This document shows positions 1-64,000 of a stretch of DNA of 64,000 nucleotides, one piece after another. Under the pieces are notes generated by a model. It had not been told where the DNA came from, searched no databases, and saw nothing but the letters and a program-made list of their open reading frames with translations. Source of the DNA: an uncultured Flavobacteriaceae bacterium. GTDB lineage: Bacteria > Bacteroidota > Bacteroidia > Flavobacteriales > Flavobacteriaceae. Numbering within the stretch: the first letter of the stretch is position 1; each line of letters opens with the position of its first letter. Location: positions 62,001-126,000 of the forward strand of contig CAJWAA010000004.1 of the NCBI GenBank assembly GCA_913020295.1, written 5' to 3'. The position numbers and the translations under genes are program-made.

Positions 1-179
1 TAAGTGAAATTGCCATTGGTTCAGGTTTTGGGTTACGTTATGACTTCAATTTTTTTGTCTTTCGACTGGATACCGGCTTCAAAACATATAATCCATCACT
101 TCCTCAATCCTCCAGATGGCAAGTAGATTATGCCATTAAAAATGCCGTTTTCAATATTGGTATAAATTATCCATTTTAA
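1..179 (+). CDS. C-terminal end of BamA/TamA-like outer membrane barrel protein (partial)
   Basis: An open frame enters from the left edge (first full codon at base 3) and stops with TAA at 177-179. The 58 visible residues include GSGFGLRYDFNFFVFRLD and end in NIGINYPF. This pattern of alternating aromatic strands and a terminal phenylalanine is that of the last strands of Omp85-superfamily barrels (BamA/TamA, bacterial surface antigen D15), where the final strand is the barrel-assembly signal. In Bacteroidota such a gene often precedes fbaA and accD. The rest of the gene is outside the window, so BamA cannot be separated from a TamA-type paralogue. Confidence 0.7.
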   Translation, partial: SEIAIGSGFGLRYDFNFFVFRLDTGFKTYNPSLPQSSRWQVDYAIKNAVFNIGINYPF

Positions 180-222
180 AATGAAAAAGTTTGATAATTT
201 TGAAGCTGTAAACCCATTATTA

Positions 223-1293
223 ATGAACCATAACTTTCCTAGCGGTGTACTGACAGGAAGTGTAGTACAAGATTTATTTCAATTTGCCAAACGAAAAGCT
301 TTTGCCCTCCCTGCGGTGAATGTAGTAGGGAGTAATTCAACTAATGCAGTCATTGAAACTGCTGCTGAATTGAACAGTCCCGTGATCATTCAATTTTCAA
401 ATGGAGGGTCTCAGTTTATGGCTGGTAATGGCCTGTCTAACGAAAATCAAAGAGCTGCTATAGCTGGTGGTATATCTGGAGCCAAACACGTTCACGAGTT
501 GGCAAAACACTATGGAGCAACCGTCATATTGCACACCGACCATTGTGCAAAAAATTTATTGCCATGGATAGACGGTCTTTTGGATGCTGGAGAAATTTTT
601 TACAGACAAACAGGAAAACCCCTCTACAGTTCACATATGATTGACCTGTCAGAGGAACCAATTGAAGAAAACATAGAAATTTGCAAAAATTATCTTGCCC
701 GAATGGAAAAAATGGGAATGACCCTTGAAATTGAACTGGGTGTCACAGGAGGTGAGGAAGATGGTGTTGACAATACTGATATTGATATTTCCAAATTATA
801 CACTCAGCCAGCAGAGGTAGCTTATGCTTATGAAGAATTGAGTAAAATAAGCCCCCGATTTACCGTAGCCGCTGCTTTTGGCAATGTTCATGGTGTATAC
901 AAACCAGGAAATGTAAAGTTGACACCAAAAATTTTAAAAAATTCTCAAGAATTTGTCTCCGAAAAATTTGGGGTACCAGAAAATACTGTAAATTTTGTTT
1001 TCCATGGAGGATCGGGATCGTCTCTTCAGGAGATTACCGAAGCTATTGGCTATGGAGTTATCAAAATGAATATTGATACTGACTTACAGTTTGCCTTTAC
1101 CGAGGGTATTCGAAACTATATTGAAGACAATATAGATTATTTAAGAACACAAATTGGGAATCCCGATGGCAAGGACTCTCCAAATAAAAAATATTACGAC
1201 CCTAGAAAATGGCTCAGAAAAGGAGAGGAAACCTTTAAAAGACGGCTTATAAAAGCTTTTGAAAATTTGAATAATGTAAATACCCTAGATTGA
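223..1293 (+). CDS. fbaA: Class II fructose-bisphosphate aldolase
   Basis: Zinc-dependent aldolase that splits fructose 1,6-bisphosphate into glyceraldehyde 3-phosphate and dihydroxyacetone phosphate (glycolysis/gluconeogenesis, cytosol). The frame carries the class II signatures HTDHC (metal-binding His and catalytic Asp), a central GGEEDG loop, GNVHGVYKPGNV, FVFHGGSGS and the late NIDTDLQFAFTEG phosphate-binding stretch. The frame is open from an ATG at 181, directly after the upstream stop, but the first 14 residues from there look unlike the family. The ATG at 223 gives MNHNFPSGV and 356 residues, the usual length in flavobacteria, so 223 is preferred. It lies between an outer membrane barrel gene and accD, all on the same strand. 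Confidence 0.93.
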   Translation: MNHNFPSGVLTGSVVQDLFQFAKRKAFALPAVNVVGSNSTNAVIETAAELNSPVIIQFSNGGSQFMAGNGLSNENQRAAIAGGISGAKHVHELAKHYGATVILHTDHCAKNLLPWIDGLLDAGEIFYRQTGKPLYSSHMIDLSEEPIEENIEICKNYLARMEKMGMTLEIELGVTGGEEDGVDNTDIDISKLYTQPAEVAYAYEELSKISPRFTVAAAFGNVHGVYKPGNVKLTPKILKNSQEFVSEKFGVPENTVNFVFHGGSGSSLQEITEAIGYGVIKMNIDTDLQFAFTEGIRNYIEDNIDYLRTQIGNPDGKDSPNKKYYDPRKWLRKGEETFKRRLIKAFENLNNVNTLD

Positions 1294-1324
1294 TGAAATT
1301 AGAAGTAATTAAATTGCTCCCCAT

Positions 1325-2182
1325 ATGAGCTGGTTTAAAAGAAGTGAAAAAGGTATTCAGACCAAAACAGAGGAGAAAAAAGATATTCCTAAAGGACTTT
1401 GGTATAAAACCCCTACTGGGAAGATTATCGAAACACAGGAATTGGCTTCGAATTTTTATGTTTCACCCGAAGACGACTATCACGTTCACATCGGTAGCAA
1501 AGAGTATTTTGAGATTTTATTTGATGAAAACCATTTCAAGGAATTGGATAAAAAAATAAAACCGAAAGACTTTATAGGTTTCAAAGACTCCAAAAAATAT
1601 GTGGATCGTCTGAAAGAAGCTCAGAAGAAAACGGGCTTAAATGATGCCATCCGAACTGCAGTAGGAAAATCCAAAGGAAGGGATTTGGTGGTTGCTTGTA
1701 TGGATTTTTCTTTCATTGGCGGATCTATGGGGTCTGTAGTGGGGGAAAAAATTGCAAGAGCTTGTGACTATGCTATAGAGCACCACTTACCTTTAATTAT
1801 CATTTCCAAATCTGGTGGTGCTAGGATGATGGAATCTGCGAATTCACTTATGCAAATGGCAAAAACCTCAGCAAAACTCGCTGCATTAGCCGAGGCTAAG
1901 TTACCCTATATTTCTCTATGCACTGACCCTACCACCGGTGGAACAACTGCCTCCTTTGCTATGTTAGGAGATATTAATATTGGAGAACCAGGTGCTTTGA
2001 TAGCCTTTGCAGGCCCAAGAGTGGTAAGGGATACAACAGGAAGCGATCTTCCCCAGGGATTTCAAAAAAGCGAATTCTTGTTGGAAAAAGGATTTTTAGA
2101 CTTCATTTGCCATAGAAAACTGCTCAAAAATAAAATAAATCTATACTTGGATTTGATACTTAACCAACCTCTAAGAGATTAA
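1325..2182 (+). CDS. accD: Acetyl-CoA carboxylase carboxyltransferase subunit beta, zinc-finger cysteines absent
   Basis: Beta subunit of the carboxyltransferase that moves the carboxyl group from biotin-BCCP to acetyl-CoA, the first committed step of fatty acid synthesis. The crotonase-like core is clear: [29 protein letters not shown] and [14 protein letters not shown]. At 285 residues the length is normal. The N-terminal zinc ribbon of E. coli AccD has two CxxC pairs; here the matching stretch reads YKTPTG (about residues 27-32) and YVSPEDD (45-51), with no cysteine in either. From memory this is shared by flavobacterial relatives rather than being damage. It starts 31 bases after fbaA. 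AccA is not in the window. Confidence 0.93.
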
Positions 2183-2196
2183 TTTTACCAATAAGA

Positions 2197-2226
2197 TTGT
2201 AATTCTGATTATTACAAGTATATTTG
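2197..2226 (+). promoter_or_regulatory. Predicted Bacteroidota-type promoter of rpsO
   Basis: TTG at 2197-2199, a 19-base spacer, and TATATTTG at 2219-2226. This fits the Bacteroidota primary-sigma consensus of TTTG/TTG at -33 and TAnnTTTG at -7. The predicted transcript would start near 2232, about 30 bases before the rpsO ATG. It lies in the 82-base gap after accD, so rpsO-pnp can be transcribed on its own. Confidence 0.6.
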
Positions 2227-2264
2227 CGTTCATTTTACATAAAAATTATTTAAAAAATATTGGC

Positions 2265-2534
2265 ATGTATTTAAACAAAAAAGTTAAGGAGGGGATTTTT
2301 AAAAAACATGGAAAATCCCAAAAAGATACGGGCTCTGCTGAGGGCCAGATCGCCCTTTTCTCCTATAGAATTAATCACCTTTCAAACCATCTCAAAAAAA
2401 ATCAAAAGGATTTCAATACAGAGCGATCTTTAGTTAAATTGGTAGGAAAGCGTCGTCACCTTTTAGATTATTTAAAAGAAAAGGATATTGAACGTTATCG
2501 ATCTATCGTCAAATTATTGGGGTTAAGAAAATAA
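2265..2534 (+). CDS. rpsO: 30S ribosomal protein S15
   Basis: Small-subunit protein that binds the 16S rRNA central domain early in assembly. It has 89 residues, the standard length, with the family pattern GSAEGQIALFSYRINHLSNHLKKN in its first half and LVGKRRHLLDYLKEKD followed by RYRSIVKLLGLRK at the end. It starts at ATG with an A-rich leader and no Shine-Dalgarno, as usual in this phylum. It is followed by pnp, the same rpsO-pnp order found in many bacteria. Confidence 0.97.
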   Translation: MYLNKKVKEGIFKKHGKSQKDTGSAEGQIALFSYRINHLSNHLKKNQKDFNTERSLVKLVGKRRHLLDYLKEKDIERYRSIVKLLGLRK

Positions 2535-2628
2535 TCCTAGTTATAATAAAAGCGTAACTATTTACTGAATCTGTTTTTCGTTGGTTGCTACAACACACAA
2601 CAAAATTAATTTACACCAACAAAAAAAA

Positions 2629-4761
2629 ATGAAACCTAAAACTTTTACCCAAGAAATTCGTCTTGAAGACGGGAGAACCATTACCATAGAAACCGGTAAA
2701 TTGGCCAAACAGGCTCACGGCTCAGTTGTAGTAAAGATGGGAAACTGTATGCTTTTGTGTACCGTAGTTTCTAATTACAACTCCAGCCATGTAGACTTTT
2801 TACCTCTTACGGTGGATTACCGTGAAAAATTTGCTGCCGCGGGAAGATATCCCGGTGGATTTTTCAAAAGGGAAGCAAGACCCAGCGATGGAGAAATTTT
2901 AACCATGAGGATCGTAGACCGTGTTTTGCGACCTCTGTTTCCTAAAGATTACCATAATGAGGTACAGGTGATGATTCAGTTGATGTCTCATGATGAAAAC
3001 GTAATGCCCGACGCCCTAGCTGGATTGGCAGCATCTGCCGCCATTCAATTGAGTGATTTCCCTTTTGAATGCCCTATTTCCGAGGCAAGGGTTGCCCGAG
3101 TGGACGGTGAATTTATAATCAATCCCAGCCGAGCTCAATTAGAAGCTTCGGATATTGATATGATCGTGGGTGCTTCTGCAGACTCAGTGATGATGGTAGA
3201 GGGTGAAATGAATGAATGTAGCGAGGAAGTCATGGTAGAGGCCATCAAGTTTGCTCACCAAGCTATCAAAGTTCAAATCAATGCACAAATAAAATTGGCG
3301 GAATCATCCGGTAAAAAAGAGGTCCGCGAGTACGAGAAAACCGAGGAGAATGAAGACCTTCAAAAGCAAATTCATGAGTCTGCTTACCATAAGTGCTATG
3401 AAATTGCCAAAAAAGGTAAAGGTAAAGCCGAGCGTAATATTGCATTTAGTGATTTAAAAGAAGAAATTAAAGCTACTTTTTCGGAAGAAGAACTTGAAGA
3501 AAATAGTGATTTGATCAGCAAATACTTTGGTAAAGTTCAAAAACAAGCCGTCAGAGAATTAGTTTTAAACGAAGGAATACGTCTTGATGGAAGAAAAACA
3601 GATGAAATTAGACCCATATGGTGTGAAGTAGATTATCTACCTTCAACCCACGGTTCCTCAATATTCACTCGCGGCGAGACCCAAGCCCTAGCGACAGCTA
3701 CTTTGGGTACTTCAAGAGAAGCGAACCAGATAGACATGCCCTCTTACGAAGGTGAGGAGCGATTTTACTTGCACTACAACTTCCCGCCTTTTTGTACTGG
3801 TGAAGCCCGTCCTCTTAGAGGAACTTCCAGGCGCGAAGTCGGGCATGGAAACTTGGCCCAAAGAGGGTTAAAAGGCATGATTCCAGATGATTGCCCGTAT
3901 ACTGTCAGGGTAGTAAGTGAGGTTTTGGAGTCTAATGGTTCATCATCAATGGCAACTGTTTGTTCTGGTACTATGGCCTTAATGGATGCTGGAATAAAAA
4001 TGAAAAGACCGGTTTCGGGTATTGCCATGGGATTGATTTCTGATGGTGATCGTTATGCTGTTTTGAGTGATATTCTTGGAGATGAGGATCATCTCGGGGA
4101 TATGGATTTTAAAGTTACTGGAACAACTGAAGGTATTACTGCTTGTCAAATGGATATTAAGATCAAAGGCTTGTCCTATGAAATTTTGGTTAATGCACTA
4201 AAACAAGCACGTCAAGGACGATTACACATACTTGACGAAATGGTCAAAACCATCGATCAGCCCAATGAAAATGTAAAACCACATGCACCTAAAATGGTAA
4301 ATCTAACCATTCCTAATGAATTCATTGGTGCTGTAATTGGACCAGGTGGTAAAGTAATTCAGGAAATGCAAAAAGAAACAGACACCACTATTGTAATTGA
4401 GGAGGAAGGAGATGTTGGGGTAATTGAAATTTTGGGTGTTAATCAGGAAAAAATTGATGCTGTCATCGAAAAGATCAACAATATTACATTCAAACCAACA
4501 GTCGGAGAGATTTATAATGTAACTGTAGTTAAAATACTAGACTTTGGAGCAGTAGTTGAATTTGTTCCTGGAAATGAGGTATTACTTCATATCTCGGAGG
4601 TCTCTTGGGATAGGATTGATAAAGTTACTGATGAGATTAATATTGGTGACAATTTTGATGTTAAATACTTTGGAATTGACCCCAAAACAAGAAAACAAAA
4701 AGTTTCTAGAAAAGCCTTATTACCCAGACCCGAAAGGAGTAAAAAACCTAGAAATGAATAA
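2629..4761 (+). CDS. pnp: Polyribonucleotide nucleotidyltransferase (PNPase)
   Basis: 3'-to-5' phosphorolytic exoribonuclease of mRNA and sRNA decay, acting as a homotrimer. Two RNase PH-like domains are present: the first around residues 15-230 with [12 protein letters not shown], the second around 320-560 with [26 protein letters not shown] and [24 protein letters not shown] domain ([12 protein letters not shown]) and an S1 domain ([21 protein letters not shown]) follow. The frame is open back to a TTG at 2581, but ATG 2629 follows a run of nine A residues, begins [16 protein letters not shown] as in relatives, and gives 710 residues. Confidence 0.96.
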
Positions 4762-4827
4762 ATCGTGCATTGAATGAAACATTTTTGACTTTTCAGCGTA
4801 TAATAATATGTAATCTAATACATTTCC

Positions 4828-5691
4828 ATGAGACAACTAAAAATAACAAAACAGGTAACCAATCGTGAAACAGCCTCTTTAGATAAGTATCTACAGGAAA
4901 TTGGTAAAGTAGATTTGATCACTGCAGAAGAGGAGGTTGAATTGGCACAAAGAATTAAGGCGGGGGATCAGATCGCCTTGGAAAAATTGACTAAAGCGAA
5001 TTTGCGTTTTGTTGTCTCCGTTGCTAAACAATATCAAAACCAAGGCTTAACCCTTCCCGATTTAATCAATGAAGGAAATTTAGGGTTGATTAAAGCGGCC
5101 CAGCGTTTTGATGAAACTAGAGGATTTAAATTTATTTCTTATGCTGTTTGGTGGATCAGACAGTCCATTTTACAAGCCTTAGCAGAACAATCGAGAATTG
5201 TCAGACTGCCATTAAATAAAATTGGGTCGATCAACAAGATTAATAAAACTTATGCTTTTTTGGAGCAAGCGCATGAGAGAGCACCCTCTGCAGAGGAGAT
5301 TGCCAAAGAGTTAGATATGACCATCAATGACGTGAAAGAGTCCCTAAAAAACTCGGGTAGGCATGTCTCTATGGATGCTCCTTTGGTAGAAGGAGAGGAC
5401 TCTAACCTCTACGATGTATTAAATAGTGGCGAATCACCTAACCCTGACAAAACACTTTTACACGAATCCTTGAGAACTGAGATCGAGAGAGCCCTTGAAA
5501 CATTGACACCAAGAGAGGCAGATGTGGTTCGCTTGTATTTTGGTTTGGGCAACCAACACGCCATGACTTTGGAGGAAATAGGAGAAACTTTTGATCTGAC
5601 TCGTGAAAGGGTAAGGCAAATAAAAGAAAAAGCAATCAGAAGACTTAAACATACCTCTCGAAGTAAAATTTTAAAAACTTACTTGGGTTAA
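4828..5691 (+). CDS. rpoD: Primary RNA polymerase sigma factor RpoD/SigA (short Bacteroidota type)
   Basis: Housekeeping sigma factor of 287 residues. Region 1.2 ([18 protein letters not shown]) is followed by region 2 with [35 protein letters not shown] and the -10-binding [13 protein letters not shown], then region 3, and region 4.2 with the helix-turn-helix [19 protein letters not shown]. Region 1.1 and the long non-conserved insert of E. coli RpoD are absent, which is normal in Bacteroidota. Such sigma factors recognise TTTG/TAnnTTTG, consistent with the promoter-like elements found elsewhere in the window. It lies 66 bases after pnp and 15 before rpe. Confidence 0.96.
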
Positions 5692-5706
5692 ATTGAATTA
5701 TTCATT

Positions 5707-6360
5707 ATGGCAACCATCATTGCTCCCTCGCTTTTAGCAGCAGATTTTGGAAATCTGGAACGCGACTGCAAGATGGTCAATTCCAGTAAGGCGGATTGGT
5801 TTCATATTGACGTAATGGACGGAGTATTTGTTCCTAATATATCTTTTGGTATGCCAGTCCTAAAATCCATTGCTATTAATGCTGAAAAACCCCTAGACGT
5901 CCATTTAATGATTGTTCAACCAGAGCGCTACATTGAAACTTTTGCGGCATTAGGAAGTGACATACTGACCGTCCATTATGAAGCCTCTCCACATTTACAC
6001 CGAACCTTACAATTAATCAAAAAAAATGGTATGAAAGCAGGTGTTGCATTAAATCCTCATACCTCAGTAGATTTTCTGGAACCAATTATATATGATATTG
6101 ACTTGGTTTGTTTAATGAGTGTCAATCCTGGCTTTGGAGGACAAAGTTTTATAGAATCAACTTATGAAAAGGTAATAAAACTTAGTACCATTATTGAGAA
6201 GGCCGGAGCCTCAACCCAGATTGAAATTGATGGTGGAGTGACCGATCAAAATGCAAAAAAACTGGTTGAGAGTGGCGCTCATGTTCTAGTGGCAGGAAGT
6301 TTTGTATTCTCCTCTAAAAACCCCAAAAAAACTATTCTGGGTTTAAAAAACATCCATTAA
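5707..6360 (+). CDS. rpe: Ribulose-phosphate 3-epimerase
   Basis: Interconverts ribulose 5-phosphate and xylulose 5-phosphate in the pentose phosphate pathway. It is a single TIM barrel of 217 residues with the family motifs APSLLAADFGNLE, HIDVMDGVFVPNISFG (metal-binding His and catalytic Asp), LDVHLMIVQPERYI, LVCLMSVNPGFGGQSFI and EIDGGVTDQNA with the second catalytic Asp. It follows rpoD by 15 bases and may be cotranscribed with it. The next gene runs towards it from the other strand only 30 bases away, with no obvious GC-rich terminator between. Confidence 0.96.
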   Translation: MATIIAPSLLAADFGNLERDCKMVNSSKADWFHIDVMDGVFVPNISFGMPVLKSIAINAEKPLDVHLMIVQPERYIETFAALGSDILTVHYEASPHLHRTLQLIKKNGMKAGVALNPHTSVDFLEPIIYDIDLVCLMSVNPGFGGQSFIESTYEKVIKLSTIIEKAGASTQIEIDGGVTDQNAKKLVESGAHVLVAGSFVFSSKNPKKTILGLKNIH

Positions 6361-6390
6361 AAAAGTGGCTTACGATCCCTTTTTAATTCC

Positions 6391-7710
6391 TTAAAATTCT
6401 GTTCTGAATTGAACCCTTCTATTCTTAGCTCGTCCTTCGAGAGTTTCGTTGTCTTCTATGGGTCTTTCCTCCCCATAGCCTTCGGTTTTTAGTCGATCGG
6501 GATTGACACCCAAATTGACCAAGAATACCTTTACAGCAGCAGCTCTCTTTTGTGAAAGTTGAAGATTTGCATTAGCATCTCCATCACTTGAGGTATGTCC
6601 TTCAATAATTAAATTCCCGTCTGGATTATTATCAAGAAGTATTTTTATTTCGTTTAATGACTCTAAAACTGCTCTTCCTTGGACTCTGTCGGTTCCTGCA
6701 GCAAAGTTAATTTGAGTAGCCAATTCATTTATAGTTTGAACCACCTCATTAGAGAGTTCAGGGCACCCATTATTTTCTATGGAACCAGCCTCTTCAGGGC
6801 AGGTATCAATATTATCAGATACTCCATCCCCATCACTATCTGCCCAGGGGCAACCTTTATTGTCCACTGCACCTTGTTCATTCGGACATTGATCGTCTTT
6901 ATCAGCCACACCGTCAGTATCAGTATCTGGACATCCATTAAATTCAACCAAACCTTCTTCCTCAGGACATTCATCCTCATTGTCCGCAACACCATCTGAA
7001 TCCGAATCAGGACAGCCATTCATTATTTCGGTACCGAACTCCTCAGGACAGTTGTCCTTGTTATCTGGAATTTTATCACCATCTGTATCAGGGCATCCAT
7101 TGAACTCTTTTAAACCAGGCTCTTCAGGACAGGTGTCTTTTTTGTCTGGTACTCCATCTTTATCCGAATCACCTTGACCAAAATTATAATTTATACCAAC
7201 CATATGCTGGATATGTTTATAAGTCCCTTTCTCCTCTGACCATCTGTATGTAGACCTGAGGTTAATAGATAATTTATTAGAGGTTAAAATATCAAACCCA
7301 GCACCTCCAATAATTGTTCTGCCAGCCCCCAATGATTTAAATACACCTTCAAAAGTTAATTTATCTCCAAAATCAGATAACCCATAACCTGCAATTAGAA
7401 AAGGAGAGAACCTTTTTGTTGTCAGATTGAATTTTAAATAGGTATCAACTGAAGTATAATCTTTGTCACTACCATTAATCTCAAATTTATTGATTCCATA
7501 GTTGGCCCCAATTGAAAATCCTGCTCCTAAATATCTACCAAGATAAACCATTGGACCAAATCCATTTTTTGATTCTATTGACTCATCCATGATTTGAACA
7601 GTATTAGCACCAATACCAATTGACCAAGGATTATCTGGAGTTTGAGCAATAATCTTTTTCGAAAACAAAAAAACAATCAAAATTATTTTAATAAGAATTA
7701 AATTTTTCAT
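6391..7710 (-). CDS. OmpA-family outer membrane protein with thrombospondin type 3 repeats
   Basis: Predicted outer membrane anchor to peptidoglycan, 439 residues. The order is a signal peptide (1-22, cleavage after IIAQ), an eight-strand-like barrel domain (about 27-178, ending NYNFGQ), five thrombospondin type 3 calcium-binding repeats (181-317) and an OmpA C-terminal domain (about 325-439). The last carries [19 protein letters not shown] and [10 protein letters not shown], the diaminopimelate-contacting elements. Proteins of this build are common in flavobacteria, often as abundant major OMPs. A 105-base gap separates it from the GH15 gene upstream. No consensus promoter was found in that gap. 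Confidence 0.88.
6760..7170 (-). repeat. Five thrombospondin type 3 (DxDxDGxxD) calcium-binding repeats
   Basis: Codons for residues 181-317 of the OmpA-like protein. Five copies of about 27 residues follow the plan DSDxDGVxDxxDxCPEExG...NGCP, each with acidic calcium ligands and a cysteine pair. They form a rigid linker between barrel and peptidoglycan-binding domain. The tandem repetition opens long spurious frames on the other strand. Confidence 0.85.
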
Positions 7711-7815
7711 GAGGAATATCTTAAGATCTTTAATTTGTTAACGAATTTCACATGGTTTTATTATATGCATTAAGATAACAACTAGATTATAAATTGATTA
7801 CACGCTAACAAAAGA

Positions 7816-9609
7816 TTATCTATTAAAATTTAAAGCAGTATCAATCAGAGCTAAATGTGAATATGCTTGTGGAAAGTTTCCTAAAAGTCTTTTCGATTTA
7901 AAATCGATATCTTCACTAAATAAGCCTAAGTGATTACTGTATGATAGCAACTGATCGAACATAGCTTTTGATTTTTCCTTCTCCCCAATTTTATACAAAC
8001 TACTGATGAACCAGAAGGTACAAACTGTAAATGATGAGCTAGGGGTTCCAAAATCATCATCATTTTTGTATCGAAATAATAACCCTTCATGAGACAGCTC
8101 CTTTTCAATGGCCTTTACTGTTTTGACATACTTCGGATCATTGGCCTCAATAAAACCGTAATACTCCATTAGCAGCACAGAGGCATCCAAATGAAGAGTT
8201 CCGTATGACTGTGTAAAAGATTGAACCTCTTCACTCCATGCATTTTCAATAATATCCTTATAAATTTCAGTTCTTAGTCCTTCCCATTTTTTTGCAGATT
8301 TTCCAGATTGAATAATTTCAGAGATTTTAATGGCTCGATCCACCGCAACCCAACATAGAAGTTTGGAAAAGGTAAAATGACGGTCCTCTTTTCTAAATTC
8401 CCAAATACCTTTATCGGCTTGTTTCCAATTGTGTTCAACAACCCAAACTATAGATTTTACAATTGACCATAACTCCTCGTGCTTGTCGGTTTCATCAATG
8501 TATTTTTCAATATGGAAATGAATAGCATCCATCAAAATTCCATAAATATCGTTCTGTTTTTGGATAAAGGCTGCATTCCCTATTCTTACTGGCTTGGAGT
8601 CTCGATAGCCCGACAAATGATCCAATGTTTTTTCGGTCAACATTTTCTCACCATTGATGCCATACATAATCTGTAACTTTTCGTCCTTATCAGGAATCAG
8701 ATCAATGATGAATTCAATAAAGTTCTTTACGATTTTCAAGTGTCCCAATTTAGTTATGACCTTAATTACCATAGATGCATCTCTGATCCAGCAAAAACGG
8801 TAGTCCCAGTTTCTAACCTCCCCTATCGTTTCAGGTAAAGATGTGGTAGCTGCTGCCAGCACTGCTCCGGTTTTTTCAAAAGTTAGTAGTTTGAGTGTTA
8901 TGGCACTTCTGATAATTTGTTCTTTATAAGCATTATCAAAAGTAGGGGTCTTAAAGCACCAATTAAGCCAATAAACTTTTGTTTTTTCAAACTCAAATTT
9001 GATGTCATCTATTGTAAAAGGTTTTATTTTTTCATTGTACGATATTTTGAAGAAATAATCCTTATCTAAGTTTATTTTATCCCCATTGAGAACAGAGGCT
9101 TTATTCAGATCTGTGTACAAGGTTAATGTATCATAACGCTCGTCATCTACAACACTAACTATATAATCGTCTTTTATATAGTTTTTGGTTTCACCCTGAG
9201 CATATTCCAACTTAGGATCATATATAACTTTTATGACAGGATTACCTTTAATTATTTTGACCAATCTAGTGATCTCAGGTGGCGCATAATATACCCCATT
9301 ATCTTTTTGATAACGAGGCATAAAATCTAACAATTGAAACGCATCATTTCCATTATCAAAGCGAGTCAATAAAATGGCAGTTTTTTCAAGGTATTTTTGA
9401 GAAATTTGATAAGAATGATCGCAAAGTATTTTAAAAGCACCCCCTTTTTGGTCATCGAGTATTTTCCCAAATACAGATGGAGAATCAAATTGAGGTAAAC
9501 AAGACCAATCAATTGAGGAATCTTCATTTATTAGGGCAGAAGATTTACAATTTCCTATTATTCCATAATTTAGGTTGTCTGATGAAGGTTGAGGTGGCCT
9601 TAAATGCAT
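7816..9609 (-). CDS. Glycoside hydrolase family 15 protein (glucoamylase/trehalase-like)
   Basis: Cytosolic glycosidase of 597 residues without a signal peptide. The N-terminal beta-sandwich begins YGIIGNCKSSALINEDSSIDW, a hallmark of bacterial GH15. The (alpha/alpha)6 catalytic domain shows SLPETIGEVRNWDYRFCWIRDAS, GIWEFRKEDRHFTFSKLLCWVA and a late FPQAYSHLALI. GH15 covers glucoamylase, glucodextranase and trehalase. It is divergent from the trehalose-6-phosphate synthase/phosphatase gene with only 32 bases between the two start codons, so trehalase is the favoured activity by context. This is inference; the sequence alone does not settle the substrate. Confidence 0.88.
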   Translation of the reverse strand: MHLRPPQPSSDNLNYGIIGNCKSSALINEDSSIDWSCLPQFDSPSVFGKILDDQKGGAFKILCDHSYQISQKYLEKTAILLTRFDNGNDAFQLLDFMPRYQKDNGVYYAPPEITRLVKIIKGNPVIKVIYDPKLEYAQGETKNYIKDDYIVSVVDDERYDTLTLYTDLNKASVLNGDKINLDKDYFFKISYNEKIKPFTIDDIKFEFEKTKVYWLNWCFKTPTFDNAYKEQIIRSAITLKLLTFEKTGAVLAAATTSLPETIGEVRNWDYRFCWIRDASMVIKVITKLGHLKIVKNFIEFIIDLIPDKDEKLQIMYGINGEKMLTEKTLDHLSGYRDSKPVRIGNAAFIQKQNDIYGILMDAIHFHIEKYIDETDKHEELWSIVKSIVWVVEHNWKQADKGIWEFRKEDRHFTFSKLLCWVAVDRAIKISEIIQSGKSAKKWEGLRTEIYKDIIENAWSEEVQSFTQSYGTLHLDASVLLMEYYGFIEANDPKYVKTVKAIEKELSHEGLLFRYKNDDDFGTPSSSFTVCTFWFISSLYKIGEKEKSKAMFDQLLSYSNHLGLFSEDIDFKSKRLLGNFPQAYSHLALIDTALNFNR

Positions 9610-9641
9610 AATTTCGATAGGAGTTTTGATTTAACAGGATT

Positions 9642-11846
9642 ATGGCAAAAAACATTATAGTATCAAATAGACTTCCGATACAGGTAACGAAATTAGATAA
9701 TTCTTTTGAATTCACCCCAACCAGTGGTGGCTTAGCTACAGGTATGAACTCCGTCCACAAGGGTCAAGAATCCCTATGGATAGGTTGGCCAGGAATCAAT
9801 CATGATGAAATTGATAAAAACACATGGAATCGATTAAAAAATGCTCTAAAAAGGGAGGGTTATTTTCCAGTATCCTTAAATCACAAGGAAATTGAAGATT
9901 TCTATTATGGGCTGTCGAACAAGTCACTTTGGCCTCTTTTTCATTACTTTATCGAGTTTTCTGTTTTTGATAAGAAGCAGTGGAAGTCTTATGAGGAGGT
10001 CAACCAAAAGTTTGCAGATAATGTATTATCAAATATAGACGAAGGGGATACTGTTTGGATTCACGATTATCAACTTTTACTATGTCCAAAAATGATCAAA
10101 GATGTTCGTCCGGACGTAACCATTGGTTTTTTCTTACACATTCCATTTCCTTCTTTTGAGATTTTTAGAATTTTTCCTTGGCGAGAACCTTTGCTAGAAG
10201 GAATTTTGGGAGCTGACTTGATAGGGTTTCACACCTACGATTATGAGCGTCATTTTTTGAGTTCAGTCAAGCGGATATTGAAAAAAGAAGTCTCTTTCAA
10301 CCGGGTAATCATGGATACTCGAGAGGTTGTGGTGAATACCTTTCCAATGGGCATAGATTATAATAAATTTAAAAATGCGGCCCAATCACACCTTGATATG
10401 GCTTCAGATGAAAAATCAGATCTGAAAAAGCAATTGGAGTTACATAAAAAAGGAGCCGATAAGGGCAAACTCATCCTCTCTATAGACCGACTGGATTATA
10501 CCAAAGGAGTGGTCAACCGCATTAAAGCTTTTGAACTTTTTTTATCTAAATACCCCCAATACCTTGAAAAAATTCGTTTGGTTATGCTCACAGTTCCCTC
10601 CAGATCAAGTGTCTCGGACTACAAAAGACTCAAAAAAGAAACCGATGAAATAGTCGGACGGGTCAATGGAAAGTTTGCTACTATAAATTGGACACCTATT
10701 TGGTACTATTACAGGGCAATGGATTTCGATGATTTGGTTGATCTTTACATGACCTCAGATATCGCCATGATAACTCCCGTTAGGGACGGCATGAATCTAG
10801 TTGCTAAAGAATTTGTTGCTACTCGAGTTATGGGAAATGGTGTTTTGATTCTAAGTGAAATGGCTGGAGCCTCCAAAGAACTTTATGAGTCGATATTGGT
10901 AAATCCTTTTGACCTCAACCAAATGTCTGATGCATTATTAACCGCCATTCAAATGCCTGAAGAAGAACAGCAAAAAAGAAACCTTAGGATGCAAAAAAGG
11001 CTACAACGCTATTCCGTAGAGTATTGGGCCAATGAGTTTATGAAAGCACTCAAAACCAAACATCTAAATGAAAAAGAATCTTCTGTAATCAAAATCAATG
11101 AAAAAATTAAAAAATCATTGGTTGAAAAATTTAAGTCTGCTCATAAAAGAATGATCTTTTTAGACTATGACGGAACACTGGTTGGCTATAATGAAAAACC
11201 TGAACTGGCTACACCTAACCAGTTTGTAATTAAAACATTGGAACAACTCCTTGAATTTCCATTGACTGAATTGGCAATAGTAAGCGGAAGAGACCACGAG
11301 TTTTTAGACCAATGGTTTGGTCACCTCCCAGTCACTTTAGTTGCAGAGCACGGTTTTTTGATCAAGCACAAAAATCAAAAATGGGTGGAAAAAGAAATAC
11401 AGCTTAAAAACTGGAAAGAAGACATTATTCCTGTAATGGAAAGCTTTACTGACAGAACACCAGGAACTTTTATCGAGGAGAAGAAAAACAGTTTGGTATG
11501 GCACTATCGTAAAACCGATCCGGAATTGGCAGCCGAACGAACTATAGAACTTAAAACGGTTCTTAGCAGTTTAATTTCTGATGAGCTTAATCTCATGGAC
11601 GGAGATGAAATTATTGAGGTGGTCAGTGGACGATACAACAAAGGGACTGCTGTTTCAGAAATAATGGGTGATAAAGCATCCGATTTTATTCTCTGTTTCG
11701 GAGATGATGTCACCGATGAATTTATGTTCAATGACCTTCCTGCTCACGCTATCAACGTTAAAGTGGGTAAAAAAAACACACAAGCCAATTATTGTATAGA
11801 CAAGCCCTGTGATGTTATATCACTTTTGAATGCTTTAACCTCTTAG
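9642..11846 (+). CDS. otsAB: Bifunctional trehalose-6-phosphate synthase/trehalose-phosphatase
   Basis: Makes trehalose from UDP-glucose and glucose 6-phosphate, then dephosphorylates the product. The N-terminal GT20 synthase (about residues 1-470) has NRLPIQV, TSGGLATGMNSV, WIHDYQLLL, FLHIPFPSFEIFRIFPWR and DGMNLVAKEFVA. The C-terminal HAD phosphatase (about 490-734) has the nucleophile motif FLDYDGTLVGY, the IVSGRD turn and the metal-binding CFGDDVTDEFMF. At 734 residues it is a full-length fusion with no damaged motif. Trehalose serves as osmoprotectant in many marine bacteria. The GH15 gene is divergent next door, and a GH32 gene follows on the same strand. Confidence 0.95.
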   Translation: MAKNIIVSNRLPIQVTKLDNSFEFTPTSGGLATGMNSVHKGQESLWIGWPGINHDEIDKNTWNRLKNALKREGYFPVSLNHKEIEDFYYGLSNKSLWPLFHYFIEFSVFDKKQWKSYEEVNQKFADNVLSNIDEGDTVWIHDYQLLLCPKMIKDVRPDVTIGFFLHIPFPSFEIFRIFPWREPLLEGILGADLIGFHTYDYERHFLSSVKRILKKEVSFNRVIMDTREVVVNTFPMGIDYNKFKNAAQSHLDMASDEKSDLKKQLELHKKGADKGKLILSIDRLDYTKGVVNRIKAFELFLSKYPQYLEKIRLVMLTVPSRSSVSDYKRLKKETDEIVGRVNGKFATINWTPIWYYYRAMDFDDLVDLYMTSDIAMITPVRDGMNLVAKEFVATRVMGNGVLILSEMAGASKELYESILVNPFDLNQMSDALLTAIQMPEEEQQKRNLRMQKRLQRYSVEYWANEFMKALKTKHLNEKESSVIKINEKIKKSLVEKFKSAHKRMIFLDYDGTLVGYNEKPELATPNQFVIKTLEQLLEFPLTELAIVSGRDHEFLDQWFGHLPVTLVAEHGFLIKHKNQKWVEKEIQLKNWKEDIIPVMESFTDRTPGTFIEEKKNSLVWHYRKTDPELAAERTIELKTVLSSLISDELNLMDGDEIIEVVSGRYNKGTAVSEIMGDKASDFILCFGDDVTDEFMFNDLPAHAINVKVGKKNTQANYCIDKPCDVISLLNALTS

Positions 11847-11897
11847 CTTAACCATCTTTATTTGTTTTATCAAAAGAAGATTCATAATTTAACAATT

Positions 11898-13367
11898 ATG
11901 ATAAGATACCTATTACTATTTACTTTTTTCGTTGGTAAAGCCCAGCAAATCACTGGTGTAATGATTGACTCTTTTCAAACTTTTAAAACCTACTCTGATA
12001 TTAAATACGATGAGTCATTACGTCCTCAATTTCATTTTTCATCCAAGAAAAACTGGATCAACGACCCTAACGGTATGGTCTATTATAAAGGAGAGTATCA
12101 TTTGTTTTTTCAACACAATCCAAAAGCCATCCATTGGGGGAATATGACTTGGGGACATGCGGTAAGTAAAGATATGGTTCATTGGGAGCAACTTCAACAC
12201 GCCATACTACCCTATGGCAATGGAACTATTTTTTCTGGAACCGCCGCAGTGGATTTTCCCAACAGCTTGGGGAAAAACACAGAAGAAGAAGAGGCGATAG
12301 TTGCCTACTTCACGCATGCTCAGAACAACAATGAAGATTTGTTTTATCAAGCAGGAGCTTACAGCATCGATCGGGGGAGAACATTTGAACTAATCGATAA
12401 AGGTCGTGCATTGGTCGAAAACCAAGGTTTTGACAGAGGAGAGCGTGATCCAAAAATTTTTTGGCATGCTCCCTCAAAAAAATGGATACTGATTTTGTGG
12501 ATCAAACGTGCTGATAAAAAAAAGTTGAATGATTTGGGAAAAGTCCGTTTTTTTAGTTCTAAAGATTTAAAAAATTGGGAAAAACTGAGTGATTTTGATA
12601 GAAAATGGGTTTATGAGTGTATGGATATGGTAGAACTTGAAGTTGATGGAGATCCTAACTATAAAAAGTGGTTAATATACGATGCTAGCTTTGATTACGA
12701 AATTGGAACATTTAATGGTTTGAGTCTTTTAACGGATGGTAAAAATCATATTGGTGACTTAGGGGATGCATACTATGCTGCACAAACTTTTAATAACAGT
12801 CCCGACGGAAGAACCGTAATCATGGGTTGGTTGAGAACAAGGAAAAACAATTTATTTGTGGGTAACAACATGCCTTTTAATCAGCAAATGTCATTCCCAG
12901 CTAAACTTGAGTTGAGAACGACTATAAATGGAATTCGACTGTTTCGATGGCCCGTAAAAGAAATTAAAAACTTGTACCATAAAAGCTCAGAGTATCAGAA
13001 TATTAAAGTTAAAGTCCTGAATAAAAATTTAAAAAAAGAGATTTTTGATGGAATTGATATTTTTATGTCATTCGAACGTAGCAAAACCTCTTCCTTTCAT
13101 GTAAATATTCGGGGTCAGATAATTAGCTATCAAAAAGGTAATTTTTATTTTAATGGTGTCATCCTACCTACATTAAATCTCAACAAAGTAAATTTAAGGG
13201 TACTTCTTGACCGAACCACTATAGAAGTTTTTGCAGACGATGGCTTTTCGGTACTTTCTAAATATGCCATTTCAGATTTTAAAGACAATCAAATATCAGT
13301 TTGTTCAGATGATGAATTACTTTTTGATAGATTTGAGGTTCATAAGCTCAAATCTATATGGAGATAA
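11898..13367 (+). CDS. Glycoside hydrolase family 32 protein (exported fructan/sucrose hydrolase)
   Basis: Predicted fructosidase acting on levan, inulin or sucrose. The five-blade propeller shows WINDPNGMVYY with the nucleophile Asp56, SGTAAVDF, GERDPKIFWH with the transition-state Asp, and YECMDMVEL, where Glu is the acid/base. A C-terminal beta-sandwich ends with LRVLLDRTTIEVFADDG, the usual GH32 closing motif. The ATG at 11898 gives a short signal peptide MIRYLLLFTFFVGKAQQ and 489 residues; an upstream TTG at 11862 would bury this signal and is less likely. It lies 50 bases after otsAB and converges on a sulfatase/fructokinase pair, giving a plausible path from fructan to fructose 6-phosphate. 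Confidence 0.9.
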   Translation: MIRYLLLFTFFVGKAQQITGVMIDSFQTFKTYSDIKYDESLRPQFHFSSKKNWINDPNGMVYYKGEYHLFFQHNPKAIHWGNMTWGHAVSKDMVHWEQLQHAILPYGNGTIFSGTAAVDFPNSLGKNTEEEEAIVAYFTHAQNNNEDLFYQAGAYSIDRGRTFELIDKGRALVENQGFDRGERDPKIFWHAPSKKWILILWIKRADKKKLNDLGKVRFFSSKDLKNWEKLSDFDRKWVYECMDMVELEVDGDPNYKKWLIYDASFDYEIGTFNGLSLLTDGKNHIGDLGDAYYAAQTFNNSPDGRTVIMGWLRTRKNNLFVGNNMPFNQQMSFPAKLELRTTINGIRLFRWPVKEIKNLYHKSSEYQNIKVKVLNKNLKKEIFDGIDIFMSFERSKTSSFHVNIRGQIISYQKGNFYFNGVILPTLNLNKVNLRVLLDRTTIEVFADDGFSVLSKYAISDFKDNQISVCSDDELLFDRFEVHKLKSIWR

Positions 13368-13378
13368 TATATATTGAA

Positions 13379-15130
13379 TTATTCCACTTTTTTAATTTCG
13401 ACCCATAACGGAAAGTAGTTGCTTCTCGGTTGTTTTCTGTAAAAAGGGGTAAAATCAAATGTTCCTTTAGGAAGTGAGACGCCCTTCCATACTAACAGAT
13501 CTGAATTTGGCAAGGGGTTGTGTTTTTTTAAGATGCTTTGACCCAACTCTAAAAACATCTGCCCTCCACTATCCAAAGGCTTTAAAAATTTAAATCTTAG
13601 GTTGTAAACACCTTTTTCCAGATCAACTTTCCAGTAAGAAAAAACCTCCTCTTGATTCCAAATACCTCTTTGTCCAGATGCATCGTTACGATTGAGATAA
13701 ACCGGGTTTTCGTATGGAGTCCCAACAACGATCATGGGGGGTTTAACTAGATTTGGAGACTTGCTAAATTCAGAAAAAAATGCATCTATTTCAGTTTTAA
13801 GGGAGGTCGCTTTTTCTTTGTTTTGGAAGATCAAATTGGTTCTTTCTAATGGATCATCTAAGAGGTTATATAATTCAAAGTCATCTATTTTAGCGTCGAA
13901 ATCAGTTTTACCCACAAGCTTAAAGTTACCCCGCTGAAGGGATACGTTATTGTATTTTTCGGGAAACTTCCTTGTCCAATAGGAAAAAAAACTTCGTTCG
14001 GGTAAATCTTGGCCCTCGAGTGCAGAAACAAAACTTCTTCCATCTATCTTTATGTCTTGAGGAAGCGGAACCCCACATAATTTAGAGAGTGTAGGTAGTA
14101 GGTCGATATGGGCAGCCATCTGATCCATTTCTCTATTCCCACTAAATTTAGCGGGATAACGCATAAAAAAGGGAACTCGAATACCTCCGCGGTATACACT
14201 GGACTTTCTGCCTCGCATACCTCCGACAAATCGTGCTTGTTGGGGGCCATTGTCAGTCATAAAAATGACAATGGTGTTTTCTTCAATACCCAATACTTCT
14301 AATTTTTGAAACAATTGATTCAGATTATCGTCAATATTGGTAACCATGGCATAAACCTTTCGGGCATCTTCATCACTCTTTTCGTTCATATCGACTAATG
14401 GTAAAAGCTCAGGGTCAATTCCCTCCGAGGGATCAATGTCTTCATACATTCGGTAGTATTTGTCCGGTACCTGAAGTGGTGTATGAGGTGCATTGAAGGA
14501 CAAATAACAGAAAAAAGGTTGGTCATGATTTTTTTCGATAAAATTGATGGCATTTTGAGTAAAGATATCTGAACAATATCCTTTGTAAGCTTTTTGTTTA
14601 TTGTTGTGCCACAGTACGGGATCAAAATAACTGGTTCCCATTTTAAAGTAGTTGGTAAAATCTCCTACTTGTCCAATACCCCCTGCAAGGTGAATGAGTG
14701 ACTCGTCAAACCCCTGATCACTTGGGCGTGAGGGGTAATTGTCTCCCAAATGCCACTTACCAAAAATACCAGTTTTATAATTGACTTTTTTGAGCATTTC
14801 TGCAAGGGTAAATTCTGATGTGGCCATGATAGCGCCTCCGTTGTAGGTGTCTCTTACTCCTGTCCTTAATGAATACCTACCTGTCATCAGACTAGATCGG
14901 GTGGGGGCACAGACTGGGGAAACATGAAAGTTGCTAAACCGGATGCTTTGAAGAGCAAAAGAATCAATGGCAGGGGTTACGATGTTGGGGTTGTTGTGGA
15001 TACCCAAATCACCGTAGCCTTGGTCATCTGTAATGATTAGAATAACATTAGGAGGAATAGAAACTTCTTTTTTTTGACAACTCATTGAAAATAATACTAG
15101 TAAAAGTAGAAGGGTGCAACTTATTTTCAT
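13379..15130 (-). CDS. Sulfatase, S1 family formylglycine type, lipoprotein
   Basis: Predicted periplasmic or surface lipoprotein that hydrolyses sulfate esters on glycans. The signal peptide ends FSMSC18. The alkaline-phosphatase-like fold begins VILIITDDQGYGDLG (metal-binding Asp35/36). The maturation motif CAPTRSSLMTGR has Cys74 that would be oxidised to formylglycine, so an anaerobic-type or FGE maturase is needed, and none is in the window. GKWHLGD, FCYLSFNAPHTPLQVP and MTDNGPQ complete the site. Residues after about 460 form an added beta-rich domain. The start codon overlaps the upstream fructokinase stop (ATGA), implying coupled translation. The substrate cannot be told from sequence. 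Confidence 0.9.
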   Translation of the reverse strand: MKISCTLLLLLVLFSMSCQKKEVSIPPNVILIITDDQGYGDLGIHNNPNIVTPAIDSFALQSIRFSNFHVSPVCAPTRSSLMTGRYSLRTGVRDTYNGGAIMATSEFTLAEMLKKVNYKTGIFGKWHLGDNYPSRPSDQGFDESLIHLAGGIGQVGDFTNYFKMGTSYFDPVLWHNNKQKAYKGYCSDIFTQNAINFIEKNHDQPFFCYLSFNAPHTPLQVPDKYYRMYEDIDPSEGIDPELLPLVDMNEKSDEDARKVYAMVTNIDDNLNQLFQKLEVLGIEENTIVIFMTDNGPQQARFVGGMRGRKSSVYRGGIRVPFFMRYPAKFSGNREMDQMAAHIDLLPTLSKLCGVPLPQDIKIDGRSFVSALEGQDLPERSFFSYWTRKFPEKYNNVSLQRGNFKLVGKTDFDAKIDDFELYNLLDDPLERTNLIFQNKEKATSLKTEIDAFFSEFSKSPNLVKPPMIVVGTPYENPVYLNRNDASGQRGIWNQEEVFSYWKVDLEKGVYNLRFKFLKPLDSGGQMFLELGQSILKKHNPLPNSDLLVWKGVSLPKGTFDFTPFYRKQPRSNYFPLWVEIKKVE

Positions 15131-16017
15131 CGTATTTCGGTTTTTTGTTTTATAGGGACAGCTTCCAGATGGGAGCAGACAAAAGTAGCCAAATCAGAAG
15201 CTTTTTGGATTATTTGTTCCAATGGTTTTTGTTCAAGCCAACCCATCACCGCTGCTGCAATGAAGGCGTCCCCTGCCCCTACCGTGCTTTTAATCTCAAT
15301 CTTACTCTTGGGTGAATAAGAACAAAAATCATCTTGACTTGCCATTACTGCACCATTTTCTCCTAAGGTAATAATTCCGAATTTGAGATCAAATTCATTG
15401 ATCAGGGATTGGAGCCCTCTTTTATGATTTTTTGAAAAAGAAAGCATCGTTCCAATTTCTAAAAATTCATCCTCATTCATTTTGACTGCATTGGCTAAAA
15501 CTAGGGATTGGAAAACCATTTTCGAATCATAATAATCCTGTCTAAAGTTAACATCGAATACTCTCAGGCAAGTGTCAGAGGTAGCATTCAGAATTTTTAA
15601 AATGGTATTTTGTGAAACAGGGTTTCTTTGGGCCAATGTTCCAAAACAGATGGCATCTAGACGTGATGCGATCTTTACTTGAGTTATATCAAATTCAAAT
15701 TGATCCCAGGCAGAACTATCTTTGATATTGTAGTTAGGATTTCCCTTCGAGTCGAGACTCACGATGACAAGACCCGTTGGAAAAATACTGCTGAGTTGAA
15801 CCCCGGAGGTGTCTATATTCAAGCATTGTAATTCTTCCATGGCTTTTTGTCCTAATTCATCTTTACCCAAAGCACTCAAAAGATAACTTTTCGCACCTAA
15901 TTGTTGAGCATGAGCTACAAAATTGGCTGGTGCCCCTCCAAGTTTTTTGTCATCTAAAAAAATATCCCATAGCAATTCTCCGATACCCGCAATCTGATAT
16001 TTTTTATTTTTTGACAT
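15127..16017 (-). CDS. PfkB-family carbohydrate kinase, probable fructokinase
   Basis: Cytosolic ribokinase-family sugar kinase of 296 residues. Substrate-binding GELLWDIFLDDKKLGGAPANF is close to bacterial fructokinases, which typically read GGAPAN at this place. The C-terminal ATP and anion-hole motif TVGAGDAFIAAAVMGWLE carries the catalytic Asp. Fructose to fructose 6-phosphate fits the neighbouring GH32 enzyme. It is first in a two-gene unit with the sulfatase, overlapping it by 4 bases. The 214-base gap before it is shared with the divergent N-acetylneuraminate lyase gene. Other PfkB substrates such as 2-keto-3-deoxygluconate remain possible. Confidence 0.85.
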   Translation of the reverse strand: MSKNKKYQIAGIGELLWDIFLDDKKLGGAPANFVAHAQQLGAKSYLLSALGKDELGQKAMEELQCLNIDTSGVQLSSIFPTGLVIVSLDSKGNPNYNIKDSSAWDQFEFDITQVKIASRLDAICFGTLAQRNPVSQNTILKILNATSDTCLRVFDVNFRQDYYDSKMVFQSLVLANAVKMNEDEFLEIGTMLSFSKNHKRGLQSLINEFDLKFGIITLGENGAVMASQDDFCSYSPKSKIEIKSTVGAGDAFIAAAVMGWLEQKPLEQIIQKASDLATFVCSHLEAVPIKQKTEIR

Positions 16018-16116
16018 TTTTAAAGTAGATTCTTATTTTCCAATGCTTAAATCTACAAAACAATTGAAAAAGTGTAAGCAAAGCGTTACTTTCATTAAAG
16101 CAAGATTTTTAAAAAA

Positions 16117-16128
16117 GGAAATATTTCC
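16117..16128. promoter_or_regulatory. 12-base perfect palindrome in divergent control region
   Basis: GGAAATATTTCC is a perfect palindrome near the middle of the 214-base gap between the fructokinase and N-acetylneuraminate lyase genes. Position and symmetry suit a dimeric regulator binding both promoters, but no regulator gene is adjacent and no other copy was noticed. No TAnnTTTG element was found in this gap on either strand. Chance occurrence in AT-rich DNA is possible. Confidence 0.3.
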
Positions 16129-16231
16129 AGAAATTATAATTGTGAAATACTTATCACTCTTTTTCACTACAAGATATTTTAAGATTTATAAATATGGTTT
16201 TATTTAATTATATTATGAAATATTAAAAAAA

Positions 16232-17146
16232 ATGATAAATAAATCTATCAAGGGAATAATAGCAGCTCCCTTTACTCCTATGAATGAGGTCGGGGAGATC
16301 AATCCAGGTATTATATTTGATTATGCTCACAAATTAAAAAAAGATGGTCTTTCCGGTGTTTTCGTATGTGGAACAACCGGAGAGGGAATGTCAATGACGT
16401 TGGAAGAACGAAAAGAAATTGCTGAAGAATGGGTGAAGTATCAAGAAAATAATTTTAAAGTGATCGTTCACGTGGGAACCACCTCATTCAAACAATCACA
16501 AGAATTGGCCAGGCATGCACAGAAAATCGGAGCTTATGGAACCAGCATAATGGGACCCATGTTTTTGAAACCGACAAATATTGAACCATTAGTGGATTTT
16601 TGTGCCTCAGTAGCTTGTGCAGCTCCGAATATTCCTTTTTATTATTATCATATTCCAATAATTTCTGGGATAGAATTATCAATGAATGATTATTTGGAAA
16701 TCGCACAAAAAAAAATTCCAAATCTTGCAGGTATCAAATATACCCATGACAATCTGGTTGAGATGCAACATTGTAATAATGTTGACGGTGGAAAATGGAC
16801 GATTTTCAATGGATTTGATGAAAATTTATTTAAAGTGCTAAACATAGGAATTGAGGCTGCAGTTGGGAGTACCTACAATTACATGAATCCCATTTATTTG
16901 TCATTGATAAAAGATTTTAAGTTAGGAAATTCTGAAGCAGCACTGAAAAAACAACAAAAATGTAATGATATCATAGCCTCACTTTTCGAAAATGGAGGCC
17001 CCATGATTGCGGGAAAAGCAATTATGAAATGGGTTGGAGTGGATTGCGGTCCTTGCCGTTTGCCCCTTACCAATTTGTCCGATAAATCTCTCTCGAATCT
17101 TAGAGATGTTTTAGAAGCTAAAGACTTTTTTGGATTAAATCAATAA
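16232..17146 (+). CDS. nanA: N-acetylneuraminate lyase (DHDPS superfamily)
   Basis: Class I aldolase predicted to split N-acetylneuraminate into N-acetylmannosamine and pyruvate. The TIM barrel of 304 residues has GIIAAPFTPM, the carboxylate-binding GTTGEGMSM, the catalytic tyrosine in YYYHIPIISG and the Schiff-base lysine in AGIKYTHDN. YYHIP and GIKYT follow lyase usage, where dihydrodipicolinate synthase would read YNVP. It sits 8 bases before a sodium:solute symporter gene, a common sialic acid uptake pairing. No N-acetylmannosamine kinase or epimerase is nearby, so the pathway must be completed elsewhere. A related 2-keto-3-deoxy sugar acid aldolase role is the main alternative. Confidence 0.85.
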   Translation: MINKSIKGIIAAPFTPMNEVGEINPGIIFDYAHKLKKDGLSGVFVCGTTGEGMSMTLEERKEIAEEWVKYQENNFKVIVHVGTTSFKQSQELARHAQKIGAYGTSIMGPMFLKPTNIEPLVDFCASVACAAPNIPFYYYHIPIISGIELSMNDYLEIAQKKIPNLAGIKYTHDNLVEMQHCNNVDGGKWTIFNGFDENLFKVLNIGIEAAVGSTYNYMNPIYLSLIKDFKLGNSEAALKKQQKCNDIIASLFENGGPMIAGKAIMKWVGVDCGPCRLPLTNLSDKSLSNLRDVLEAKDFFGLNQ

Positions 17147-17154
17147 AATGTATT

Positions 17155-18594
17155 GTGCTGTCTTTTCTTGATATTTTGGTCATTTCATTTTATTTTTTTC
17201 TCATATCAACACTTGGGTATTATTATTCTAGAAGACAAAAAAACACAAAAGACTTTTTTAAGGGTGGTGAAAGGGTACCCGCATGGGCGGCAGGATTAAG
17301 TCTTTTTGGTACTGCATTAAGCCCTATAACATTTATGGCTATACCCGCTAAGACCTACAGTACAGACTGGTCTTATTTTTTACTTAATATGAGTGTTTTT
17401 TTGGCCATTCCACTCATTGTTCATGTCTTCATTCCTTTTTACAGAGAGAGAAATATCAAAACTGCTTATGAATATCTTGAAAGACGATTTAATGTTCTTA
17501 TACGTTTAATAGGTAGTGTCTGTTTTATCCTTTATCAAATTGGAAGAATGGGCGTGGTGCTTTTTTTGCCCTCTATTGCACTTAATTTGGTGACAGATTT
17601 GAATATATATGTTTGTATTTCATTGATGGGTGGGATAAGTTTAATCTATACTTTGATGGGAGGCATAGAGGCAGTTATTTGGACTGATGTGATTCAAGTA
17701 TTTGTCTTAATGTCAGGGGTTACGATATCATTATTAATTATTGTATGGGATACAGATGGTGGATTTACAAGTATAGTTGAGACTGCTAGGGTGAACGGTA
17801 AGTTCAATGCATTCAATTTAAACCTAAGTATAAGAGAACCTACTGTTTGGGTAATGCTTCTAGGGGGATTTTTTGTAAACCTTACCACCTATGGAACCGA
17901 TCATACTATGGTACAACGCTATCTGGTAACTCCCACTAAGGAAAAGGCAAAAAAAAGTATCTGGATTGGGGCTTTGCTTACAATTCCCTCGACATTGATT
18001 TTCTTTTTTGTTGGAACTGCTCTTTTCGTTTTTTACAAAATAAATCCGAGAGCTTTACATTCCGAATTTATTTCAAACGATGCAATCTTTCCCTGGTATA
18101 TTGTAAATGAGCTTCCCACAGGGGTTTCGGGACTCCTAATCGCTGCAATATTTGCTGCGGCCATGAGTAGTCTTAGTTCGAGTATGAATTCAGGGGCAGC
18201 TTCATTTAGTGTTGATATATACGACCGACTTAGATTCGGAAAAAACACAAGTGATCTGAAAACTGCCAGGTGGACTACTTTTTACATAGGAACCCTCGGA
18301 ATCCTTTTTGCGTTTTTTATGGCCAGCTATGAAATAAAATCACTTTGGGACGAATTTAATAGAATCTTAGGGTTGATTTTTGGAAGTTTAGGTGGGGTGT
18401 TTTTATTAGGACTTTTAACCAAAAAGGCCAATTCAAATGGAGTACTCATAGGAATATTAGTTAGTTTTTTTATACAAGTTCTTATTAGCAATTATGGCGT
18501 TGTTCATCTTTTGCTTTATGCAGCTAGTGGAGTAATTTCTTGTTTTGTCGTTGGATATACTGCAAGTCTAATTTTTAAATCAAGTCAATCCTAA
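17155..18594 (+). CDS. Sodium:solute symporter (SSS family), probable sialic acid transporter
   Basis: Inner membrane sodium-driven sugar transporter of 479 residues, with about 13 hydrophobic segments spread over the whole length. Family features include an N-terminal helix leading to FFKGGERVPAWAAGLSLFGTALSPITFMA, the GGIEAVIWTDVIQ segment, the TYGTDHTMVQRYL loop, and FAAAMSSLSSSMNSGAASFSVDIY near the sodium site. GTG at 17155 is the best start, since the nearest ATG at 17148 is out of frame. It follows nanA by 8 bases, which supports N-acetylneuraminate as cargo. A paralogous symporter at 35.1-36.5 kb is paired with a sialidase-like gene. Confidence 0.88.
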   Translation: MLSFLDILVISFYFFLISTLGYYYSRRQKNTKDFFKGGERVPAWAAGLSLFGTALSPITFMAIPAKTYSTDWSYFLLNMSVFLAIPLIVHVFIPFYRERNIKTAYEYLERRFNVLIRLIGSVCFILYQIGRMGVVLFLPSIALNLVTDLNIYVCISLMGGISLIYTLMGGIEAVIWTDVIQVFVLMSGVTISLLIIVWDTDGGFTSIVETARVNGKFNAFNLNLSIREPTVWVMLLGGFFVNLTTYGTDHTMVQRYLVTPTKEKAKKSIWIGALLTIPSTLIFFFVGTALFVFYKINPRALHSEFISNDAIFPWYIVNELPTGVSGLLIAAIFAAAMSSLSSSMNSGAASFSVDIYDRLRFGKNTSDLKTARWTTFYIGTLGILFAFFMASYEIKSLWDEFNRILGLIFGSLGGVFLLGLLTKKANSNGVLIGILVSFFIQVLISNYGVVHLLLYAASGVISCFVVGYTASLIFKSSQS

Positions 18595-18716
18595 ATTCGG
18601 GTGTGATATTTATTTTCATTTTTTTATTGATCAATCAATGTTCAAATCAAATATGAGATTGGGCTAAAGTGAGATGAGGTTTTCATATGATATTATAAAT
18701 GGATAATCTTGAACTA

Positions 18717-20207
18717 CTAATTCAAAGTGGAAACAGTCAACCCCTCTGATACCTTTTTCTGTAGCTGTTCCAAACTGGATTTATCAATAAAATTACCATC
18801 TTTGATAACTGCAAAAATATCCTTTGTATTAGCAATGTTATCAAGTGGATTCTCACTTAGAAGAAGAAGATCAGCAATAAAATCTTTTTTTACCAGGCCC
18901 AGAGAATCTTCCATTCTAAAATATTTTGCAGGCTGGTAAGTGGCGGTAACTAATGACTCCAGTTCACTCAAACCACTTTCTACCATCAATTCCAACTCAT
19001 AATGAAGACTGAAACCAGGAGTCAAGTATCCCAATGGGGTGTCGGTTCCTGCCATCAGTGGAATTTTAGCTTTGGCCATTGCTCCAGTGGTTTTTTGAAT
19101 CCAATCCGAAAACTTTTTTTGATCAGGATTGATTTTATCGTTTGACCCCAATAAATTTTTTTTCCATTCATCCCTTGTGCTCTTGGGCAGAAGCTCAAAG
19201 CTTTTGCGCCAGAATGGCTCTCTGAAAATTTTATAAATCGGCACCTTGTAAATGGATAAGGTAGGCACCTGATAAGAATTGTATTTTTTGATTGTATCTA
19301 GAATTTTTTGGTAAGCGTCGGGAGAGATATTATTAACAGCAAATTGCTTTTGTGCTCGGTGAATATTAGCACGCAGTAGCCTGCCAGAAAGATGGGATTT
19401 GTTCTGCAGCATTCTTCTTCGTTCTATCAGCATGGAATCACTGTTCGTAACCGCCTCCAACTCAAGGTTTTTAATGTGTTCCAAACTGTTTAGACCCAGC
19501 GAAATGGCATGTGTAATTTCCATACTCAGTGGAACATGACCTGCTAATCGGAGTTTTTCGCGGGCTGCTACAGCAGCAATCGCCTCAAACTGCTGTGGAC
19601 TTAACATCTCGTATGCTTTAAGAAAATCTACCCCCATCGAAACCAACTTTTCTGTTTCCGCAATGCTCTCAGAAACATCTTTGGTACGAATCGAAAGTTC
19701 CGGTAGCACCGATCCATTGTATACATTAAAATTACCATCGATCAGTGGCCCAGCAATTTTTACTCTGGGATGGGTTTTAGGGTGCTTTAAGGCATTTTGC
19801 CTGATACTGTCCACGTAATGAAATGCTCCACCCGTATCCCTAACACTAGTGATACCGTTACTCAGAAACAATTCTGGCATATGCAGTGCAAGATGCTGAT
19901 CAAAATAAAAGTGTACATGGCTGTCCCACAAACCAGGAATCAAGTATTTATCTGTACCCTTAATAATTTTATTTTTTGGAGATAGTTTTAGATCTTCCAT
20001 TTTCCCAATCTGATGAATTTTATTCCCTTTGATAACAACATTCATACCTTTTTTAAGACCATCCAATGGATCAATCACATTGACATTCTCAATACAGTAA
20101 GCATTCTTAAAATAAATTTCATTTTGACAAGAAAAAAGTAGTCCGATAAACAAAAACAAATTAGATACGAGTTTGAACGAAAAAATTTCTGAAATAAGCT
20201 GCAACAT
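18717..20207 (-). CDS. Amidohydrolase family protein, putative lipoprotein
   Basis: Metal-dependent hydrolase of the imidazolonepropionase-like branch, 496 residues. A signal peptide ending GLLFSC27 suggests lipid anchoring outside the cytosol. The small beta-sandwich with IENVNVIDPLDGLKKG precedes the TIM barrel. Metal ligands are seen in LWDSHVHF (His97, His99), AGHVPLS, LEHIKNLE and AGTDTPLG. The C-terminal part closes with FIADLLLLSENPLDN. Relatives hydrolyse cyclic amides or dipeptides; the substrate here is unknown. A TACATTTG box on the minus strand at 20249-20242 lies 35 bases ahead of the start and could be its -7 element. It is a single gene, convergent with the symporter and divergent from the rhamnosidase gene. 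Confidence 0.85.
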   Translation of the reverse strand: MLQLISEIFSFKLVSNLFLFIGLLFSCQNEIYFKNAYCIENVNVIDPLDGLKKGMNVVIKGNKIHQIGKMEDLKLSPKNKIIKGTDKYLIPGLWDSHVHFYFDQHLALHMPELFLSNGITSVRDTGGAFHYVDSIRQNALKHPKTHPRVKIAGPLIDGNFNVYNGSVLPELSIRTKDVSESIAETEKLVSMGVDFLKAYEMLSPQQFEAIAAVAAREKLRLAGHVPLSMEITHAISLGLNSLEHIKNLELEAVTNSDSMLIERRRMLQNKSHLSGRLLRANIHRAQKQFAVNNISPDAYQKILDTIKKYNSYQVPTLSIYKVPIYKIFREPFWRKSFELLPKSTRDEWKKNLLGSNDKINPDQKKFSDWIQKTTGAMAKAKIPLMAGTDTPLGYLTPGFSLHYELELMVESGLSELESLVTATYQPAKYFRMEDSLGLVKKDFIADLLLLSENPLDNIANTKDIFAVIKDGNFIDKSSLEQLQKKVSEGLTVSTLN

Positions 20208-20352
20208 TTTATTAGTTTTTCTAATTAAACAAGAACTTATTCAAATGTAACAATATCTTCTGTCATAACTTTTTAATGCTAACTAGTGAAATTGGGTTTT
20301 TCTAGATAATTCTCTAAATTGATATAAATTAAATCTTCAAATTCAGTCCCCG

Positions 20353-22773
20353 ATGCGGTTACTCAAACTTGTATTTTTTCTTTCGGTTTTATTGACTCAT
20401 TTAAGATGCTCCAAAGAAGTTGAGGTCAGCGAGAACGTTGTTTTTTTCCAAAATCAAAAGTCATTATGGATTCAAGACAAAAAAATCTTACCAAAGTCCG
20501 ATGCTGAATTTTATTTGGACGACCCGGCTCCTCAATTTCGGAAAACCTTCTTTCTAAGTGACCTTCCCAAAAAAGCCACTCTGTTCATAACAGCAGCTGG
20601 ATATTACAAAAGCACCATCAATACTTTTGAATTAGAAAATAACATTTTGGATCCTGCCTGGACTGACTACAGTAAGAGGATCTACTATAAGGAATACGAC
20701 ATCACCGGACTAATGAATCAAGGAATGAATTGCCTAGGGGTATCCTTAGGAAATGGTTTTTATAATCCACTACCCTTAAAAATGTGGGGAAGAATCAATT
20801 TAAGAGAAAGGCTTTCTGTGGGTAAACCAAGGTTTATAGCAAAACTGAGGATCACATACCCTGATGGAAAAACAGAGGAAATTGTCTCCGACAGTTCATG
20901 GAAATACAGCTATGGTCCAATCATTAAAAACAGTGTTTATCTGGGAACACACTATGATGCAAGAAAAGAACTAAAGGGTTGGAGCCAAGCAGATTTTAAT
21001 GATTCTGATTGGGAAAATGCAATTAAAGCCAATCCCCCTGGCGGAAAACTTGAAAAAGCTTTTTTTCCCACTATCAAAATAAATAAAAAAATTGAACCTC
21101 AAAAAATATACCCCACTAAAAATGGAAAATGGATGGTAGATATGGGTGAAAATTTTACCGGTACTTACTACATCAAAATAAGTGGAAAAAAAGGAGATAA
21201 AATAACCTTCAGGTTTGGGGAACGCGTATATGAAGATGGTTCATTGAATCCCATGACCTCTGTGATCGGTCAAATAAAAAAGAAAGGTACAGGTGGGCCT
21301 GGGGCTCCCGATGTGGCTTGGCAAACAGACTGCTACATTATCGGTTATGATAACCCCACTTGGTTCAGGCCAGAGTTTACCTATCACGCCTTCCGATATA
21401 TGGAAATTGATGGATTAAGTAACAAACCTAAAAAAAACGAAATCATAGGACTCTCCATTCACACAGCTGTTGACCAAAAGAATGATTTTACCTCCTCTGC
21501 CCCCTTGTTGAATAATATTCAAAAAACCATAAGAAGAACTTTTTTGGCAAATTTAGTGGGTGTACAATCTGATTGCCCGGCCAGAGAGAAATTTGGTTAT
21601 GGAGGTGATCTCAATGCAACCAGTGCATCTTTTATCTACAACTTTGACATGCAAACATTCTACAAAAAAACTGTCTATGACTGGGTAGATGCCATCAACG
21701 ACTCCACCTTTGTAGACACAGCTCCAAGTGTGGGTATTCAATATTGTGGCATCAGCTGGGAATCCGCTTTTTTGATCACACAATATCAACTATATCTCTA
21801 CTACAATGACTTGGATTTTATAAAAAAAATGTATCCGTTTAATCAACAGTGGATGGACAAAGTCGATCGGATTCACCCAGAAGGAATAGTAAAAAAAGGT
21901 TTGAGTGATCATGAGTCCCTATCTCCTGTTCCAGTTGAGTTAATTGGTACTTTACACTACCTTCAAACGGCTAGAATCATGAAAGTTTTTGCAGGTATCA
22001 TGGAGGATCGAAAAAGACAATTAAAATACCATCAACTGGCATCTGATTTGACAAAAAAAATACGTGAAGCCTTTTGGGAAAAAAGCATCAAAGGCCCCAT
22101 CAATCGACAAACTTTATTTGCCTCCCTCCTCTATCACAAAATCATACCGGAGGACGAAATTCATTCAGCGAAAGACTCCCTGAGAAGTGCGCTACAAAAA
22201 GCCCCCGCTCAGCATTTGACAACGGGTATTTTTGGAACACCTTATGCATTGGAAGCCATTTCGGAATATTTATCACCTCAGACTACCATAAATATTGTGA
22301 ACAGTATAGATTATCCCGGTTGGGGCTATATGGTTGAGCAAGGAGCAACCACCCTTTGGGAAACATGGAAAGAAAGCGATAATATTTACTCCAATTCCCA
22401 TCCCATGTTTGGTTCTGTAACCGAATGGTTTTATCGCTGGCTGGGTGGTATAAGACCCGATCCTAGGCATCCAGGCTTTAAGAAATTTTTCATCAAGCCT
22501 TTTACCCCGAGGGGACTGGACAGTATCTTTACATGCTATAACTCACCCCATGGAAAAATTATATCCCAATGGAGCAAACGAGACAGAGGCTATCGATATG
22601 AAATTAAAGTTCCAGAAGGGAGTGTTGCACAAGTCGAATTGAACAAAAAACCATATCAAAAAATTAATATATTGAAAGGCCAAAATCTTATCAGCAAGAG
22701 TGATAAAACCAAATTAAATTATGGGCGGTTTAATCTAGAGTGTGGAGATTATGTTTTTTGGATTTCCCCATAA
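20353..22773 (+). CDS. Glycoside hydrolase family 78 alpha-L-rhamnosidase
   Basis: Exported enzyme releasing terminal L-rhamnose from polysaccharides or glycosides, 806 residues. A short signal ending near LTHLRC19 may be a lipobox, though the Arg before Cys is unusual. An N-terminal beta-sandwich with YRITYPDG-like strands and SDSSWKYSYGP, then a concanavalin-like domain with KIYPTKNGKWMVDMGENFTG, lead into the (alpha/alpha)6 barrel. Family landmarks are SDCPAREKFGYGGDLNAT and GYMVEQGATTLWETWKE with PMFGSVTEWFYRWLGGI, followed by a small C-terminal beta domain. It heads a plus-strand run of five genes separated by gaps of 10-85 bases that ends with oxidative sugar enzymes. Confidence 0.92.
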   Translation: MRLLKLVFFLSVLLTHLRCSKEVEVSENVVFFQNQKSLWIQDKKILPKSDAEFYLDDPAPQFRKTFFLSDLPKKATLFITAAGYYKSTINTFELENNILDPAWTDYSKRIYYKEYDITGLMNQGMNCLGVSLGNGFYNPLPLKMWGRINLRERLSVGKPRFIAKLRITYPDGKTEEIVSDSSWKYSYGPIIKNSVYLGTHYDARKELKGWSQADFNDSDWENAIKANPPGGKLEKAFFPTIKINKKIEPQKIYPTKNGKWMVDMGENFTGTYYIKISGKKGDKITFRFGERVYEDGSLNPMTSVIGQIKKKGTGGPGAPDVAWQTDCYIIGYDNPTWFRPEFTYHAFRYMEIDGLSNKPKKNEIIGLSIHTAVDQKNDFTSSAPLLNNIQKTIRRTFLANLVGVQSDCPAREKFGYGGDLNATSASFIYNFDMQTFYKKTVYDWVDAINDSTFVDTAPSVGIQYCGISWESAFLITQYQLYLYYNDLDFIKKMYPFNQQWMDKVDRIHPEGIVKKGLSDHESLSPVPVELIGTLHYLQTARIMKVFAGIMEDRKRQLKYHQLASDLTKKIREAFWEKSIKGPINRQTLFASLLYHKIIPEDEIHSAKDSLRSALQKAPAQHLTTGIFGTPYALEAISEYLSPQTTINIVNSIDYPGWGYMVEQGATTLWETWKESDNIYSNSHPMFGSVTEWFYRWLGGIRPDPRHPGFKKFFIKPFTPRGLDSIFTCYNSPHGKIISQWSKRDRGYRYEIKVPEGSVAQVELNKKPYQKINILKGQNLISKSDKTKLNYGRFNLECGDYVFWISP

Positions 22774-22794
22774 AAACTATTTTAAAAAAATTGA

Positions 22795-24198
22795 ATGATG
22801 AATTTACCTCTATGTAAAAAAATCATTTTTTTGATAATTACCTTAATAATGATTGATGGGATAGGTCAATCCCTTGAAAACAAAAAAATGCCGGGATATA
22901 AGCCCATATGGTTTGAACTGAATCAAAAATATGAATACGGTGATAAATACTCTGGTGCGCTAGGCACCTATACTGCCAAACATCATCCCTTGGCCATCTA
23001 TGCTGATGTGGTAGACAAAACCTTTTTTGTGTATGGAGGGACAAAATCTCCAAAGAGCAAACACCTGCTTTGTATGATCGGTGAATTCGATCATTCCTCA
23101 GGTCTAGTTTCCCAACCCCTAGTAGTTTGCGACAAGATGGGGGTGGATGACCCTCACGACAATCCCTCTATTTTAATCGATGATAAAGGATTCATTTGGG
23201 TTTTTGTTAGTGGTAGAGGTAAGGTTCGTATGGGATTCAAATACAAAAGCAAAAAACCTTATAGTATTGAAGGATTTGAAAAAATAACAACCGAGGAAAT
23301 GACCTATCCTCAACCCAAAAAAATGGGTTCCACATTTTTCAATTTTTTTACCAAATACACAGGTGTAAGACAACTTTATTTTGAAAAAAGCAAAAATGGT
23401 ATCCACTGGTCTGAAGATCGATTACTTGCGGCCATACCCGAAAAAAAAGATCAAAAATCGGGTCACTACCAAATCAGCGCTCAATACAAAGAAAAAAAGA
23501 TAGGGACTTTTTTTAACCGCCACCCCAATGGCATAGTAGACCAAAGAACTGACCTGTATTACCTAGAGACCAACGATATGGGGGAAACATGGAAAACTGC
23601 TGATCAAAAATCCATTTCGGTTCCAGTTACTGAAAAAAGCTCCCCCTCTAGGGTAGTAGATTATTTAAGACTTAAAAATAATATTTATCTTAAAGACATG
23701 GTCTTTGACTCTAAAGGAAGACCCATTTGTCTTTATATAAGAAGTAAGGGACATAAGCCGGGACCGGAAAACCAACCATACGAGTGGTGCATTACCAAAT
23801 GGAATGACTCCCAATGGACAACACATACTATTACTACCTCAGATCACAATTATGATATGGGTAGTTTGCTGTTTTTTAAAAAAGAGTTGTTTCTGGTTGC
23901 CCCTACCGCAACAGGCTCACAAAAATGGGGGGTCGGAGGAGAATTACAAATTTGGAAATCCCATGATTCGGGGGCACATTGGGTTAAAGAAAAAAACCTC
24001 ACTCAAAACAGCCAAATGAATCATTCCTATGTAAGAAAATCCGAAAATTTTAAAGCTCCATTTGTTTTTTTCTGGGCTTATGGTGACGCTCACCAATTCA
24101 GTAAATCAGAATTATTTTTTGGTAACCTAAAGGGAGAAATATGGAAACTCCCTTACAATATGGAAAAGGAATCAGAATTACCCCAACAGATGAAGTGA
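22795..24198 (+). CDS. Exported BNR_4 beta-propeller protein, possible polysaccharide lyase-like enzyme
   Basis: Secreted protein of 467 residues with a signal peptide to about residue 25 (DGIGQS). The body looks like a seven-blade propeller of the BNR_4 type. It begins GYKPIWFELNQKYEYGDKYSGALGTY, followed by AKHHPLAIY, DDPHDNPSILID and repeated DxGETW-like turns (TNDMGETWKT, SHDSGAHWVK). The layout, including a KHxP histidine and an HDNP histidine, resembles PL24/PL25 ulvan lyases as I recall them. Whether it is an active lyase, dehydratase or binding protein cannot be decided here. It lies 21 bases after the GH78 gene, which suits a rhamnose-containing substrate such as ulvan oligosaccharides. 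Confidence 0.75.
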   Translation: MMNLPLCKKIIFLIITLIMIDGIGQSLENKKMPGYKPIWFELNQKYEYGDKYSGALGTYTAKHHPLAIYADVVDKTFFVYGGTKSPKSKHLLCMIGEFDHSSGLVSQPLVVCDKMGVDDPHDNPSILIDDKGFIWVFVSGRGKVRMGFKYKSKKPYSIEGFEKITTEEMTYPQPKKMGSTFFNFFTKYTGVRQLYFEKSKNGIHWSEDRLLAAIPEKKDQKSGHYQISAQYKEKKIGTFFNRHPNGIVDQRTDLYYLETNDMGETWKTADQKSISVPVTEKSSPSRVVDYLRLKNNIYLKDMVFDSKGRPICLYIRSKGHKPGPENQPYEWCITKWNDSQWTTHTITTSDHNYDMGSLLFFKKELFLVAPTATGSQKWGVGGELQIWKSHDSGAHWVKEKNLTQNSQMNHSYVRKSENFKAPFVFFWAYGDAHQFSKSELFFGNLKGEIWKLPYNMEKESELPQQMK

Positions 24199-24283
24199 AC
24201 CAATTAAACTTTAATGATTAAATTGAAAAATAATTATTTTTAGAAACTAAGTCAGTTCATTGCAAGACAAAAGGATGTAACAT

Positions 24284-25519
24284 ATGAAATCGTTGACTAA
24301 AATACAGTTGTCATTAATGATGTTCCTCCAATTTTTTATTTGGGGAGGCTGGTTTGTAACCCTGGGGACTTTCCTAGGAAATAATCTTAGTGCCACAGGA
24401 GGACAAATTGCAATGGCTTTTTCGACCCAATCCTGGGGTGCCATTATTGCTCCTGTTTTTATCGGATTGATCGCTGATCGATATTTTAATGCTGAAAAAA
24501 TTTTAGGAGTTTTACACCTTCTCGGAAGTGGGCTGTTGTTTCTCATGTCCCAAACAAATGATTTTACTGTTTTTTACATATACGTATTTAGCTATATGGT
24601 CCTATACATGCCCACCCTTGCCCTTGTCAATTCAGTTTCTTTTAATCAAATGAAGGATACTGCTGTAGAATTCCCACTCATTCGAACTTTTGGAACCATA
24701 GGCTGGATCATTTCTGGTTTAGTTATCAGTTATGTATTTGGATGGGATGCTCAAGAATCCATTGTCTCAGGTGCACTATCCAACACCTTTAAAATGGTGG
24801 CACTGGCCTCATTGGTTCTGGGAATCTTCAGTTTTAAACTGCCCAAAACCCCGCCCTTTAGAGAAGGCCGAAAAAGTTTTTCTCTAAAAAGTGCACTAGG
24901 GTGGGATGCCCTTAAACTGTTGAAGGAGCGTAATTTTCTATTGTTCTTTATCGCCTCCATTTTAATTTGTATCCCTTTGGCTTTTTATTACCAGCAGGCC
25001 AATCCTTTTTTGGTTGAATTGGGAATGGATAACCCCACAGCAAAAATGTCTCTCGGACAGGTCAGTGAGGTATTATTCATGCTTTTACTCCCGATATTCT
25101 TTGTTCGTTTTGGATTTAAAAACACGATTTTGGTAGGCATGATGGCCTGGGTGATACGTTATCTTTTGTTTGCCTACGGGGATGTGGGAGAAAAAACTTT
25201 TATGCTCATCAGCGGTATACTATTGCACGGAATATGTTATGATTTTTTCTTTGTCTCGGGTCAGATTTTCACCGACTATAAGGCAGGAGAAAAAGTAAAA
25301 AGTGCTGCCCAAGGTCTGATCACGCTGGCCACCTATGGGGTAGGAATGCTCATTGGTTTTTGGATTGCAGGAAAAGTTTCTGATGCTTTTATCATGGGAT
25401 CGGGAAAACACGAATGGGAGACAATCTGGAAATTCCCAGCCCTTTTTGCGCTGGGAGTGTTTCTACTGTTTCTGTTCATTTTTAAAAATGAAAAAATCAA
25501 CTATAAAAATCAGTCCTAA
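24284..25519 (+). CDS. MFS transporter, nucleoside:proton symporter-like
   Basis: Inner membrane transporter of 411 residues with about 12 hydrophobic segments. The start LMMFLQFFIWGGWFVTLGTFL, then FSTQSWGAIIAPVFIGLIADRYF and the mid-protein FPLIRTFGTIGWIISGL, are typical of the nucleoside proton symporter branch (Nuc_H_symport) that is frequent in Bacteroidota and Planctomycetes. Many such genes sit with sugar catabolism genes and probably carry sugars or oligosaccharides rather than nucleosides. Here it lies between a propeller protein and two enzymes of non-phosphorylative sugar acid breakdown, so the released monosaccharide is the likely cargo. Spacing to neighbours is 85 and 49 bases. 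Confidence 0.82.
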   Translation: MKSLTKIQLSLMMFLQFFIWGGWFVTLGTFLGNNLSATGGQIAMAFSTQSWGAIIAPVFIGLIADRYFNAEKILGVLHLLGSGLLFLMSQTNDFTVFYIYVFSYMVLYMPTLALVNSVSFNQMKDTAVEFPLIRTFGTIGWIISGLVISYVFGWDAQESIVSGALSNTFKMVALASLVLGIFSFKLPKTPPFREGRKSFSLKSALGWDALKLLKERNFLLFFIASILICIPLAFYYQQANPFLVELGMDNPTAKMSLGQVSEVLFMLLLPIFFVRFGFKNTILVGMMAWVIRYLLFAYGDVGEKTFMLISGILLHGICYDFFFVSGQIFTDYKAGEKVKSAAQGLITLATYGVGMLIGFWIAGKVSDAFIMGSGKHEWETIWKFPALFALGVFLLFLFIFKNEKINYKNQS

Positions 25520-25568
25520 CATTTCAAACCAAATCGTTCAGACTGAGGAAATATATTATTTTTAAAGC

Positions 25569-26396
25569 ATGAAAGTTTATAAAAAAGAAAATGACATTAT
25601 TGTACAAAACGAAGGTTCGTTCTATTGTTTAGAAGGTCAAAATTGGGATGAATACATCAATGATGACCAATTATATCAAAAGCTAAAAGCCTCCATTGGA
25701 AACGCAAAAACCATAAATTTCGATCACCTTGAGGGATTGAATCCGCCAATTGATTCTCAAGAATTATGGGCCAGCGGAGTCACATATTACATGAGTAAAA
25801 AAGGACGAGAAGAAGAATCTAAGGAAACCGGAGGTTCCATATTTTACACCAAAGTTTATGAAGCCGACCGACCAGAATTGTTTTTTAAGGCGACCAAAAG
25901 TAGGATTTCGGGTACTGGTGAAGCTGTAAGAATTAGAAGAGACTCCTCTTGGAATGTTCCTGAGCCGGAACTTACCCTTTTTGCCACATCAAATGCGAAA
26001 ATAGTTGGTTACAGTATTGGTAATGATATGAGCTCAAGAGATATCGAGGGGCAAAACCCATTGTATCTTCCTCAAGCCAAAACCTATGACGGTTGTGCCA
26101 GCTTAGGTCCTTGTATTTATGTCCCTGAAAAACCAGTGGATCAGCCTTTGAAAATTGAACTTACCATAGAAAGACAAGGAACAGTTGTTTTTCAAGAAAG
26201 CATTTCAACCGACCAAATGAAAAGAAAACCGCAGGAACTGGTGGACTACCTTTTTAGGGAAAGCTCTTTCCCTAATGGTGCCTTTCTAATGACCGGAACT
26301 GGTATCGTCCCTCCTGCAGATTTCAGCTTGGCCTTGAGCGATATAGTCAGTATTGAGATTGAAAAAATTGGAACATTAACCAACCCTGTTGCATAA
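25569..26396 (+). CDS. FAH-family dehydratase, probable 2-keto-3-deoxy-pentonate dehydratase
   Basis: Fumarylacetoacetase-family enzyme, 275 residues, cytosolic. Metal- and substrate-binding motifs are RRDSSWNVPEPELTLF, GYSIGNDMSSRDIEGQNPLYLPQAKTYDGCASLGP and GAFLMTGTGIVPP. The SSRDIEGQNPLYLPQAK stretch is characteristic of 2-keto-3-deoxy-D-arabinonate/xylonate dehydratases, which yield 2-oxoglutarate semialdehyde. The next gene, 10 bases on, encodes the matching semialdehyde dehydrogenase, so the pair forms the last two steps of a Weimberg-type pentose route to 2-oxoglutarate. The alternative is a diketo-deoxyrhamnonate hydrolase, as the upstream rhamnosidase might suggest, but the dehydrogenase neighbour argues against it. 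Confidence 0.82.
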   Translation: MKVYKKENDIIVQNEGSFYCLEGQNWDEYINDDQLYQKLKASIGNAKTINFDHLEGLNPPIDSQELWASGVTYYMSKKGREEESKETGGSIFYTKVYEADRPELFFKATKSRISGTGEAVRIRRDSSWNVPEPELTLFATSNAKIVGYSIGNDMSSRDIEGQNPLYLPQAKTYDGCASLGPCIYVPEKPVDQPLKIELTIERQGTVVFQESISTDQMKRKPQELVDYLFRESSFPNGAFLMTGTGIVPPADFSLALSDIVSIEIEKIGTLTNPVA

Positions 26397-26406
26397 TTTT
26401 AATGAT

Positions 26407-27933
26407 ATGGAAATCAGTGGTAAAAATTTTATTGGAGATAAATTGTCTGGACTTGGAAAGGTAACCTACAAGACTATTGACCCCCTAAAAAATATTGAAA
26501 ATGACACCCTATTTGTAGAAGCCACATCTGAGGAATTAAAGGAAGCTGTGGCTTTAGCAGATGCTGCTTTTCCAATTTACAGGGAGGTGTCGGGTACTCA
26601 AAGGGCTTTTTTTTTAAATACCATTTCAGATGAAATTTTAAATCTAGGCGATGGTTTAATTGACATCTATTGTCGAGAAACTGGCTTACCCCAAACTCGA
26701 GCAATGGGAGAACGCAGCAGGACCATTTTTCAACTTCAGTTGTTTGCAAAAACAATTGAAACCGAGGATTGGAGAAAGAATATCAACGAAGAAGCAATAC
26801 CGGAGAGAACCCCCATCCCAAAACCGAGTTTAAGCAAAACTTACCTACCCTTAGGGCCAATTGCCGTTTTTGGTGCTAGTAATTTTCCTTTAGCTTATTC
26901 TACTGCAGGAGGGGATACCGCCAGTGCACTTGCAGTGGGTTGCCCTGTCATTGTAAAATCACATCCCATGCACAGTGGCACCGGTTCAATGGTATCCGCG
27001 GCAATCATCAAAGCAGCTCAGAAAACTGGAATGCCCAATGGAGTATTTTCAAACCTCAATTCGAAATCATACGGACTGTCTCACGAATTAGTCAAACATC
27101 CTAAGATCAAAGCAGTAGGATTTACAGGTAGTTTTTCTGGAGGAAGTGCCCTAAACGAATCCGTTTTAAAAAGACGTGAACCCATACCCTTTTTCGCAGA
27201 GATGGGCAGTATCAACCCCATTGCGATCACAGTGGGGGCTTTGCAAAAAGGAACCCTAGAAATGGCGAAAAAGATAGCCGGTTCCATTGTACTTGGAGCT
27301 GGTCAATTTTGCACACAACCAGGATTGCTGTTAACTATAGATGGAAAACATACTGATACATTTATAAAAGAATTGAACAAGGCCTTAGAGGAGACTTATG
27401 AACAATGTATGATTCATCCTGACCTGAAAAAAAATTATATCCGACAAAGTGATAAAATCAATGGACTAAATGAAACCGTTGAAATTCAGATCCATAAAGA
27501 TCAAATGGATGACAACCTTGTTCATCCAAAACTCTCGATGATTTCCGGAAATCAGTTTATCGCAAATCCTCAATTTCAGGAAGAAGTCTTCGGCCCTTTT
27601 TCCTTGGTAGTAAAATGTAAAAATCTCCAAGAACTCGAACAAGTCATATACCATTTAGAGGGGCAATTGACAGGTTCAATTTTTGCGCAAGCTGATGATT
27701 ATGAATTGATTGAACCCTTGATTCAGGCGTTTAAATCCAAAGTGGGAAGATTACTTTTTAATGATGTTCCAACAGGTGTTGAGGTATCAGAAGCCATGAC
27801 GCATGGAGGGCCATATCCGGCCTCTTCTGACAGTAGATTCACAGCCGTAGGCCCAGGTTCAATTTACCGCTGGATACGTCCCATTACCTATCAAAATTGG
27901 CCAATGGAATTGTTGGCAAAACTAATGAATTAA
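26407..27933 (+). CDS. 2-oxoglutarate semialdehyde (2,5-dioxovalerate) dehydrogenase
   Basis: NADP-preferring aldehyde dehydrogenase that oxidises 2-oxoglutarate semialdehyde to 2-oxoglutarate. The family pattern is FGASNFPLAYSTAGGDTASALAVG (cofactor site), GFTGSFSGG, the general base in FAEMGSINP and the catalytic cysteine in GAGQFCTQPG. PTGVEVSEAMTHGGPYPAS close to the end is typical of this subfamily. ATG 26407 gives 508 residues; a TTG at 26389 would overlap the previous gene. It completes a pathway into the TCA cycle. Its stop overlaps the convergent regulator gene by 4 bases. Confidence 0.9.
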   Translation: MEISGKNFIGDKLSGLGKVTYKTIDPLKNIENDTLFVEATSEELKEAVALADAAFPIYREVSGTQRAFFLNTISDEILNLGDGLIDIYCRETGLPQTRAMGERSRTIFQLQLFAKTIETEDWRKNINEEAIPERTPIPKPSLSKTYLPLGPIAVFGASNFPLAYSTAGGDTASALAVGCPVIVKSHPMHSGTGSMVSAAIIKAAQKTGMPNGVFSNLNSKSYGLSHELVKHPKIKAVGFTGSFSGGSALNESVLKRREPIPFFAEMGSINPIAITVGALQKGTLEMAKKIAGSIVLGAGQFCTQPGLLLTIDGKHTDTFIKELNKALEETYEQCMIHPDLKKNYIRQSDKINGLNETVEIQIHKDQMDDNLVHPKLSMISGNQFIANPQFQEEVFGPFSLVVKCKNLQELEQVIYHLEGQLTGSIFAQADDYELIEPLIQAFKSKVGRLLFNDVPTGVEVSEAMTHGGPYPASSDSRFTAVGPGSIYRWIRPITYQNWPMELLAKLMN

Positions 27934-28340
27934 TAATCCTGCTTCGGGATAATCGATCCATGTGGATCAACATCACAGTCGCCCAAAATTTCCTGAATTC
28001 GTCTAAAAAATTTGATGTTTTTAATGTGCTCAACTTCTTCGGCAATCTCATGGACTTCGTCCAAATCAAAATTCATTTTCTTTACTAGATAAAGTTCAAT
28101 CAATCGATGCTTATGAATTATTTCTGTAGCCCTTTCTCTGCCCATTGATGTAAGAATTATCGGTTTATAGGGTTGGGTATCTATCAAATTCATTACAACT
28201 AATTTCTTGATCATATTTGATACAGTTGATTTGCTGACACTAAAAGATTGACTCAGCGAGGTAACAGTTACTGGTTTACCTTTTTCTTCCATCTTATAAA
28301 TGGTCTTAAGATAATTTTCCTTCTCTATAGTTTTTTTCAT
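27930..28340 (-). CDS. DtxR/MntR-family metal-dependent transcriptional regulator
   Basis: Metal-sensing repressor of 136 residues. A winged helix (about 1-65: VTVTSLSQSFSVSKSTVSNMIKKL) is followed by the metal-binding dimerisation domain with HKHRLIELYL and the EEVEH signature, which match manganese/iron ligands of MntR and DtxR. It ends in CDVDPHGSIIP, common in the family; the SH3-like FeoA domain is absent, as in MntR. The gene follows the zinc dehydrogenase on the same strand after a 112-base gap that contains the palindrome TTTTGCAAAA (28412-28421). It may control the TonB receptor promoter 1.1 kb away, where similar half-sites occur. Confidence 0.88.
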   Translation of the reverse strand: MKKTIEKENYLKTIYKMEEKGKPVTVTSLSQSFSVSKSTVSNMIKKLVVMNLIDTQPYKPIILTSMGRERATEIIHKHRLIELYLVKKMNFDLDEVHEIAEEVEHIKNIKFFRRIQEILGDCDVDPHGSIIPKQDY

Positions 28341-28452
28341 AACGACCTTTTACGATATAAATAACCGGTTGGGGTAGATCTTACAGAACTTTTTTGTGAT
28401 ACTAGTCTCTTTTTTGCAAAATATCTAACTCTTCTAGGCATTGATTAAAAAT

Positions 28453-29472
28453 TTAATTTTTTAATTTAAAGTTAACAGTAGCCTTTATTACGCCTGATTC
28501 AACATCTAACCAACTGTCAAAATGGTTTATCATTTCAATAAATGAAACATTGTGAGTGATAAATGATGCTGTAGGAAACTGATCCAAGATACTTATTACA
28601 TGTTCAAAATCTTCTATTGTAGCATTTCTACTGCATAATAAAGTCATTTCTTTGGCATGTACTTTTGGATGAAAATATGTCAACTCTCCTTTGAATAAAC
28701 CTACCAATACAAATCTTCCACCATGCGACATATAATCAGGACATCTCTCCATGGCACTTCTATTACCTGATGCATCAAATACGACAGCACACATATCTCC
28801 ATCGGTTATTTCGGATACTTCAGCAAGGGCATTGTCCCCGGCTTTCACTACATAATCTATGCCTATTTTATCTCTTGCATAACTCAAACGTTGTTCGTTC
28901 GTGTCTAAGGCAATAACCCTGGCACCGGCAATTTGTGCCAACTTCATAATTCCAATTCCTATAGGACCACAACCAACCACCGCGGCAGTTTCACCTGATA
29001 CAATTCCTGACCTTCGTATAGCGTGGGCTCCGATAGCAAGGGGCTCTACAATAGCTATTTGGTTATCTGATAAATGATTGGCAGGCAATAATACATCTAT
29101 CGGTACTGAAATTTGTTCTTGCATACCTCCATCGGCATGAACACCTAAAACTGTAAGATTTTCACAACAATTATTTTTTCCTATTATGCATGCATAGCAT
29201 ACACCACAGCTAATGTATGGCATCACCACCACCTTATCACCTACCTTTATACCTTTGTCATTTTTACCTATTTCTAAAACCTCTGAGGCAAGTTCATGAC
29301 CTAATATTTTGGGGTACTCAAAATATGCTTGATTACCAGCATATGCATGTAAATCGGTACCGCAGATACCGACCTTATTGATTTGTAATAAGGCTTCATT
29401 TACCTTTCTGACTGGAGGTTCTTTTTCTTTTAAAAGAAACTTACCTGGTTTTTCACAAACAATGTATTTCAC
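28453..29472 (-). CDS. Zinc-dependent medium-chain dehydrogenase, L-galactonate/L-gulonate 5-dehydrogenase-like
   Basis: NAD(P)-dependent sugar acid or polyol dehydrogenase of 339 residues. Catalytic zinc ligands lie in GICGTD (Cys37) and GHE (His59, Glu60). A structural zinc site is formed by CGVCYACIIGKNNCC. The Rossmann motif is VVGCGPIGIGIMKLA. The stretches HAYAGNQAYFEYPKILGHE, VGLFKGELTYFHPK and SRNATIEDFE resemble E. coli LgoD (YjjN) as I recall it. L-fucose or L-rhamnose dehydrogenase activity is an alternative and would fit the pentose/rhamnose genes upstream. Divergent from the TonB receptor across an 88-base palindrome-rich gap. Confidence 0.8.
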   Translation of the reverse strand: MKYIVCEKPGKFLLKEKEPPVRKVNEALLQINKVGICGTDLHAYAGNQAYFEYPKILGHELASEVLEIGKNDKGIKVGDKVVVMPYISCGVCYACIIGKNNCCENLTVLGVHADGGMQEQISVPIDVLLPANHLSDNQIAIVEPLAIGAHAIRRSGIVSGETAAVVGCGPIGIGIMKLAQIAGARVIALDTNEQRLSYARDKIGIDYVVKAGDNALAEVSEITDGDMCAVVFDASGNRSAMERCPDYMSHGGRFVLVGLFKGELTYFHPKVHAKEMTLLCSRNATIEDFEHVISILDQFPTASFITHNVSFIEMINHFDSWLDVESGVIKATVNFKLKN

Positions 29473-29510
29473 AAAATGAAATTTATGTTAAAAGATATTT
29501 TTTTTAAAAT

Positions 29511-29556
29511 GTTTTGCAGTATAAAACTAATAAATTAGTTTTGTAGTGCAAAACTA
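29511..29556. promoter_or_regulatory. Promoter with three overlapping palindromes between dehydrogenase and TonB receptor
   Basis: Three symmetrical elements overlap here: GTTTT-N7-AAAAC (29511-29527), AAAACTAAT-AA-ATTAGTTTT (29523-29542, perfect) and TAGTTTTG-TAGTG-CAAAACTA (29536-29556, perfect 8-base arms). They coincide with a promoter for the TonB receptor: TTTG at 29513-29516, 19 bases, then TAGTTTTG at 29536-29543, an exact TAnnTTTG. A repressor bound here would block transcription. The neighbouring DtxR/MntR-type regulator is the natural candidate; this assignment is inference. Start of transcription would be near 29550, leaving a very short leader. Confidence 0.65.
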
Positions 29557-29560
29557 TTTC

Positions 29561-31804
29561 ATGCGTTTAAATTTTGTTATTGTTTTCATTTTGATACAGA
29601 TGGTCAATGCCCAAGATTTTATAATCACTGGCAAAGTCTTCTCTCTGGGTAAACCACTCCAATCAGCCTCTGTTTTTGTAATGGATACAAATACAGGAGT
29701 AACCACCAATGAAGAGGGTCAATTTTCAATATATATATCAAATATAGAAAACCCCCGACTGGTCATCTCATATTTGGGTCACAAATCACAAATAAAAAGT
29801 ATCCTTTCAGAAACAACAGATATGGGGATCATCGAATTAGAATGGGATAATAAATTAGAGGAGGTAGTGGTTTCGGGAACCCTAAAACCGGTATCCAAAC
29901 TCGACAGTCCTGTACCAATTGAAGTATATGGTCAAAGTTTTTTCAAAGCCAATCCCACGGCTACGATTTTTGAGGCGCTGGAAAATGTGAATGGTATCCG
30001 ACCACAGCTGAACTGTAGCATTTGTAGTACGGGAGAAATTCGCATCAACGGCCAAGAGGGAAGCTACACTATGGTCATGATTGATGGTCTTCCCATCGTT
30101 AGTGGTCTGTCTACCGTTTATGGGTTTTCTGGAATCCCCCAGGCTCTGATTGAACGAATTGAAATCGTTAAGGGACCGGCATCATCACTATTTGGATCTG
30201 AAGCAGTTGCAGGGGTCATCAATTTGATCACTAAATTACCTGAAAATAGTTCAAAGCTTTCTGTGGACTCTTTTGTGTCTAGCTGGGGAGAGGTCAATAC
30301 GGATTTGGCTTACAAATACTCCTTATCCAAAAAAACCACAGGCCTGTTGGGTGTAAACTATTTTAACTATTCCTATCCAATCGATAAAAATGAAGATGGA
30401 TTTACTGACTTGACCATGCAAAACCGTATTTCAATTTTTAACAAGTTTAATCATGTAAATAAGTTTTCAATCGCCACGCGTTTTGTTTACGAGGACCGAT
30501 GGGGAGGTCAAATGAATTGGTTGCCCATTTATCGGGGTGGAGAAACAGTCTATGGAGAGAGTATTTACACCCGCAGGTTTGAACTTTTTGGAAAATACCA
30601 ATTCAACAAAAATCTTACATTCCAATTCAGTTTCAATGATCACAATCAAAATTCAGCCTATGGCAATACCATATTTAATGCCGATCAAACAATAGGTTTT
30701 GGGCAAATAATATGGAATAAAAAAATTGTTAAAAATGAATTACTGTTGGGTCTAGCATATAGATATACCCGTTACGATGACGACACTACAGCTACTTTCA
30801 ATTATCTTTCACAACATAACCTAGCATCCATAACCCATCTGCCTGGAATATTTATTCAAAATCAAACCCAAATCAATGCCAAAAACACCTTGCTTTTGGG
30901 ATTTCGATATGACCGTAATTCTATTCATGGGAACATTTTTACCCCTCGAATCAATTACAAAATAAACAACGATGACAAAAGTTCAACCCTGAGGCTCAGT
31001 ACAGGAACAGGATATCGCGTTACACAGGTTTTTACGGAACAACACGCTGCACTTACTGGAGCTCGTGAAGTTGTGCTTTTGGAAGATTTAAATCCTGAAA
31101 GATCATGGAATGCCAACCTTAATTTTGTCCAAAAGTTTTTCCTGAAAAAAGGAGCGATCATCGATTTTGATTTGAGTCTGTTTACCACCCACTTCTCTAA
31201 TAAAATAATTCCTGACTACGACACAGATCCCAACAAAATTATTTACGATAACCTCGATGGAAGATCAATCTCTAATGGTCTTTCTCTGAATGCGAATTTA
31301 TTGGTACAGGGGGGTATAAGAGTGAACCTTGGGGCAACCTACATCGACACACATGCTGAAGAAAATGGTATCAAAACGATGCCTTACCTATCCGAAAGAT
31401 TTCAGGGGGTATGGAAAGTTGAAAAAAAATGGATCTCCAATGATCTAATCCTTGATTTTACGGGAACCTTTACCGGAAGGATGAGATTACCAACATTGGG
31501 AGACCTAGACCCCAGACCCTCCTACTCCGATCCATTTAGCATTCTCAACATACAACTCACAAAAATTTGGAACAACTCGATGGAATCCTATGGAGGTATC
31601 AAAAATATTTTAAACTTTACCCCTGCTCGGAATAGTATTGCGCGTTCTTTTGATCCCTTTGATCGACAGGTGGCCTTTGATGGCTCCGGAAATGCTCTAC
31701 CCACTCCAGACAATCCCTATGCTTTGACTTTTGACCCGACCTATGTATATACTTCTAACCAAGGCATACGATTTTTCTTTGGACTTAGATTGAAGTATAA
31801 CTGA
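29561..31804 (+). CDS. TonB-dependent outer membrane receptor, probably metal or siderophore related
   Basis: Outer membrane active transporter, 747 residues. It has a signal peptide (ending QMVNAQ), a carboxypeptidase-regulatory-like domain (about 20-105, SVFVMDTNTGVTTNEEGQF), a plug domain with CSICSTGEIRINGQEGSYT and MVMIDGLPIV..IERIEIVKGPASSLFGSEAVAGVINLITK, then a barrel. It is FepA/BtuB-like in size, not a SusC protein, and no SusD follows. ATG 29561 is chosen because the alternative GTG at 29546 lies inside the predicted operator and would spoil the signal peptide. The divergent promoter with palindromes and the nearby DtxR/MntR-type gene suggest uptake of a metal complex; the cargo is not shown. 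Confidence 0.85.
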   Translation: MRLNFVIVFILIQMVNAQDFIITGKVFSLGKPLQSASVFVMDTNTGVTTNEEGQFSIYISNIENPRLVISYLGHKSQIKSILSETTDMGIIELEWDNKLEEVVVSGTLKPVSKLDSPVPIEVYGQSFFKANPTATIFEALENVNGIRPQLNCSICSTGEIRINGQEGSYTMVMIDGLPIVSGLSTVYGFSGIPQALIERIEIVKGPASSLFGSEAVAGVINLITKLPENSSKLSVDSFVSSWGEVNTDLAYKYSLSKKTTGLLGVNYFNYSYPIDKNEDGFTDLTMQNRISIFNKFNHVNKFSIATRFVYEDRWGGQMNWLPIYRGGETVYGESIYTRRFELFGKYQFNKNLTFQFSFNDHNQNSAYGNTIFNADQTIGFGQIIWNKKIVKNELLLGLAYRYTRYDDDTTATFNYLSQHNLASITHLPGIFIQNQTQINAKNTLLLGFRYDRNSIHGNIFTPRINYKINNDDKSSTLRLSTGTGYRVTQVFTEQHAALTGAREVVLLEDLNPERSWNANLNFVQKFFLKKGAIIDFDLSLFTTHFSNKIIPDYDTDPNKIIYDNLDGRSISNGLSLNANLLVQGGIRVNLGATYIDTHAEENGIKTMPYLSERFQGVWKVEKKWISNDLILDFTGTFTGRMRLPTLGDLDPRPSYSDPFSILNIQLTKIWNNSMESYGGIKNILNFTPARNSIARSFDPFDRQVAFDGSGNALPTPDNPYALTFDPTYVYTSNQGIRFFFGLRLKYN

Positions 31805-32050
31805 TGGTCTATAAGAAATGAGCGGTGAATAGTGGTCTGTTGTGTGGTAATTGGGGATACACGTTCTGTATAATGTTCAGAGCATTTATTTGGAGAACGG
31901 AGACAATAAAGGGAGAAGAACTTCCAGATTATGAATACCTACAAGTTAAGGTTTTAATATTGACATTAATTGTAAGATTCCCAGCATTTATAATTTCCAT
32001 TATTAAATCTTTACCATAAAAAACCTAAACAGAAGTTAAAGTTTAATTTG
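31805..32050. other. Gap without a recognisable gene
   Basis: About 246 bases between the TonB receptor and tRNA-Arg. The longest frame (31825-32019, 64 codons) resembles nothing I know. The minus strand has a short frame interrupted by a stop, which could be a decayed remnant. No promoter, hairpin terminator or repeat stood out. Confidence 0.5.
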
Positions 32051-32124
32051 TGACCCAGGGAGGATTCGAACCCCCAACCCTCAGAGCCGAAATCTGATAT
32101 TCTATCCAGTTGAACTACTGGGCC
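32051..32124 (-). tRNA. tRNA-Arg, anticodon TCG
   Basis: On the minus strand a 74-base cloverleaf can be folded. The acceptor arm GGCCCAG pairs with CTGGGTC (one G-T pair), followed by discriminator A. The anticodon stem TCAGA/TCTGA encloses the loop TTTCGGC, giving anticodon TCG, which reads CGA and other CGN arginine codons. The T arm has GGTTCGAATCC. CCA is not encoded. It is a single tRNA with unrelated protein genes on both sides. Confidence 0.95.
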
Positions 32125-32218
32125 ATTTAATATGTGGTGTTTAACAAAATGTTATCTAAAAAAACTGAAGATTATACTTAAAATCTAGTTCTTGATAAAT
32201 TTCAAACTCAAATGTAAA

Positions 32219-32272
32219 AATTCCTAAACATATAAAGGATTCTATATAGAAAAAAGTTAGATTTTAGGAATT
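32219..32272. repeat. 10-base inverted repeat upstream of PBP4-type gene
   Basis: AATTCCTAAA (32219-32228) and TTTAGGAATT (32263-32272) are perfect inverted copies separated by 34 bases. They lie 34-87 bases before the start of the carboxypeptidase gene in an otherwise featureless 181-base gap. The arms could be paired half-sites or an mRNA stem; AT-rich composition makes chance plausible. Confidence 0.3.
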
Positions 32273-32305
32273 AAGACAAAAGCACGCTTTTACTATATTT
32301 ATATA

Positions 32306-33580
32306 ATGCGTTTGATATTCACCGTTTTTCTTTTTTTGATGAGTATACCCCTTTTGGGTCAGCACTTTTCCAAACGAAAAATAGACCGGATGCTTAAAAA
32401 AATTCCAGCTTTTGAACAAGCAATAATAGCCTTAAGTATTGAGCCATTATTGACCTCAAAACACAAAGCTTTTTATCAAGGAGAAAATTATATGACCCCT
32501 GCCTCAAATACCAAACTACTCACTTTTCTGGCAGCGATACAAAGCTTTGATTCTCTTCCAGCTCTATATTTTAATGAAAAAGACTCCATCATGCATTTAA
32601 AAGCTACAGGATACCCCCTACTGTTCCACCCTTTTTATCCTGATCCGGAACTGGCTTCCTTTTTTAAACAAAAATATACCTGGCACTATCACCCTTCAAA
32701 ATCCGAATTAAATGCCCATGGCCATGGCTGGTCTTGGGATGATTATGCTTATTATTACGCCGCAGAAACCAGTCCTTTTCCTATTTATGGCAATACCATT
32801 CAAGTCTTTGTAAAATCAAACAAGATTCATCTAATCCCGGAGGCTTTTGAACAGCAAATAGTCTTGGATACTTTTGTTCAAAATTTACATCGTGAACGAT
32901 CCAAAAATCTTTTTTATTTGAATCCAAATAAGTTGAACAAAACAGACACCCTATATCATCCATTTGTCACCAGTGAAAATCTTTTTACCCGACTATTACA
33001 AAATCGTATTCAACGGCCTGTCAAATTGATAGAGCAGCCTCACAGTCCCCAAAAATGGAACGTATTATACTCAGATCAAGAAGCCCTGATCTATAAAGCA
33101 CTTCTGCAAGATAGCGATAATGGGGTTGCAGAGTCTTTATTGAATATGATCTCCCAAACTACTTTTGATGAGATGAATGTCAAAAAAACGATTGACACCC
33201 TTAAAATTCAATGGGGACATTGGTTACCGGATCCCATTGAATGGGTAGATGGCTCAGGGGTTTCACGTTATAACATGATCACTCCCAGAACATTGGTCGC
33301 TGTCCTCAAAAAAATATACCAAGAAGTAGGACTTGAAACAATCAAAAATTATTTCCCAAAAATTGCAACCTCAGGAACCTTAAAAAACTATCCTATCCAA
33401 GAGGTATATGCCAAAACAGGTACACTACGGAACAACCATAATCTTTCAGGATATTGGATCAGCAACAGAGGAAATATCTATGTTTTTTCCATCATGGTCA
33501 ATCACTTTACTGTTCCCACCGAGGAAATCCGAAAAGGCATAAGTTCGTTGATACGACAATTTCAAAAAAAACTAAAGTAA
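32306..33580 (+). CDS. dacB: D-alanyl-D-alanine carboxypeptidase/endopeptidase, PBP4 (S13) type
   Basis: Periplasmic penicillin-binding protein that trims or cuts peptidoglycan peptides, 424 residues. A signal peptide ends near LLGQ. Active-site motifs are present in order: SNTK in TPASNTKLLTFLAA (SxxK), SRYN in DGSGVSRYNMITP (the SxN motif of the family), and KTG in VYAKTGTLRNN. FQKKLK ends the protein. The order and spacing match peptidase family S13. It is probably a single gene, as tRNA-Arg lies upstream on the other strand and a fucosidase gene follows after 70 bases. Confidence 0.9.
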   Translation: MRLIFTVFLFLMSIPLLGQHFSKRKIDRMLKKIPAFEQAIIALSIEPLLTSKHKAFYQGENYMTPASNTKLLTFLAAIQSFDSLPALYFNEKDSIMHLKATGYPLLFHPFYPDPELASFFKQKYTWHYHPSKSELNAHGHGWSWDDYAYYYAAETSPFPIYGNTIQVFVKSNKIHLIPEAFEQQIVLDTFVQNLHRERSKNLFYLNPNKLNKTDTLYHPFVTSENLFTRLLQNRIQRPVKLIEQPHSPQKWNVLYSDQEALIYKALLQDSDNGVAESLLNMISQTTFDEMNVKKTIDTLKIQWGHWLPDPIEWVDGSGVSRYNMITPRTLVAVLKKIYQEVGLETIKNYFPKIATSGTLKNYPIQEVYAKTGTLRNNHNLSGYWISNRGNIYVFSIMVNHFTVPTEEIRKGISSLIRQFQKKLK

Positions 33581-33650
33581 TTTTGATGCCCAAGTTGACT
33601 TCCAAATCTAACAACCAATTTAATTGAATACACCAAAAAAAAGAAGCATC

Positions 33651-35036
33651 ATGAATTTTAGAGTTTTAATATTAATGCTAACTATCATTCTATTATCCAA
33701 ATCATATTCCCAAAAAAAAAATCTCACAAATCCTATCCCCAACAAAGCACAATTGGAGTGGCAAAAAGCTGAACTAGGGGCAGTATTTCATTATGATCTC
33801 CATGTTTTTGACAATAAAAAATACCGCCAAACCGGAACATCCGGCAACAGAATCAACCCAATAGCGGATCATCAGATTTTCAATCCCAAACATTTAGATA
33901 CCGATCAGTGGATTAAGGCGATCAAAAAAGCAGGGTTCAAATTTGCGCTTCTCACCGCTACACATGAAACAGGGTTTGCCCTATATCCATCTGACGTAAA
34001 TCCCTATAATGTCAAAACCCTAAAATGGAAAGATGGCAAGGGTGATATCGTACGAGATTTTGTAAATTCTTGTAGGAAATACGGGATTCAACCTGGAATA
34101 TATGTTGGGATACGATGGAATTCTTTTTTTGGCGTACACGATTTTAAAGTCAATGGAACCGGTGAATTTCAAAAGAAACGCCAAGCCTATTACAACCAAA
34201 TGGTAGAGGGTATGGTCAAAGAGCTATGCACCCGATACGGTCCTTTATTCGAAATATGGTTTGACGGTGGAGCCAGTCACCCTGATCTGGGAGCCCCTGA
34301 TGTGCTCCCAATTGTAAAAAAATATCAGCCTGAATGTTTGTTCTATCATAATAACCAACTGGCTGAAGCCAGATGGGGAGGGTCTGAATCAGGAACTGTA
34401 CCCTACCCTTGTTGGGCGACTTTTCCAAACCCTTATTCCCATTCTGGGGACACAAATGCAGGTCACATCAATTTATTAAAACACGGTGATCCAAAGGGAA
34501 AGTATTGGATGCCAGCCATGTCCGATGCCCCGCTAAGGGGATACAACGGCAGGCATGAGTGGTTTTGGGAACCAGGTGATGAGGAGCATATTTTCCCAGT
34601 TGAGGATCTAATGCATATGTATTACAATTCCGTTGGGCACAATTCTACACTGATCATGGGACTTACACCCGATCCTCAGGGTTTGCTTCCCCAAGCTGAC
34701 GTAAAGCGATTGGAAGAATGGGGGGAGGCCATCAATAAAACTTTTTCTAATCCTATTGGTAGCACTGATGCAGAGGGTGACCAGGCGTTACTAACATTCG
34801 ACGAACCCAAAACTATCAAAAATATCATCATCCAAGAAGATATCGCTAAGGGTCAGCGGGTAAGAGCATACAGTATTCATGCCTTCTCCAAAGGGGAGTG
34901 GAAAAAAATAGCTAAGGGAGAAAGCATTGGTCACAAAAGAATTCACAAGCTCAACCAGATAAAAGTAGAGAAATTAAAACTTGTAATTGATCAAAAAATT
35001 CTTCCACCTATCATTAAACTTTTTAGTGTTTATTGA
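33651..35036 (+). CDS. Alpha-L-fucosidase, glycoside hydrolase family 29
   Basis: Exported enzyme that releases L-fucose, 461 residues. ATG 33651 gives a signal peptide MNFRVLILMLTIILLSKSYSQ; the TTG at 33624 would precede it with charged residues. The catalytic barrel starts LEWQKAELGAVFHYDLHVF. The nucleophile is the Asp in FEIWFDGGASHPDLG. YHNNQ, WFWEPGDE and NSTLIMGLTPDPQGLLP are typical of the GH29-B branch that prefers branched alpha-1,3/1,4 fucosides. A small C-terminal beta domain (about 370-461) resembles discoidin-like modules. It converges on the symporter/sialidase-like pair, suggesting joint use on fucosylated glycans. Confidence 0.9.
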   Translation: MNFRVLILMLTIILLSKSYSQKKNLTNPIPNKAQLEWQKAELGAVFHYDLHVFDNKKYRQTGTSGNRINPIADHQIFNPKHLDTDQWIKAIKKAGFKFALLTATHETGFALYPSDVNPYNVKTLKWKDGKGDIVRDFVNSCRKYGIQPGIYVGIRWNSFFGVHDFKVNGTGEFQKKRQAYYNQMVEGMVKELCTRYGPLFEIWFDGGASHPDLGAPDVLPIVKKYQPECLFYHNNQLAEARWGGSESGTVPYPCWATFPNPYSHSGDTNAGHINLLKHGDPKGKYWMPAMSDAPLRGYNGRHEWFWEPGDEEHIFPVEDLMHMYYNSVGHNSTLIMGLTPDPQGLLPQADVKRLEEWGEAINKTFSNPIGSTDAEGDQALLTFDEPKTIKNIIIQEDIAKGQRVRAYSIHAFSKGEWKKIAKGESIGHKRIHKLNQIKVEKLKLVIDQKILPPIIKLFSVY

Positions 35037-35093
35037 TAGTCTTTTAATAGACTTTATGAAAATCCTTTCACTCTATCATTGTCGACAAACACT

Positions 35094-36545
35094 TCATTTA
35101 CCTTTTTTCTCTTTCAAAAAATACATCAAAATTCCTGTCAGGAAAATGGCTAAAGTTCCTATAACAGTAGTAAGATACGAATGAGTTAAAGGCTCTCTTT
35201 CCGGAAATAAAACTGGATACAAAGTCAAAATTAAAATTGCTAAAATCCCAACAATTAGAGCTAATATGGCATTTGTATTGGTCTTTATATTAGAGAAAAT
35301 ACCCAACAAAAATAAGCCTAGCATTCCCCCGCTCAAAATGGAAGCATATTTCCACCAAATATCGAGGATATTTTTTACATCAATCATTACCAGTGCGATC
35401 ATAATGGATATAAGGCAAATCACAACTGTACTTCCATAAAGAAACCAAAGTTTTTTATTTTCAACAACATTTTTTTTGAAATAATCAGTTAATAAAACAG
35501 TAGATGTGCTGTTAAAACTCGTTGATATGGTACTCATGCCGGCAGCAAAAATAGAGGCAATCAATAAACCCGAAACCCCCTGTGGAAGTTCGTTTACGAT
35601 AAAATGAGGAAAAACTTTATCGGGGGTATTGACAAGATCCTCAGGTAAACCATTTTTAACCTTGTAATAGACGTACAAAGCAGTTCCTATAAATAAGAAA
35701 ATTGCAGAAACAGGGAGGTACAACATTCCACCGTAAAAGGCAGATTTTTTAGCATTACTATCAGAGGAAGACACCATATAGCGCTGGATGTAGTTTTGAT
35801 CGATCCCGAAATTTTGGAGATTGATGAATATCCCATAGATTAAAACCACCCAGAAGGTAGGTTCATTAATTGATCCGCCAAAATCTCCTAAGCTGAATTT
35901 ATGATCTTCAATGGCGACTTCAAAAAATTGACCAGGTCCCTCAGGCATGCCCACAAGCAATATGACAACACAAAAGACAGCGCCCAAAATCAAAACAATT
36001 CCTTGAATAGCATCAGTCCATAAAACGGCTTCAATACCTCCTATAATCGAGTATATGGTAACGAATACACCAGTAAAAACTATTACCGTTATCATGTCCC
36101 AACCCAGTATCATATTGATTGCCAATGCCAACAAATAAATTATTGTACCCACCCGCATTAGTTGGGTTGAAATATAACAGATCGATACGTATATCTTGGC
36201 CCAAGGTCCAAAGCGCTGTTCCATATAGGTATAGGCAGAGGAACTGTTGATTCTTCGGTAGACTGGAATAAAATATCGTACGGTGATCAGTGCCGCGATG
36301 GGAATGGAAAGGCTGAACACAAAGGCATTCCAATTCGTGCCATAGGCGCTGCCTGGTAAAGCTAAGTAACTGATACTGCTAACAAAGGTCGCAAAAATAG
36401 AAAGGGTTACAACCCACTGTGGTGTTTTTCCCGATCCCAAAGTAAAAGATTTTGAGGTGCGTTTTTTAGAGAAAAAAATAACACTCAAATAAAGTGTACC
36501 TATAAGATAGCAAATAAAGACAATTAAATCAATACTGTTCATCAA
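35094..36545 (-). CDS. Sodium:solute symporter (SSS family)
   Basis: Inner membrane sodium-coupled transporter of 483 residues with about 13 hydrophobic segments. SFTLGSGKTPQWVVTLSIFATFVSSISYLALP, GGIEAVLWTDAIQG, NFGIDQNYIQRYMVSSS and IFAAGMSTISTSFNSTSTVLLTDYF match the sodium- and sugar-binding helices of the family. It belongs to the same branch as the symporter after nanA at 17.2-18.6 kb, but the two are clearly diverged. It is second in a two-gene unit, 9 bases behind the sialidase-like gene, so its cargo is probably the sugar which that protein frees. Confidence 0.88.
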   Translation of the reverse strand: MMNSIDLIVFICYLIGTLYLSVIFFSKKRTSKSFTLGSGKTPQWVVTLSIFATFVSSISYLALPGSAYGTNWNAFVFSLSIPIAALITVRYFIPVYRRINSSSAYTYMEQRFGPWAKIYVSICYISTQLMRVGTIIYLLALAINMILGWDMITVIVFTGVFVTIYSIIGGIEAVLWTDAIQGIVLILGAVFCVVILLVGMPEGPGQFFEVAIEDHKFSLGDFGGSINEPTFWVVLIYGIFINLQNFGIDQNYIQRYMVSSSDSNAKKSAFYGGMLYLPVSAIFLFIGTALYVYYKVKNGLPEDLVNTPDKVFPHFIVNELPQGVSGLLIASIFAAGMSTISTSFNSTSTVLLTDYFKKNVVENKKLWFLYGSTVVICLISIMIALVMIDVKNILDIWWKYASILSGGMLGLFLLGIFSNIKTNTNAILALIVGILAILILTLYPVLFPEREPLTHSYLTTVIGTLAIFLTGILMYFLKEKKGK

Positions 36546-36554
36546 CTTGTATGA

Positions 36555-37601
36555 TTAGTTGAATTCGAGTACAACATGTTTGATATTTCTTCTATTGTGA
36601 GTATAACTGATATGTATTTTTCCATCGCTGGATTCAATCACAGCGGGATAGCTGAATTCTCCCTTTTTTTCATTTTCCAAGGACAACACCTCTTGCCAAT
36701 TTTCACCTGTTTTGGAGAGGGCTACAGATAATTTTGAACGTCCGTTTTTACCTTTTACCGTTGGATTATATACCAGCAAATGAAGTCCATTGGATAGTGT
36801 AATGGCATCTGTGCCTGAGTTAGGATTGGGAAGGGCTGTTCGGCTGATTTGACTCCATGTTTCGCCATTATCTTCCGAAAAAGCTTGCATGACCGAATTG
36901 TCCCTGCTCCTGCAGAGTATCTGAAGACGTCCGTCTCCTAAAACTAATAGACTTGGTTGGATTACATCAAATTTAGTTTGAGGGTCTATGGGTATTTTGG
37001 TCCAAGTCTTACCGTCGTCACTACTTTTTTCTATATGAGCTTTCCAATTCAGACCTTCGGTGGTCCTCGTCTCGGTACTCGAGGGAGAAAGAATTGTACC
37101 ATCACTCAACTGGATGGGTTTGTTCTTAATTGGGCCCAGTATGTTTTGGGGCAATCTCCTCCCCTCTGACCATTTTTTTCCACGATCATCACTGGTTTTA
37201 ACCATACCCCACCATTCGCGGGGTGAAGGGCCAACTTTGTAAAATAAACTCAAAGTCCCAGCTTGGGATTGAAACAAAACCGGATTCCAACATGGATAGA
37301 GTTGTTGATCAGCCGAAACCCCTGTATCGATCAATTGGGGGTTAAGCCAATCATTTCCGTCGGAATGAGAAAGCCAGATGGAAACATCATCCTTACCTTC
37401 TCTGGATCCTCCAAAGGCAGCAATTAAAAATTTGTTTTTGGAAACTTCTACAATGGTGGAAGCATGACATTCCTTAAAAGGAGGAGTGTCATAAACCATT
37501 ACATCACTTTTCATTACCAAACTGGATTGAGCATATAGGAAGGGTAAAAAAAATAAAGATAAAATGGAGATTAAAGATGACTTAATTTTAAGACTTGACA
37601 T
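36555..37601 (-). CDS. Exported sialidase-like BNR-repeat protein
   Basis: Secreted beta-propeller of 348 residues with a signal peptide ending FLYAQS. Four Asp-boxes of the form SxDxGxxW occur: TSDDRGKKW, KSSDDGKTW, SEDNGETW and a looser SKTGENW. The first strand carries CHASTIVEVSKNKFLIAAFGGSREGKDDVSIW, the hallmark of the BNR_2 sialidase-like group, rather than the FRIP motif of classical GH33 sialidases. So exo-sialidase, rhamnosidase-like or other glycosidase activity is open. Its partner is an SSS transporter and a fucosidase converges on the pair, compatible with degradation of glycoprotein or algal oligosaccharides. Confidence 0.8.
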   Translation of the reverse strand: MSSLKIKSSLISILSLFFLPFLYAQSSLVMKSDVMVYDTPPFKECHASTIVEVSKNKFLIAAFGGSREGKDDVSIWLSHSDGNDWLNPQLIDTGVSADQQLYPCWNPVLFQSQAGTLSLFYKVGPSPREWWGMVKTSDDRGKKWSEGRRLPQNILGPIKNKPIQLSDGTILSPSSTETRTTEGLNWKAHIEKSSDDGKTWTKIPIDPQTKFDVIQPSLLVLGDGRLQILCRSRDNSVMQAFSEDNGETWSQISRTALPNPNSGTDAITLSNGLHLLVYNPTVKGKNGRSKLSVALSKTGENWQEVLSLENEKKGEFSYPAVIESSDGKIHISYTHNRRNIKHVVLEFN

Positions 37602-37772
37602 TTGTTATTTTTATTATTCATTGAAATATATAAAAAATACAAATACCAGAATATTTTAAACAGTATGATGATTGTCAAATGTTCAAAAACCACTAAAATT
37701 TTTTATGGTTTAAAGATAAATTATTTCTCTTTAATTTGAAATATATAAAATTAGGATGCGCTCTCTGGACTT

Positions 37773-38225
37773 TTATGAGTTTAATTTCAGTTTTACAATG
37801 GTTGAAATAGTTTTACCATCTGCCCTACCTACCATTTCTTTGCTGGCCATTCCCATAACTTTACCCATATCTTTCATTCCCTCAGCACCTGTTTTAGCAA
37901 TAATTTCGTCAATAATTTTTTCAATGACATCGGGTGATAATTGCTTTGGTAAAAATTGAGCAATGACATCAGCTTGATCCTCTTCCGGAGCAGCAAGATC
38001 ATCGCGGTTTTGCTGTCTAAAAATTCCTGCACTGTCTTTTCGCTGTTTTACCAGTTTTTGAAGTAGCTTAATTTCTTCCTCCTCAGATAAATCCGTATTA
38101 CGCGCTGTAGCCGTCTTTGCCAAAAGCACAGCCGATTTGATGGCTCTAAGTGCCTCAAGTTTTAGAGAATCTTTGGCCCTCATTGCGGCTTTGATTTCGT
38201 CAGTTAGTGAATTGAGTAAAGACAT
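37773..38225 (-). CDS. yqeY: GatB/YqeY domain protein
   Basis: Small cytosolic protein of 150 residues related to the C-terminal domain of the GatB amidotransferase subunit. The pattern LTDEIKAAMRAKDSLKLEALRAIKSAV, then RKDSAGIFRQQNR and FLPKQLSPDVIEKIIDEII, ends with MGKVMGMASKEMVGRADGKTIS, which matches the tRNA-binding tail domain. Its role outside GatCAB is not settled. It is the last gene of the dcw cluster, 6 bases behind ftsZ. Confidence 0.9.
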   Translation of the reverse strand: MSLLNSLTDEIKAAMRAKDSLKLEALRAIKSAVLLAKTATARNTDLSEEEEIKLLQKLVKQRKDSAGIFRQQNRDDLAAPEEDQADVIAQFLPKQLSPDVIEKIIDEIIAKTGAEGMKDMGKVMGMASKEMVGRADGKTISTIVKLKLNS

Positions 38226-38231
38226 AAATTA

Positions 38232-40160
38232 TTAATCTACATTATCGTGTAAAAAAGAGTTATTTGATCGCAATTGGATCTCATCATTTTTATCGTTATC
38301 AACAGATAATCTGGACTCATTTGACTCTGAAGATGAGGGCTGTTCCAATTCGATTCCCATTCTTTTATAGGCAGGTTGCTTTTCAAACTCGTCAATTTTA
38401 CTCAAACTGTGTTTGAAAGCATAATTAAATTTTTTTAGATGCTCTTTTCTTTCTTCATTTTTTTGGGTGACTGTTTCCTTGATTTTATTGTCGAAGGGAG
38501 AATCCTCTTGGGGTGAGGACAATAGCTCATCATCACTTAAATCCAATTTGGTCTCCTGTTTTTCAACCATTTCAAACTTAAAATCAATGGCCTCCGTAAG
38601 TGAAGTTTCGTCTGGAGCCTCATCTTCCTGATGGGGTAAGGTATGGACTATTTTTTTGGATGAATCTTCATGTATATCAGTAATCGGTAAATCAAAATCA
38701 AATGTAAATTGATTTTCTTCCTCATACTCTACTTCCTGCGATCCAACAACTTCCAAATCCAAAACTTCTTTATCTAAATCGTTGATGATAAATTCTTCCT
38801 CAGTTTTCATTTCAGTCGCCTTTTGGGTCTGATCAATATCTAATTCCTCATAAATAACTTCCATATTTTCTATCTCTTCGGTACGGACGGTCAATTCATT
38901 ATCCAATTCATCTGCTTTAGAATCAGACTCCTCGTAGAAGGGTAAGGTCTCCGCCACTACCGGTATGGAAAATAATTCTTCTTCCGCCAGTACATCTTCC
39001 ATTGGAGATTGATTCCCTTCAATTTCATTTTTATAATTTTCGATCGATGGCTCAGTTTCGGTCATTTTGAATATATCGTGGTTTTCCTCGCCACCCATAA
39101 GGTCATGTTCTAACGTCTGATCTTCTTCCAAAGTATGGATGATTTTTTTTGCTTCGGTATTTACTATTTGATGTTGTTGGTCTGCACCGAAGCCAGTGGC
39201 AATAATTGTCACAGAAACTGAACTACCGAGCTTTTGATCTTCTCCAATTCCCATAATAATATTTGCATTATTACCTGCTTCGGTTTGTATAAAATCATTG
39301 ATTTCTCCTATTTCGTCTATGGTAATTTCTTCATTTCCGGATACAATAAGTAATAAAACATTTTTGCAACCTGTTATTTTATTATCGTTCAGTAGTGGTG
39401 AATCCAAGGCATTGATAATGGCGTCTTGAGCACGATTGGTTCCACTGGCAGCACCGGATCCCATAATAGCTGTACCACTATTTTTTAGTACTGTCTTGGC
39501 ATCCTTCAAATCAATGTTTTGACGATAATGATGAGTGATGACCTCTGCAATTCCTCGGGCGGCAGTTGAAAGGACCTCGTCAGCCTTGGAGAAACCTGCT
39601 TTAAAACCCAAATTTCCATATACTTCCCTTAGTTTATTGTTGTTAATTACAATGAGCGCATCAACAGTCTTTTTTATATTTTCTAGGCCTTTTTCGGCTT
39701 GCTCTAGTCGCAATTTGCCCTCGAACTGGAAAGGCATGGTAACAATACCCACTGTAAGAATGTCCATTTCTCTTGCCATATGAGCAATTATAGGTGCAGC
39801 ACCCGTTCCGGTACCTCCGCCCATTCCAGCAGTAATAAAAACCATTTTAGTTTGGGTGGTCAGTAAAGCTTTGATATCATCAAAACTTTCCTCGGCGGCC
39901 AAAGCCCCCACCTCTGGATTGGCTCCAGCTCCTAATCCCTCGGTAAGAGATGCACCCAATTGAATTTTTATCGGCACAGCACTCTCGTTAAGGGCTTGGG
40001 CATCGGTATTGGTCACCACAAAATCAACACCGTTGATCCCCTGATGAAACATATAGTTAATGGCATTACTACCACCCCCCCCTACACCAATAACTTTGAT
40101 GACATTACTTTTGTTTTTTGGTAAGTCAAAACTAAAATTGTTGCTTATTTCAGATTCCAT
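38232..40160 (-). CDS. ftsZ: Cell division GTPase FtsZ with long acidic C-terminal linker
   Basis: Tubulin-like GTPase that forms the division ring, 642 residues. The GTPase part (about 15-330) has [20 protein letters not shown], the signature [10 protein letters not shown] and [22 protein letters not shown]. The following 300 residues are strongly acidic and low in complexity, and end with [20 protein letters not shown], the conserved tail element of Bacteroidota FtsZ. E. coli FtsZ is about 380 residues; the extra length is the linker, normal for flavobacteria. It lies 10 bases after ftsA. Confidence 0.96.
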
Positions 40161-40170
40161 TACAATAAAT

Positions 40171-41499
40171 TTAAGCGTTATCTAAAAACTCTTTAAACTT
40201 CTCTACCCAACGGTCCAAAATAGTCTTCCTATTAGAGGAAATTGGATTAGGATCCACCGCCTCTAAGGAATCATCATTTTTTTGATCCCCTTTAGCTTCA
40301 TTTTTTTCGGACAAGACACTTTCAAAATCTTGATTTTCTTGTTGCTCTAATGCATTCATTAATAAACCGACAGCTGTCGCCAGTATTGGGCTGGTTTCTG
40401 ATTTTTGGGTGTCACCGGCTAAATGTTCACTTGGATAACCGATTCGGGTATCCATACCAGTTATGTACTCCACCAATTGTTTCAAATGCTTCAATTGGCT
40501 TCCGCCACCAGTCAGAACCACCCCACCGATCAATTTTTTCTTTTGGTCATCGTGACCGTAATTTTTGATTTCCAGATACACCTGCTCCATAATCTCAACA
40601 ACCCGTGCATTAATGATTTTGGATAAGGTTTTTAAAGATATTTCTTTGGGCTCCCCTCCTCTGAGTCCTGGAATGGAAACAATTTCAGAATCTCTGTTCT
40701 CTCCAGGCCAAGCAGAACCGAATTTAACTTTTAGGAGCTCTGCTTGTTTTTCAATGATGGAACAGCCCTCTTTTATGTCCTCGGTAATGACGTTCCCTCC
40801 AAAAGGTATTACAGCAGTATGGCGAATAATCCCATCTTTAAAAATGGCCAGATCGGTCGTCCCCCCCCCAATATCTATCAAAGCTACACCAGCCTCTTTT
40901 TCTTCCTGATTTAAAACGGCTTCTGATGAAGCTAACGGCTCAAGAGTGATGTTACCCATAGACAAACCAGCACTTTTGACACACCTTCCAATATTTTTAA
41001 TCGAAGTTACCTGCCCGACTACCACATGGAAGTTGGCTTCTAACCTTCCACCATACATACCTATAGGTTCTTTAATCTCAGCCTGACCATCCACCTTGAA
41101 TTCCTGAGGAAGCACATGGATGATTTCCTCGCCTGGAAGCATGACCAACTTATAAACCTGCTGAATCAGTCTTTCAACATCCTCTTGCGAGATAACCTCT
41201 TGAGAATTGGTTCGAGTAATATAATCACTATGCTGCAAGCTCCTTATGTGTTGACCCGCTATACCCACGACCACTTCATTGATTTCCTGACCTGAAACTA
41301 ACTTGGCTTCTTCCACAGCTTGCTGTATGGATTGAATAGTTTGAGTAATGTTGTTTACAACTCCTCTATGAACTCCCAGGCTTTTGGATTTTCCAACACC
41401 TAAGATTTCGACCTTACCAAATTCATTTTTATCTCCAACCATGGCAACGATCTTGGTTGTTCCAATATCTAATCCTACAGAAATATTTGAATGTTTCAT
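40171..41499 (-). CDS. ftsA: Cell division protein FtsA
   Basis: Actin-like ATPase that ties FtsZ filaments to the membrane. It has 442 residues from ATG 41499 (SVGLDIGTTKIVAMVG); a TTG at 41520 would overlap ftsQ and is not needed. The SHS2 1C domain is present after HRGVVNNI, phosphate-binding ALIDIGGGTTDLAIF and VVLTGGGSQLKHL follow. The tail NRKTILDRWVEKFKEFLDNA is an amphipathic helix, the membrane anchor of the family. It starts 10 bases after the ftsQ stop and is followed by ftsZ. Confidence 0.95.
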   Translation of the reverse strand: MKHSNISVGLDIGTTKIVAMVGDKNEFGKVEILGVGKSKSLGVHRGVVNNITQTIQSIQQAVEEAKLVSGQEINEVVVGIAGQHIRSLQHSDYITRTNSQEVISQEDVERLIQQVYKLVMLPGEEIIHVLPQEFKVDGQAEIKEPIGMYGGRLEANFHVVVGQVTSIKNIGRCVKSAGLSMGNITLEPLASSEAVLNQEEKEAGVALIDIGGGTTDLAIFKDGIIRHTAVIPFGGNVITEDIKEGCSIIEKQAELLKVKFGSAWPGENRDSEIVSIPGLRGGEPKEISLKTLSKIINARVVEIMEQVYLEIKNYGHDDQKKKLIGGVVLTGGGSQLKHLKQLVEYITGMDTRIGYPSEHLAGDTQKSETSPILATAVGLLMNALEQQENQDFESVLSEKNEAKGDQKNDDSLEAVDPNPISSNRKTILDRWVEKFKEFLDNA

Positions 41500-41509
41500 A
41501 ATTGTTGAT

Positions 41510-42217
41510 TTAAGATCCAACTACTTGATTTTTAAATTTTAGATTGATCAGGGTATACTCCCTATCCAACTTATTGTTATCATAATAGGCACAAAAAACT
41601 TTTAGTTTGGAAAGTTTTTCAACCAAATGATGTATTTGACCTATTTCTACCTCAAAACCATAGGATCTTAAGCCTATGAAATAGGAATTTGAACGGTGGT
41701 GAATTGTAACAAGTTCGTTTCTTAAGAATGGGTCTCTTTCGATCTGTTCTATCAATGATAAAAGATCCTGCTTTTGCTCATCTTTTAACATTCCCATATA
41801 TAAAGGAACTATTGGGTTATGATTGATGAGAATAGGGAACTTTTTCCCTGACATGTCTAAATAGTATTGATCAGATCCCTGTATCCTGACAACCGCACTT
41901 TTTTCCTTAATCTTTACGTCTAAAATCCCTTGTCGAAAATGAAAAACCTCAGCTTTATCTACGTAAGGATTTTTTTCTAATAAGATCTCAAGCATACTCA
42001 AAGCTAAACTATCTTTGGCCTTCCACGGAAGCTCTCCTTTGTTTAGTATTAACAACTTATTAACGAGAGAATCGTTTAAATACTGGCCACCTTTAGACTC
42101 AAAATTAACCGTTATTTTTTCAACCAAACGCCTGCTATTCCTGTAATGAGCGAAGACCGATATCAATATTGTAAGAAGGAAAACCGTTATAAAAAAGAGA
42201 AATTTTTTGTAATGCAT
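41510..42217 (-). CDS. ftsQ: Cell division protein FtsQ
   Basis: Bitopic membrane protein of the divisome, 235 residues. A single transmembrane helix (about 7-25, FFITVFLLTILISVFAH) is followed by a periplasmic POTRA-like region (LLILNKGELPWKAKDS..MLEILLEKNPYVDKAEVFHF) and a beta domain with DQYYLDMSGKKFPI. Sequence conservation is low, as usual, so position between murC and ftsA supports the name. It begins at the base after the murC stop codon. Confidence 0.88.
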   Translation of the reverse strand: MHYKKFLFFITVFLLTILISVFAHYRNSRRLVEKITVNFESKGGQYLNDSLVNKLLILNKGELPWKAKDSLALSMLEILLEKNPYVDKAEVFHFRQGILDVKIKEKSAVVRIQGSDQYYLDMSGKKFPILINHNPIVPLYMGMLKDEQKQDLLSLIEQIERDPFLRNELVTIHHRSNSYFIGLRSYGFEVEIGQIHHLVEKLSKLKVFCAYYDNNKLDREYTLINLKFKNQVVGS

Positions 42218-43543
42218 TTAAGCTATTTTTTTTAGATTTTGAATATGATTTCCAATGTCCCCCGCTCCTAAAATCAATACTAAATCTGCGTCTGAATTTA
42301 AGATAGTGGTTCGAAAAACTTCTTTGGATATTTTTCTTTTATTTGGGTTCTTAATCAAATCCAATAAAGCATCTGATGTTACTTCTAAAATGGGTTTTTC
42401 TCTTGCCGGATAAATTTCCATCAAAACTATTTCATCAAATTGATTGAGTACTTCTGCAAACTCATCCATAAAATCCTGCGTACGTGAAAAAAGGTGTGGT
42501 TGAAACACCACCATATTTTTTTTGTTAGGATAAAATTCTGATATGGTATTCAACACAGCTTTGATCTCCTCAGGATGATGTGCATAATCATCAATCAACA
42601 TTTTGTTTTTAAGTGAAAAAACCTCCATTCTCCTCTGAATCCCTTCAAAAGTTCTCAAGGAAGGCAATACTTTATCAAGTGGAAGTCCCCCAACATCAAG
42701 TACTGCCAAAGCTCCTATGGCATTAGATAAATTATGCCGGCCTATGGCATTGAGATAAACTTTCCTGTAGATTTTTGTGGGCGTTACCAAGTCGAAGTTG
42801 TACCCTTGCTCACTAATACTTATGTCTTGGGCATAATAATCAGCCTTATTATCGATGGAATAACTTACACCCTGCAAGCCAACTCCGTGAGCAATAACCA
42901 GTTTTTGTTTTACAAGTTCTGAAAATTGACCAAAGGCTTTTTTCAAATTCGAATGATTGCCATATATATCCAAGTGATCCGCATCCATTGATGTAATACA
43001 AGCAAAATCCGGAGACAGCTGTAAAAATGAACGATCGTATTCATCAGCCTCCACGATAGAATAAGAATTCCCCTTTTGGACAAGGTTGGTTTGAAACTCG
43101 TTCATAAAACCTCCCAAAAAAGCGGTGAACTCCAAATTCAGATAAGAGAAAAAATGGGCTAAAAAAGAAGCTGTGGTAGTTTTTCCATGGGTACCTGCGA
43201 TCGCAAAAACTACACTGTCTTTAGTGATTTCACCTAATACTTCGGCTCTTTTTTTAATATCGTTGCCCTGTTCCTTAAAGAAATTTAGTTGTGGATGTTC
43301 TATGGAAACTGCAGGAGTATAGACTATTTGAGTTTCTTTATAACGATAATCTTCTGGCAAGGCAGAAACGCAAGCATCAAATAAAACGGTTATACCTGAT
43401 TCAATCAATTTATCTGTAATTGGGCTAGAGGTTTTATCATAACCCATGACATTGTTTCCCCTATCAAAAAGATACTTGGCAATAGCAGACATACCTATAC
43501 CTCCAATCCCTAAAAAATAATATTTGTTTCCTTTTTGATTCAT
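42218..43543 (-). CDS. murC: UDP-N-acetylmuramate--L-alanine ligase
   Basis: ATP-dependent ligase that adds L-Ala to UDP-MurNAc, the first amino acid of the peptidoglycan stem. It has 441 residues. The N-terminal Rossmann-like domain starts YYFLGIGGIGMSAIAKYL, the P-loop is AIAGTHGKTTTASFL, and the central domain has EADEYDRSF and DDYAHHPEEI. The C-terminal domain has VFQPHLFSRTQDF. It directly abuts murG and ftsQ with no spacer. Confidence 0.96.
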   Translation of the reverse strand: MNQKGNKYYFLGIGGIGMSAIAKYLFDRGNNVMGYDKTSSPITDKLIESGITVLFDACVSALPEDYRYKETQIVYTPAVSIEHPQLNFFKEQGNDIKKRAEVLGEITKDSVVFAIAGTHGKTTTASFLAHFFSYLNLEFTAFLGGFMNEFQTNLVQKGNSYSIVEADEYDRSFLQLSPDFACITSMDADHLDIYGNHSNLKKAFGQFSELVKQKLVIAHGVGLQGVSYSIDNKADYYAQDISISEQGYNFDLVTPTKIYRKVYLNAIGRHNLSNAIGALAVLDVGGLPLDKVLPSLRTFEGIQRRMEVFSLKNKMLIDDYAHHPEEIKAVLNTISEFYPNKKNMVVFQPHLFSRTQDFMDEFAEVLNQFDEIVLMEIYPAREKPILEVTSDALLDLIKNPNKRKISKEVFRTTILNSDADLVLILGAGDIGNHIQNLKKIA

Positions 43544-44626
43544 TTATAAAAGTGTTTCGATGAGATCGACAATCTTTGATGTAGCCTTTGGCTGGGCCAA
43601 TTTTTTTAAATTTATTATCATCTCTTCCTGTTTTTTTGGATCTATTAATTGATTTAAAAAAAAATCAAAATCATGCTCTAAGTTCTTTTCTGATATCACC
43701 AAAGCTGCTCCCTTATCTTCGAGGGCCTTTGCATTATGGTATTGGTGGTTTTCGGTAACATTTGGCGATGGCACCAATAAGACCGGTCGGGCCACACAAC
43801 AAAGTTCTGATAGTGTTGCAGCGCCAGATCTTGATATGATAATATCTGCCGCTGCATAAAGCTGATCCATATCGCTTTCGAATGAAATTATTTTTACTAC
43901 GTCAGATTGATATTTTTCATACTGTTCATAATATAAGGAACCGCACTGCCAAATCAGTTGTAATCCCATTTTTTCAAAAGCATCCAAATGTGATGCAACT
44001 AGTTGATTGATTCTCCTGGCTCCCAAACTGCCCCCCAAAATTAGTAGAGTGGTTTTCCCAGGAAGTTGTTCAAATAGTAGTTTAGCTTTATTACTATTTA
44101 ATTTACCTTCAGCAATAGATTTTCGAATTGGGTTACCTGTTAGATTTAATTTATCTTTTGGAAAGAATCTATCCAATCCAAGGTAGGCCACTGCAATGGT
44201 TTTGACTATTTTAGATAAAAGCTTATTGGTGATGCCCGGATATGAATTTTGTTCTTGTATCAGGGTTGGAATTTTGAAAAGACCAGCCATAAAAAGTAAT
44301 GGTCCACTCGCAAAACCACCAGTTCCCACCACCACATCAGGTCTAAATTTAAGAAGTATAACAATGGATTTGAGTAAACTAAATATCAACTTAGCGGGAA
44401 AAATCAAATTTCTGAATGAATAAGACCTTTGAATTCCATCAATCCAAAGACCTATGATTCTATAGCCTGCCTCAGGAACTTTATTCATTTCTATTCTACC
44501 CAATGCTCCGACGAACAAAATATCCGCAGTTTTATGACGCGACCTCAATTCTTCAGCAATTGCCAGTGCAGGATACAAATGTCCACCCGTTCCTCCCCCT
44601 GATATTATGAATTTATATGGTTTCAC
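43544..44626 (-). CDS. murG: Undecaprenyldiphospho-muramoylpentapeptide beta-N-acetylglucosaminyltransferase
   Basis: Peripheral inner-membrane GT-B glycosyltransferase that turns lipid I into lipid II. It has 360 residues. The glycine-rich loop ISGGGTGGHLYPALAIAEEL, GTGGFASGPLL, QEQNSYPGITN and the second-domain GGSLGARRINQ match the family. The donor site is ISRSGAATLSELCCVARPVLLVPSP. Its start overlaps the ftsW end by 14 bases, and murC follows directly. Confidence 0.96.
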   Translation of the reverse strand: MKPYKFIISGGGTGGHLYPALAIAEELRSRHKTADILFVGALGRIEMNKVPEAGYRIIGLWIDGIQRSYSFRNLIFPAKLIFSLLKSIVILLKFRPDVVVGTGGFASGPLLFMAGLFKIPTLIQEQNSYPGITNKLLSKIVKTIAVAYLGLDRFFPKDKLNLTGNPIRKSIAEGKLNSNKAKLLFEQLPGKTTLLILGGSLGARRINQLVASHLDAFEKMGLQLIWQCGSLYYEQYEKYQSDVVKIISFESDMDQLYAAADIIISRSGAATLSELCCVARPVLLVPSPNVTENHQYHNAKALEDKGAALVISEKNLEHDFDFFLNQLIDPKKQEEMIINLKKLAQPKATSKIVDLIETLL

Positions 44627-45818
44627 TAAGAATGGTTAATGGGTTTTCGACTTTGACTTCAGAATTCTGGGAGGCATGGGATTTCATTTTTTGTCCAGCA
44701 CTTACACTAAGGATCATTCCAAATGCAATACATGTCATCCATGCAGCAGTTCCACCACTACTTATCAATGGGAGTGTTTGCCCTGTTACAGGAAAAACTT
44801 GCAAGGCAACAGCGATGTTTACAAAGGATTGAATGACAATGGTTAATCCCAATCCCAAAACCAACAGCTTTCCGTACACTGTATCTGATTTATGAGCAAT
44901 TACAATGATTCTAAACAGTACCAACAAGTACAACAGTATTAAAGCTGTGCCACCCACCAATCCAAATTCTTCTACAATAATGGCATAGATAAAATCTGAC
45001 GAACTTTGAGGCAAAAAGTTTTTCATCACACTTTTTCCAGCACCAACTCCAAATAGCCCACCAGTTGCAATTGCAATTTTAGCCCTTTCAATTTGATAAT
45101 TTCCACTACTGTCGTCAGAATTATTAAAGTTTTCAATCCTATTGACCCAGGTATCTATCCTGTTGGGAACCCATTCCGGATAAGCCTTGGCAACCAAAAT
45201 AAAAAGCATTACCATGAAGAAACCTGTCCCTAGCATTCCTAAAAGGTACTTAATGGGATAACCTCCAATAAAAACCAAGATAAGCACCATAAAAAACAAC
45301 AATGCAGCAGTGGATAAATTTGCTGGTAAAATTAGAAGTATGACAAGAAAAATAGGAAACCAAAGCGGAAGTAAAGAAGAATCTAATCGATATATCTTGA
45401 AGTTGTCTTTGGAGATAAGATGAGCCACGTATGCCAAAAGGACTATAGAGGCCAAAGTAGATGTCTGAAAACTTAATCCAACAATCGGTATTCTAATCCA
45501 CCTATTGGCATTGGCTCCCGAGATAAGATTCCCCTGGGAAGCAGTATAAATCAATAATAAAATGATTAATGGGAGTGCCAGGATAGAAATGCCCCTAAAA
45601 TAATTATAAGGAATTTTATGAAGTATATAAATCAGACCAAAGCCAAAAAGTAGGACAATAAAATGTTTGAGCAAATGACCCCACGGAGTTCCATGACCCA
45701 CAACATAGCTCAAATTAGAACTGGCACTGAATACGGGAAGAAATGAAAAAATAGATAGCAAACCCAAGACTACCCATAGGACCCGGTCACCTTGTATTAT
45801 ATTATTTTTATTATTCAT
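44613..45818 (-). CDS. ftsW: Septal peptidoglycan polymerase FtsW (SEDS family)
   Basis: Membrane glycosyltransferase that polymerises lipid II at the septum together with the FtsI-type transpeptidase. It has 401 residues and about ten transmembrane helices. SEDS family elements include GANANRWIRIPIVGLSFQTSTL with the loop Asn/Arg, the GAGKSVMKNFLPQSSSDFIYAIIVEEFG stretch with the catalytic region Asp/Glu, and late PVTGQTLPLISSGGTAAWM. Context after murD and before murG supports FtsW over RodA. Confidence 0.95.
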   Translation of the reverse strand: MNNKNNIIQGDRVLWVVLGLLSIFSFLPVFSASSNLSYVVGHGTPWGHLLKHFIVLLFGFGLIYILHKIPYNYFRGISILALPLIILLLIYTASQGNLISGANANRWIRIPIVGLSFQTSTLASIVLLAYVAHLISKDNFKIYRLDSSLLPLWFPIFLVILLILPANLSTAALLFFMVLILVFIGGYPIKYLLGMLGTGFFMVMLFILVAKAYPEWVPNRIDTWVNRIENFNNSDDSSGNYQIERAKIAIATGGLFGVGAGKSVMKNFLPQSSSDFIYAIIVEEFGLVGGTALILLYLLVLFRIIVIAHKSDTVYGKLLVLGLGLTIVIQSFVNIAVALQVFPVTGQTLPLISSGGTAAWMTCIAFGMILSVSAGQKMKSHASQNSEVKVENPLTILSETI

Positions 45819-45827
45819 TTAATACTT

Positions 45828-47165
45828 TTATAATTCTCTAACAGCTTGTTTAAATTGGTTCCCCCTGTCCTCATAATTTTCGAAAAGATCAAAACTGGCA
45901 CAGGCTGGTGAGAGCAATACATTATCATTTTTTTGAGCAATTTTTTTTGCAATCAACACTGCTTCTTTCATTGATTGAGTCTCAACCATAAGGTCGGTAA
46001 TGGATTCAAAGGCATTTATGATTTTTTGATTTTCAATCCCGAGGCAAATAATGGCTTTTACCTTTTCTCTTACCAAGGGATAAAGCATTTCGTAGTCGTT
46101 GCCTTTATCTACCCCACCAACGATCCAAACTGTGGGTTCGCTCATGCTTTCCAAAGCAAAATATACAGCATTAACATTTGTAGCCTTAGAGTCATTGATG
46201 TATCTTATGTTTTGAATTTTTAAAACCGGCTCCAGTCGATGAGGAGCTCCCTTGAAATTCAGTAAGCTTTCTCGAATGGTTTCTTTACTTACATCGAGTA
46301 AATGGGCGACAGTTGAAGCAGCCATAGCATTCAAGAGATTATGCCTTCCTTTTAGAGGAAATTCCATTGTGTTAATCATGGTCTTTGTTTTTTGAGTTTC
46401 GATTAAGATGCTGTTGTTTTCTATATAAGTGGTATTTATATTTTTATTAAAGGTTCCAAATTCGTGAAGTTTAGACTTTGTTTTCATACTATGAATGGCC
46501 TTACTCAATTTAGGATCTTCTCCATTGAAAAGGAGAAAATCACGATGAGTTTGATTGGAATTGATACGTAATTTTGATTTTAGATATGCCGTAAAATCGT
46601 AATTATAGCGGTCCAAATGATCTGGGGTAATATTGGTAATAACTCCAATATGGGGAGCAAAATTGACAATATCATCTAATTGAAAACTGCTTATCTCTAA
46701 AACATAAAATTGGTGCTCAGTTTGAGCAACCTCTTTAGCAAAACTATTTCCTACATTTCCTGCCAATACGACATCGTATCCTGCATCATCCAATATTTTA
46801 TAAGTCATCATGGCGGTGGTGGTTTTGCCATTACTTCCGGTGATACCTATAAGTGTTGCATTGGTGAATTTGGATGCAAATTCTATTTCTGAAATTACAG
46901 GAATTTCGATGGATTTAAGAGATTGAACTATGGGTGTGCTGTCAGAAATTCCAGGACTTTTCATAATGTATTGGGCATCCTGCATTTTAGATAGGGTATG
47001 GGTTTTTTCCTCCCATTCTACCCCCAAGCTTTCAAATCTATTTTTAGTGGAATTTGGTATGATCCCCTGATCTGAAACAAAAACCTGAAATCCCTCTTTT
47101 TTGGCCAACAGTGCTGTTCCACTTCCACTTTCTCCTGCACCCAAAATGACAATCTTTTTGCTCAT
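45828..47165 (-). CDS. murD: UDP-N-acetylmuramoylalanine--D-glutamate ligase
   Basis: Adds D-Glu to UDP-MurNAc-L-Ala. It has 445 residues from ATG 47165 ([21 protein letters not shown]). The frame is open further upstream into mraY, but the ATG overlaps the mraY stop by one base (TAATG) and matches the family start. Motifs are GITGSNGKTTTAMM (P-loop), ISSFQLDD, ITPDHLDRY, GRHNLLNAMAA and NDSKATNVNAV. ftsW follows after 9 bases. Confidence 0.95.
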   Translation of the reverse strand: MSKKIVILGAGESGSGTALLAKKEGFQVFVSDQGIIPNSTKNRFESLGVEWEEKTHTLSKMQDAQYIMKSPGISDSTPIVQSLKSIEIPVISEIEFASKFTNATLIGITGSNGKTTTAMMTYKILDDAGYDVVLAGNVGNSFAKEVAQTEHQFYVLEISSFQLDDIVNFAPHIGVITNITPDHLDRYNYDFTAYLKSKLRINSNQTHRDFLLFNGEDPKLSKAIHSMKTKSKLHEFGTFNKNINTTYIENNSILIETQKTKTMINTMEFPLKGRHNLLNAMAASTVAHLLDVSKETIRESLLNFKGAPHRLEPVLKIQNIRYINDSKATNVNAVYFALESMSEPTVWIVGGVDKGNDYEMLYPLVREKVKAIICLGIENQKIINAFESITDLMVETQSMKEAVLIAKKIAQKNDNVLLSPACASFDLFENYEDRGNQFKQAVREL

Positions 47166-48388
47166 TATCTGATTTTGAGTGTTATAATAGACAATACAGC
47201 TAATAGTATTCCAATAATCCAAAACCGGGCAACAATCTTACTTTCGTGTAATCCTGATTTTTGGTAATGGTGATGTAAGGGGGCCATTTTGAAAATTCTT
47301 TTGCCCACTCCGGTTTTTTTACGACTATACTTGAAATAGCCAACCTGTATAATCACTGAAAGATTTTCGATCAAAAAAATACCACAAAGCAAAGGAATCA
47401 AAAGCTCTTTTCTTACAATCAGTGCAATTACAGCAATAACCGCACCTATGGTGAGGCTTCCTGTATCTCCCATAAAGATCGTGGCAGGATAGGTGTTGAA
47501 CCACAAAAACCCGATTAAAGCACCTGAAAAAGCAGCAACGAATATAACCACCTCTCCTACATTAGGGATGTACATAATGTTGAGGTAGTCCGAAAAAATT
47601 AAGTTTCCGGATACCCATGCAAAAATCCCTAATGCCAATACCATTATAGCAGATGAGCCAGCAGCTAAACCATCAACTCCGTCGGTCAAATTGGCTCCGT
47701 TTGATACCGCCACGATGATAAAAACAACAATGGGAATGAAGATGATCCAAGTATATTTTTTTAGATTTGGCGAAATCCAGCTCAGCAAATTTGAATAGTC
47801 AAAAGCATTGTCCTTGAATAAGGGAATGGTAGTGAGGGTAGATTTTTTTTCGGGAGTAAAAATCTCCTGAATATTAGCAGACTTTTTTAATCCTTGCCCT
47901 CTAATCTCCTCTTTTACGGTTACCCCTGGGTGGAAATACAAAACTAAACCGACTAACAATCCCAAAAGTAATTGACCTGCTACCTTAAATCTTCCTTTAA
48001 GTCCTTCTTTGTCCTTCTTAAAAACTTTGATATAATCATCAACTAACCCAATGAAACCCATTGATAGTGTAGTTATAATAAGGAGTTGGATATAAATGTT
48101 ATCCAATTGAGCCAATAATAAAATAGGGATCAACGTACCTATAATGATGATGACTCCACCCATCGTGGGTGTTCCTTGTTTTTCATTTTGACCCTTTAAT
48201 CCCAGATCTCTAACTGATTCTCCTATTTGTTGAGATTTTAGGAATCGGATGATGATCCTTCCATAAATCAATGTGATAGCAGAAGAAAGGATTAAAGCCA
48301 TTGAAGCCCTAAACGTCAGAAATTGGAAAAGTGTAGCCCCAGGAAATTGAAACTTTTTCTCTAAAAATTCAAATAGGTAATATAACAT
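47165..48388 (-). CDS. mraY: Phospho-N-acetylmuramoyl-pentapeptide-transferase
   Basis: Integral membrane enzyme that moves phospho-MurNAc-pentapeptide to undecaprenyl phosphate, giving lipid I. It has 407 residues and about ten transmembrane segments. [13 protein letters not shown], the Asp pair in [33 protein letters not shown] and the histidine motif [12 protein letters not shown] are all intact. A charged insert around residues 170-200 is longer than in E. coli. It begins 3 bases behind murE and shares one base with murD. Confidence 0.95.
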
Positions 48389-48391
48389 GAG

Positions 48392-49852
48392 CTAAGGCTT
48401 TTTAGAAAATATTTCTTGTGCTATTTTATAATCATCAAAAGGGTGCTTTTCGCCTTTAACCTCTTGGTAATTTTCATGTCCTTTTCCAGCAATCAGAACT
48501 ACATCACCAGGTTGGGATATTTGGTAAGCGACCTTAATGGCCTCTTTTCGTTGTGGAATGCTCATGGTCTTTTTAAAATCTACAGGATCTACTCCTTCGC
48601 ACATTTGTTCGATAATTGTATCGGGATCTTCGTTGCGAGGATTGTCTGAAGTAAAAAGAACTTTAGAGCTCAATTGAGCAGCTATAGCACCCATTAAAGG
48701 TCTTTTTTCTTGATCCCTATTACCACCACAACCCACTACAGTGATCAAGCTTTCATTTTGGGTTCTTATCCTATTAATGGTGACCAAAACATTTTTTAAT
48801 GCATCGGGGGTATGGGCATAGTCCACTACAACTATAATTTTGTTTGGAGTTTCAAAAGTTTGGAATCTACCGGGGGCACTTTTCAATTGACTTATTGATT
48901 TCAAACTTTGCCACTCGTCTTCCCCTAGCAGTATTGTGGTTGCATAAACAGCCAATATATTATAGGCATTGAACTCACCTAAAATTTGAGTCCAAATTTC
49001 ATTTTGATTGATTTTTAATAGCATACCTTTAAATTGGCTCTCCAAAACTTGAGCGGAATAATCAGCATAACGATAAAGTGCGTAGGTTTGTATTTTTGCT
49101 TTGCAATTCTGGACCATTACTTTAGCATTTTTATCGTCTATATTGATCAGTGCAAAAGCAGAATCAGATAAGGAATCAAACAGAATTTTTTTGGTATCCC
49201 GATAAGCCTTAAAAGTATTATGGTAATCCAAGTGATCATGGGTAAGGTTGGTAAAAATGGCACCTTTGAATTCCAAACCTGTGATCCTTTTTTGGTGTAG
49301 ACCGTGTGAGGAGACCTCCATAAAACAATTTTCAATACCTTCACTAACCATGGCTCTGAGGTGCTTATTAATGGTCAGTGGGTCTGGGGTGGTATGGGTG
49401 GCTGAAAATTGATTGGTACCATATTGAATTGCAACGGTAGAGATGAGTCCTGCACCAGTTTTATTGATGTTAAAGAAATCAAACAACAAAGTAGCTACCG
49501 ATGTCTTTCCATTGGTACCAGTTATACCGATGAGCTTTAGTTGACTAGAAGGGTTATCGTAAAAATTAGAAGCCATCCAACCTAAAGCATCTCGACAATC
49601 ATTAACTTGGATAAAGACCACTCCTGGTTCTAATTTTTCAGGAAGTGTCTCACATATGATCGACTGAGCACCCAATTTAATAGCCTGGCCAATAAATTGA
49701 TGTCCATCTACTTGAGTACCCCTGACTGCAACATACATATTGCCGGGTTTAATGGTCCTTGAATCTGAAGAAATATCGTTTACCTCCACATCAGTTGACC
49801 CAGAAAGTCCTTGAATGGCTACTTTGTATAATATTTCTTTTAACTTTCTCAA
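48392..49852 (-). CDS. murE: UDP-MurNAc-L-Ala-D-Glu:meso-diaminopimelate ligase
   Basis: Adds the third residue of the peptidoglycan stem. It has 486 residues. The N-terminal domain has DSRTIKPGNMYVAVRG, the P-loop is GITGTNGKTSVATLL, and the central domain has TTPDPLTINKHL, EVSSHGLHQKR and NLTHDHLDYHNT. The DNPR motif in LFTSDNPRNEDPD marks meso-diaminopimelate as the amino acid rather than lysine. Its start overlaps by 4 bases the end of a small exported protein gene, where ftsI would normally be the direct neighbour. Confidence 0.95.
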   Translation of the reverse strand: MRKLKEILYKVAIQGLSGSTDVEVNDISSDSRTIKPGNMYVAVRGTQVDGHQFIGQAIKLGAQSIICETLPEKLEPGVVFIQVNDCRDALGWMASNFYDNPSSQLKLIGITGTNGKTSVATLLFDFFNINKTGAGLISTVAIQYGTNQFSATHTTPDPLTINKHLRAMVSEGIENCFMEVSSHGLHQKRITGLEFKGAIFTNLTHDHLDYHNTFKAYRDTKKILFDSLSDSAFALINIDDKNAKVMVQNCKAKIQTYALYRYADYSAQVLESQFKGMLLKINQNEIWTQILGEFNAYNILAVYATTILLGEDEWQSLKSISQLKSAPGRFQTFETPNKIIVVVDYAHTPDALKNVLVTINRIRTQNESLITVVGCGGNRDQEKRPLMGAIAAQLSSKVLFTSDNPRNEDPDTIIEQMCEGVDPVDFKKTMSIPQRKEAIKVAYQISQPGDVVLIAGKGHENYQEVKGEKHPFDDYKIAQEIFSKKP

Positions 49853-50253
49853 GACATCTTTTTTAGAATAGCGTTGTTAAAAAAAACATATCTTAAGGCC
49901 TTTACTAATTTTTTATAACTTACCTTTTCTGAAATAATACCATGAAATGAAGCAAGTGATAAGTTTCCATTTTCTGATTTAATTATTTTACCATTACCCA
50001 ATACTGAAGTTGTTCCAGTTGGCAAATTTTTATCTAATAATTTTACTATACCTCTAAGATCAAATGATATAATCTTTAAATCGCATTTAGATAATTTATA
50101 GGGGTCACAAAACTCGAAAAAAACAATATTTTTTTCAAGACTCATATAAATTTTAAAGTCCCGATTTGATAATGATTTGATTGTTTCGGATCTTTCTTGA
50201 GAATTTGAGATATTAATCAAAAAAAGTAGTATGATTACCAATATTCTTTTCAT
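49849..50253 (-). CDS. Small exported protein of unknown function inside the dcw cluster
   Basis: No family is recognised. The product has 134 residues with a clear signal peptide (MKRILVIILLFLINISNSQ) and no further membrane segment. The mature part is about 115 residues, Lys- and Ile-rich, and has exactly two cysteines (49 and 57, in FCDPYKLSKC), which could form a disulfide. A later stretch reads TTSVLGNGKIIKS. It overlaps ftsI (upstream) and murE (downstream) by 4 bases each (ATGA), so it is translated as part of the operon and is unlikely to be a spurious frame. A periplasmic role near FtsI is suggested by position only. Flavobacterial clusters I know have ftsI directly before murE. Confidence 0.8.
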   Translation of the reverse strand: MKRILVIILLFLINISNSQERSETIKSLSNRDFKIYMSLEKNIVFFEFCDPYKLSKCDLKIISFDLRGIVKLLDKNLPTGTTSVLGNGKIIKSENGNLSLASFHGIISEKVSYKKLVKALRYVFFNNAILKKMS

Positions 50254-52238
50254 GGCTTTAATGTGATTTTTTGATAGATATTAAAACTTGCTCCCGCATT
50301 AGGAGACTGTTTTTTAACTTTGCTTTTACCTTTGATCTCCACTTTAGGACCCATAGGCTCTAAAATTGATAAAGCTTCAATTTTAGTCATTCCTTTTAAA
50401 TCCGAAACCACTCCCTCAGAGGGTATAGCTTTCACCTTGGATGACAATTGGTAGATTTGTTCAGATTTTATGTAGATGGTTTTGGGAAGGGAATTGTAAA
50501 TTTTTTTTGCAATTTTCTTAAAAACAGGAGCTGCAACAGTAGAACCGTAATAACCTATTTTTTTATCTGGACGGTGAATGACAACAATACATGAGTATTC
50601 TGGTTTTTCAGCCGGGAAATACCCTACAAATGAGGCCACATATTGTACTTCTTTGTCTTTCCTGTTATAATCCAATTGACAGGTACCCGTTTTTCCAGCC
50701 ATTGCCAATTCACTGTCTCTAATATTATGCGCAGTACCCCATTTCTTATCCACCACATTGAACATCATTTTTTTTACTTTATCAATGGTTGACTGAGAGC
50801 ATAATGAAGGATTCAAAATAATCTGACTAAAAGCTTGGTTCGAGCTTTGACCGAAAGATTCAATCTTTTCAATAAATCTGGGTTTTAACATCACCCCGTT
50901 GTTGGCAATGGCATTGTAAAAAGTAAGTGTTTGAAGAGGGGTCATAGAAACACCATAGCCATAGGCCATCCAAGGCAAATCGAGTTGATCCCAGTCCTTT
51001 TTATCATCGGGATGAGGGATTTTTGGAATCCCTTCACCTCGTATGGGTAACCCTAATTGCTTGTTGACTCGCATGTTGTATAAACGATTGACAAATTTTT
51101 TAGGATTTTTACTGTAGTTTTCGTGAATTATTTTAACCATACCGGTATTGGAGGAAACCTCAAAAATTTTGGCTGCGGTAATAGTTCCATATCCCCCTTT
51201 TTTGGAATCACGTACTTTATATTTACCGAAAAAGGTAAGTTCACCATTGCCGGTTGGGATAAGTGTATTTTGATCAATGACTTTATCCTCTAAGGCTGCT
51301 ATCATTGACATTAGTTTAAAAGTGGAACCTGGTTCGTGGGACTCCCCCACAGCATAATTGAGTTTTTCGTAATAGGTACCCACTTTTGTCTTTCCCAAAT
51401 TGGCTATGGCTTTAATCTTTCCAGTTTTAGTTTCCATTACAACAACAGTTCCATGATCTGCCTTAAAATTTTCCATCTGCTCCAATAGTGCACTGTGAGC
51501 AATGTCCTGAATATTGACATTGATAGTAGTGTGAACGTTGTAACCTTCTGTAGGCTCCTTTTCATTGACATCATTAATGGGTTTCCACTGTCCACCAGCT
51601 ATTTTTTGCTTAAGCCTTTGCCCCGCTTCACCTTCAAGGTATTGGCTGAATGCGCCCTCTAACCCAACAAGTTTGTATCCGCCTTTTGGTTCTTCCGCTA
51701 CCCTACCTACAGTTCTTTCAGCCATTTTTCCCAAAGGGTGCTCTCTGACCATTTTATGTTCTATGATCAAACCTCCCTTGTATGACGGTAGTTTAAAAAG
51801 GGGAAGTTGTTTGATTTTTATTTTCTCCGAGTAAGTAAGGTCTCTAGCAATTAGTAAATACCTATGTCGATCTCTTACTCCTTTATCAAGTTTGTTAGAA
51901 ATCGATTTTTTGGAGCGATTCAATATTTCAGACAAACCATTGACCAGCTCTTTTTTATATTTTTGATAGAGGGATTTGGAGGGAACAGCGGCATCCCATC
52001 GCACTTCGTAACGGGCCATCGATGTGGCTAAAATACTTCCGTCATCTGCAAAAATATTTCCTCTACTAGGCTTAATTATATCTTTTTTTAGGGTACGTTT
52101 TGAGGCTATTTCTCGGTATTTATCCCCTTCAGAAAATTGTATCTGGATAAGCTTGGCAATCAAAATAAATGAAAAAAGTATCAACCCAAATGCAACAAAA
52201 TAACTTCGATTCATTACGTTTTTATTTCTTTGCTCCAT
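50250..52238 (-). CDS. ftsI: Septal transpeptidase FtsI (class B penicillin-binding protein) with PASTA domain
   Basis: Cross-links septal peptidoglycan with FtsW. It has 662 residues: one N-terminal transmembrane helix (about 12-30), a dimerisation domain with IKPSRGNIFADDGSILATS, and the transpeptidase domain with Ser305 in GSTFK (SxxK), SSNTG (SxN) and AGKTGT (KTG). The tail (about 600-662, SDLKGMTKIEALSILEPMG) is a PASTA domain, typical of Bacteroidota FtsI. It begins 2 bases after the ftsL gene and overlaps the unknown exported gene by 4 bases. Confidence 0.95.
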   Translation of the reverse strand: MEQRNKNVMNRSYFVAFGLILFSFILIAKLIQIQFSEGDKYREIASKRTLKKDIIKPSRGNIFADDGSILATSMARYEVRWDAAVPSKSLYQKYKKELVNGLSEILNRSKKSISNKLDKGVRDRHRYLLIARDLTYSEKIKIKQLPLFKLPSYKGGLIIEHKMVREHPLGKMAERTVGRVAEEPKGGYKLVGLEGAFSQYLEGEAGQRLKQKIAGGQWKPINDVNEKEPTEGYNVHTTINVNIQDIAHSALLEQMENFKADHGTVVVMETKTGKIKAIANLGKTKVGTYYEKLNYAVGESHEPGSTFKLMSMIAALEDKVIDQNTLIPTGNGELTFFGKYKVRDSKKGGYGTITAAKIFEVSSNTGMVKIIHENYSKNPKKFVNRLYNMRVNKQLGLPIRGEGIPKIPHPDDKKDWDQLDLPWMAYGYGVSMTPLQTLTFYNAIANNGVMLKPRFIEKIESFGQSSNQAFSQIILNPSLCSQSTIDKVKKMMFNVVDKKWGTAHNIRDSELAMAGKTGTCQLDYNRKDKEVQYVASFVGYFPAEKPEYSCIVVIHRPDKKIGYYGSTVAAPVFKKIAKKIYNSLPKTIYIKSEQIYQLSSKVKAIPSEGVVSDLKGMTKIEALSILEPMGPKVEIKGKSKVKKQSPNAGASFNIYQKITLKP

Positions 52239-52240
52239 TA

Positions 52241-52552
52241 TTAATCTTTCTTGACTATAATTTTAATGGGAGGTGTTTTTGCTGGCCCAATACCAATGGG
52301 ACTTAACTCCTTGATAATTTTAGTTTCCATTTTTAAATTCATTATGGCTGTACGCTGTTCAACAAACTCACTCTTTAACATTTTCAAATCGTCATTCAAT
52401 TGAGCAATTTTAAAAATTTTGCGATCCGTAGCATGGCCACTTGCAATCATAATCAATGACAGTAGTGATAAAAATATGATCACGCGCCAATTCTTTAAGG
52501 CATCTTCATTAACCAAAAATTCCATTTTTAATATTGATAATAGTTTTTTCAT
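52241..52552 (-). CDS. ftsL: FtsL-like cell division protein
   Basis: Small bitopic protein of 103 residues: a cytoplasmic start, one transmembrane helix (about 23-42, WRVIIFLSLLSLIMIASGHA), and a periplasmic coiled-coil-like stretch (KIAQLNDDLKMLKSEFVEQRTAIMNLKMETKI). This is the FtsL/DivIC plan; sequence identity between phyla is minimal, so the name rests on build and position between rsmH and ftsI. It overlaps rsmH by 4 bases. Confidence 0.85.
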   Translation of the reverse strand: MKKLLSILKMEFLVNEDALKNWRVIIFLSLLSLIMIASGHATDRKIFKIAQLNDDLKMLKSEFVEQRTAIMNLKMETKIIKELSPIGIGPAKTPPIKIIVKKD

Positions 52553-53451
52553 ATCCTTTCCGCAACTCTTAGCTTACCACTTCTTGCTCTTGGGTTTTTG
52601 TTGATCTCTTCCTCAGAGGGCATCTTTAAATTCCCCACCTTTTTTAGTGGTAGATTTCTGTTTCCATATAGGTCTGATTCTGCTTTTCCTTCAAACTTGC
52701 CTTCTCTAATGAATATTTTTACCAATCGATCTTCCAGGGAGTGATAGGAAATACAAACCAATCGGCCTCTTTTATGAAGTAATTCGATGGACTGCTCTAA
52801 AAAGGATTTAATAACATCTAACTCCGCATTGACCTCTACTCTTATGGCTTGAAAAACCTGAGCAATAATTTTATTAAAAACATGGTTTGGTAAAATAGGG
52901 GTCAATAAATCAACCAGTGATTGAGTGGTAGCTATCGGTTTCAGAATTCTTTCTTTTACAATATGACCAGCCAATTTTCGTGCATTACGCAACTCGCCAT
53001 AATTTTTAAATATTTTCTGAAGCTCTTCTTCGCTGTATAAATTGACCACTTTATAGGCATTCAATTCACTTTTGGTATTCATCCGCATGTCCAAAGGACC
53101 ATCTAATCGTGTGGAAAAGCCTCTTAATCCTGAATCAAATTGATGAGAGGAGACTCCAAAGTCTGCAAGAATTCCATTTACGCTTGTAATCCCACAAAAC
53201 TTCAAATGTCTTTTTAGGTGTGAGAAATTTCCACATATCAATTGAAATCTGTCGTCAGAAATAAGATTTTGCAGTGCATCCTCGTCTTGATCAAAAGCCA
53301 ATAATCTTCCTTTTAGGGATAGTTTTTGAAGTATAGCTTTCGAATGACCACCCCCTCCAAAAGTTACATCGACATAAACCCCGTCAGGATTGATTCTTAA
53401 TCCCTGAATCGCTTCTTTAAGCATTACAGGTTTATGATATATTGTCCTCAT
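52549..53451 (-). CDS. rsmH: 16S rRNA m4C1402 methyltransferase
   Basis: SAM-dependent methyltransferase for C1402 of 16S rRNA, formerly MraW, 300 residues. Motifs are YHKPVMLKEAI at the start, the SAM loop VDVTFGGGGHSKAIL, ADFGVSSHQFD, RGFSTRLDGPLDMRM and the late SYHSLEDRLVKIF with NPRARSGKLRVAER. It overlaps mraZ by 20 bases; the first ATG that keeps the family start is 53451. Confidence 0.96.
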   Translation of the reverse strand: MRTIYHKPVMLKEAIQGLRINPDGVYVDVTFGGGGHSKAILQKLSLKGRLLAFDQDEDALQNLISDDRFQLICGNFSHLKRHLKFCGITSVNGILADFGVSSHQFDSGLRGFSTRLDGPLDMRMNTKSELNAYKVVNLYSEEELQKIFKNYGELRNARKLAGHIVKERILKPIATTQSLVDLLTPILPNHVFNKIIAQVFQAIRVEVNAELDVIKSFLEQSIELLHKRGRLVCISYHSLEDRLVKIFIREGKFEGKAESDLYGNRNLPLKKVGNLKMPSEEEINKNPRARSGKLRVAERI

Positions 53452-53899
53452 TTTGATCCCCCATTACTTCCTCTGCCAAAGCAGCAAAATCTGTGGTTGC
53501 TTCATCTATAGCTTTCTCATAAAGATCTTTATCCCAAATCTCGAGAATATTGACAACCGATGAAACGACTACCTCCCTAGAAATTTTAGCGTGGTTTGTC
53601 AAATCTTTAGGAATCAACAATCTCCCAGTTGCATCGATCTCTATTAATTTTACCCCAGCAGTAAAGCGTCGGATAAAATCATTATTTTTCTTATTAAAGC
53701 GATTGAGCTTGTTAACTTTTTCCATCAAACCTCCCCATTGATCCAAGGGATACAATTCCAAGCAATTATTGAAAACAGCTCTTTTAATTACAAAACTTTT
53801 ATTTAGATAACTCGAAAGTTGTTTTTTTAAAGCAGCTGGAAGCATTATCCGCCCTTTTGCGTCGGCTTTGCACTCGTATGTTCCTATAAAATGCTGCAT
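53432..53899 (-). CDS. mraZ: Division and cell wall cluster transcriptional regulator MraZ
   Basis: DNA-binding protein of 155 residues that heads the dcw cluster and represses it in other bacteria. Two SpoVT/AbrB-like repeats are seen, each with the DxxxR signature: DAKGRIMLPAAL near the start and DATGRLLIPKDL in the second half. Direct repeats of AAAAAGTGGT lie 42-66 bases upstream and match the known kind of MraZ target, so autorepression is likely. The divergent neighbour is an alpha/beta hydrolase gene. Confidence 0.95.
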   Translation of the reverse strand: MQHFIGTYECKADAKGRIMLPAALKKQLSSYLNKSFVIKRAVFNNCLELYPLDQWGGLMEKVNKLNRFNKKNNDFIRRFTAGVKLIEIDATGRLLIPKDLTNHAKISREVVVSSVVNILEIWDKDLYEKAIDEATTDFAALAEEVMGDQNEDNIS

Positions 53900-53922
53900 G
53901 CTATTATTCGTTCAATTTTAAC

Positions 53923-53986
53923 CAAATATAAGGTAATTATACCACTTTTTACCACTTTTTACCACATTGTTAATAAATTTCACCAC
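53923..53986 (-). promoter_or_regulatory. MraZ-box repeats and promoter of the dcw cluster
   Basis: On the minus strand GTGGT occurs three times with exact 10-base spacing (53965-53961, 53955-53951, 53945-53941), joined by A5 runs, with a fourth GTGGT at 53986-53982. MraZ of Mycoplasma and E. coli binds such AAAGTGG or TGGGN direct repeats. TATATTTG at 53930-53923 is an exact TAnnTTTG -7 box 24 bases ahead of the mraZ start, and the repeats cover the -33 region, so bound MraZ would block the promoter. Confidence 0.75.
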
Positions 53987-54050
53987 TGACCTCAAAATCT
54001 CACGAAACAGATCAAAAAAAATTAAATACCAATCATACAAGCGAATTGTA

Positions 54051-54058
54051 TATCTTTG
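54051..54058 (+). promoter_or_regulatory. Candidate -7 box of the alpha/beta hydrolase gene
   Basis: TATCTTTG matches TAnnTTTG and lies 16 bases before the ATG. No clear TTTG was found at -33, so the call is weak. Confidence 0.3.
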
Positions 54059-54074
54059 GTAATATTTATTACTG

Positions 54075-54842
54075 ATGCTTGAGAAACAAATTATTGCTGA
54101 AGCCGAGTACCGTTACATAGAATTAGGTGAAGGCACCCCAGTGGTTATTTTACATGGTTTGATGGGAGGGTTGAGTAACTTTGAAGGGGTAATAAACTAT
54201 TTCCCAATTAAAGGTTACAAAATTTTGGTTCCCGAGCTACCTGTTTACGACTTACCCATAGTCGATTCCTCTGTTAAATCTTTAGCTGATTTTCTTAATA
54301 ATTTTTTAAATTTCAAAAATTTAGAAGAAGTTGTTCTAATGGGCAATTCCTTAGGAGGCCACGTTGCTTTATTGTATACTAAATTTTATCCCGAAAAGGT
54401 AAAAGGATTAATTATTACAGGAAGTTCAGGATTATATGAAAATGCCATGGGAGACGGTTATCCTAAGAGAGGGGATTACGAATACATAAAAGCAAAAAGT
54501 GAGGAAGTTTTTTACGATCCAAAAATTGCTACCAAAGAAATAGTGGACGAAGTGTTTGAGTCCGTCAACGATCGAAACAAGTTATTAAGAACTTTAGCCA
54601 TTGCCAAAAGTGCCATTCGGCACAACATGGCTAAAGATTTACCCAATATGCATACCAGGACTGCAATCATTTGGGGAGCTCAAGACAGTGTCACCCCTCC
54701 AAATGTTGCTGATGAATTTAATTCGTTGCTCCCCAATTCAGACCTTTACTGGATTGACAAATGCGGCCATGCTCCTATGATGGAACATCCCGACCGTTTC
54801 AATGAAATAATGCACTCCTGGATGGAGAAATACAATATCTAA
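54075..54842 (+). CDS. Alpha/beta hydrolase
   Basis: Cytosolic serine hydrolase of 255 residues. The oxyanion region is VVILHGLMGGLSNFEG, the nucleophile elbow GNSLGGHVAL holds the Ser, the acid is the Asp in IWGAQDSVTPP and the base is the His in KCGHAPMMEHPDRF. The cap region has no special mark, and esterase, lactonase or C-C hydrolase activity is possible. It lies between mraZ (divergent) and engB (9 bases downstream). As I recall, this gene is found at the same place in other flavobacteria, which hints at a housekeeping role. Confidence 0.88.
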   Translation: MLEKQIIAEAEYRYIELGEGTPVVILHGLMGGLSNFEGVINYFPIKGYKILVPELPVYDLPIVDSSVKSLADFLNNFLNFKNLEEVVLMGNSLGGHVALLYTKFYPEKVKGLIITGSSGLYENAMGDGYPKRGDYEYIKAKSEEVFYDPKIATKEIVDEVFESVNDRNKLLRTLAIAKSAIRHNMAKDLPNMHTRTAIIWGAQDSVTPPNVADEFNSLLPNSDLYWIDKCGHAPMMEHPDRFNEIMHSWMEKYNI

Positions 54843-54851
54843 ATTTCCGTA

Positions 54852-55457
54852 ATGAACGTTGCCCATGCTGAATTTGTAGTGAGCAACACTAAAGTGGATT
54901 TGTGTCCAAAAACTAATTTGCCAGAGTACGCCTTTATAGGCAGGTCAAATGTTGGAAAATCCACTTTAATCAACATGTTGTGTAACAAAAAAAAACTAGC
55001 TAAAACATCTTCACGACCTGGTAAAACACAATTAATTAACCATTTTTTAATCAATAAGAAATGGTACTTAGTTGACCTACCTGGTTATGGCTATGCGAGA
55101 GCCTCTAAAACCCAAAAAAAAACTTTCCAAAAATTTATTATTGATTATTTCACCAAAAGAAAGGAGTTGGTGTCAGCTTTTCTATTGATCGATTTACGAC
55201 ACAATCCACAACCAATTGATATGGATTTTTTACGTTGGTTAGGTGAAAATTTTATTCCATTCTCAATTGTGTTTACAAAGGCAGATAAAATAAACGAAAA
55301 AGACTTAGAAAGAAAAGTTTCAGATTATCTTTTAAAACTTAAAGAGGAATGGGAGAGCTTACCACAATATTTTGTCACATCCTCAGAAAAAAAACTGGGT
55401 CAAGAATCAATCTTGAATTATATTAAGCAAACAAATGAGGATATTAAAAATTTTTAA
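54852..55457 (+). CDS. engB: Ribosome biogenesis GTPase EngB/YsxC/YihA
   Basis: GTPase needed for large-subunit assembly, 201 residues. G1 is GRSNVGKSTLI, G2 region SSRPGKTQLINHF, G3 is DLPGYGYA, G4 is FTKADK and G5 is VTSSEKK. All are intact. It follows the alpha/beta hydrolase gene by 9 bases, and its stop overlaps the convergent gldC stop by 4 bases. Confidence 0.95.
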   Translation: MNVAHAEFVVSNTKVDLCPKTNLPEYAFIGRSNVGKSTLINMLCNKKKLAKTSSRPGKTQLINHFLINKKWYLVDLPGYGYARASKTQKKTFQKFIIDYFTKRKELVSAFLLIDLRHNPQPIDMDFLRWLGENFIPFSIVFTKADKINEKDLERKVSDYLLKLKEEWESLPQYFVTSSEKKLGQESILNYIKQTNEDIKNF

Positions 55458-55792
55458 TCGTCTTTTTTTAGGTTGAGTTTTTCTGCAAAATAATTACAAA
55501 ATTCCTTCATTGTTCCTGCCATTTTATCATCCTGAGTAGCACGCAAATATGTATCACTCATGGTGAGCAATGTTTGATGAAAAAACATTTTCATTTGATC
55601 AATAGGCATTTCCTTGATCCACAAATCCATCCTCAAGGTTTCCTGATTTTGCCCATCCCAAAGTGCCAGAAGCATAGCTTGTGCCTCTTCATGATCTACA
55701 CCTCCATCTGGTGCTGACCATATGATTTTTTCAGGTACTTTATTTTCATCCAGGCTTACTTCTATCCTGATAGGGCTTGTTTTCTTGGTCAT
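55454..55792 (-). CDS. gldC: Gliding motility protein GldC
   Basis: Small soluble protein of 112 residues linked to flavobacterial gliding. The pattern IRIEVSLDENKVPEKIIWSAPDGGVDHEEAQAMLLALWDGQNQETLRMDLWIKEMPIDQMK is spread over its first two thirds; no signal peptide is present. It directly follows gldB with a one-base overlap (TAATG), the arrangement known from Flavobacterium johnsoniae. GldC improves gliding but is not strictly required there; its biochemical function is not known. Confidence 0.92.
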   Translation of the reverse strand: MTKKTSPIRIEVSLDENKVPEKIIWSAPDGGVDHEEAQAMLLALWDGQNQETLRMDLWIKEMPIDQMKMFFHQTLLTMSDTYLRATQDDKMAGTMKEFCNYFAEKLNLKKDD

Positions 55793-56775
55793 TATCTTCT
55801 TGGTTTGTAATTAGATTTTGAGAATAGGGTTTGAGCTGGAAGATTCAATAGGGCACTAATCTCCGTATCCGGATAACGCTTCATATAAGATTTAATGATT
55901 TGCCATCCTATCCAAACACCAATCCTTCCAGGTGATTCGTTATCTATCTCTAAATAAAACTTTGAAAATGGTGAAGGTTCTATAAACCTATTGGATAAAG
56001 AAGGATCTGTATTGTATAGTAACTGCTTTTCAACAATATATTGCCACATATAGGCTTCATTGTCAATGACCCATTGTATTTGTTGTTCAGTATACAGCAT
56101 TTTTTCAGCATCAGAAGATCGCGGGAGAACCCAATCTTTTAAATATACTTGTTTTCCGTGGTAGATCATCTGTGACAAAAAAGATCTATCATTAGACGGA
56201 GGTATTTTGCTTTCAGCAAATTTACTTGCCACATGAGAGGGCAAAAAATTGATGTCCATTTCCTGTCGGATATACTGGGGAATACCCTCATACAGGTGGT
56301 GATCTGCACCCAAATAAGTATCAAGAGAGATCAATAAAAGGGAGTCGGCATAAATAGTTTTACTCTGATAGTCAACATTGTTGATCAATCCTATAACACT
56401 AGGGATTGTGGTTTCAGGAAAATAGTATTTCAAGTGCTTAAATAGATATTCCAAATTTTCCTCAATTGAAACCGTTGTAGTGAATTTTTTCTCTACATTT
56501 TCCAACAAAAGCAGTTGGAGGCTGTCTTTTTGTCTTTTGATCCAAACACTATCATCGAATTTCTCTGGAAAAAGATAGGGGTAAGTAGTTTTTAATACTT
56601 GAATATCATCGGCTTGGGACAAATGAAACTTCTTATCAAATCTATCAATTTTTATTTCCAAAGGAATCATAAGGATTTCAGATTTCTTTGTATTTGGGTC
56701 ATCACAACCAATTAAAAAGGAAACAAGGGGGATGATAAGAAAAAAACGAACATTTCGAAAAATAATCAATCTCAT
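55792..56775 (-). CDS. gldB: Gliding motility lipoprotein GldB
   Basis: Cell-envelope lipoprotein required for gliding in flavobacteria, 327 residues. The signal peptide ends LVSFLIGC24 with a clean lipobox. The mature protein has IDRFDKKFHL near its start, LKYYFPETTIPSVIGLINNVDYQSKTIYADSLLLISLDTYLGADHHLY in the middle and GRIGVWIGWQIIKSYM near the end. It pairs with gldC. A TAAATTTG box at 56823-56816 on the minus strand is a candidate -7 element 41 bases ahead of its start. Confidence 0.92.
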   Translation of the reverse strand: MRLIIFRNVRFFLIIPLVSFLIGCDDPNTKKSEILMIPLEIKIDRFDKKFHLSQADDIQVLKTTYPYLFPEKFDDSVWIKRQKDSLQLLLLENVEKKFTTTVSIEENLEYLFKHLKYYFPETTIPSVIGLINNVDYQSKTIYADSLLLISLDTYLGADHHLYEGIPQYIRQEMDINFLPSHVASKFAESKIPPSNDRSFLSQMIYHGKQVYLKDWVLPRSSDAEKMLYTEQQIQWVIDNEAYMWQYIVEKQLLYNTDPSLSNRFIEPSPFSKFYLEIDNESPGRIGVWIGWQIIKSYMKRYPDTEISALLNLPAQTLFSKSNYKPRR

Positions 56776-56843
56776 TTAATTGGATTTATTTTTATTCCAA
56801 TGTAACTTAGATATACAAATTTAAGTGGTCTTTTTTTAAAAAA

Positions 56844-57632
56844 ATGAAAACACCTGAAAAAGTAGTCAACCACATTGTAGAATGGTTGAAAGATTATCTG
56901 AAAAATTCAAATATGAAAGGCTTTGTGGTAGGAGTGTCTGGAGGAATTGACTCTGCTGTCACCTCCTCACTCTGCAGTCTTACAAATGCACCAGTGTTGT
57001 GTCTTGAAATGGAAATTCATCAAGACCCTAATCAGGTCTCAAGAGCCTTGCAGCATATTGACTGGTTAGAAAATAAGTTTGAAAATGTAAGTCACCACAA
57101 ATTTTCCTTGACTGGAGTTTTTGATGAATTCGTTAAAGACTTACCAGATACCCAAATGAAGGAGGAGCAATTACTGAGTTTAGCAAATACCAAAGCAAGA
57201 CTGAGAATGACCACCTTGTATTATTTTGCTGCATTACATCATTATCTGGTAGCTGGAACAGGTAATAAAGTTGAGGACTTTGGTGTGGGATTCTATACCA
57301 AGTATGGTGATGGCGGGGTAGATTTGAGTCCCATTGCTGATCTAATGAAGTCAGATGTATATCAATTAGCTCAATATCTTGAAATAATTGAAGCCATTCA
57401 AAAAGCTGCACCTACTGATGGATTGTGGAGTGACAATAGAACAGACGAAGAACAAATGGGGGCCAGCTATAGGGAGCTGGAATGGGCCATGGAAGAGCTA
57501 GTGCGAAATCCTTCCCTAAAGGAATTAGACCGAAAACAGCTTGATATTGTTGAGATCTACATGAATTTCAATCGTCAAAACCAGCACAAGATGAATCCTA
57601 TTCCCGTATGTAAAATCCCTCACGGCTTCTAA
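56844..57632 (+). CDS. nadE: NAD+ synthase, ammonia-dependent
   Basis: Amidates nicotinic acid adenine dinucleotide in the last step of NAD synthesis. It has 262 residues without a glutaminase domain. The PP-loop is GVSGGIDSAVTSSL; TKARLRMTTLYYFA, VAGTGNKVEDFGVGFYTKYGDGGVDLSPIADL and PTDGLWSDNRTDEEQMG are family motifs. It diverges from gldB across 68 bases, the common flavobacterial gldC-gldB-nadE arrangement. Confidence 0.95.
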   Translation: MKTPEKVVNHIVEWLKDYLKNSNMKGFVVGVSGGIDSAVTSSLCSLTNAPVLCLEMEIHQDPNQVSRALQHIDWLENKFENVSHHKFSLTGVFDEFVKDLPDTQMKEEQLLSLANTKARLRMTTLYYFAALHHYLVAGTGNKVEDFGVGFYTKYGDGGVDLSPIADLMKSDVYQLAQYLEIIEAIQKAAPTDGLWSDNRTDEEQMGASYRELEWAMEELVRNPSLKELDRKQLDIVEIYMNFNRQNQHKMNPIPVCKIPHGF

Positions 57633-57747
57633 TCTAAATAAATAAAATGTTGATCAAGAATTCCATTAGATAATTATAAATACAATGTGAAAACTTTAGT
57701 CATTTTTGGATTGATCTATTTCATTTAAGACTTTTTTTGAAAAAATA

Positions 57748-59856
57748 TTACCACCCGGAATTACCGTCAAATTTTGCATGAATGCAAGTAACAGTTAGTT
57801 GTCCATATCCATCTACATGGCCTCGCAGTTGCCAAGTAGGAACTGGGTCATATTGAGTAGAGGATCCACTTCCCATTGGAGTAATGTAAAATTCAAAATT
57901 ACTATAGGTTGAACCAAGCGCAATACTTCCCTCCATTAATGATGTAAAACCATCACTCCAGATTGGTGTAAACCGATCATTATAACCACCACCATCTCCC
58001 AGCCCATATGTCATATTAGATTTTTGAATATATGTTTCAGTAGGTGAATATTCACCACTACTTCCACCAGATCTTATAACCCCAGATATAAACCAATTAT
58101 CCACAATTTCAGAAGATGAAGATTGTTTAACTTGAATTGTATTATATGTGGTATTCCACGAAAATCTTAAGACTCCAAGCTCAAATAAAACAACATCATT
58201 TGCTGCATTTGTTTTGACTTGAGCTGATTTAATTTCAGAATTGTTGGATTGTTGTAGAGCACTTATTTCACTTTTCAAATCTCCAATTAATTGCATTAGA
58301 GAAGTTATCGTTCCATTGTCATTTAATGTCAATTGATCACCACTCCCTTTAAAACCCGTAGCAGAAACAATTCCTGAGGTGGTTGTATCACCATTATACA
58401 TCACTTTAAAAGCGTCAGACCTAGCGCTAGAAGCTGAACCATTTCCAATTACAAAAGCTGGATTGGAAGTTGAAAATGAATCTGCACTTGTTGCTGAAGA
58501 ACTACTTAAGTTATATCTTCCAATTACTAAGGAGCCCCAATCGCTTGCAGTTGTTCTATTGCCCATAGTTACAGAATAATACCCACTTGCAGTGGTGTAT
58601 CGACCTATTGCAGTAGAGCCATATCCACTTGCCACTGTGTAGGAACCAAGTGCAGTAGAGTAATATTCACTGGCTGTGGTATTGAAGCCACTAGCAAAAG
58701 AGCCATAACCTGTTGCACCTCTAATCGAACTACTTTGACCTTGTTTACTTAAATCAACTGCATCACCTCCAATATCTCCGTGATTTGAAGAGTTTGATGA
58801 AGATAGTCTAACTCCTGTATTGTTATTTTCACTAACCGAAGCCAAAACACCAATTTCGGATACCCCATGTAATAGGTTTAATTCGGAAGCTGTTGAAGTA
58901 ATAGCTGTTCCTCCAATATTTAACCCTGCTGCAGATACAACCCCTGAGGTATTTACAAGGGTTACATCTGCATTTCCTAATTGGATAGTGTTTGACGATG
59001 TAACAATTGCATTTGCACCTATAGCAGTAGAGTTTGTAATTGAGATTCCGTTTATCAATGTATTTGCCCCAAGTGTGGTTACATTTGAATGATTAACAGA
59101 AGAGCTCCCCTGATTTTGATAATTAGCTCTATAACCAATATTTACATTATTAGAACCAGACTCATTGTTGTAACCAGAATATTCTCCGATATTGACGTTC
59201 CTACTTCCAGTTTCATTAAAAATAGAATTCGCATAACCAATTGAGACATTTGAATTTCCTGAAGTATTATTGGATAGACTTAAACTCCCAATCGATACAT
59301 TTGTTGCCCCTCCAGCATTATCTTTCATGGAATCTTCACCTATAGATATATTTCTTGAAGTACCATTTGCGTTTAACAGAGAGTTTTTTCCAATTGCAAT
59401 ATTGTTATGACCTCCATTAGATTGACCAATTATTGTACCGATTTGGATATTTGAATTACCTGTAACAAAAGTTTGAGATGATATATTTGTAATTTTAGCA
59501 TACTCAGCAATAGGAACGGTTGCAACTTGCTTAGTTCCCATATCCTGATATCCATTTCCTGTATCTAACTCTTCTTTCATAAACACACTCTGTGACCAAT
59601 CTATATTTGAGTAAGTACCATTAACAATTGTTCCGCCTCCAACAGACAAATTAACGACCCCATCAGCGGGAATATTAACTATATGTTCCTCAACAAAAAA
59701 AGGTGTAGCAGTAGTCGACTGATACATAAGTGAAAACTTCACTTTAACCTGATTATTAGAAATTATTTGTCCACTTGAGTGTTTTATTAAAGCCTGGTAG
59801 TTAAATTGACTATTTACCCCGATTGATACCAGCAAAAAAATAATTGTTTTCCTCAT
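57748..59856 (-). CDS. Large exported beta-roll repeat protein, adhesin-like, function unknown
   Basis: Exported protein of 702 residues. A signal peptide (1-16) precedes a domain (about 17-122) frequent at the start of Bacteroidota surface proteins: FNYQALIKHSSGQIISNNQ, TATPFFVEEH and VATVPIAEYAK. Six 17-residue repeats with NVxIG strands follow (152-253), then a TASELNLLHGV linker (322-332), five 14-residue YadA-head-like repeats (386-455), a short coiled coil (519-536, LMQLIGDLKSEISALQ) and a C-terminal domain of about 150 residues I do not recognise. There is no YadA barrel and no evident type IX secretion tail, so anchoring is unclear. It lies between nadE and dnaG with gaps of 115 and 122 bases. 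Confidence 0.8.
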   Translation of the reverse strand: MRKTIIFLLVSIGVNSQFNYQALIKHSSGQIISNNQVKVKFSLMYQSTTATPFFVEEHIVNIPADGVVNLSVGGGTIVNGTYSNIDWSQSVFMKEELDTGNGYQDMGTKQVATVPIAEYAKITNISSQTFVTGNSNIQIGTIIGQSNGGHNNIAIGKNSLLNANGTSRNISIGEDSMKDNAGGATNVSIGSLSLSNNTSGNSNVSIGYANSIFNETGSRNVNIGEYSGYNNESGSNNVNIGYRANYQNQGSSSVNHSNVTTLGANTLINGISITNSTAIGANAIVTSSNTIQLGNADVTLVNTSGVVSAAGLNIGGTAITSTASELNLLHGVSEIGVLASVSENNNTGVRLSSSNSSNHGDIGGDAVDLSKQGQSSSIRGATGYGSFASGFNTTASEYYSTALGSYTVASGYGSTAIGRYTTASGYYSVTMGNRTTASDWGSLVIGRYNLSSSSATSADSFSTSNPAFVIGNGSASSARSDAFKVMYNGDTTTSGIVSATGFKGSGDQLTLNDNGTITSLMQLIGDLKSEISALQQSNNSEIKSAQVKTNAANDVVLFELGVLRFSWNTTYNTIQVKQSSSSEIVDNWFISGVIRSGGSSGEYSPTETYIQKSNMTYGLGDGGGYNDRFTPIWSDGFTSLMEGSIALGSTYSNFEFYITPMGSGSSTQYDPVPTWQLRGHVDGYGQLTVTCIHAKFDGNSGW
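58492..58701 (-). repeat. Five 42-base units encoding 14-residue YadA-head-like repeats
   Basis: Codons for residues 386-455. The units are SFASGFNTTASEYY, STALGSYTVASGYG, STAIGRYTTASGYY, SVTMGNRTTASDWG and a looser SLVIGRYNLSSSSA. Each has Gly at position 5 and small residues at 10-11, the left-handed beta-roll pattern of trimeric autotransporter heads. Confidence 0.85.
59098..59403 (-). repeat. Six 51-base units encoding 17-residue NVxIG repeats
   Basis: Codons for residues 152-253 in perfect 17-residue register: NIAIGKNSLLNANGTSR, NISIGEDSMKDNAGGAT, NVSIGSLSLSNNTSGNS, NVSIGYANSIFNETGSR, NVNIGEYSGYNNESGSN and NVNIGYRANYQNQGSSS. The strand position is fixed while the turns vary, so the array is old rather than a recent DNA duplication. 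Confidence 0.85.
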
Positions 59857-59978
59857 AATTTGTCTTAAATAATTAAAATTTTGAAAAGGTTATTAGTATT
59901 AAAACTTCAGATTTAGATCAATTTACATTAAAATAATTAAATTTTGATTTTAATATATCAGACATAAATTAAAGTCAG

Positions 59979-61934
59979 TTAAATTACCCGGTGAAGCTTA
60001 CTGGAAATTATATTTTTGAGACCTTGATACATTTTAATCTCCTTTAATGTTTCTTGGTTTTCCTCTTGGTCTTTGGTAACCAACTGAAGTTCATTGATTT
60101 TTTGATCGATCAAATATCGCCTCATGGACAAGATTGTTTCACTAACAAGTTGGACTACCTCACTACCTTTAAATTTCACAAAAACATTTCTTTTCCCCCA
60201 ATCATGTAGCTGATGTTGTTCCTCTTTCATTATCAAATCGGTAATGATTTGATTTTGGATTAAATCATCTGTTTGCATAATCTTTTCAAAGTTTAAATCA
60301 CCCTGCTCTGTTTGGTAGAATTCAATCAGTTTGTAAAAAATCTTCTTAAAAGAATCATGACTCAATTCAATTTCGTCCTGTTGGAGGTCCAAAAATATTT
60401 TCTCATACACCTTGACTGAAATTTTCTGGGTCTCTTCAATCACTTCACCCTCCTGATTGGTTTTTGAAATAAGTTCCTCAAAATCAAACTCTTGATTTCC
60501 ATATGTTAATAAGATGGAGATTATCTGTTTTTCAAGTTCAAAGACACGATCAACTTTAGAAAAGGTCTCTGTTGTTTTTTTGACTAATGCAATAGATTCG
60601 TCAGGAATAAATCTTTTGGCTCCTTTTCGCTTATTATTCTGATTGATTTGGGCCAATGTGCTAAATAGTGCATCTTCTGAAATTTGCATTATTTCTGAAC
60701 AATTCTGAATGTAAATTTCTTGTTTGATGGGATCAGGAATCTTAAAAATACTCTCAACTATCTCCTTAATGGTTTCGGCTTTACGAACGGGATCGTTTTT
60801 TCCCTCTTCTGAAAGCAGTGATGCTTTGAATTGGATAAAATCCTTGGACTGTTCCTCCAAAAAATTTATGATGTCATCAGCGGAATGGGATCGGGCAAAA
60901 CTATCTGGGTCATCTCCCTCTGGAAAACTACATACCCTTACATTCATACCTTGTTCCAAAATCAAATCTATTCCCCTGAGTGAGGCTCGGAGTCCTGGTG
61001 CATCACCATCAAATAAAACCACAATATTGGAAGTCAAGCGATTGATCATGCGAATTTGATCCACCGTGAGAGCTGTTCCAGATGAAGAGACCACATTAGT
61101 AATCCCTGACTGATGCATTTGAATTACATCTGTGTACCCCTCAACCAAATAGCAAACATCATTTTTGGCAATGGTTTGTTTGGACTCAAATATCCCATAC
61201 AGCACCTTACTTTTACTGTAAATTTCACTTTCAGGAGAATTTAAATATTTCGCCGTTTTAGCATTTTCAGACAATATTCTTCCCCCAAAGCCTTGAACTC
61301 TCCCCGACATGCTGCGGATTGGAAAAACAACTCTGCCCCTAAAACGATCAACTTGTCTATCATTACTGACAATAACCAGACCTGTTTTTTCTAAAAAATC
61401 TAATTTGTAACCCTCTTTTTGGGATTTTTTAGCTAATTCATTAGAAGATTTTGGGGAATAACCTAAAGCAAATTTTTTGACGGTTTCGTCTCTAAAACCT
61501 CTTTCTTTGAAATAAGTTAAGCCTATGGATTTACCCTCTTCAGTCTCCCAAAGACTTTTTTCAAAAAAATCTAAAGCATATTGTGCAACCAAAAACATGC
61601 TCTCTCTGTCATCTTTTATTTGTTTTTCTTCAGGGGAAACCTCTGTTTCCTCTATTTCTATATTGTATTTTTTTGCTAAATAACGAATGGCTTCAGGATA
61701 AGTAAAATGTTCGTGTTCCATTAAGAAAGCGATGACATTCCCTCCTTTTCCGCTACTAAAATCTTTCCAAATTTGCTTTGCAGGAGAAACCATAAAACTG
61801 GGAGTTTTTTCCTGAGTAAATGGACTCAAACCTTTGTAATTTGCTCCAGATTTTTTTAAAGTTACATACTCCTCAATAACCTCCTCCAATCGAGCAGCTT
61901 CATATACTTGGTCAATGGTACTTCTTGAGATCAA
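59979..61934 (-). CDS. dnaG: DNA primase, zinc-ligand residues absent
   Basis: Makes RNA primers for replication, 651 residues. The Toprim core has VEGYTDVIQMHQSG and VVLFDGDAPGLRAS; the RNA polymerase domain has YSPKSSNELAKK-type and RFRGRVVFPIRSMSGRVQGFGGRIL elements. The N-terminal domain keeps its shape (SPFTQEKTPSFMVSP, GNVIAFLM), but the four zinc ligands of E. coli (C40, H43, C61, C64) align with Ser37, Thr40, Asp58 and Ser61. The start is TTG: no ATG lies between the upstream stop and MISRSTID, which matches relatives. The C-terminal helicase-binding part is long and divergent. Confidence 0.94.
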   Translation of the reverse strand: MISRSTIDQVYEAARLEEVIEEYVTLKKSGANYKGLSPFTQEKTPSFMVSPAKQIWKDFSSGKGGNVIAFLMEHEHFTYPEAIRYLAKKYNIEIEETEVSPEEKQIKDDRESMFLVAQYALDFFEKSLWETEEGKSIGLTYFKERGFRDETVKKFALGYSPKSSNELAKKSQKEGYKLDFLEKTGLVIVSNDRQVDRFRGRVVFPIRSMSGRVQGFGGRILSENAKTAKYLNSPESEIYSKSKVLYGIFESKQTIAKNDVCYLVEGYTDVIQMHQSGITNVVSSSGTALTVDQIRMINRLTSNIVVLFDGDAPGLRASLRGIDLILEQGMNVRVCSFPEGDDPDSFARSHSADDIINFLEEQSKDFIQFKASLLSEEGKNDPVRKAETIKEIVESIFKIPDPIKQEIYIQNCSEIMQISEDALFSTLAQINQNNKRKGAKRFIPDESIALVKKTTETFSKVDRVFELEKQIISILLTYGNQEFDFEELISKTNQEGEVIEETQKISVKVYEKIFLDLQQDEIELSHDSFKKIFYKLIEFYQTEQGDLNFEKIMQTDDLIQNQIITDLIMKEEQHQLHDWGKRNVFVKFKGSEVVQLVSETILSMRRYLIDQKINELQLVTKDQEENQETLKEIKMYQGLKNIISSKLHRVI

Positions 61935-62014
61935 ATCAGAGGAAAAATTTCTATAAAAGTAAAATTATATGGTCATTAGGCAAAACTCGCAAAGCCAATT
62001 TCAACTTTATTGAT

Positions 62015-62992
62015 TTATATATTTCGCTCAATGACATAATTGACCATCAACTCCAGTGAATCTCTATAGGTATTTTTGGGAAAAGTTTTAAGCAATTCAA
62101 TAGCTCGAATATGAAAAAACTCCATTTTTTCTTGGGCAAATTCGAGTCCACCCACTTCTTTTATTCTTTTGATGGCCTCACGAACCCTTTTTTTGTCTTT
62201 GTTATGATTTTTGACTGTATTGATCAACCAATTTTTATTGGATCGATCCATTGAATTGAGAGCATAAATCATTGGCAATGTCATTTTTTGCTCTTTGATA
62301 TCGATTCCGGTAGGCTTTCCTATTTTTTGTTCTGAATAATCAAATAAATCGTCTTTGATCTGGAAAGCCATCCCTAAAAGCTCACCGAACTCATACATTT
62401 TGGTAACCTGATCCTGATCAGCATCGACGGACTTAGCTCCCATTGCACAACAAGCAGCAAGTAGGGTCGCTGTTTTTTGACGTATGATTTTGTAATAAAT
62501 TTCTTCTGTAATATCAAGATTTCTGGCTTTTTCGATTTGCAAAAGCTCTCCTTGACTCATTTCCCTAACCGCAATGGAGATAATCTTTAAGAGGTCAAAA
62601 TCTTCATTTTCTATCGAAAGCAACAATCCCTTTGAGAGCAAATAATCGCCCACCAAAACTGCAATTTTATTTTTCCACAATGCATTGATAGAAAAGAATC
62701 CCCTGCGCTGATTACTATCATCCACTACATCATCGTGTACCAGCGTAGCAGTGTGTATCAATTCGATAATAGCAGCCCCGCGGTAAGATCGTTCATTTAT
62801 TTTACCTTTACCCAACATTTTGGCTACCAAAAAAACAAACATGGGGCGCATTTGTTTCCCTTTTCTATTGACAATAAAATGAGTAATTCTATTAAGTAAA
62901 GCTACCTTGGAGGACATGGAAGTTTTAAACTTTTTTTCAAAAAGTTCCATTTCCTCATAAATGGGTTCCTTAATTTGCTCTACAACTTTCAT
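62015..62992 (-). CDS. Polyprenyl (octaprenyl-type) diphosphate synthase
   Basis: Trans-prenyl chain elongation enzyme of 325 residues, predicted to make the isoprenoid side chain of menaquinone. The first Asp-rich motif is LVHDDVVDDSNQRRG and the second IKDDLFDYSEQKIGKPTG. GKQMRPMFVFLVAKML forms the pyrophosphate-binding start. Chain length is set by residues before the first motif and is not deduced here. It lies 80 bases upstream of dnaG and 40 downstream of rlmN on the same strand, possibly one unit. Confidence 0.93.
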   Translation of the reverse strand: MKVVEQIKEPIYEEMELFEKKFKTSMSSKVALLNRITHFIVNRKGKQMRPMFVFLVAKMLGKGKINERSYRGAAIIELIHTATLVHDDVVDDSNQRRGFFSINALWKNKIAVLVGDYLLSKGLLLSIENEDFDLLKIISIAVREMSQGELLQIEKARNLDITEEIYYKIIRQKTATLLAACCAMGAKSVDADQDQVTKMYEFGELLGMAFQIKDDLFDYSEQKIGKPTGIDIKEQKMTLPMIYALNSMDRSNKNWLINTVKNHNKDKKRVREAIKRIKEVGGLEFAQEKMEFFHIRAIELLKTFPKNTYRDSLELMVNYVIERNI

Positions 62993-63032
62993 TATTCAGT
63001 AAAGATATCACTATTCATTCGGAGAATATAAT

Positions 63033-64000
63033 CTATAAACTTTCTGTCTTATTGGCCAACTGACCACACGCTGCATCAATATCTTTACCTCTTGATCTCC
63101 TTACTGTAACAGGAATTTTTTGTGCCTCCAAAGCAGTTTGATAAGCCTTAATTCTGTCTTTATCTGCTTGAAAGAATTGGTCGTCTCCTATGGAATTGTA
63201 TTCTATCAAATTAACTTTGCAGGGGGCGAATTTGCAAAAATCGATAAGTGCCCTTATGTCTTGATCATCGTCATTTATACCTTTCCAAACTATATACTCA
63301 TAAGTGACAATTTTTGCTGTTTTTTCATGCCAATATCGGATGGAATCAGCTAAATCCTTAAGGGGAAATTTTTCAGCAAAAGGCATTAATTGAGATCTTA
63401 ACTCTTGTCTTGCACTATGCAGGGAAACGGCTAATTCAAAGCGAACTTGATCATCAGCCATTTTAATGATCATTTTAGAAATTCCAGAAGTAGAGACTGT
63501 GATTCTTGACGGGGACATACCAAATCCCTCTGGCTGTGTAATTTTATCAATCGCGACTTTTAGGTTTTTGTAATTAATCAAAGGTTCTCCCATTCCCATA
63601 AATACAATATTGGAAAGAGGGCGGTCGAAATACAAACGGCTTTGCTGATCCATAGCAACTACTTGATCATAGATTTCGTCAGCATTAAGATTTCGCATTC
63701 TTTTGATTGTGGCAGTCGCACAAAATTTACAATCCAAACTACAACCTACCTGTGAGGAAACGCAAGCAGTGGTTCGAGTCGCGGTAGGAATAAGAACAGA
63801 TTCAACAACCAAATTGTCGTAAAGTTTAACACCATATTTGATGGTCCCATCATTGCTTTTTTGTTGCTTATCTATATCGATGTGATTTATAACAAAATGG
63901 TCTTTTAACAAAGCTCTAGTTGATTTTGAAAGATTGGTCATGTCCTCAAAATTAAAAATACCTTTTTGCCACAACCATTGATAAACCTGATTACCTCGAA
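63033..64000 (-). CDS. rlmN: 23S rRNA/tRNA (adenine-C2)-methyltransferase RlmN, 5' end cut by window
   Basis: Radical SAM enzyme that methylates A2503 of 23S rRNA and A37 of some tRNAs. The iron-sulfur motif is CSLDCKFCA; the catalytic second cysteine is in IDAACGQLAN; VFMGMGEPLINYKNL and VSLHSARQELR are family motifs. The frame continues to the right edge, reading RGNQVYQWLWQKGIF, which matches the internal part of RlmN. The start therefore lies outside the window, about 20-25 residues further on by family length, and the TTG at 63974 is not the start. Confidence 0.95.
   Translation of the reverse strand, partial: RGNQVYQWLWQKGIFNFEDMTNLSKSTRALLKDHFVINHIDIDKQQKSNDGTIKYGVKLYDNLVVESVLIPTATRTTACVSSQVGCSLDCKFCATATIKRMRNLNADEIYDQVVAMDQQSRLYFDRPLSNIVFMGMGEPLINYKNLKVAIDKITQPEGFGMSPSRITVSTSGISKMIIKMADDQVRFELAVSLHSARQELRSQLMPFAEKFPLKDLADSIRYWHEKTAKIVTYEYIVWKGINDDDQDIRALIDFCKFAPCKVNLIEYNSIGDDQFFQADKDRIKAYQTALEAQKIPVTVRRSRGKDIDAACGQLANKTESL

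Follow-up and report, generated by a model that had tools for sequence, protein, structure and literature searches.

PorE and PorP of P. gingivalis form a complex with a type B CTD protein (PorE-PorP-PG1035); in it, PorE is regarded as the link from PorP to the cell wall (PMC9143113). The same parts, also known as porP-like/porE-like pairs in F. johnsoniae, make up the home operon of the relatives of the small gene described here. The described complex has no small exported fourth gene, however; such a gene was seen only in two genera (g1 and g100), where it adjoins SPOR-extended PorE-like proteins, and the copy that concerns us lies outside any such operon. A further T9SS parallel is offered by SprF and PorG, which are disulfide-linked to GldK (PMC12635249). 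A periplasm-exposed cysteine pair in a T9SS-linked protein is the common feature, but as an analogy only: SprF and PorG are outer-membrane proteins and the SprF cysteines stand two residues apart in its C-terminal tail, whereas the protein studied here is predicted to be soluble and has its cysteines eight residues apart.

The second system of interest is the minimal mobile element, of which dca is a candidate in Neisseria. According to the part of PMC1538595 that cites Saunders and Snyder 2002 and Snyder et al. 2001, dca is a dcw-cluster gene flanked by murE and murF. Our locus likewise has one accessory gene between conserved dcw genes, present or absent depending on the relative, and likewise apparently exchanged through its conserved flanks, as a dS contrast and a short shared tract indicate here. 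The likeness is one of position: dca occupies the murE/murF site, where N. lactamica has an alternative gene, whereas our gene occupies the ftsI/murE site, and the junctions of 21 genus members and 28 further genera held no alternative gene, the site being either filled by this gene or empty. Because no genes alternate at the site, we regard the insert as working like a minimal mobile element but do not file it as one.

Results

A coupled gene between ftsI and murE

The window, i.e. the whole stretch of 64,000 nucleotides analysed, comes from an uncultured Flavobacteriaceae bacterium (genome G000; other genomes are labelled G002, G008, G020 etc.). Its ftsI-murE junction contains the following features:

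50250..52238, minus strand: ftsI, with transpeptidase, dimerisation and PASTA domains (Pfam)
50250..50253, minus strand: ATGA shared with the ftsI end, an overlap that came with the insert (junction comparison)
49849..50253, minus strand: inserted gene for a 134-aa exported protein; G008, G020 and G002 have orthologs at this position
50200..50253, minus strand: signal peptide, residues 1-18, cut predicted by eye before Q19 (sequence)
49879..50199, minus strand: conserved core, residues 19-125, common to the T9SS-operon homologs (alignment A1)
50107..50109, minus strand: codon of the invariant Cys49 (alignment)
50083..50085, minus strand: codon of the invariant Cys57 (alignment)
49849..49878, minus strand: C-terminal tail NNAILKKMS-stop, weakly constrained and missing from the T9SS-operon homologs, which stop at ...FF
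49849..49855, minus strand: GTCTTGA, relic of the original ftsI 3' end, now the insert's own stop (junction comparison)
49849..49852, minus strand: TTGA shared with the start of murE, a carry-over from the former ftsI-murE overlap (junction comparison)
48392..49852, minus strand: murE, TTG start (Pfam)

The open reading frame is thus as the first-pass annotation had described it: 134 aa, a signal peptide and two cysteines (C49 and C57), between ftsI and murE. Of the 4-base ATGA overlaps that it had placed on both sides, the one with ftsI is correct; the one with murE is a TTGA, and murE starts at TTG. The position of the gene supports the coupled translation with its neighbours that had been proposed. 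On reading the sequence, the hydrophobic N-terminal signal ends ...NISNSQ/ERS and no lipobox cysteine is seen at the predicted cleavage site. The frame is not a chance one: three other genomes have intact orthologs (83-91% identity) at this site, and its dN/dS lies significantly below 1 (see below).

Scans with Pfam and NCBIfam assigned the protein to no family above cut-off and revealed neither a division domain (FtsL, FtsQ/POTRA or FtsN/SPOR) nor a membrane anchor, only the N-terminal signal sequence; PHROGs and PADLOC scans gave no credible family either. Two weak matches were discarded: the PorU N-terminal domain (NF052318) scored 14.5 bits against a cut-off of 40 and disappeared once the signal peptide was removed, and the PADLOC NsnC match, attributed to chance, came from just two members (E 7e-4) and weakened when the signal peptide was left out. 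The best E value in a PDB profile search was 0.59. AlphaFold2, run on a five-sequence alignment, was uninformative, with a pLDDT of 49 for the full length and 47 for the mature part. The earlier label of 'unknown exported protein' stands.

Other features near the locus were noted in passing. The gliding-motility lipoprotein gene gldB lies at 55792-56775 (minus strand), about 3.5 kb from ftsI, and an exported 702-aa protein with YadA_head repeats is encoded at 57748-59856 (minus strand). FtsI is about 610 residues long in one branch of the genus (loci L039 and L041-L044, in G005, G006, G007, G019 and G014), and the copy checked, that of G006 (L041), lacks the C-terminal PASTA domain present in the FtsI of the window.

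The relatives lie in T9SS operons

The sole detectable homologs are 34-41% identical to the insert protein, and both cysteines are among the 24 invariant positions. They occur in four other members of the genus (G003, G006, G007 and G014) and in two genomes of another genus (G124 and G332), all six directly downstream of a large OmpA gene. Where the home operon could be read (G006, G014, G332 and G124), it consists of a giant T9SS type B adhesin, PorP/SprF, the OmpA protein and, last, the homolog; in G003 and G007 the OmpA gene is likewise upstream. Pfam and NCBIfam recognise a T9SS type B sorting domain in the adhesin, with DUF11/DUF7507 repeats in G006. The OmpA protein (about 980-1140 residues, of the peptidoglycan-binding kind) combines SPOR, PD40 and OmpA domains with a PorE/CHU_0125-like C-terminal part, and other PorE-like genes of the family are followed by unrelated genes. 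By its position, the family would therefore be a fourth, periplasmic part of the PorE-PorP-type B module in these genera, a T9SS-linked function drawn from gene neighbours in two of them (g1 and g100).

The window's own copy sits in dcw, outside any adhesin/PorP/PorE-like operon, and may be a stand-alone descendant or cousin of the T9SS-operon homologs. None of the four genomes with a dcw copy has a close counterpart of the SPOR/PorE-like OmpA protein, so that copy functions in the absence of its original partner and the T9SS role need not transfer to it. The window's genome does have another PorP/OmpA pair. As a separate observation, a giant IgGFc_binding-domain protein is encoded there divergently from a PorP/OmpA(SPOR) pair (L099:9158-14001). 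PorE-like proteins (E <1e-50) are present in 265 of 299 family genomes and were not seen in the sampled genus members G000, G004 and G021.

A lineage-specific insertion

Close orthologs were sought among the proteins of all 22 genomes of the genus and 397 genomes of the family, and besides the window's genome only G008, G020 and G002 have one. A comparison of the ftsI-murE junction across Flavobacteriaceae had been suggested by the first-pass annotation, and we carried it out by locating ftsI, which succeeded in 21 of the 22 genus genomes, and reading the junction directly. The gene is present in 4/21 (G000, G008, G020 and both contigs of G002; three carrier genomes are only 65-79% complete), and in the remaining 17 murE directly follows ftsI, G018 being counted as empty since its ftsI-murE spacing is too small for the gene. 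Nor was it found at the junction in any of 28 other Flavobacteriaceae genera, where ftsI and murE are adjacent and nearly always overlap. A profile search with alignment A1 detected no further family member in 396 genomes of the order. With the junction empty in 17/21 genus members and 28 other genera, the gene is a lineage-specific insertion and not an ancient dcw gene.

Comparison of the junctions places the insertion within the last two codons of ftsI, about seven bases before its end. An empty relative reads, for example, ...TTAGAGCTGTCTTGAAAAAGTTAAAAG, in which TGA ends ftsI and TTG starts murE; a carrier reads ...TTAGAGCT / ATGAAAAGA...(gene)...AAAAAGCT / GTCTTGA. In most carriers AGCT is found on both sides of the insert, a repeat that could reflect a 4-bp duplication or else microhomology. 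What used to be the end of FtsI now forms the final residues of the insert protein, 'MS' in the window and 'LS' in relatives, together with its stop. Since the old, empty ftsI-murE junction is itself a TTGA overlap, the murE overlap is older than the gene: it was inherited from ftsI and did not evolve for the insert and, as a recycled ftsI stop, it is uninformative on co-adaptation.

Homologs elsewhere end right after ...VFF or ...IFF; the carriers run nine residues further. Loss of one base from a T-run (GTT TTT TTT TAA to GTT TTT TTT AAC) would explain the readthrough. The resulting tail has a pN/pS of 0.93 vs 0.23 for the core. The idea that the tail copies a longer piece of ftsI than its final 10 nt was rejected, the match not rising above shuffles.

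Foreign composition and probable recent spread

The GC content of the insert is 25% vs 38% for ftsI and murE, below that of every other 405-nt stretch sampled in the 64-kb window. The gene being so AT-rich, Nei-Gojobori dS was replaced by dS from our own GY94/F3x4 codon-model fit, which allows for skewed composition. The divergent carriers G000 and G008 differ by a dS of 1.65 in ftsI and 2.0 in murE but of just 0.42 in the insert, about one quarter of the flank values. Its silent-site rate is not itself slow, because in the close pair G008-G020 the three genes agree (0.25, 0.22 and 0.19, respectively). Carriers do not form a single clade on the ftsI or murE trees, in which the G002 contigs were treated cautiously, and all fall inside one supported subclade. 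In the G000-G008 comparison, ftsI is 12-14% diverged over its last 120 nt and about 20% elsewhere, and murE shows no difference in its first 30 nt. Together, these comparisons point to a recent spread of the insert by recombination, a short closer tract being what homologous-recombination transfer of a short segment would leave. The inserted gene is all that separates ftsI from murE in the carriers, with no integrase, and no relatives were found in viral contigs.

The two G002 contigs, C37 (L025/L030) and C63 (L024/L047), look like reciprocal chimeras with a join within the insert (about nt 135-225); their ftsI/murE mosaic was set aside as a biological signal and read as a probable assembly chimera. 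In the C37 copy (L021, L025) the insert starts with ATT instead of ATG and ftsI continues to ...ELLKEF-stop.

The insert is under purifying selection

Between genome copies, the codon model gives the insert a dN/dS of 0.09-0.23, and all comparisons reject 1 (likelihood ratio at least 16). This includes G008-G020 (0.15, likelihood ratio 18.8 against neutrality), a pair that shares the dcw site by descent; for G000-G008 the value is 0.11. Thus, the inserted gene is functional at its present site and the frame is selected, as the first-pass annotation had maintained. The same annotation would have given up its hypothesis had close relatives lacked the gene and dN/dS been near 1: close relatives do lack it, but dN/dS is far below 1.

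Discussion

On balance, we favour the view that a single-gene cassette moved into the dcw operon, i.e. that its product is an orphan, mobile accessory protein of the periplasm that stems from a T9SS type B anchoring module. What was inserted, a small gene encoding an exported protein with two invariant cysteines, landed some seven bases before the end of ftsI and took over the old ftsI stop, so that the murE overlap survived while a new one, ATGA, arose at the ftsI end. The cassette would then have been passed on by homologous recombination via the flanking genes, in the manner of a minimal mobile element, and the dcw operon may give it steady, coupled expression. The protein itself would be soluble and periplasmic, its two cysteines probably joined in an intramolecular disulfide. 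Its task in the home operon may be to help the PorP-PorE complex anchor a type B adhesin; outside that operon, as in the carriers, its target would perhaps be a different PorP/OmpA pair. For the function of the protein, an accessory role in T9SS is the most likely reading, its rivals being orphan immunity and a role in the divisome.

Patchy spread without a cognate operon is typical of immunity and antagonist genes, and an AT-rich gene that recombines and has no home operon in its four carriers could be an orphan of this kind, guarding against or blocking a secreted product or T9SS adhesin of relatives. We consider this unlikely: no toxin domain was recognised in the adhesin, which has DUF11-type repeats and ends in a type B sorting domain, and the gene comes after the OmpA gene, not the adhesin gene.

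The partner or modulator of the divisome that the first-pass annotation had hypothesised would bind FtsI/FtsW, FtsL or FtsQ in the periplasm and tune septal synthesis, having been recruited for co-expression. Its coupled position and selected frame fit such a role. SPOR domains bind septal peptidoglycan in other bacteria, so the SPOR domains of the home-operon partner would also offer a possible septal link. We nevertheless find it quite unlikely because (i), most close relatives and all 28 other genera lack the gene, (ii), the gene is foreign and recently spread, (iii), its homologs belong to T9SS adhesin operons and were not seen in dcw outside one subclade and, (iv), the murE overlap is inherited. 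The dcw location is an acquired address and therefore no evidence of a division function; a role of the insert protein at FtsI is possible but unsupported. A bolder variant, in which the small disulfide-bearing family is a fourth T9SS adhesin-anchoring part at SPOR-bound septal peptidoglycan and the mobile dcw copy links anchoring to septal wall synthesis, seems to us a long shot.

As for the history of the gene, the identical insertion point in all carriers, all within one supported subclade, might suggest an ancient dcw gene of that subclade, inherited vertically and lost several times; this is improbable given the low dS of the insert relative to its flanks between G000 and the G008 group and a shared tract that reaches only about 120 nt into ftsI and 30 nt into murE. 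That the gene is a selectively neutral passenger heading for loss, as the missing start codon of one G002 copy and the weakly constrained tail might hint, is highly improbable in view of the dN/dS of the G008-G020 and G000-G008 pairs and of frames that are all open.

Acquisition of a cassette from a T9SS module thus remains our preferred explanation. It would mean that even in the division operon whose order is most conserved, a tightly coupled gene may have arrived recently, and that a dcw position with stop-start overlaps is no evidence of function, the overlap here having been inherited from the interrupted gene. It also puts forward, as a candidate accessory anchoring factor, a small uncharacterised family that goes with T9SS type B adhesin modules.

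Follow-up and report, generated by a model that had tools for sequence, protein, structure and literature searches.

A flavobacterial MAT-like chimeric fibre protein with a previously unseen tip, and a candidate type-IX-tailed partner of its relatives

The window analysed here, a 64,000-nucleotide stretch from the genome of an uncultured marine Flavobacteriaceae bacterium, encodes a Bacteroidota form of a chimeric fibre type that was described recently, with a tip not seen previously. It is probable that its product is a Sec-exported surface fibre of the mosaic adhesive trimer (MAT)-like type, made up of a constant base, a shaft and an exchangeable tip that faces outwards. Relatives of the fibre outside the genus are often encoded directly behind a gene for a small protein with a type IX sorting tail, a candidate for holding the base at the cell surface.

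Results

A constant N-terminal base domain related to that of MAT fibres

The gene was divided into the following parts.

57748..59856, minus strand: whole gene of 702 aa for a MAT-like chimeric fibre protein (open reading frame with an ATG start; family from the base-domain profile)
59809..59856, minus strand: signal peptide, residues 1–16 (hydrophobicity and alignment of relatives)
59482..59808, minus strand: N-terminal base domain, residues 17–125, an Ig-like beta sandwich (family HMM, NF053851 and model)
59098..59403, minus strand: six 17-residue NVxIG repeats, residues 152–253, presumed beta roll (repeat spacing, shuffles and phage profiles)
58717..59097, minus strand: linker or neck, residues 254–380 (sequence), with two extra units (IG at 279, LG at 293)
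58507..58716, minus strand: five 14-residue YadA-head-like repeats, residues 381–450 (PF05658 and PDB 1p9h)
58219..58302, minus strand: short coiled-coil-like stretch, residues 519–546 (sequence, by eye)
57751..58209, minus strand: C-terminal tip domain, residues 550–702, 153 aa, beta-rich, of no known family (relatives and model)

To judge from its sequence, the protein is Sec-exported; there is no Cys in its first 30 residues and so no lipoprotein box. A preliminary description of this DNA had proposed an exported protein with 17- and 14-residue repeat arrays, a short coil and a C-terminal domain. The signal peptide, recognised by sequence, and both arrays were indeed present, as were the coil (by eye) and the terminal domain.

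A search of the window's own genome with the whole protein revealed two paralogues that have the first ~125 residues in common with it and then diverge. One (594 aa) continues from the base into DUF285 repeats; the other (2,496 aa) contains numerous repeat units and ends in Peptidase_S74. Three intact fibre genes are present in this 2-Mb genome. Any match to the window protein was found in seven of 22 genomes of the genus, and one reaching the base domain in five of the 22. An HMM of the base domain, built from 8 sequences and applied at E ≤ 0.001, matched 61 of 296 sampled phylum genomes (own genome included), distributed over 39 of 140 genera. In 54 full-length members, 13 Pfam families were detected at E ≤ 0.001, among them Peptidase_S74 (15 members), YadA_head (4), collagen (3) and DUF285, Lcl_C and C1q (1 each); neither a type IX sorting domain nor an anchor family was among the 13. 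The constant part of the family is thus the N-terminal domain, and the remainder varies.

The same domain connects the family with MAT fibres. The NCBIfam model NF053851 (Bdello_MAT_N, ‘mosaic adhesive trimer family chimeric fiber protein’) matched 48 of the 54 members at E ≤ 1e-3. The window base domain alone matched it with E 9.5e-7 over profile positions 8–78 of 162, at a score of 28.8 bits that lies below the curated cut-off of 60 bits; no match was reported for the full-length chain. All 21 Bdellovibrio MATs are described as having a conserved beta-rich domain of ~130 aa directly behind the signal peptide, with this base placed near the cell surface and the variable C-termini outward (PMC10769870, available in part). 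The window protein likewise has its base right after the signal peptide, and a constant N-terminus is combined with exchanged C-terminal tips. By profile similarity, the window base domain is a distant homologue of the Bdellovibrio MAT base. Since the architecture agrees and the base is homologous but scores below the cut-off, we call the protein MAT-like and do not place it in the Bdellovibrio subfamily.

Modelling of the base domain (AlphaFold2, 53 sequences) predicted a beta sandwich (pLDDT 85.6, pTM 0.78). Its best matches in the PDB were generic Ig-like sandwiches (Foldseek E 0.0067; VIA-align Z 6.9, 93 aligned, 3.1 A), so that no function of the base was inferred from them.

Two kinds of shaft repeat and their likeness to phage fibres

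The first array was originally described as six perfect 17-residue NVxIG repeats, which is accurate: IG dipeptides stand at residues 155, 172, 189, 206, 223 and 240, a spacing of exactly 17, and six units of the form N[VI]xIG run without exception from 152 to 253, preceded by one extra 17-residue unit starting at residue 136 (IG at 139). When the protein was shuffled 20,000 times, no six-unit run arose at any period between 8 and 30. In the 14-residue array, [ILM]G is found at 403, 417, 431 and 445, and the fifth unit is degenerate (SG at 389). Four-unit runs such as this one, at any period, appeared in 120 of 20,000 shuffles, which makes the Pfam match the stronger evidence for these repeats: YadA_head (PF05658) scored 33 bits against a cut-off of 25. 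A YadA head in the PDB was also matched (1p9h, E 3.8e-4). The reading of five YadA-head-like repeats therefore stands, with one unit degenerate. Two repeat kinds in one chain are normal for mosaic fibres; the protein looked exotic because it had been read as a YadA adhesin lacking its anchor.

The 17-residue shaft also matched the phage tail-spike and virion profiles phrog_4636, 6002 and 23837, and residues 343–489 gave a 37% match to a Tenacibaculum phage protein. A locus elsewhere in the genus (L075), phage-like by eye, contains the same repeats and matched the same profiles. Such likenesses would be expected if the fibre belonged to a phage, a tailocin or a contractile injection particle left behind in the chromosome. 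We consider this origin very improbable, because the protein has a signal peptide by sequence, its gene lies among gldC, gldB, nadE and dnaG and not among virion genes, the order of these neighbours being kept across the genus, and its base recurs on signal-peptide-bearing proteins throughout the 61 genomes above. Furthermore, neither 50,697 phage records nor the scan of viral contigs contained a match to the tip, and no Peptidase_S74 domain was detected in the window protein (Pfam E ≤ 1, NCBIfam E ≤ 0.1).

The C-terminal domain: distal tip or anchor

The C-terminal domain had been called unrecognised, and no family with known function was detected for it here either. When its residues were searched for in other proteins, as first suggested, matches were confined to two other genomes, L026 (G017) and L069 (JABJNS010000069.1), at 84–91% identity; a single copy was detected in the window's own genome. 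A 397-genome sample of the family contained nothing beyond these three genomes, and a 395-genome sample of the phylum nothing beyond the window's own genome and one spurious match. No relative was found among PDB sequences. One of the tip scans consisted of two short peptide patterns and may miss distant copies. The structural model of the tip was of low confidence (pLDDT 57, pTM 0.56), and its best matches (Foldseek E 0.07; VIA-align Z 5.4 to 3d33, 82 aligned, 3.2 A) were within the uninformative range.

Three candidate relatives of the tip were rejected. The weak phylum match, in G562, was dismissed as chance, since it covers stop codons together with the end of a birA-like gene (named by eye). 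A match to phrog_16400 (E 0.0036) was weak and missing from the near-identical tip of L069. The tip of L072 and L073, another tip of the genus, appeared alike by eye and had an hhalign probability of 0.2%.

Known means of surface attachment were absent from the chain. Neither a YadA membrane anchor nor a type IX sorting tail (PF18962, PF13585, TIGR04183) was matched in the window protein with Pfam at E ≤ 1 or NCBIfam at E ≤ 0.1, in accord with the preliminary description, and a genome search with PF18962 gave no match at the fibre gene. A standard sorting signal or known anchor within the C-terminal domain, which would have contradicted that description, was sought in Pfam, NCBIfam and PDB sequences and none was found. 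The YadA_head repeats, above cut-off, are the feature that would suit a type Vc trimeric autotransporter that has lost its C-terminal membrane anchor. This is extremely unlikely: Pfam detected no anchor family in the 54 members (E ≤ 0.001) and no YadA anchor in the window protein, and since relatives carry other C-terminal domains no loss need be invoked.

The preliminary description had suggested a free or partner-anchored exported fibre. Export and the missing anchor fit that suggestion; its polarity has to be reversed, in that the N-terminal end is constant and the C-termini vary. As the N-terminus is constant while the C-termini differ among paralogues and relatives, the C-terminal domain is more likely a distal, exchangeable tip than an anchor. 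It might instead be a new cis-acting surface-retention or sorting domain. In agreement with such a role, it belongs to no known family and is the best or nearly the best conserved part of the protein in its three carriers (90–97% aa). We nevertheless judge this unlikely, since sorting domains are expected on several proteins of a genome, whereas this domain was found in only three genomes, with the one copy in the window's own, and the paralogues, which share the base, terminate in different domains.

Exchange of shaft and tip blocks

Comparison of the three carriers block by block supports an exchangeable tip. Between the window and L026, identity was 68% aa/74% nt in the base, 93/87 in the 17-residue shaft and 90/86 in the tip, and the YadA-head part of the window protein was without real counterpart in L026. 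Between L026 and L069, the values were 74% aa/79% nt in the base, 40/51 in the shaft and 97/98 in the tip. Adjacent blocks of one gene differ in history, which indicates block exchange. Judged from these identities, shaft and tip blocks have moved between flavobacterial genomes.

A variable slot between nadE and dnaG

57633..59978, strand (.): variable slot between nadE and dnaG (slot compared in 20 genus relatives)

The fibre gene was first described as lying between nadE and dnaG, and the NCBIfam names of its neighbours (gldC, followed by gldB, then nadE, with dnaG on the far side) agree with this. The order gldB–nadE–[slot]–dnaG–prenyl synthase is kept throughout the genus wherever the stretches cover it; one of the 20 slot stretches (L086) stops at a contig end before dnaG. 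The contents of the slot differ. Thirteen of the 20 genomes have a GacA/NarL-type response regulator in this place, or a copy of one that is diverged or incomplete (two of these regulators were named by NCBIfam); three (L093, L094 and L096) have a 355-aa exported-looking protein; and four have merely 27–72 bp. No fibre gene was found in the slot of any of the 20 relatives. Given this variety, the window gene occupies a site of frequent gene change, and we conclude that its position between nadE and dnaG reflects a variable slot of the genus and not a functional link.

At 0.21, the fibre gene has a lower GC3 than dnaG (0.32) and nadE (0.37). The two paralogues and two relatives have equally low values (0.20–0.22), so low GC3 is a trait of the fibre genes and no proof of recent arrival.

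A type-IX-tailed protein encoded upstream of fibre genes outside the genus

Flanks were taken in at 40 loci, with 47 fibre genes, outside the window's genus. Directly upstream and on the same strand, 33 of the 47 fibre genes had a gene for a protein of 150–217 aa with a type IX sorting tail. The gaps between partner and fibre ranged from −46 to 113 bp and were under 20 in 26 of the 33 pairs. The sorting-tail model matched none of the 47 fibres themselves. Among the 14 fibre genes that had no tailed gene directly upstream, three were the tandem second behind a partner-bearing fibre and two (L142 and L149) had a tailed gene directly downstream. Partner-like genes were close by, as seen by eye, at L136, at L160 and at the five-fibre cluster L144; none was seen near L154 or L163. 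All six partners tested exceeded the TIGR04183 cut-off, and 38 of the 82 proteins from flanking genes, both sides pooled, had Pfam Por_Secre_tail. Two partner N-terminal parts, tested alone, matched no NCBIfam family.

Because the tail model had been built from the same loci, the count was repeated on 25 further fibre places. A fibre frame was obtained in 24, and 17 of these had a tailed gene directly upstream, at gaps of −4 to 25; the N-terminal part was also matched in eight of the 17, and the tail alone in nine. The paired counts are not independent, some of the genomes being closely related or identical. As background, a tailed gene was directly upstream of none of 156 non-fibre genes, a weak control that covered the first 40 short loci.

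A reverse search served as the better control. The N-terminal part of the partner, without the tail (20 sequences), was searched for in the 296 phylum genomes. It was found at 30 places in 24 genomes, and all 24 were among the 61 fibre genomes. Twenty-nine of the 30 places had a fibre base domain no more than 2.2 kb away on the same strand, 28 of them being upstream of it and one downstream; of the places left out of profile building, nine out of ten were beside a fibre base domain. Among the 61 fibre genomes, 37 gave no match to the partner profile, and the window's genome is one of these. Some of the 37 have a tailed upstream gene with a diverged N-terminal part, and others have none.

These associations suggest that the tailed upstream protein, in other members of the phylum, is a candidate for anchoring the fibre base in trans. 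It would consist of an N-terminal domain of ~65 residues (‘SGG..SYSVGQ..QGVQQPFEI’) followed by the type IX tail, and be encoded a few bases ahead of the fibre. Having passed the type IX system and been fixed to the surface, it might hold the fibre, or be exported together with it, by way of the constant base. That the MAT-like fibres of Bacteroidota and the tailed protein of ~160 aa form a two-gene display system, whose holder was lost or replaced in the window's genus, is a proposal to which we give slightly less than an even chance. A literature search over titles and abstract openings, with partial journal coverage, returned no description of such fibres in this phylum or of a type-IX-tailed partner.

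Absence of the partner from the window's genus

At E ≤ 0.001 the partner profile had no match in the 22 genus genomes, and at E ≤ 1 it had none in the window's own genome. Thirteen weak matches (E 0.02–0.36) were obtained in the genus; nine of the ten inspected were one PASTA-like protein (by eye) and the tenth was in another frame only. The gene upstream of the giant 2,496-aa paralogue (L025:1832-2374) was likewise rejected as a partner by eye. The window's genome does have the type IX translocon gene sprA (PF14349), and three of its proteins were above the sorting-tail cut-off, one of them (109 aa) hardly more than a signal and a tail. With no partner detected in the genus, the holder of the fibre may have diverged, another outer-membrane element may take its place, or the fibre may not be displayed.

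The last of these leads to a degenerate or orphan fibre, which would have arrived by gene exchange in a genus without the displaying partner and be made yet remain undisplayed or unused. The absence of the partner from the 22 genomes is consistent with this, as are the few genus genomes with a match to the protein (seven of 22) or its base (five of 22), the lack of a fibre in the other slots compared, and the GC3 of the gene relative to its neighbours. However, the reading frame is intact, and the tip is more alike to that of L026 in amino acids (90%) than in nucleotides (86%), as selection would give. All three intact fibre genes of the genome share the low GC3, and SprA and type-IX-tailed proteins are present. 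An orphan state is on balance improbable, and we favour a displayed MAT-like fibre, anchored in the window's genus through a partner that escaped detection or through another outer-membrane element.

Discussion

In the organization that we favour, the beta-sandwich base would lie behind the signal peptide at the cell surface, as its conservation and the published display of MATs suggest. The 17-residue repeats, the YadA-head-like repeats and the coiled coil would form a shaft, presumably trimeric given the repeat types and the structures of MATs. The C-terminal 153 residues would form an outward tip for target binding, the target being probably a glycan or the surface of another cell or particle. 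Elsewhere in the phylum, the base would probably be held by the small type-IX-tailed protein from the gene directly upstream.

The protein resembles the MAT fibres of Bdellovibrio bacteriovorus in its signal peptide, related beta-rich base, repeat shaft and exchangeable C-terminal tip. Some MAT fibres lack S74 and carry beta-sandwich tips (Caulton et al., 2024; PMC10769870, available in part). The window protein differs from the Bdellovibrio MATs in a base below the curated cut-off, in a shaft of 17-residue NVxIG and YadA-head repeats, and in a tip without sequence relative. Its phylum relatives often have a type-IX-tailed upstream partner, whereas the available part of the MAT paper names none (PMC10769870). 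A further paper, on a marine mobile element, cites the MAT work (PMC12324425, available in part).

Other known systems share single parts with the fibre. The 14-residue repeats (PF05658) are those of YadA and type Vc adhesins; unlike these, the window protein has no detected C-terminal membrane anchor, and its polarity, with the base N-terminal and the tip C-terminal, is probably the opposite. Phage fibres and spikes with NTxIG repeats (phrog_4636, 6002, 23837) have a likeness in the 17-residue shaft, but the window protein differs from them in its signal peptide, housekeeping neighbours, lack of a detected S74 domain and a tip absent from phages. Type IX cargo (PF18962, TIGR04183) occurs in the same phylum, and the upstream partner of the relatives is type A cargo; in contrast, no sorting tail was detected in the window fibre or its 47 relatives.

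MAT fibres have been described as the prey-recognition repertoire of a predator, and the same description calls the surface element that holds their base unidentified (PMC10769870). The presence of a related base in about a fifth of the sampled phylum genomes suggests a wider toolkit for surface recognition, in which collagen, S74, YadA-head, DUF285, C1q and unnamed parts are joined to it. The pairing with a tailed partner in the relatives is the part of this analysis most worth following up, as it offers a testable candidate both for the holding of the base and for the arrival at the surface of a protein without a tail. If two-gene display is true, it would answer, for Bacteroidota, what the base domain binds, a question raised by the Bdellovibrio fibres.

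A replacement hotspot between nadE and dnaG

The space between nadE and dnaG (window:57633-59978), read at the same slot in 20 genus relatives (L080-L099), is a replacement hotspot in the window's genus. A response regulator, intact, diverged or partial, occupied the slot in 13 of these relatives, while a 355-aa exported-looking protein was present in three and the slot was almost empty in the remaining four. A fibre gene was found there only in the window. Elsewhere in the genus, one fibre gene was split over at least two frames, which may reflect decay of the copy or a mistake in the assembly.

L077:6395-7433 (G018:C13), split genus fibre gene

Partner genes and a fibre cluster outside the genus

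Directly upstream of MAT-like (mosaic adhesive trimer-like) fibre genes lay a conserved gene of ~160 aa whose product ends in a type IX sorting tail. Four examples are listed; further loci have one too. The N-terminal ~65 residues had no NCBIfam match in the two cases tested.

Type-IX-tailed partner genes, each directly upstream of a MAT-like fibre gene
L130:2041-2526
L133:4613-5095
L138:4369-4848
L153:4542-5027

Five MAT-like fibre genes without the usual upstream partner were clustered within 13 kb, with a partner-like gene downstream of one of them. One of the five encodes the base domain alone (150 aa); the YadA-head-like repeats behind it are in an ORF of their own.

L144:1951-15062 (G200), fibre cluster

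Paralogues and a phage-like locus

The window's own genome carries two paralogues. The first (2,496 aa) contains many units of the 17-residue type, with long near-duplicate stretches among them, and ends in an S74 chaperone. The second bears repeats of DUF285, a Pfam family whose name derives from mycoplasma proteins, on the same base domain as the window fibre.

L025:2714-10204 (G000:C2), 2,496-aa fibre paralogue
L024:4400-6184 (G000:C7), DUF285-repeat fibre paralogue

A genus locus judged phage-like by eye encodes a fibre of 1,812 aa with an S74-like end.

L075:8650-14088 (G013:C61), phage-like locus with fibre

Since the fibre of this phage-like-looking locus has the same 17-residue repeats as the window fibre, phage fibres share such shaft blocks.
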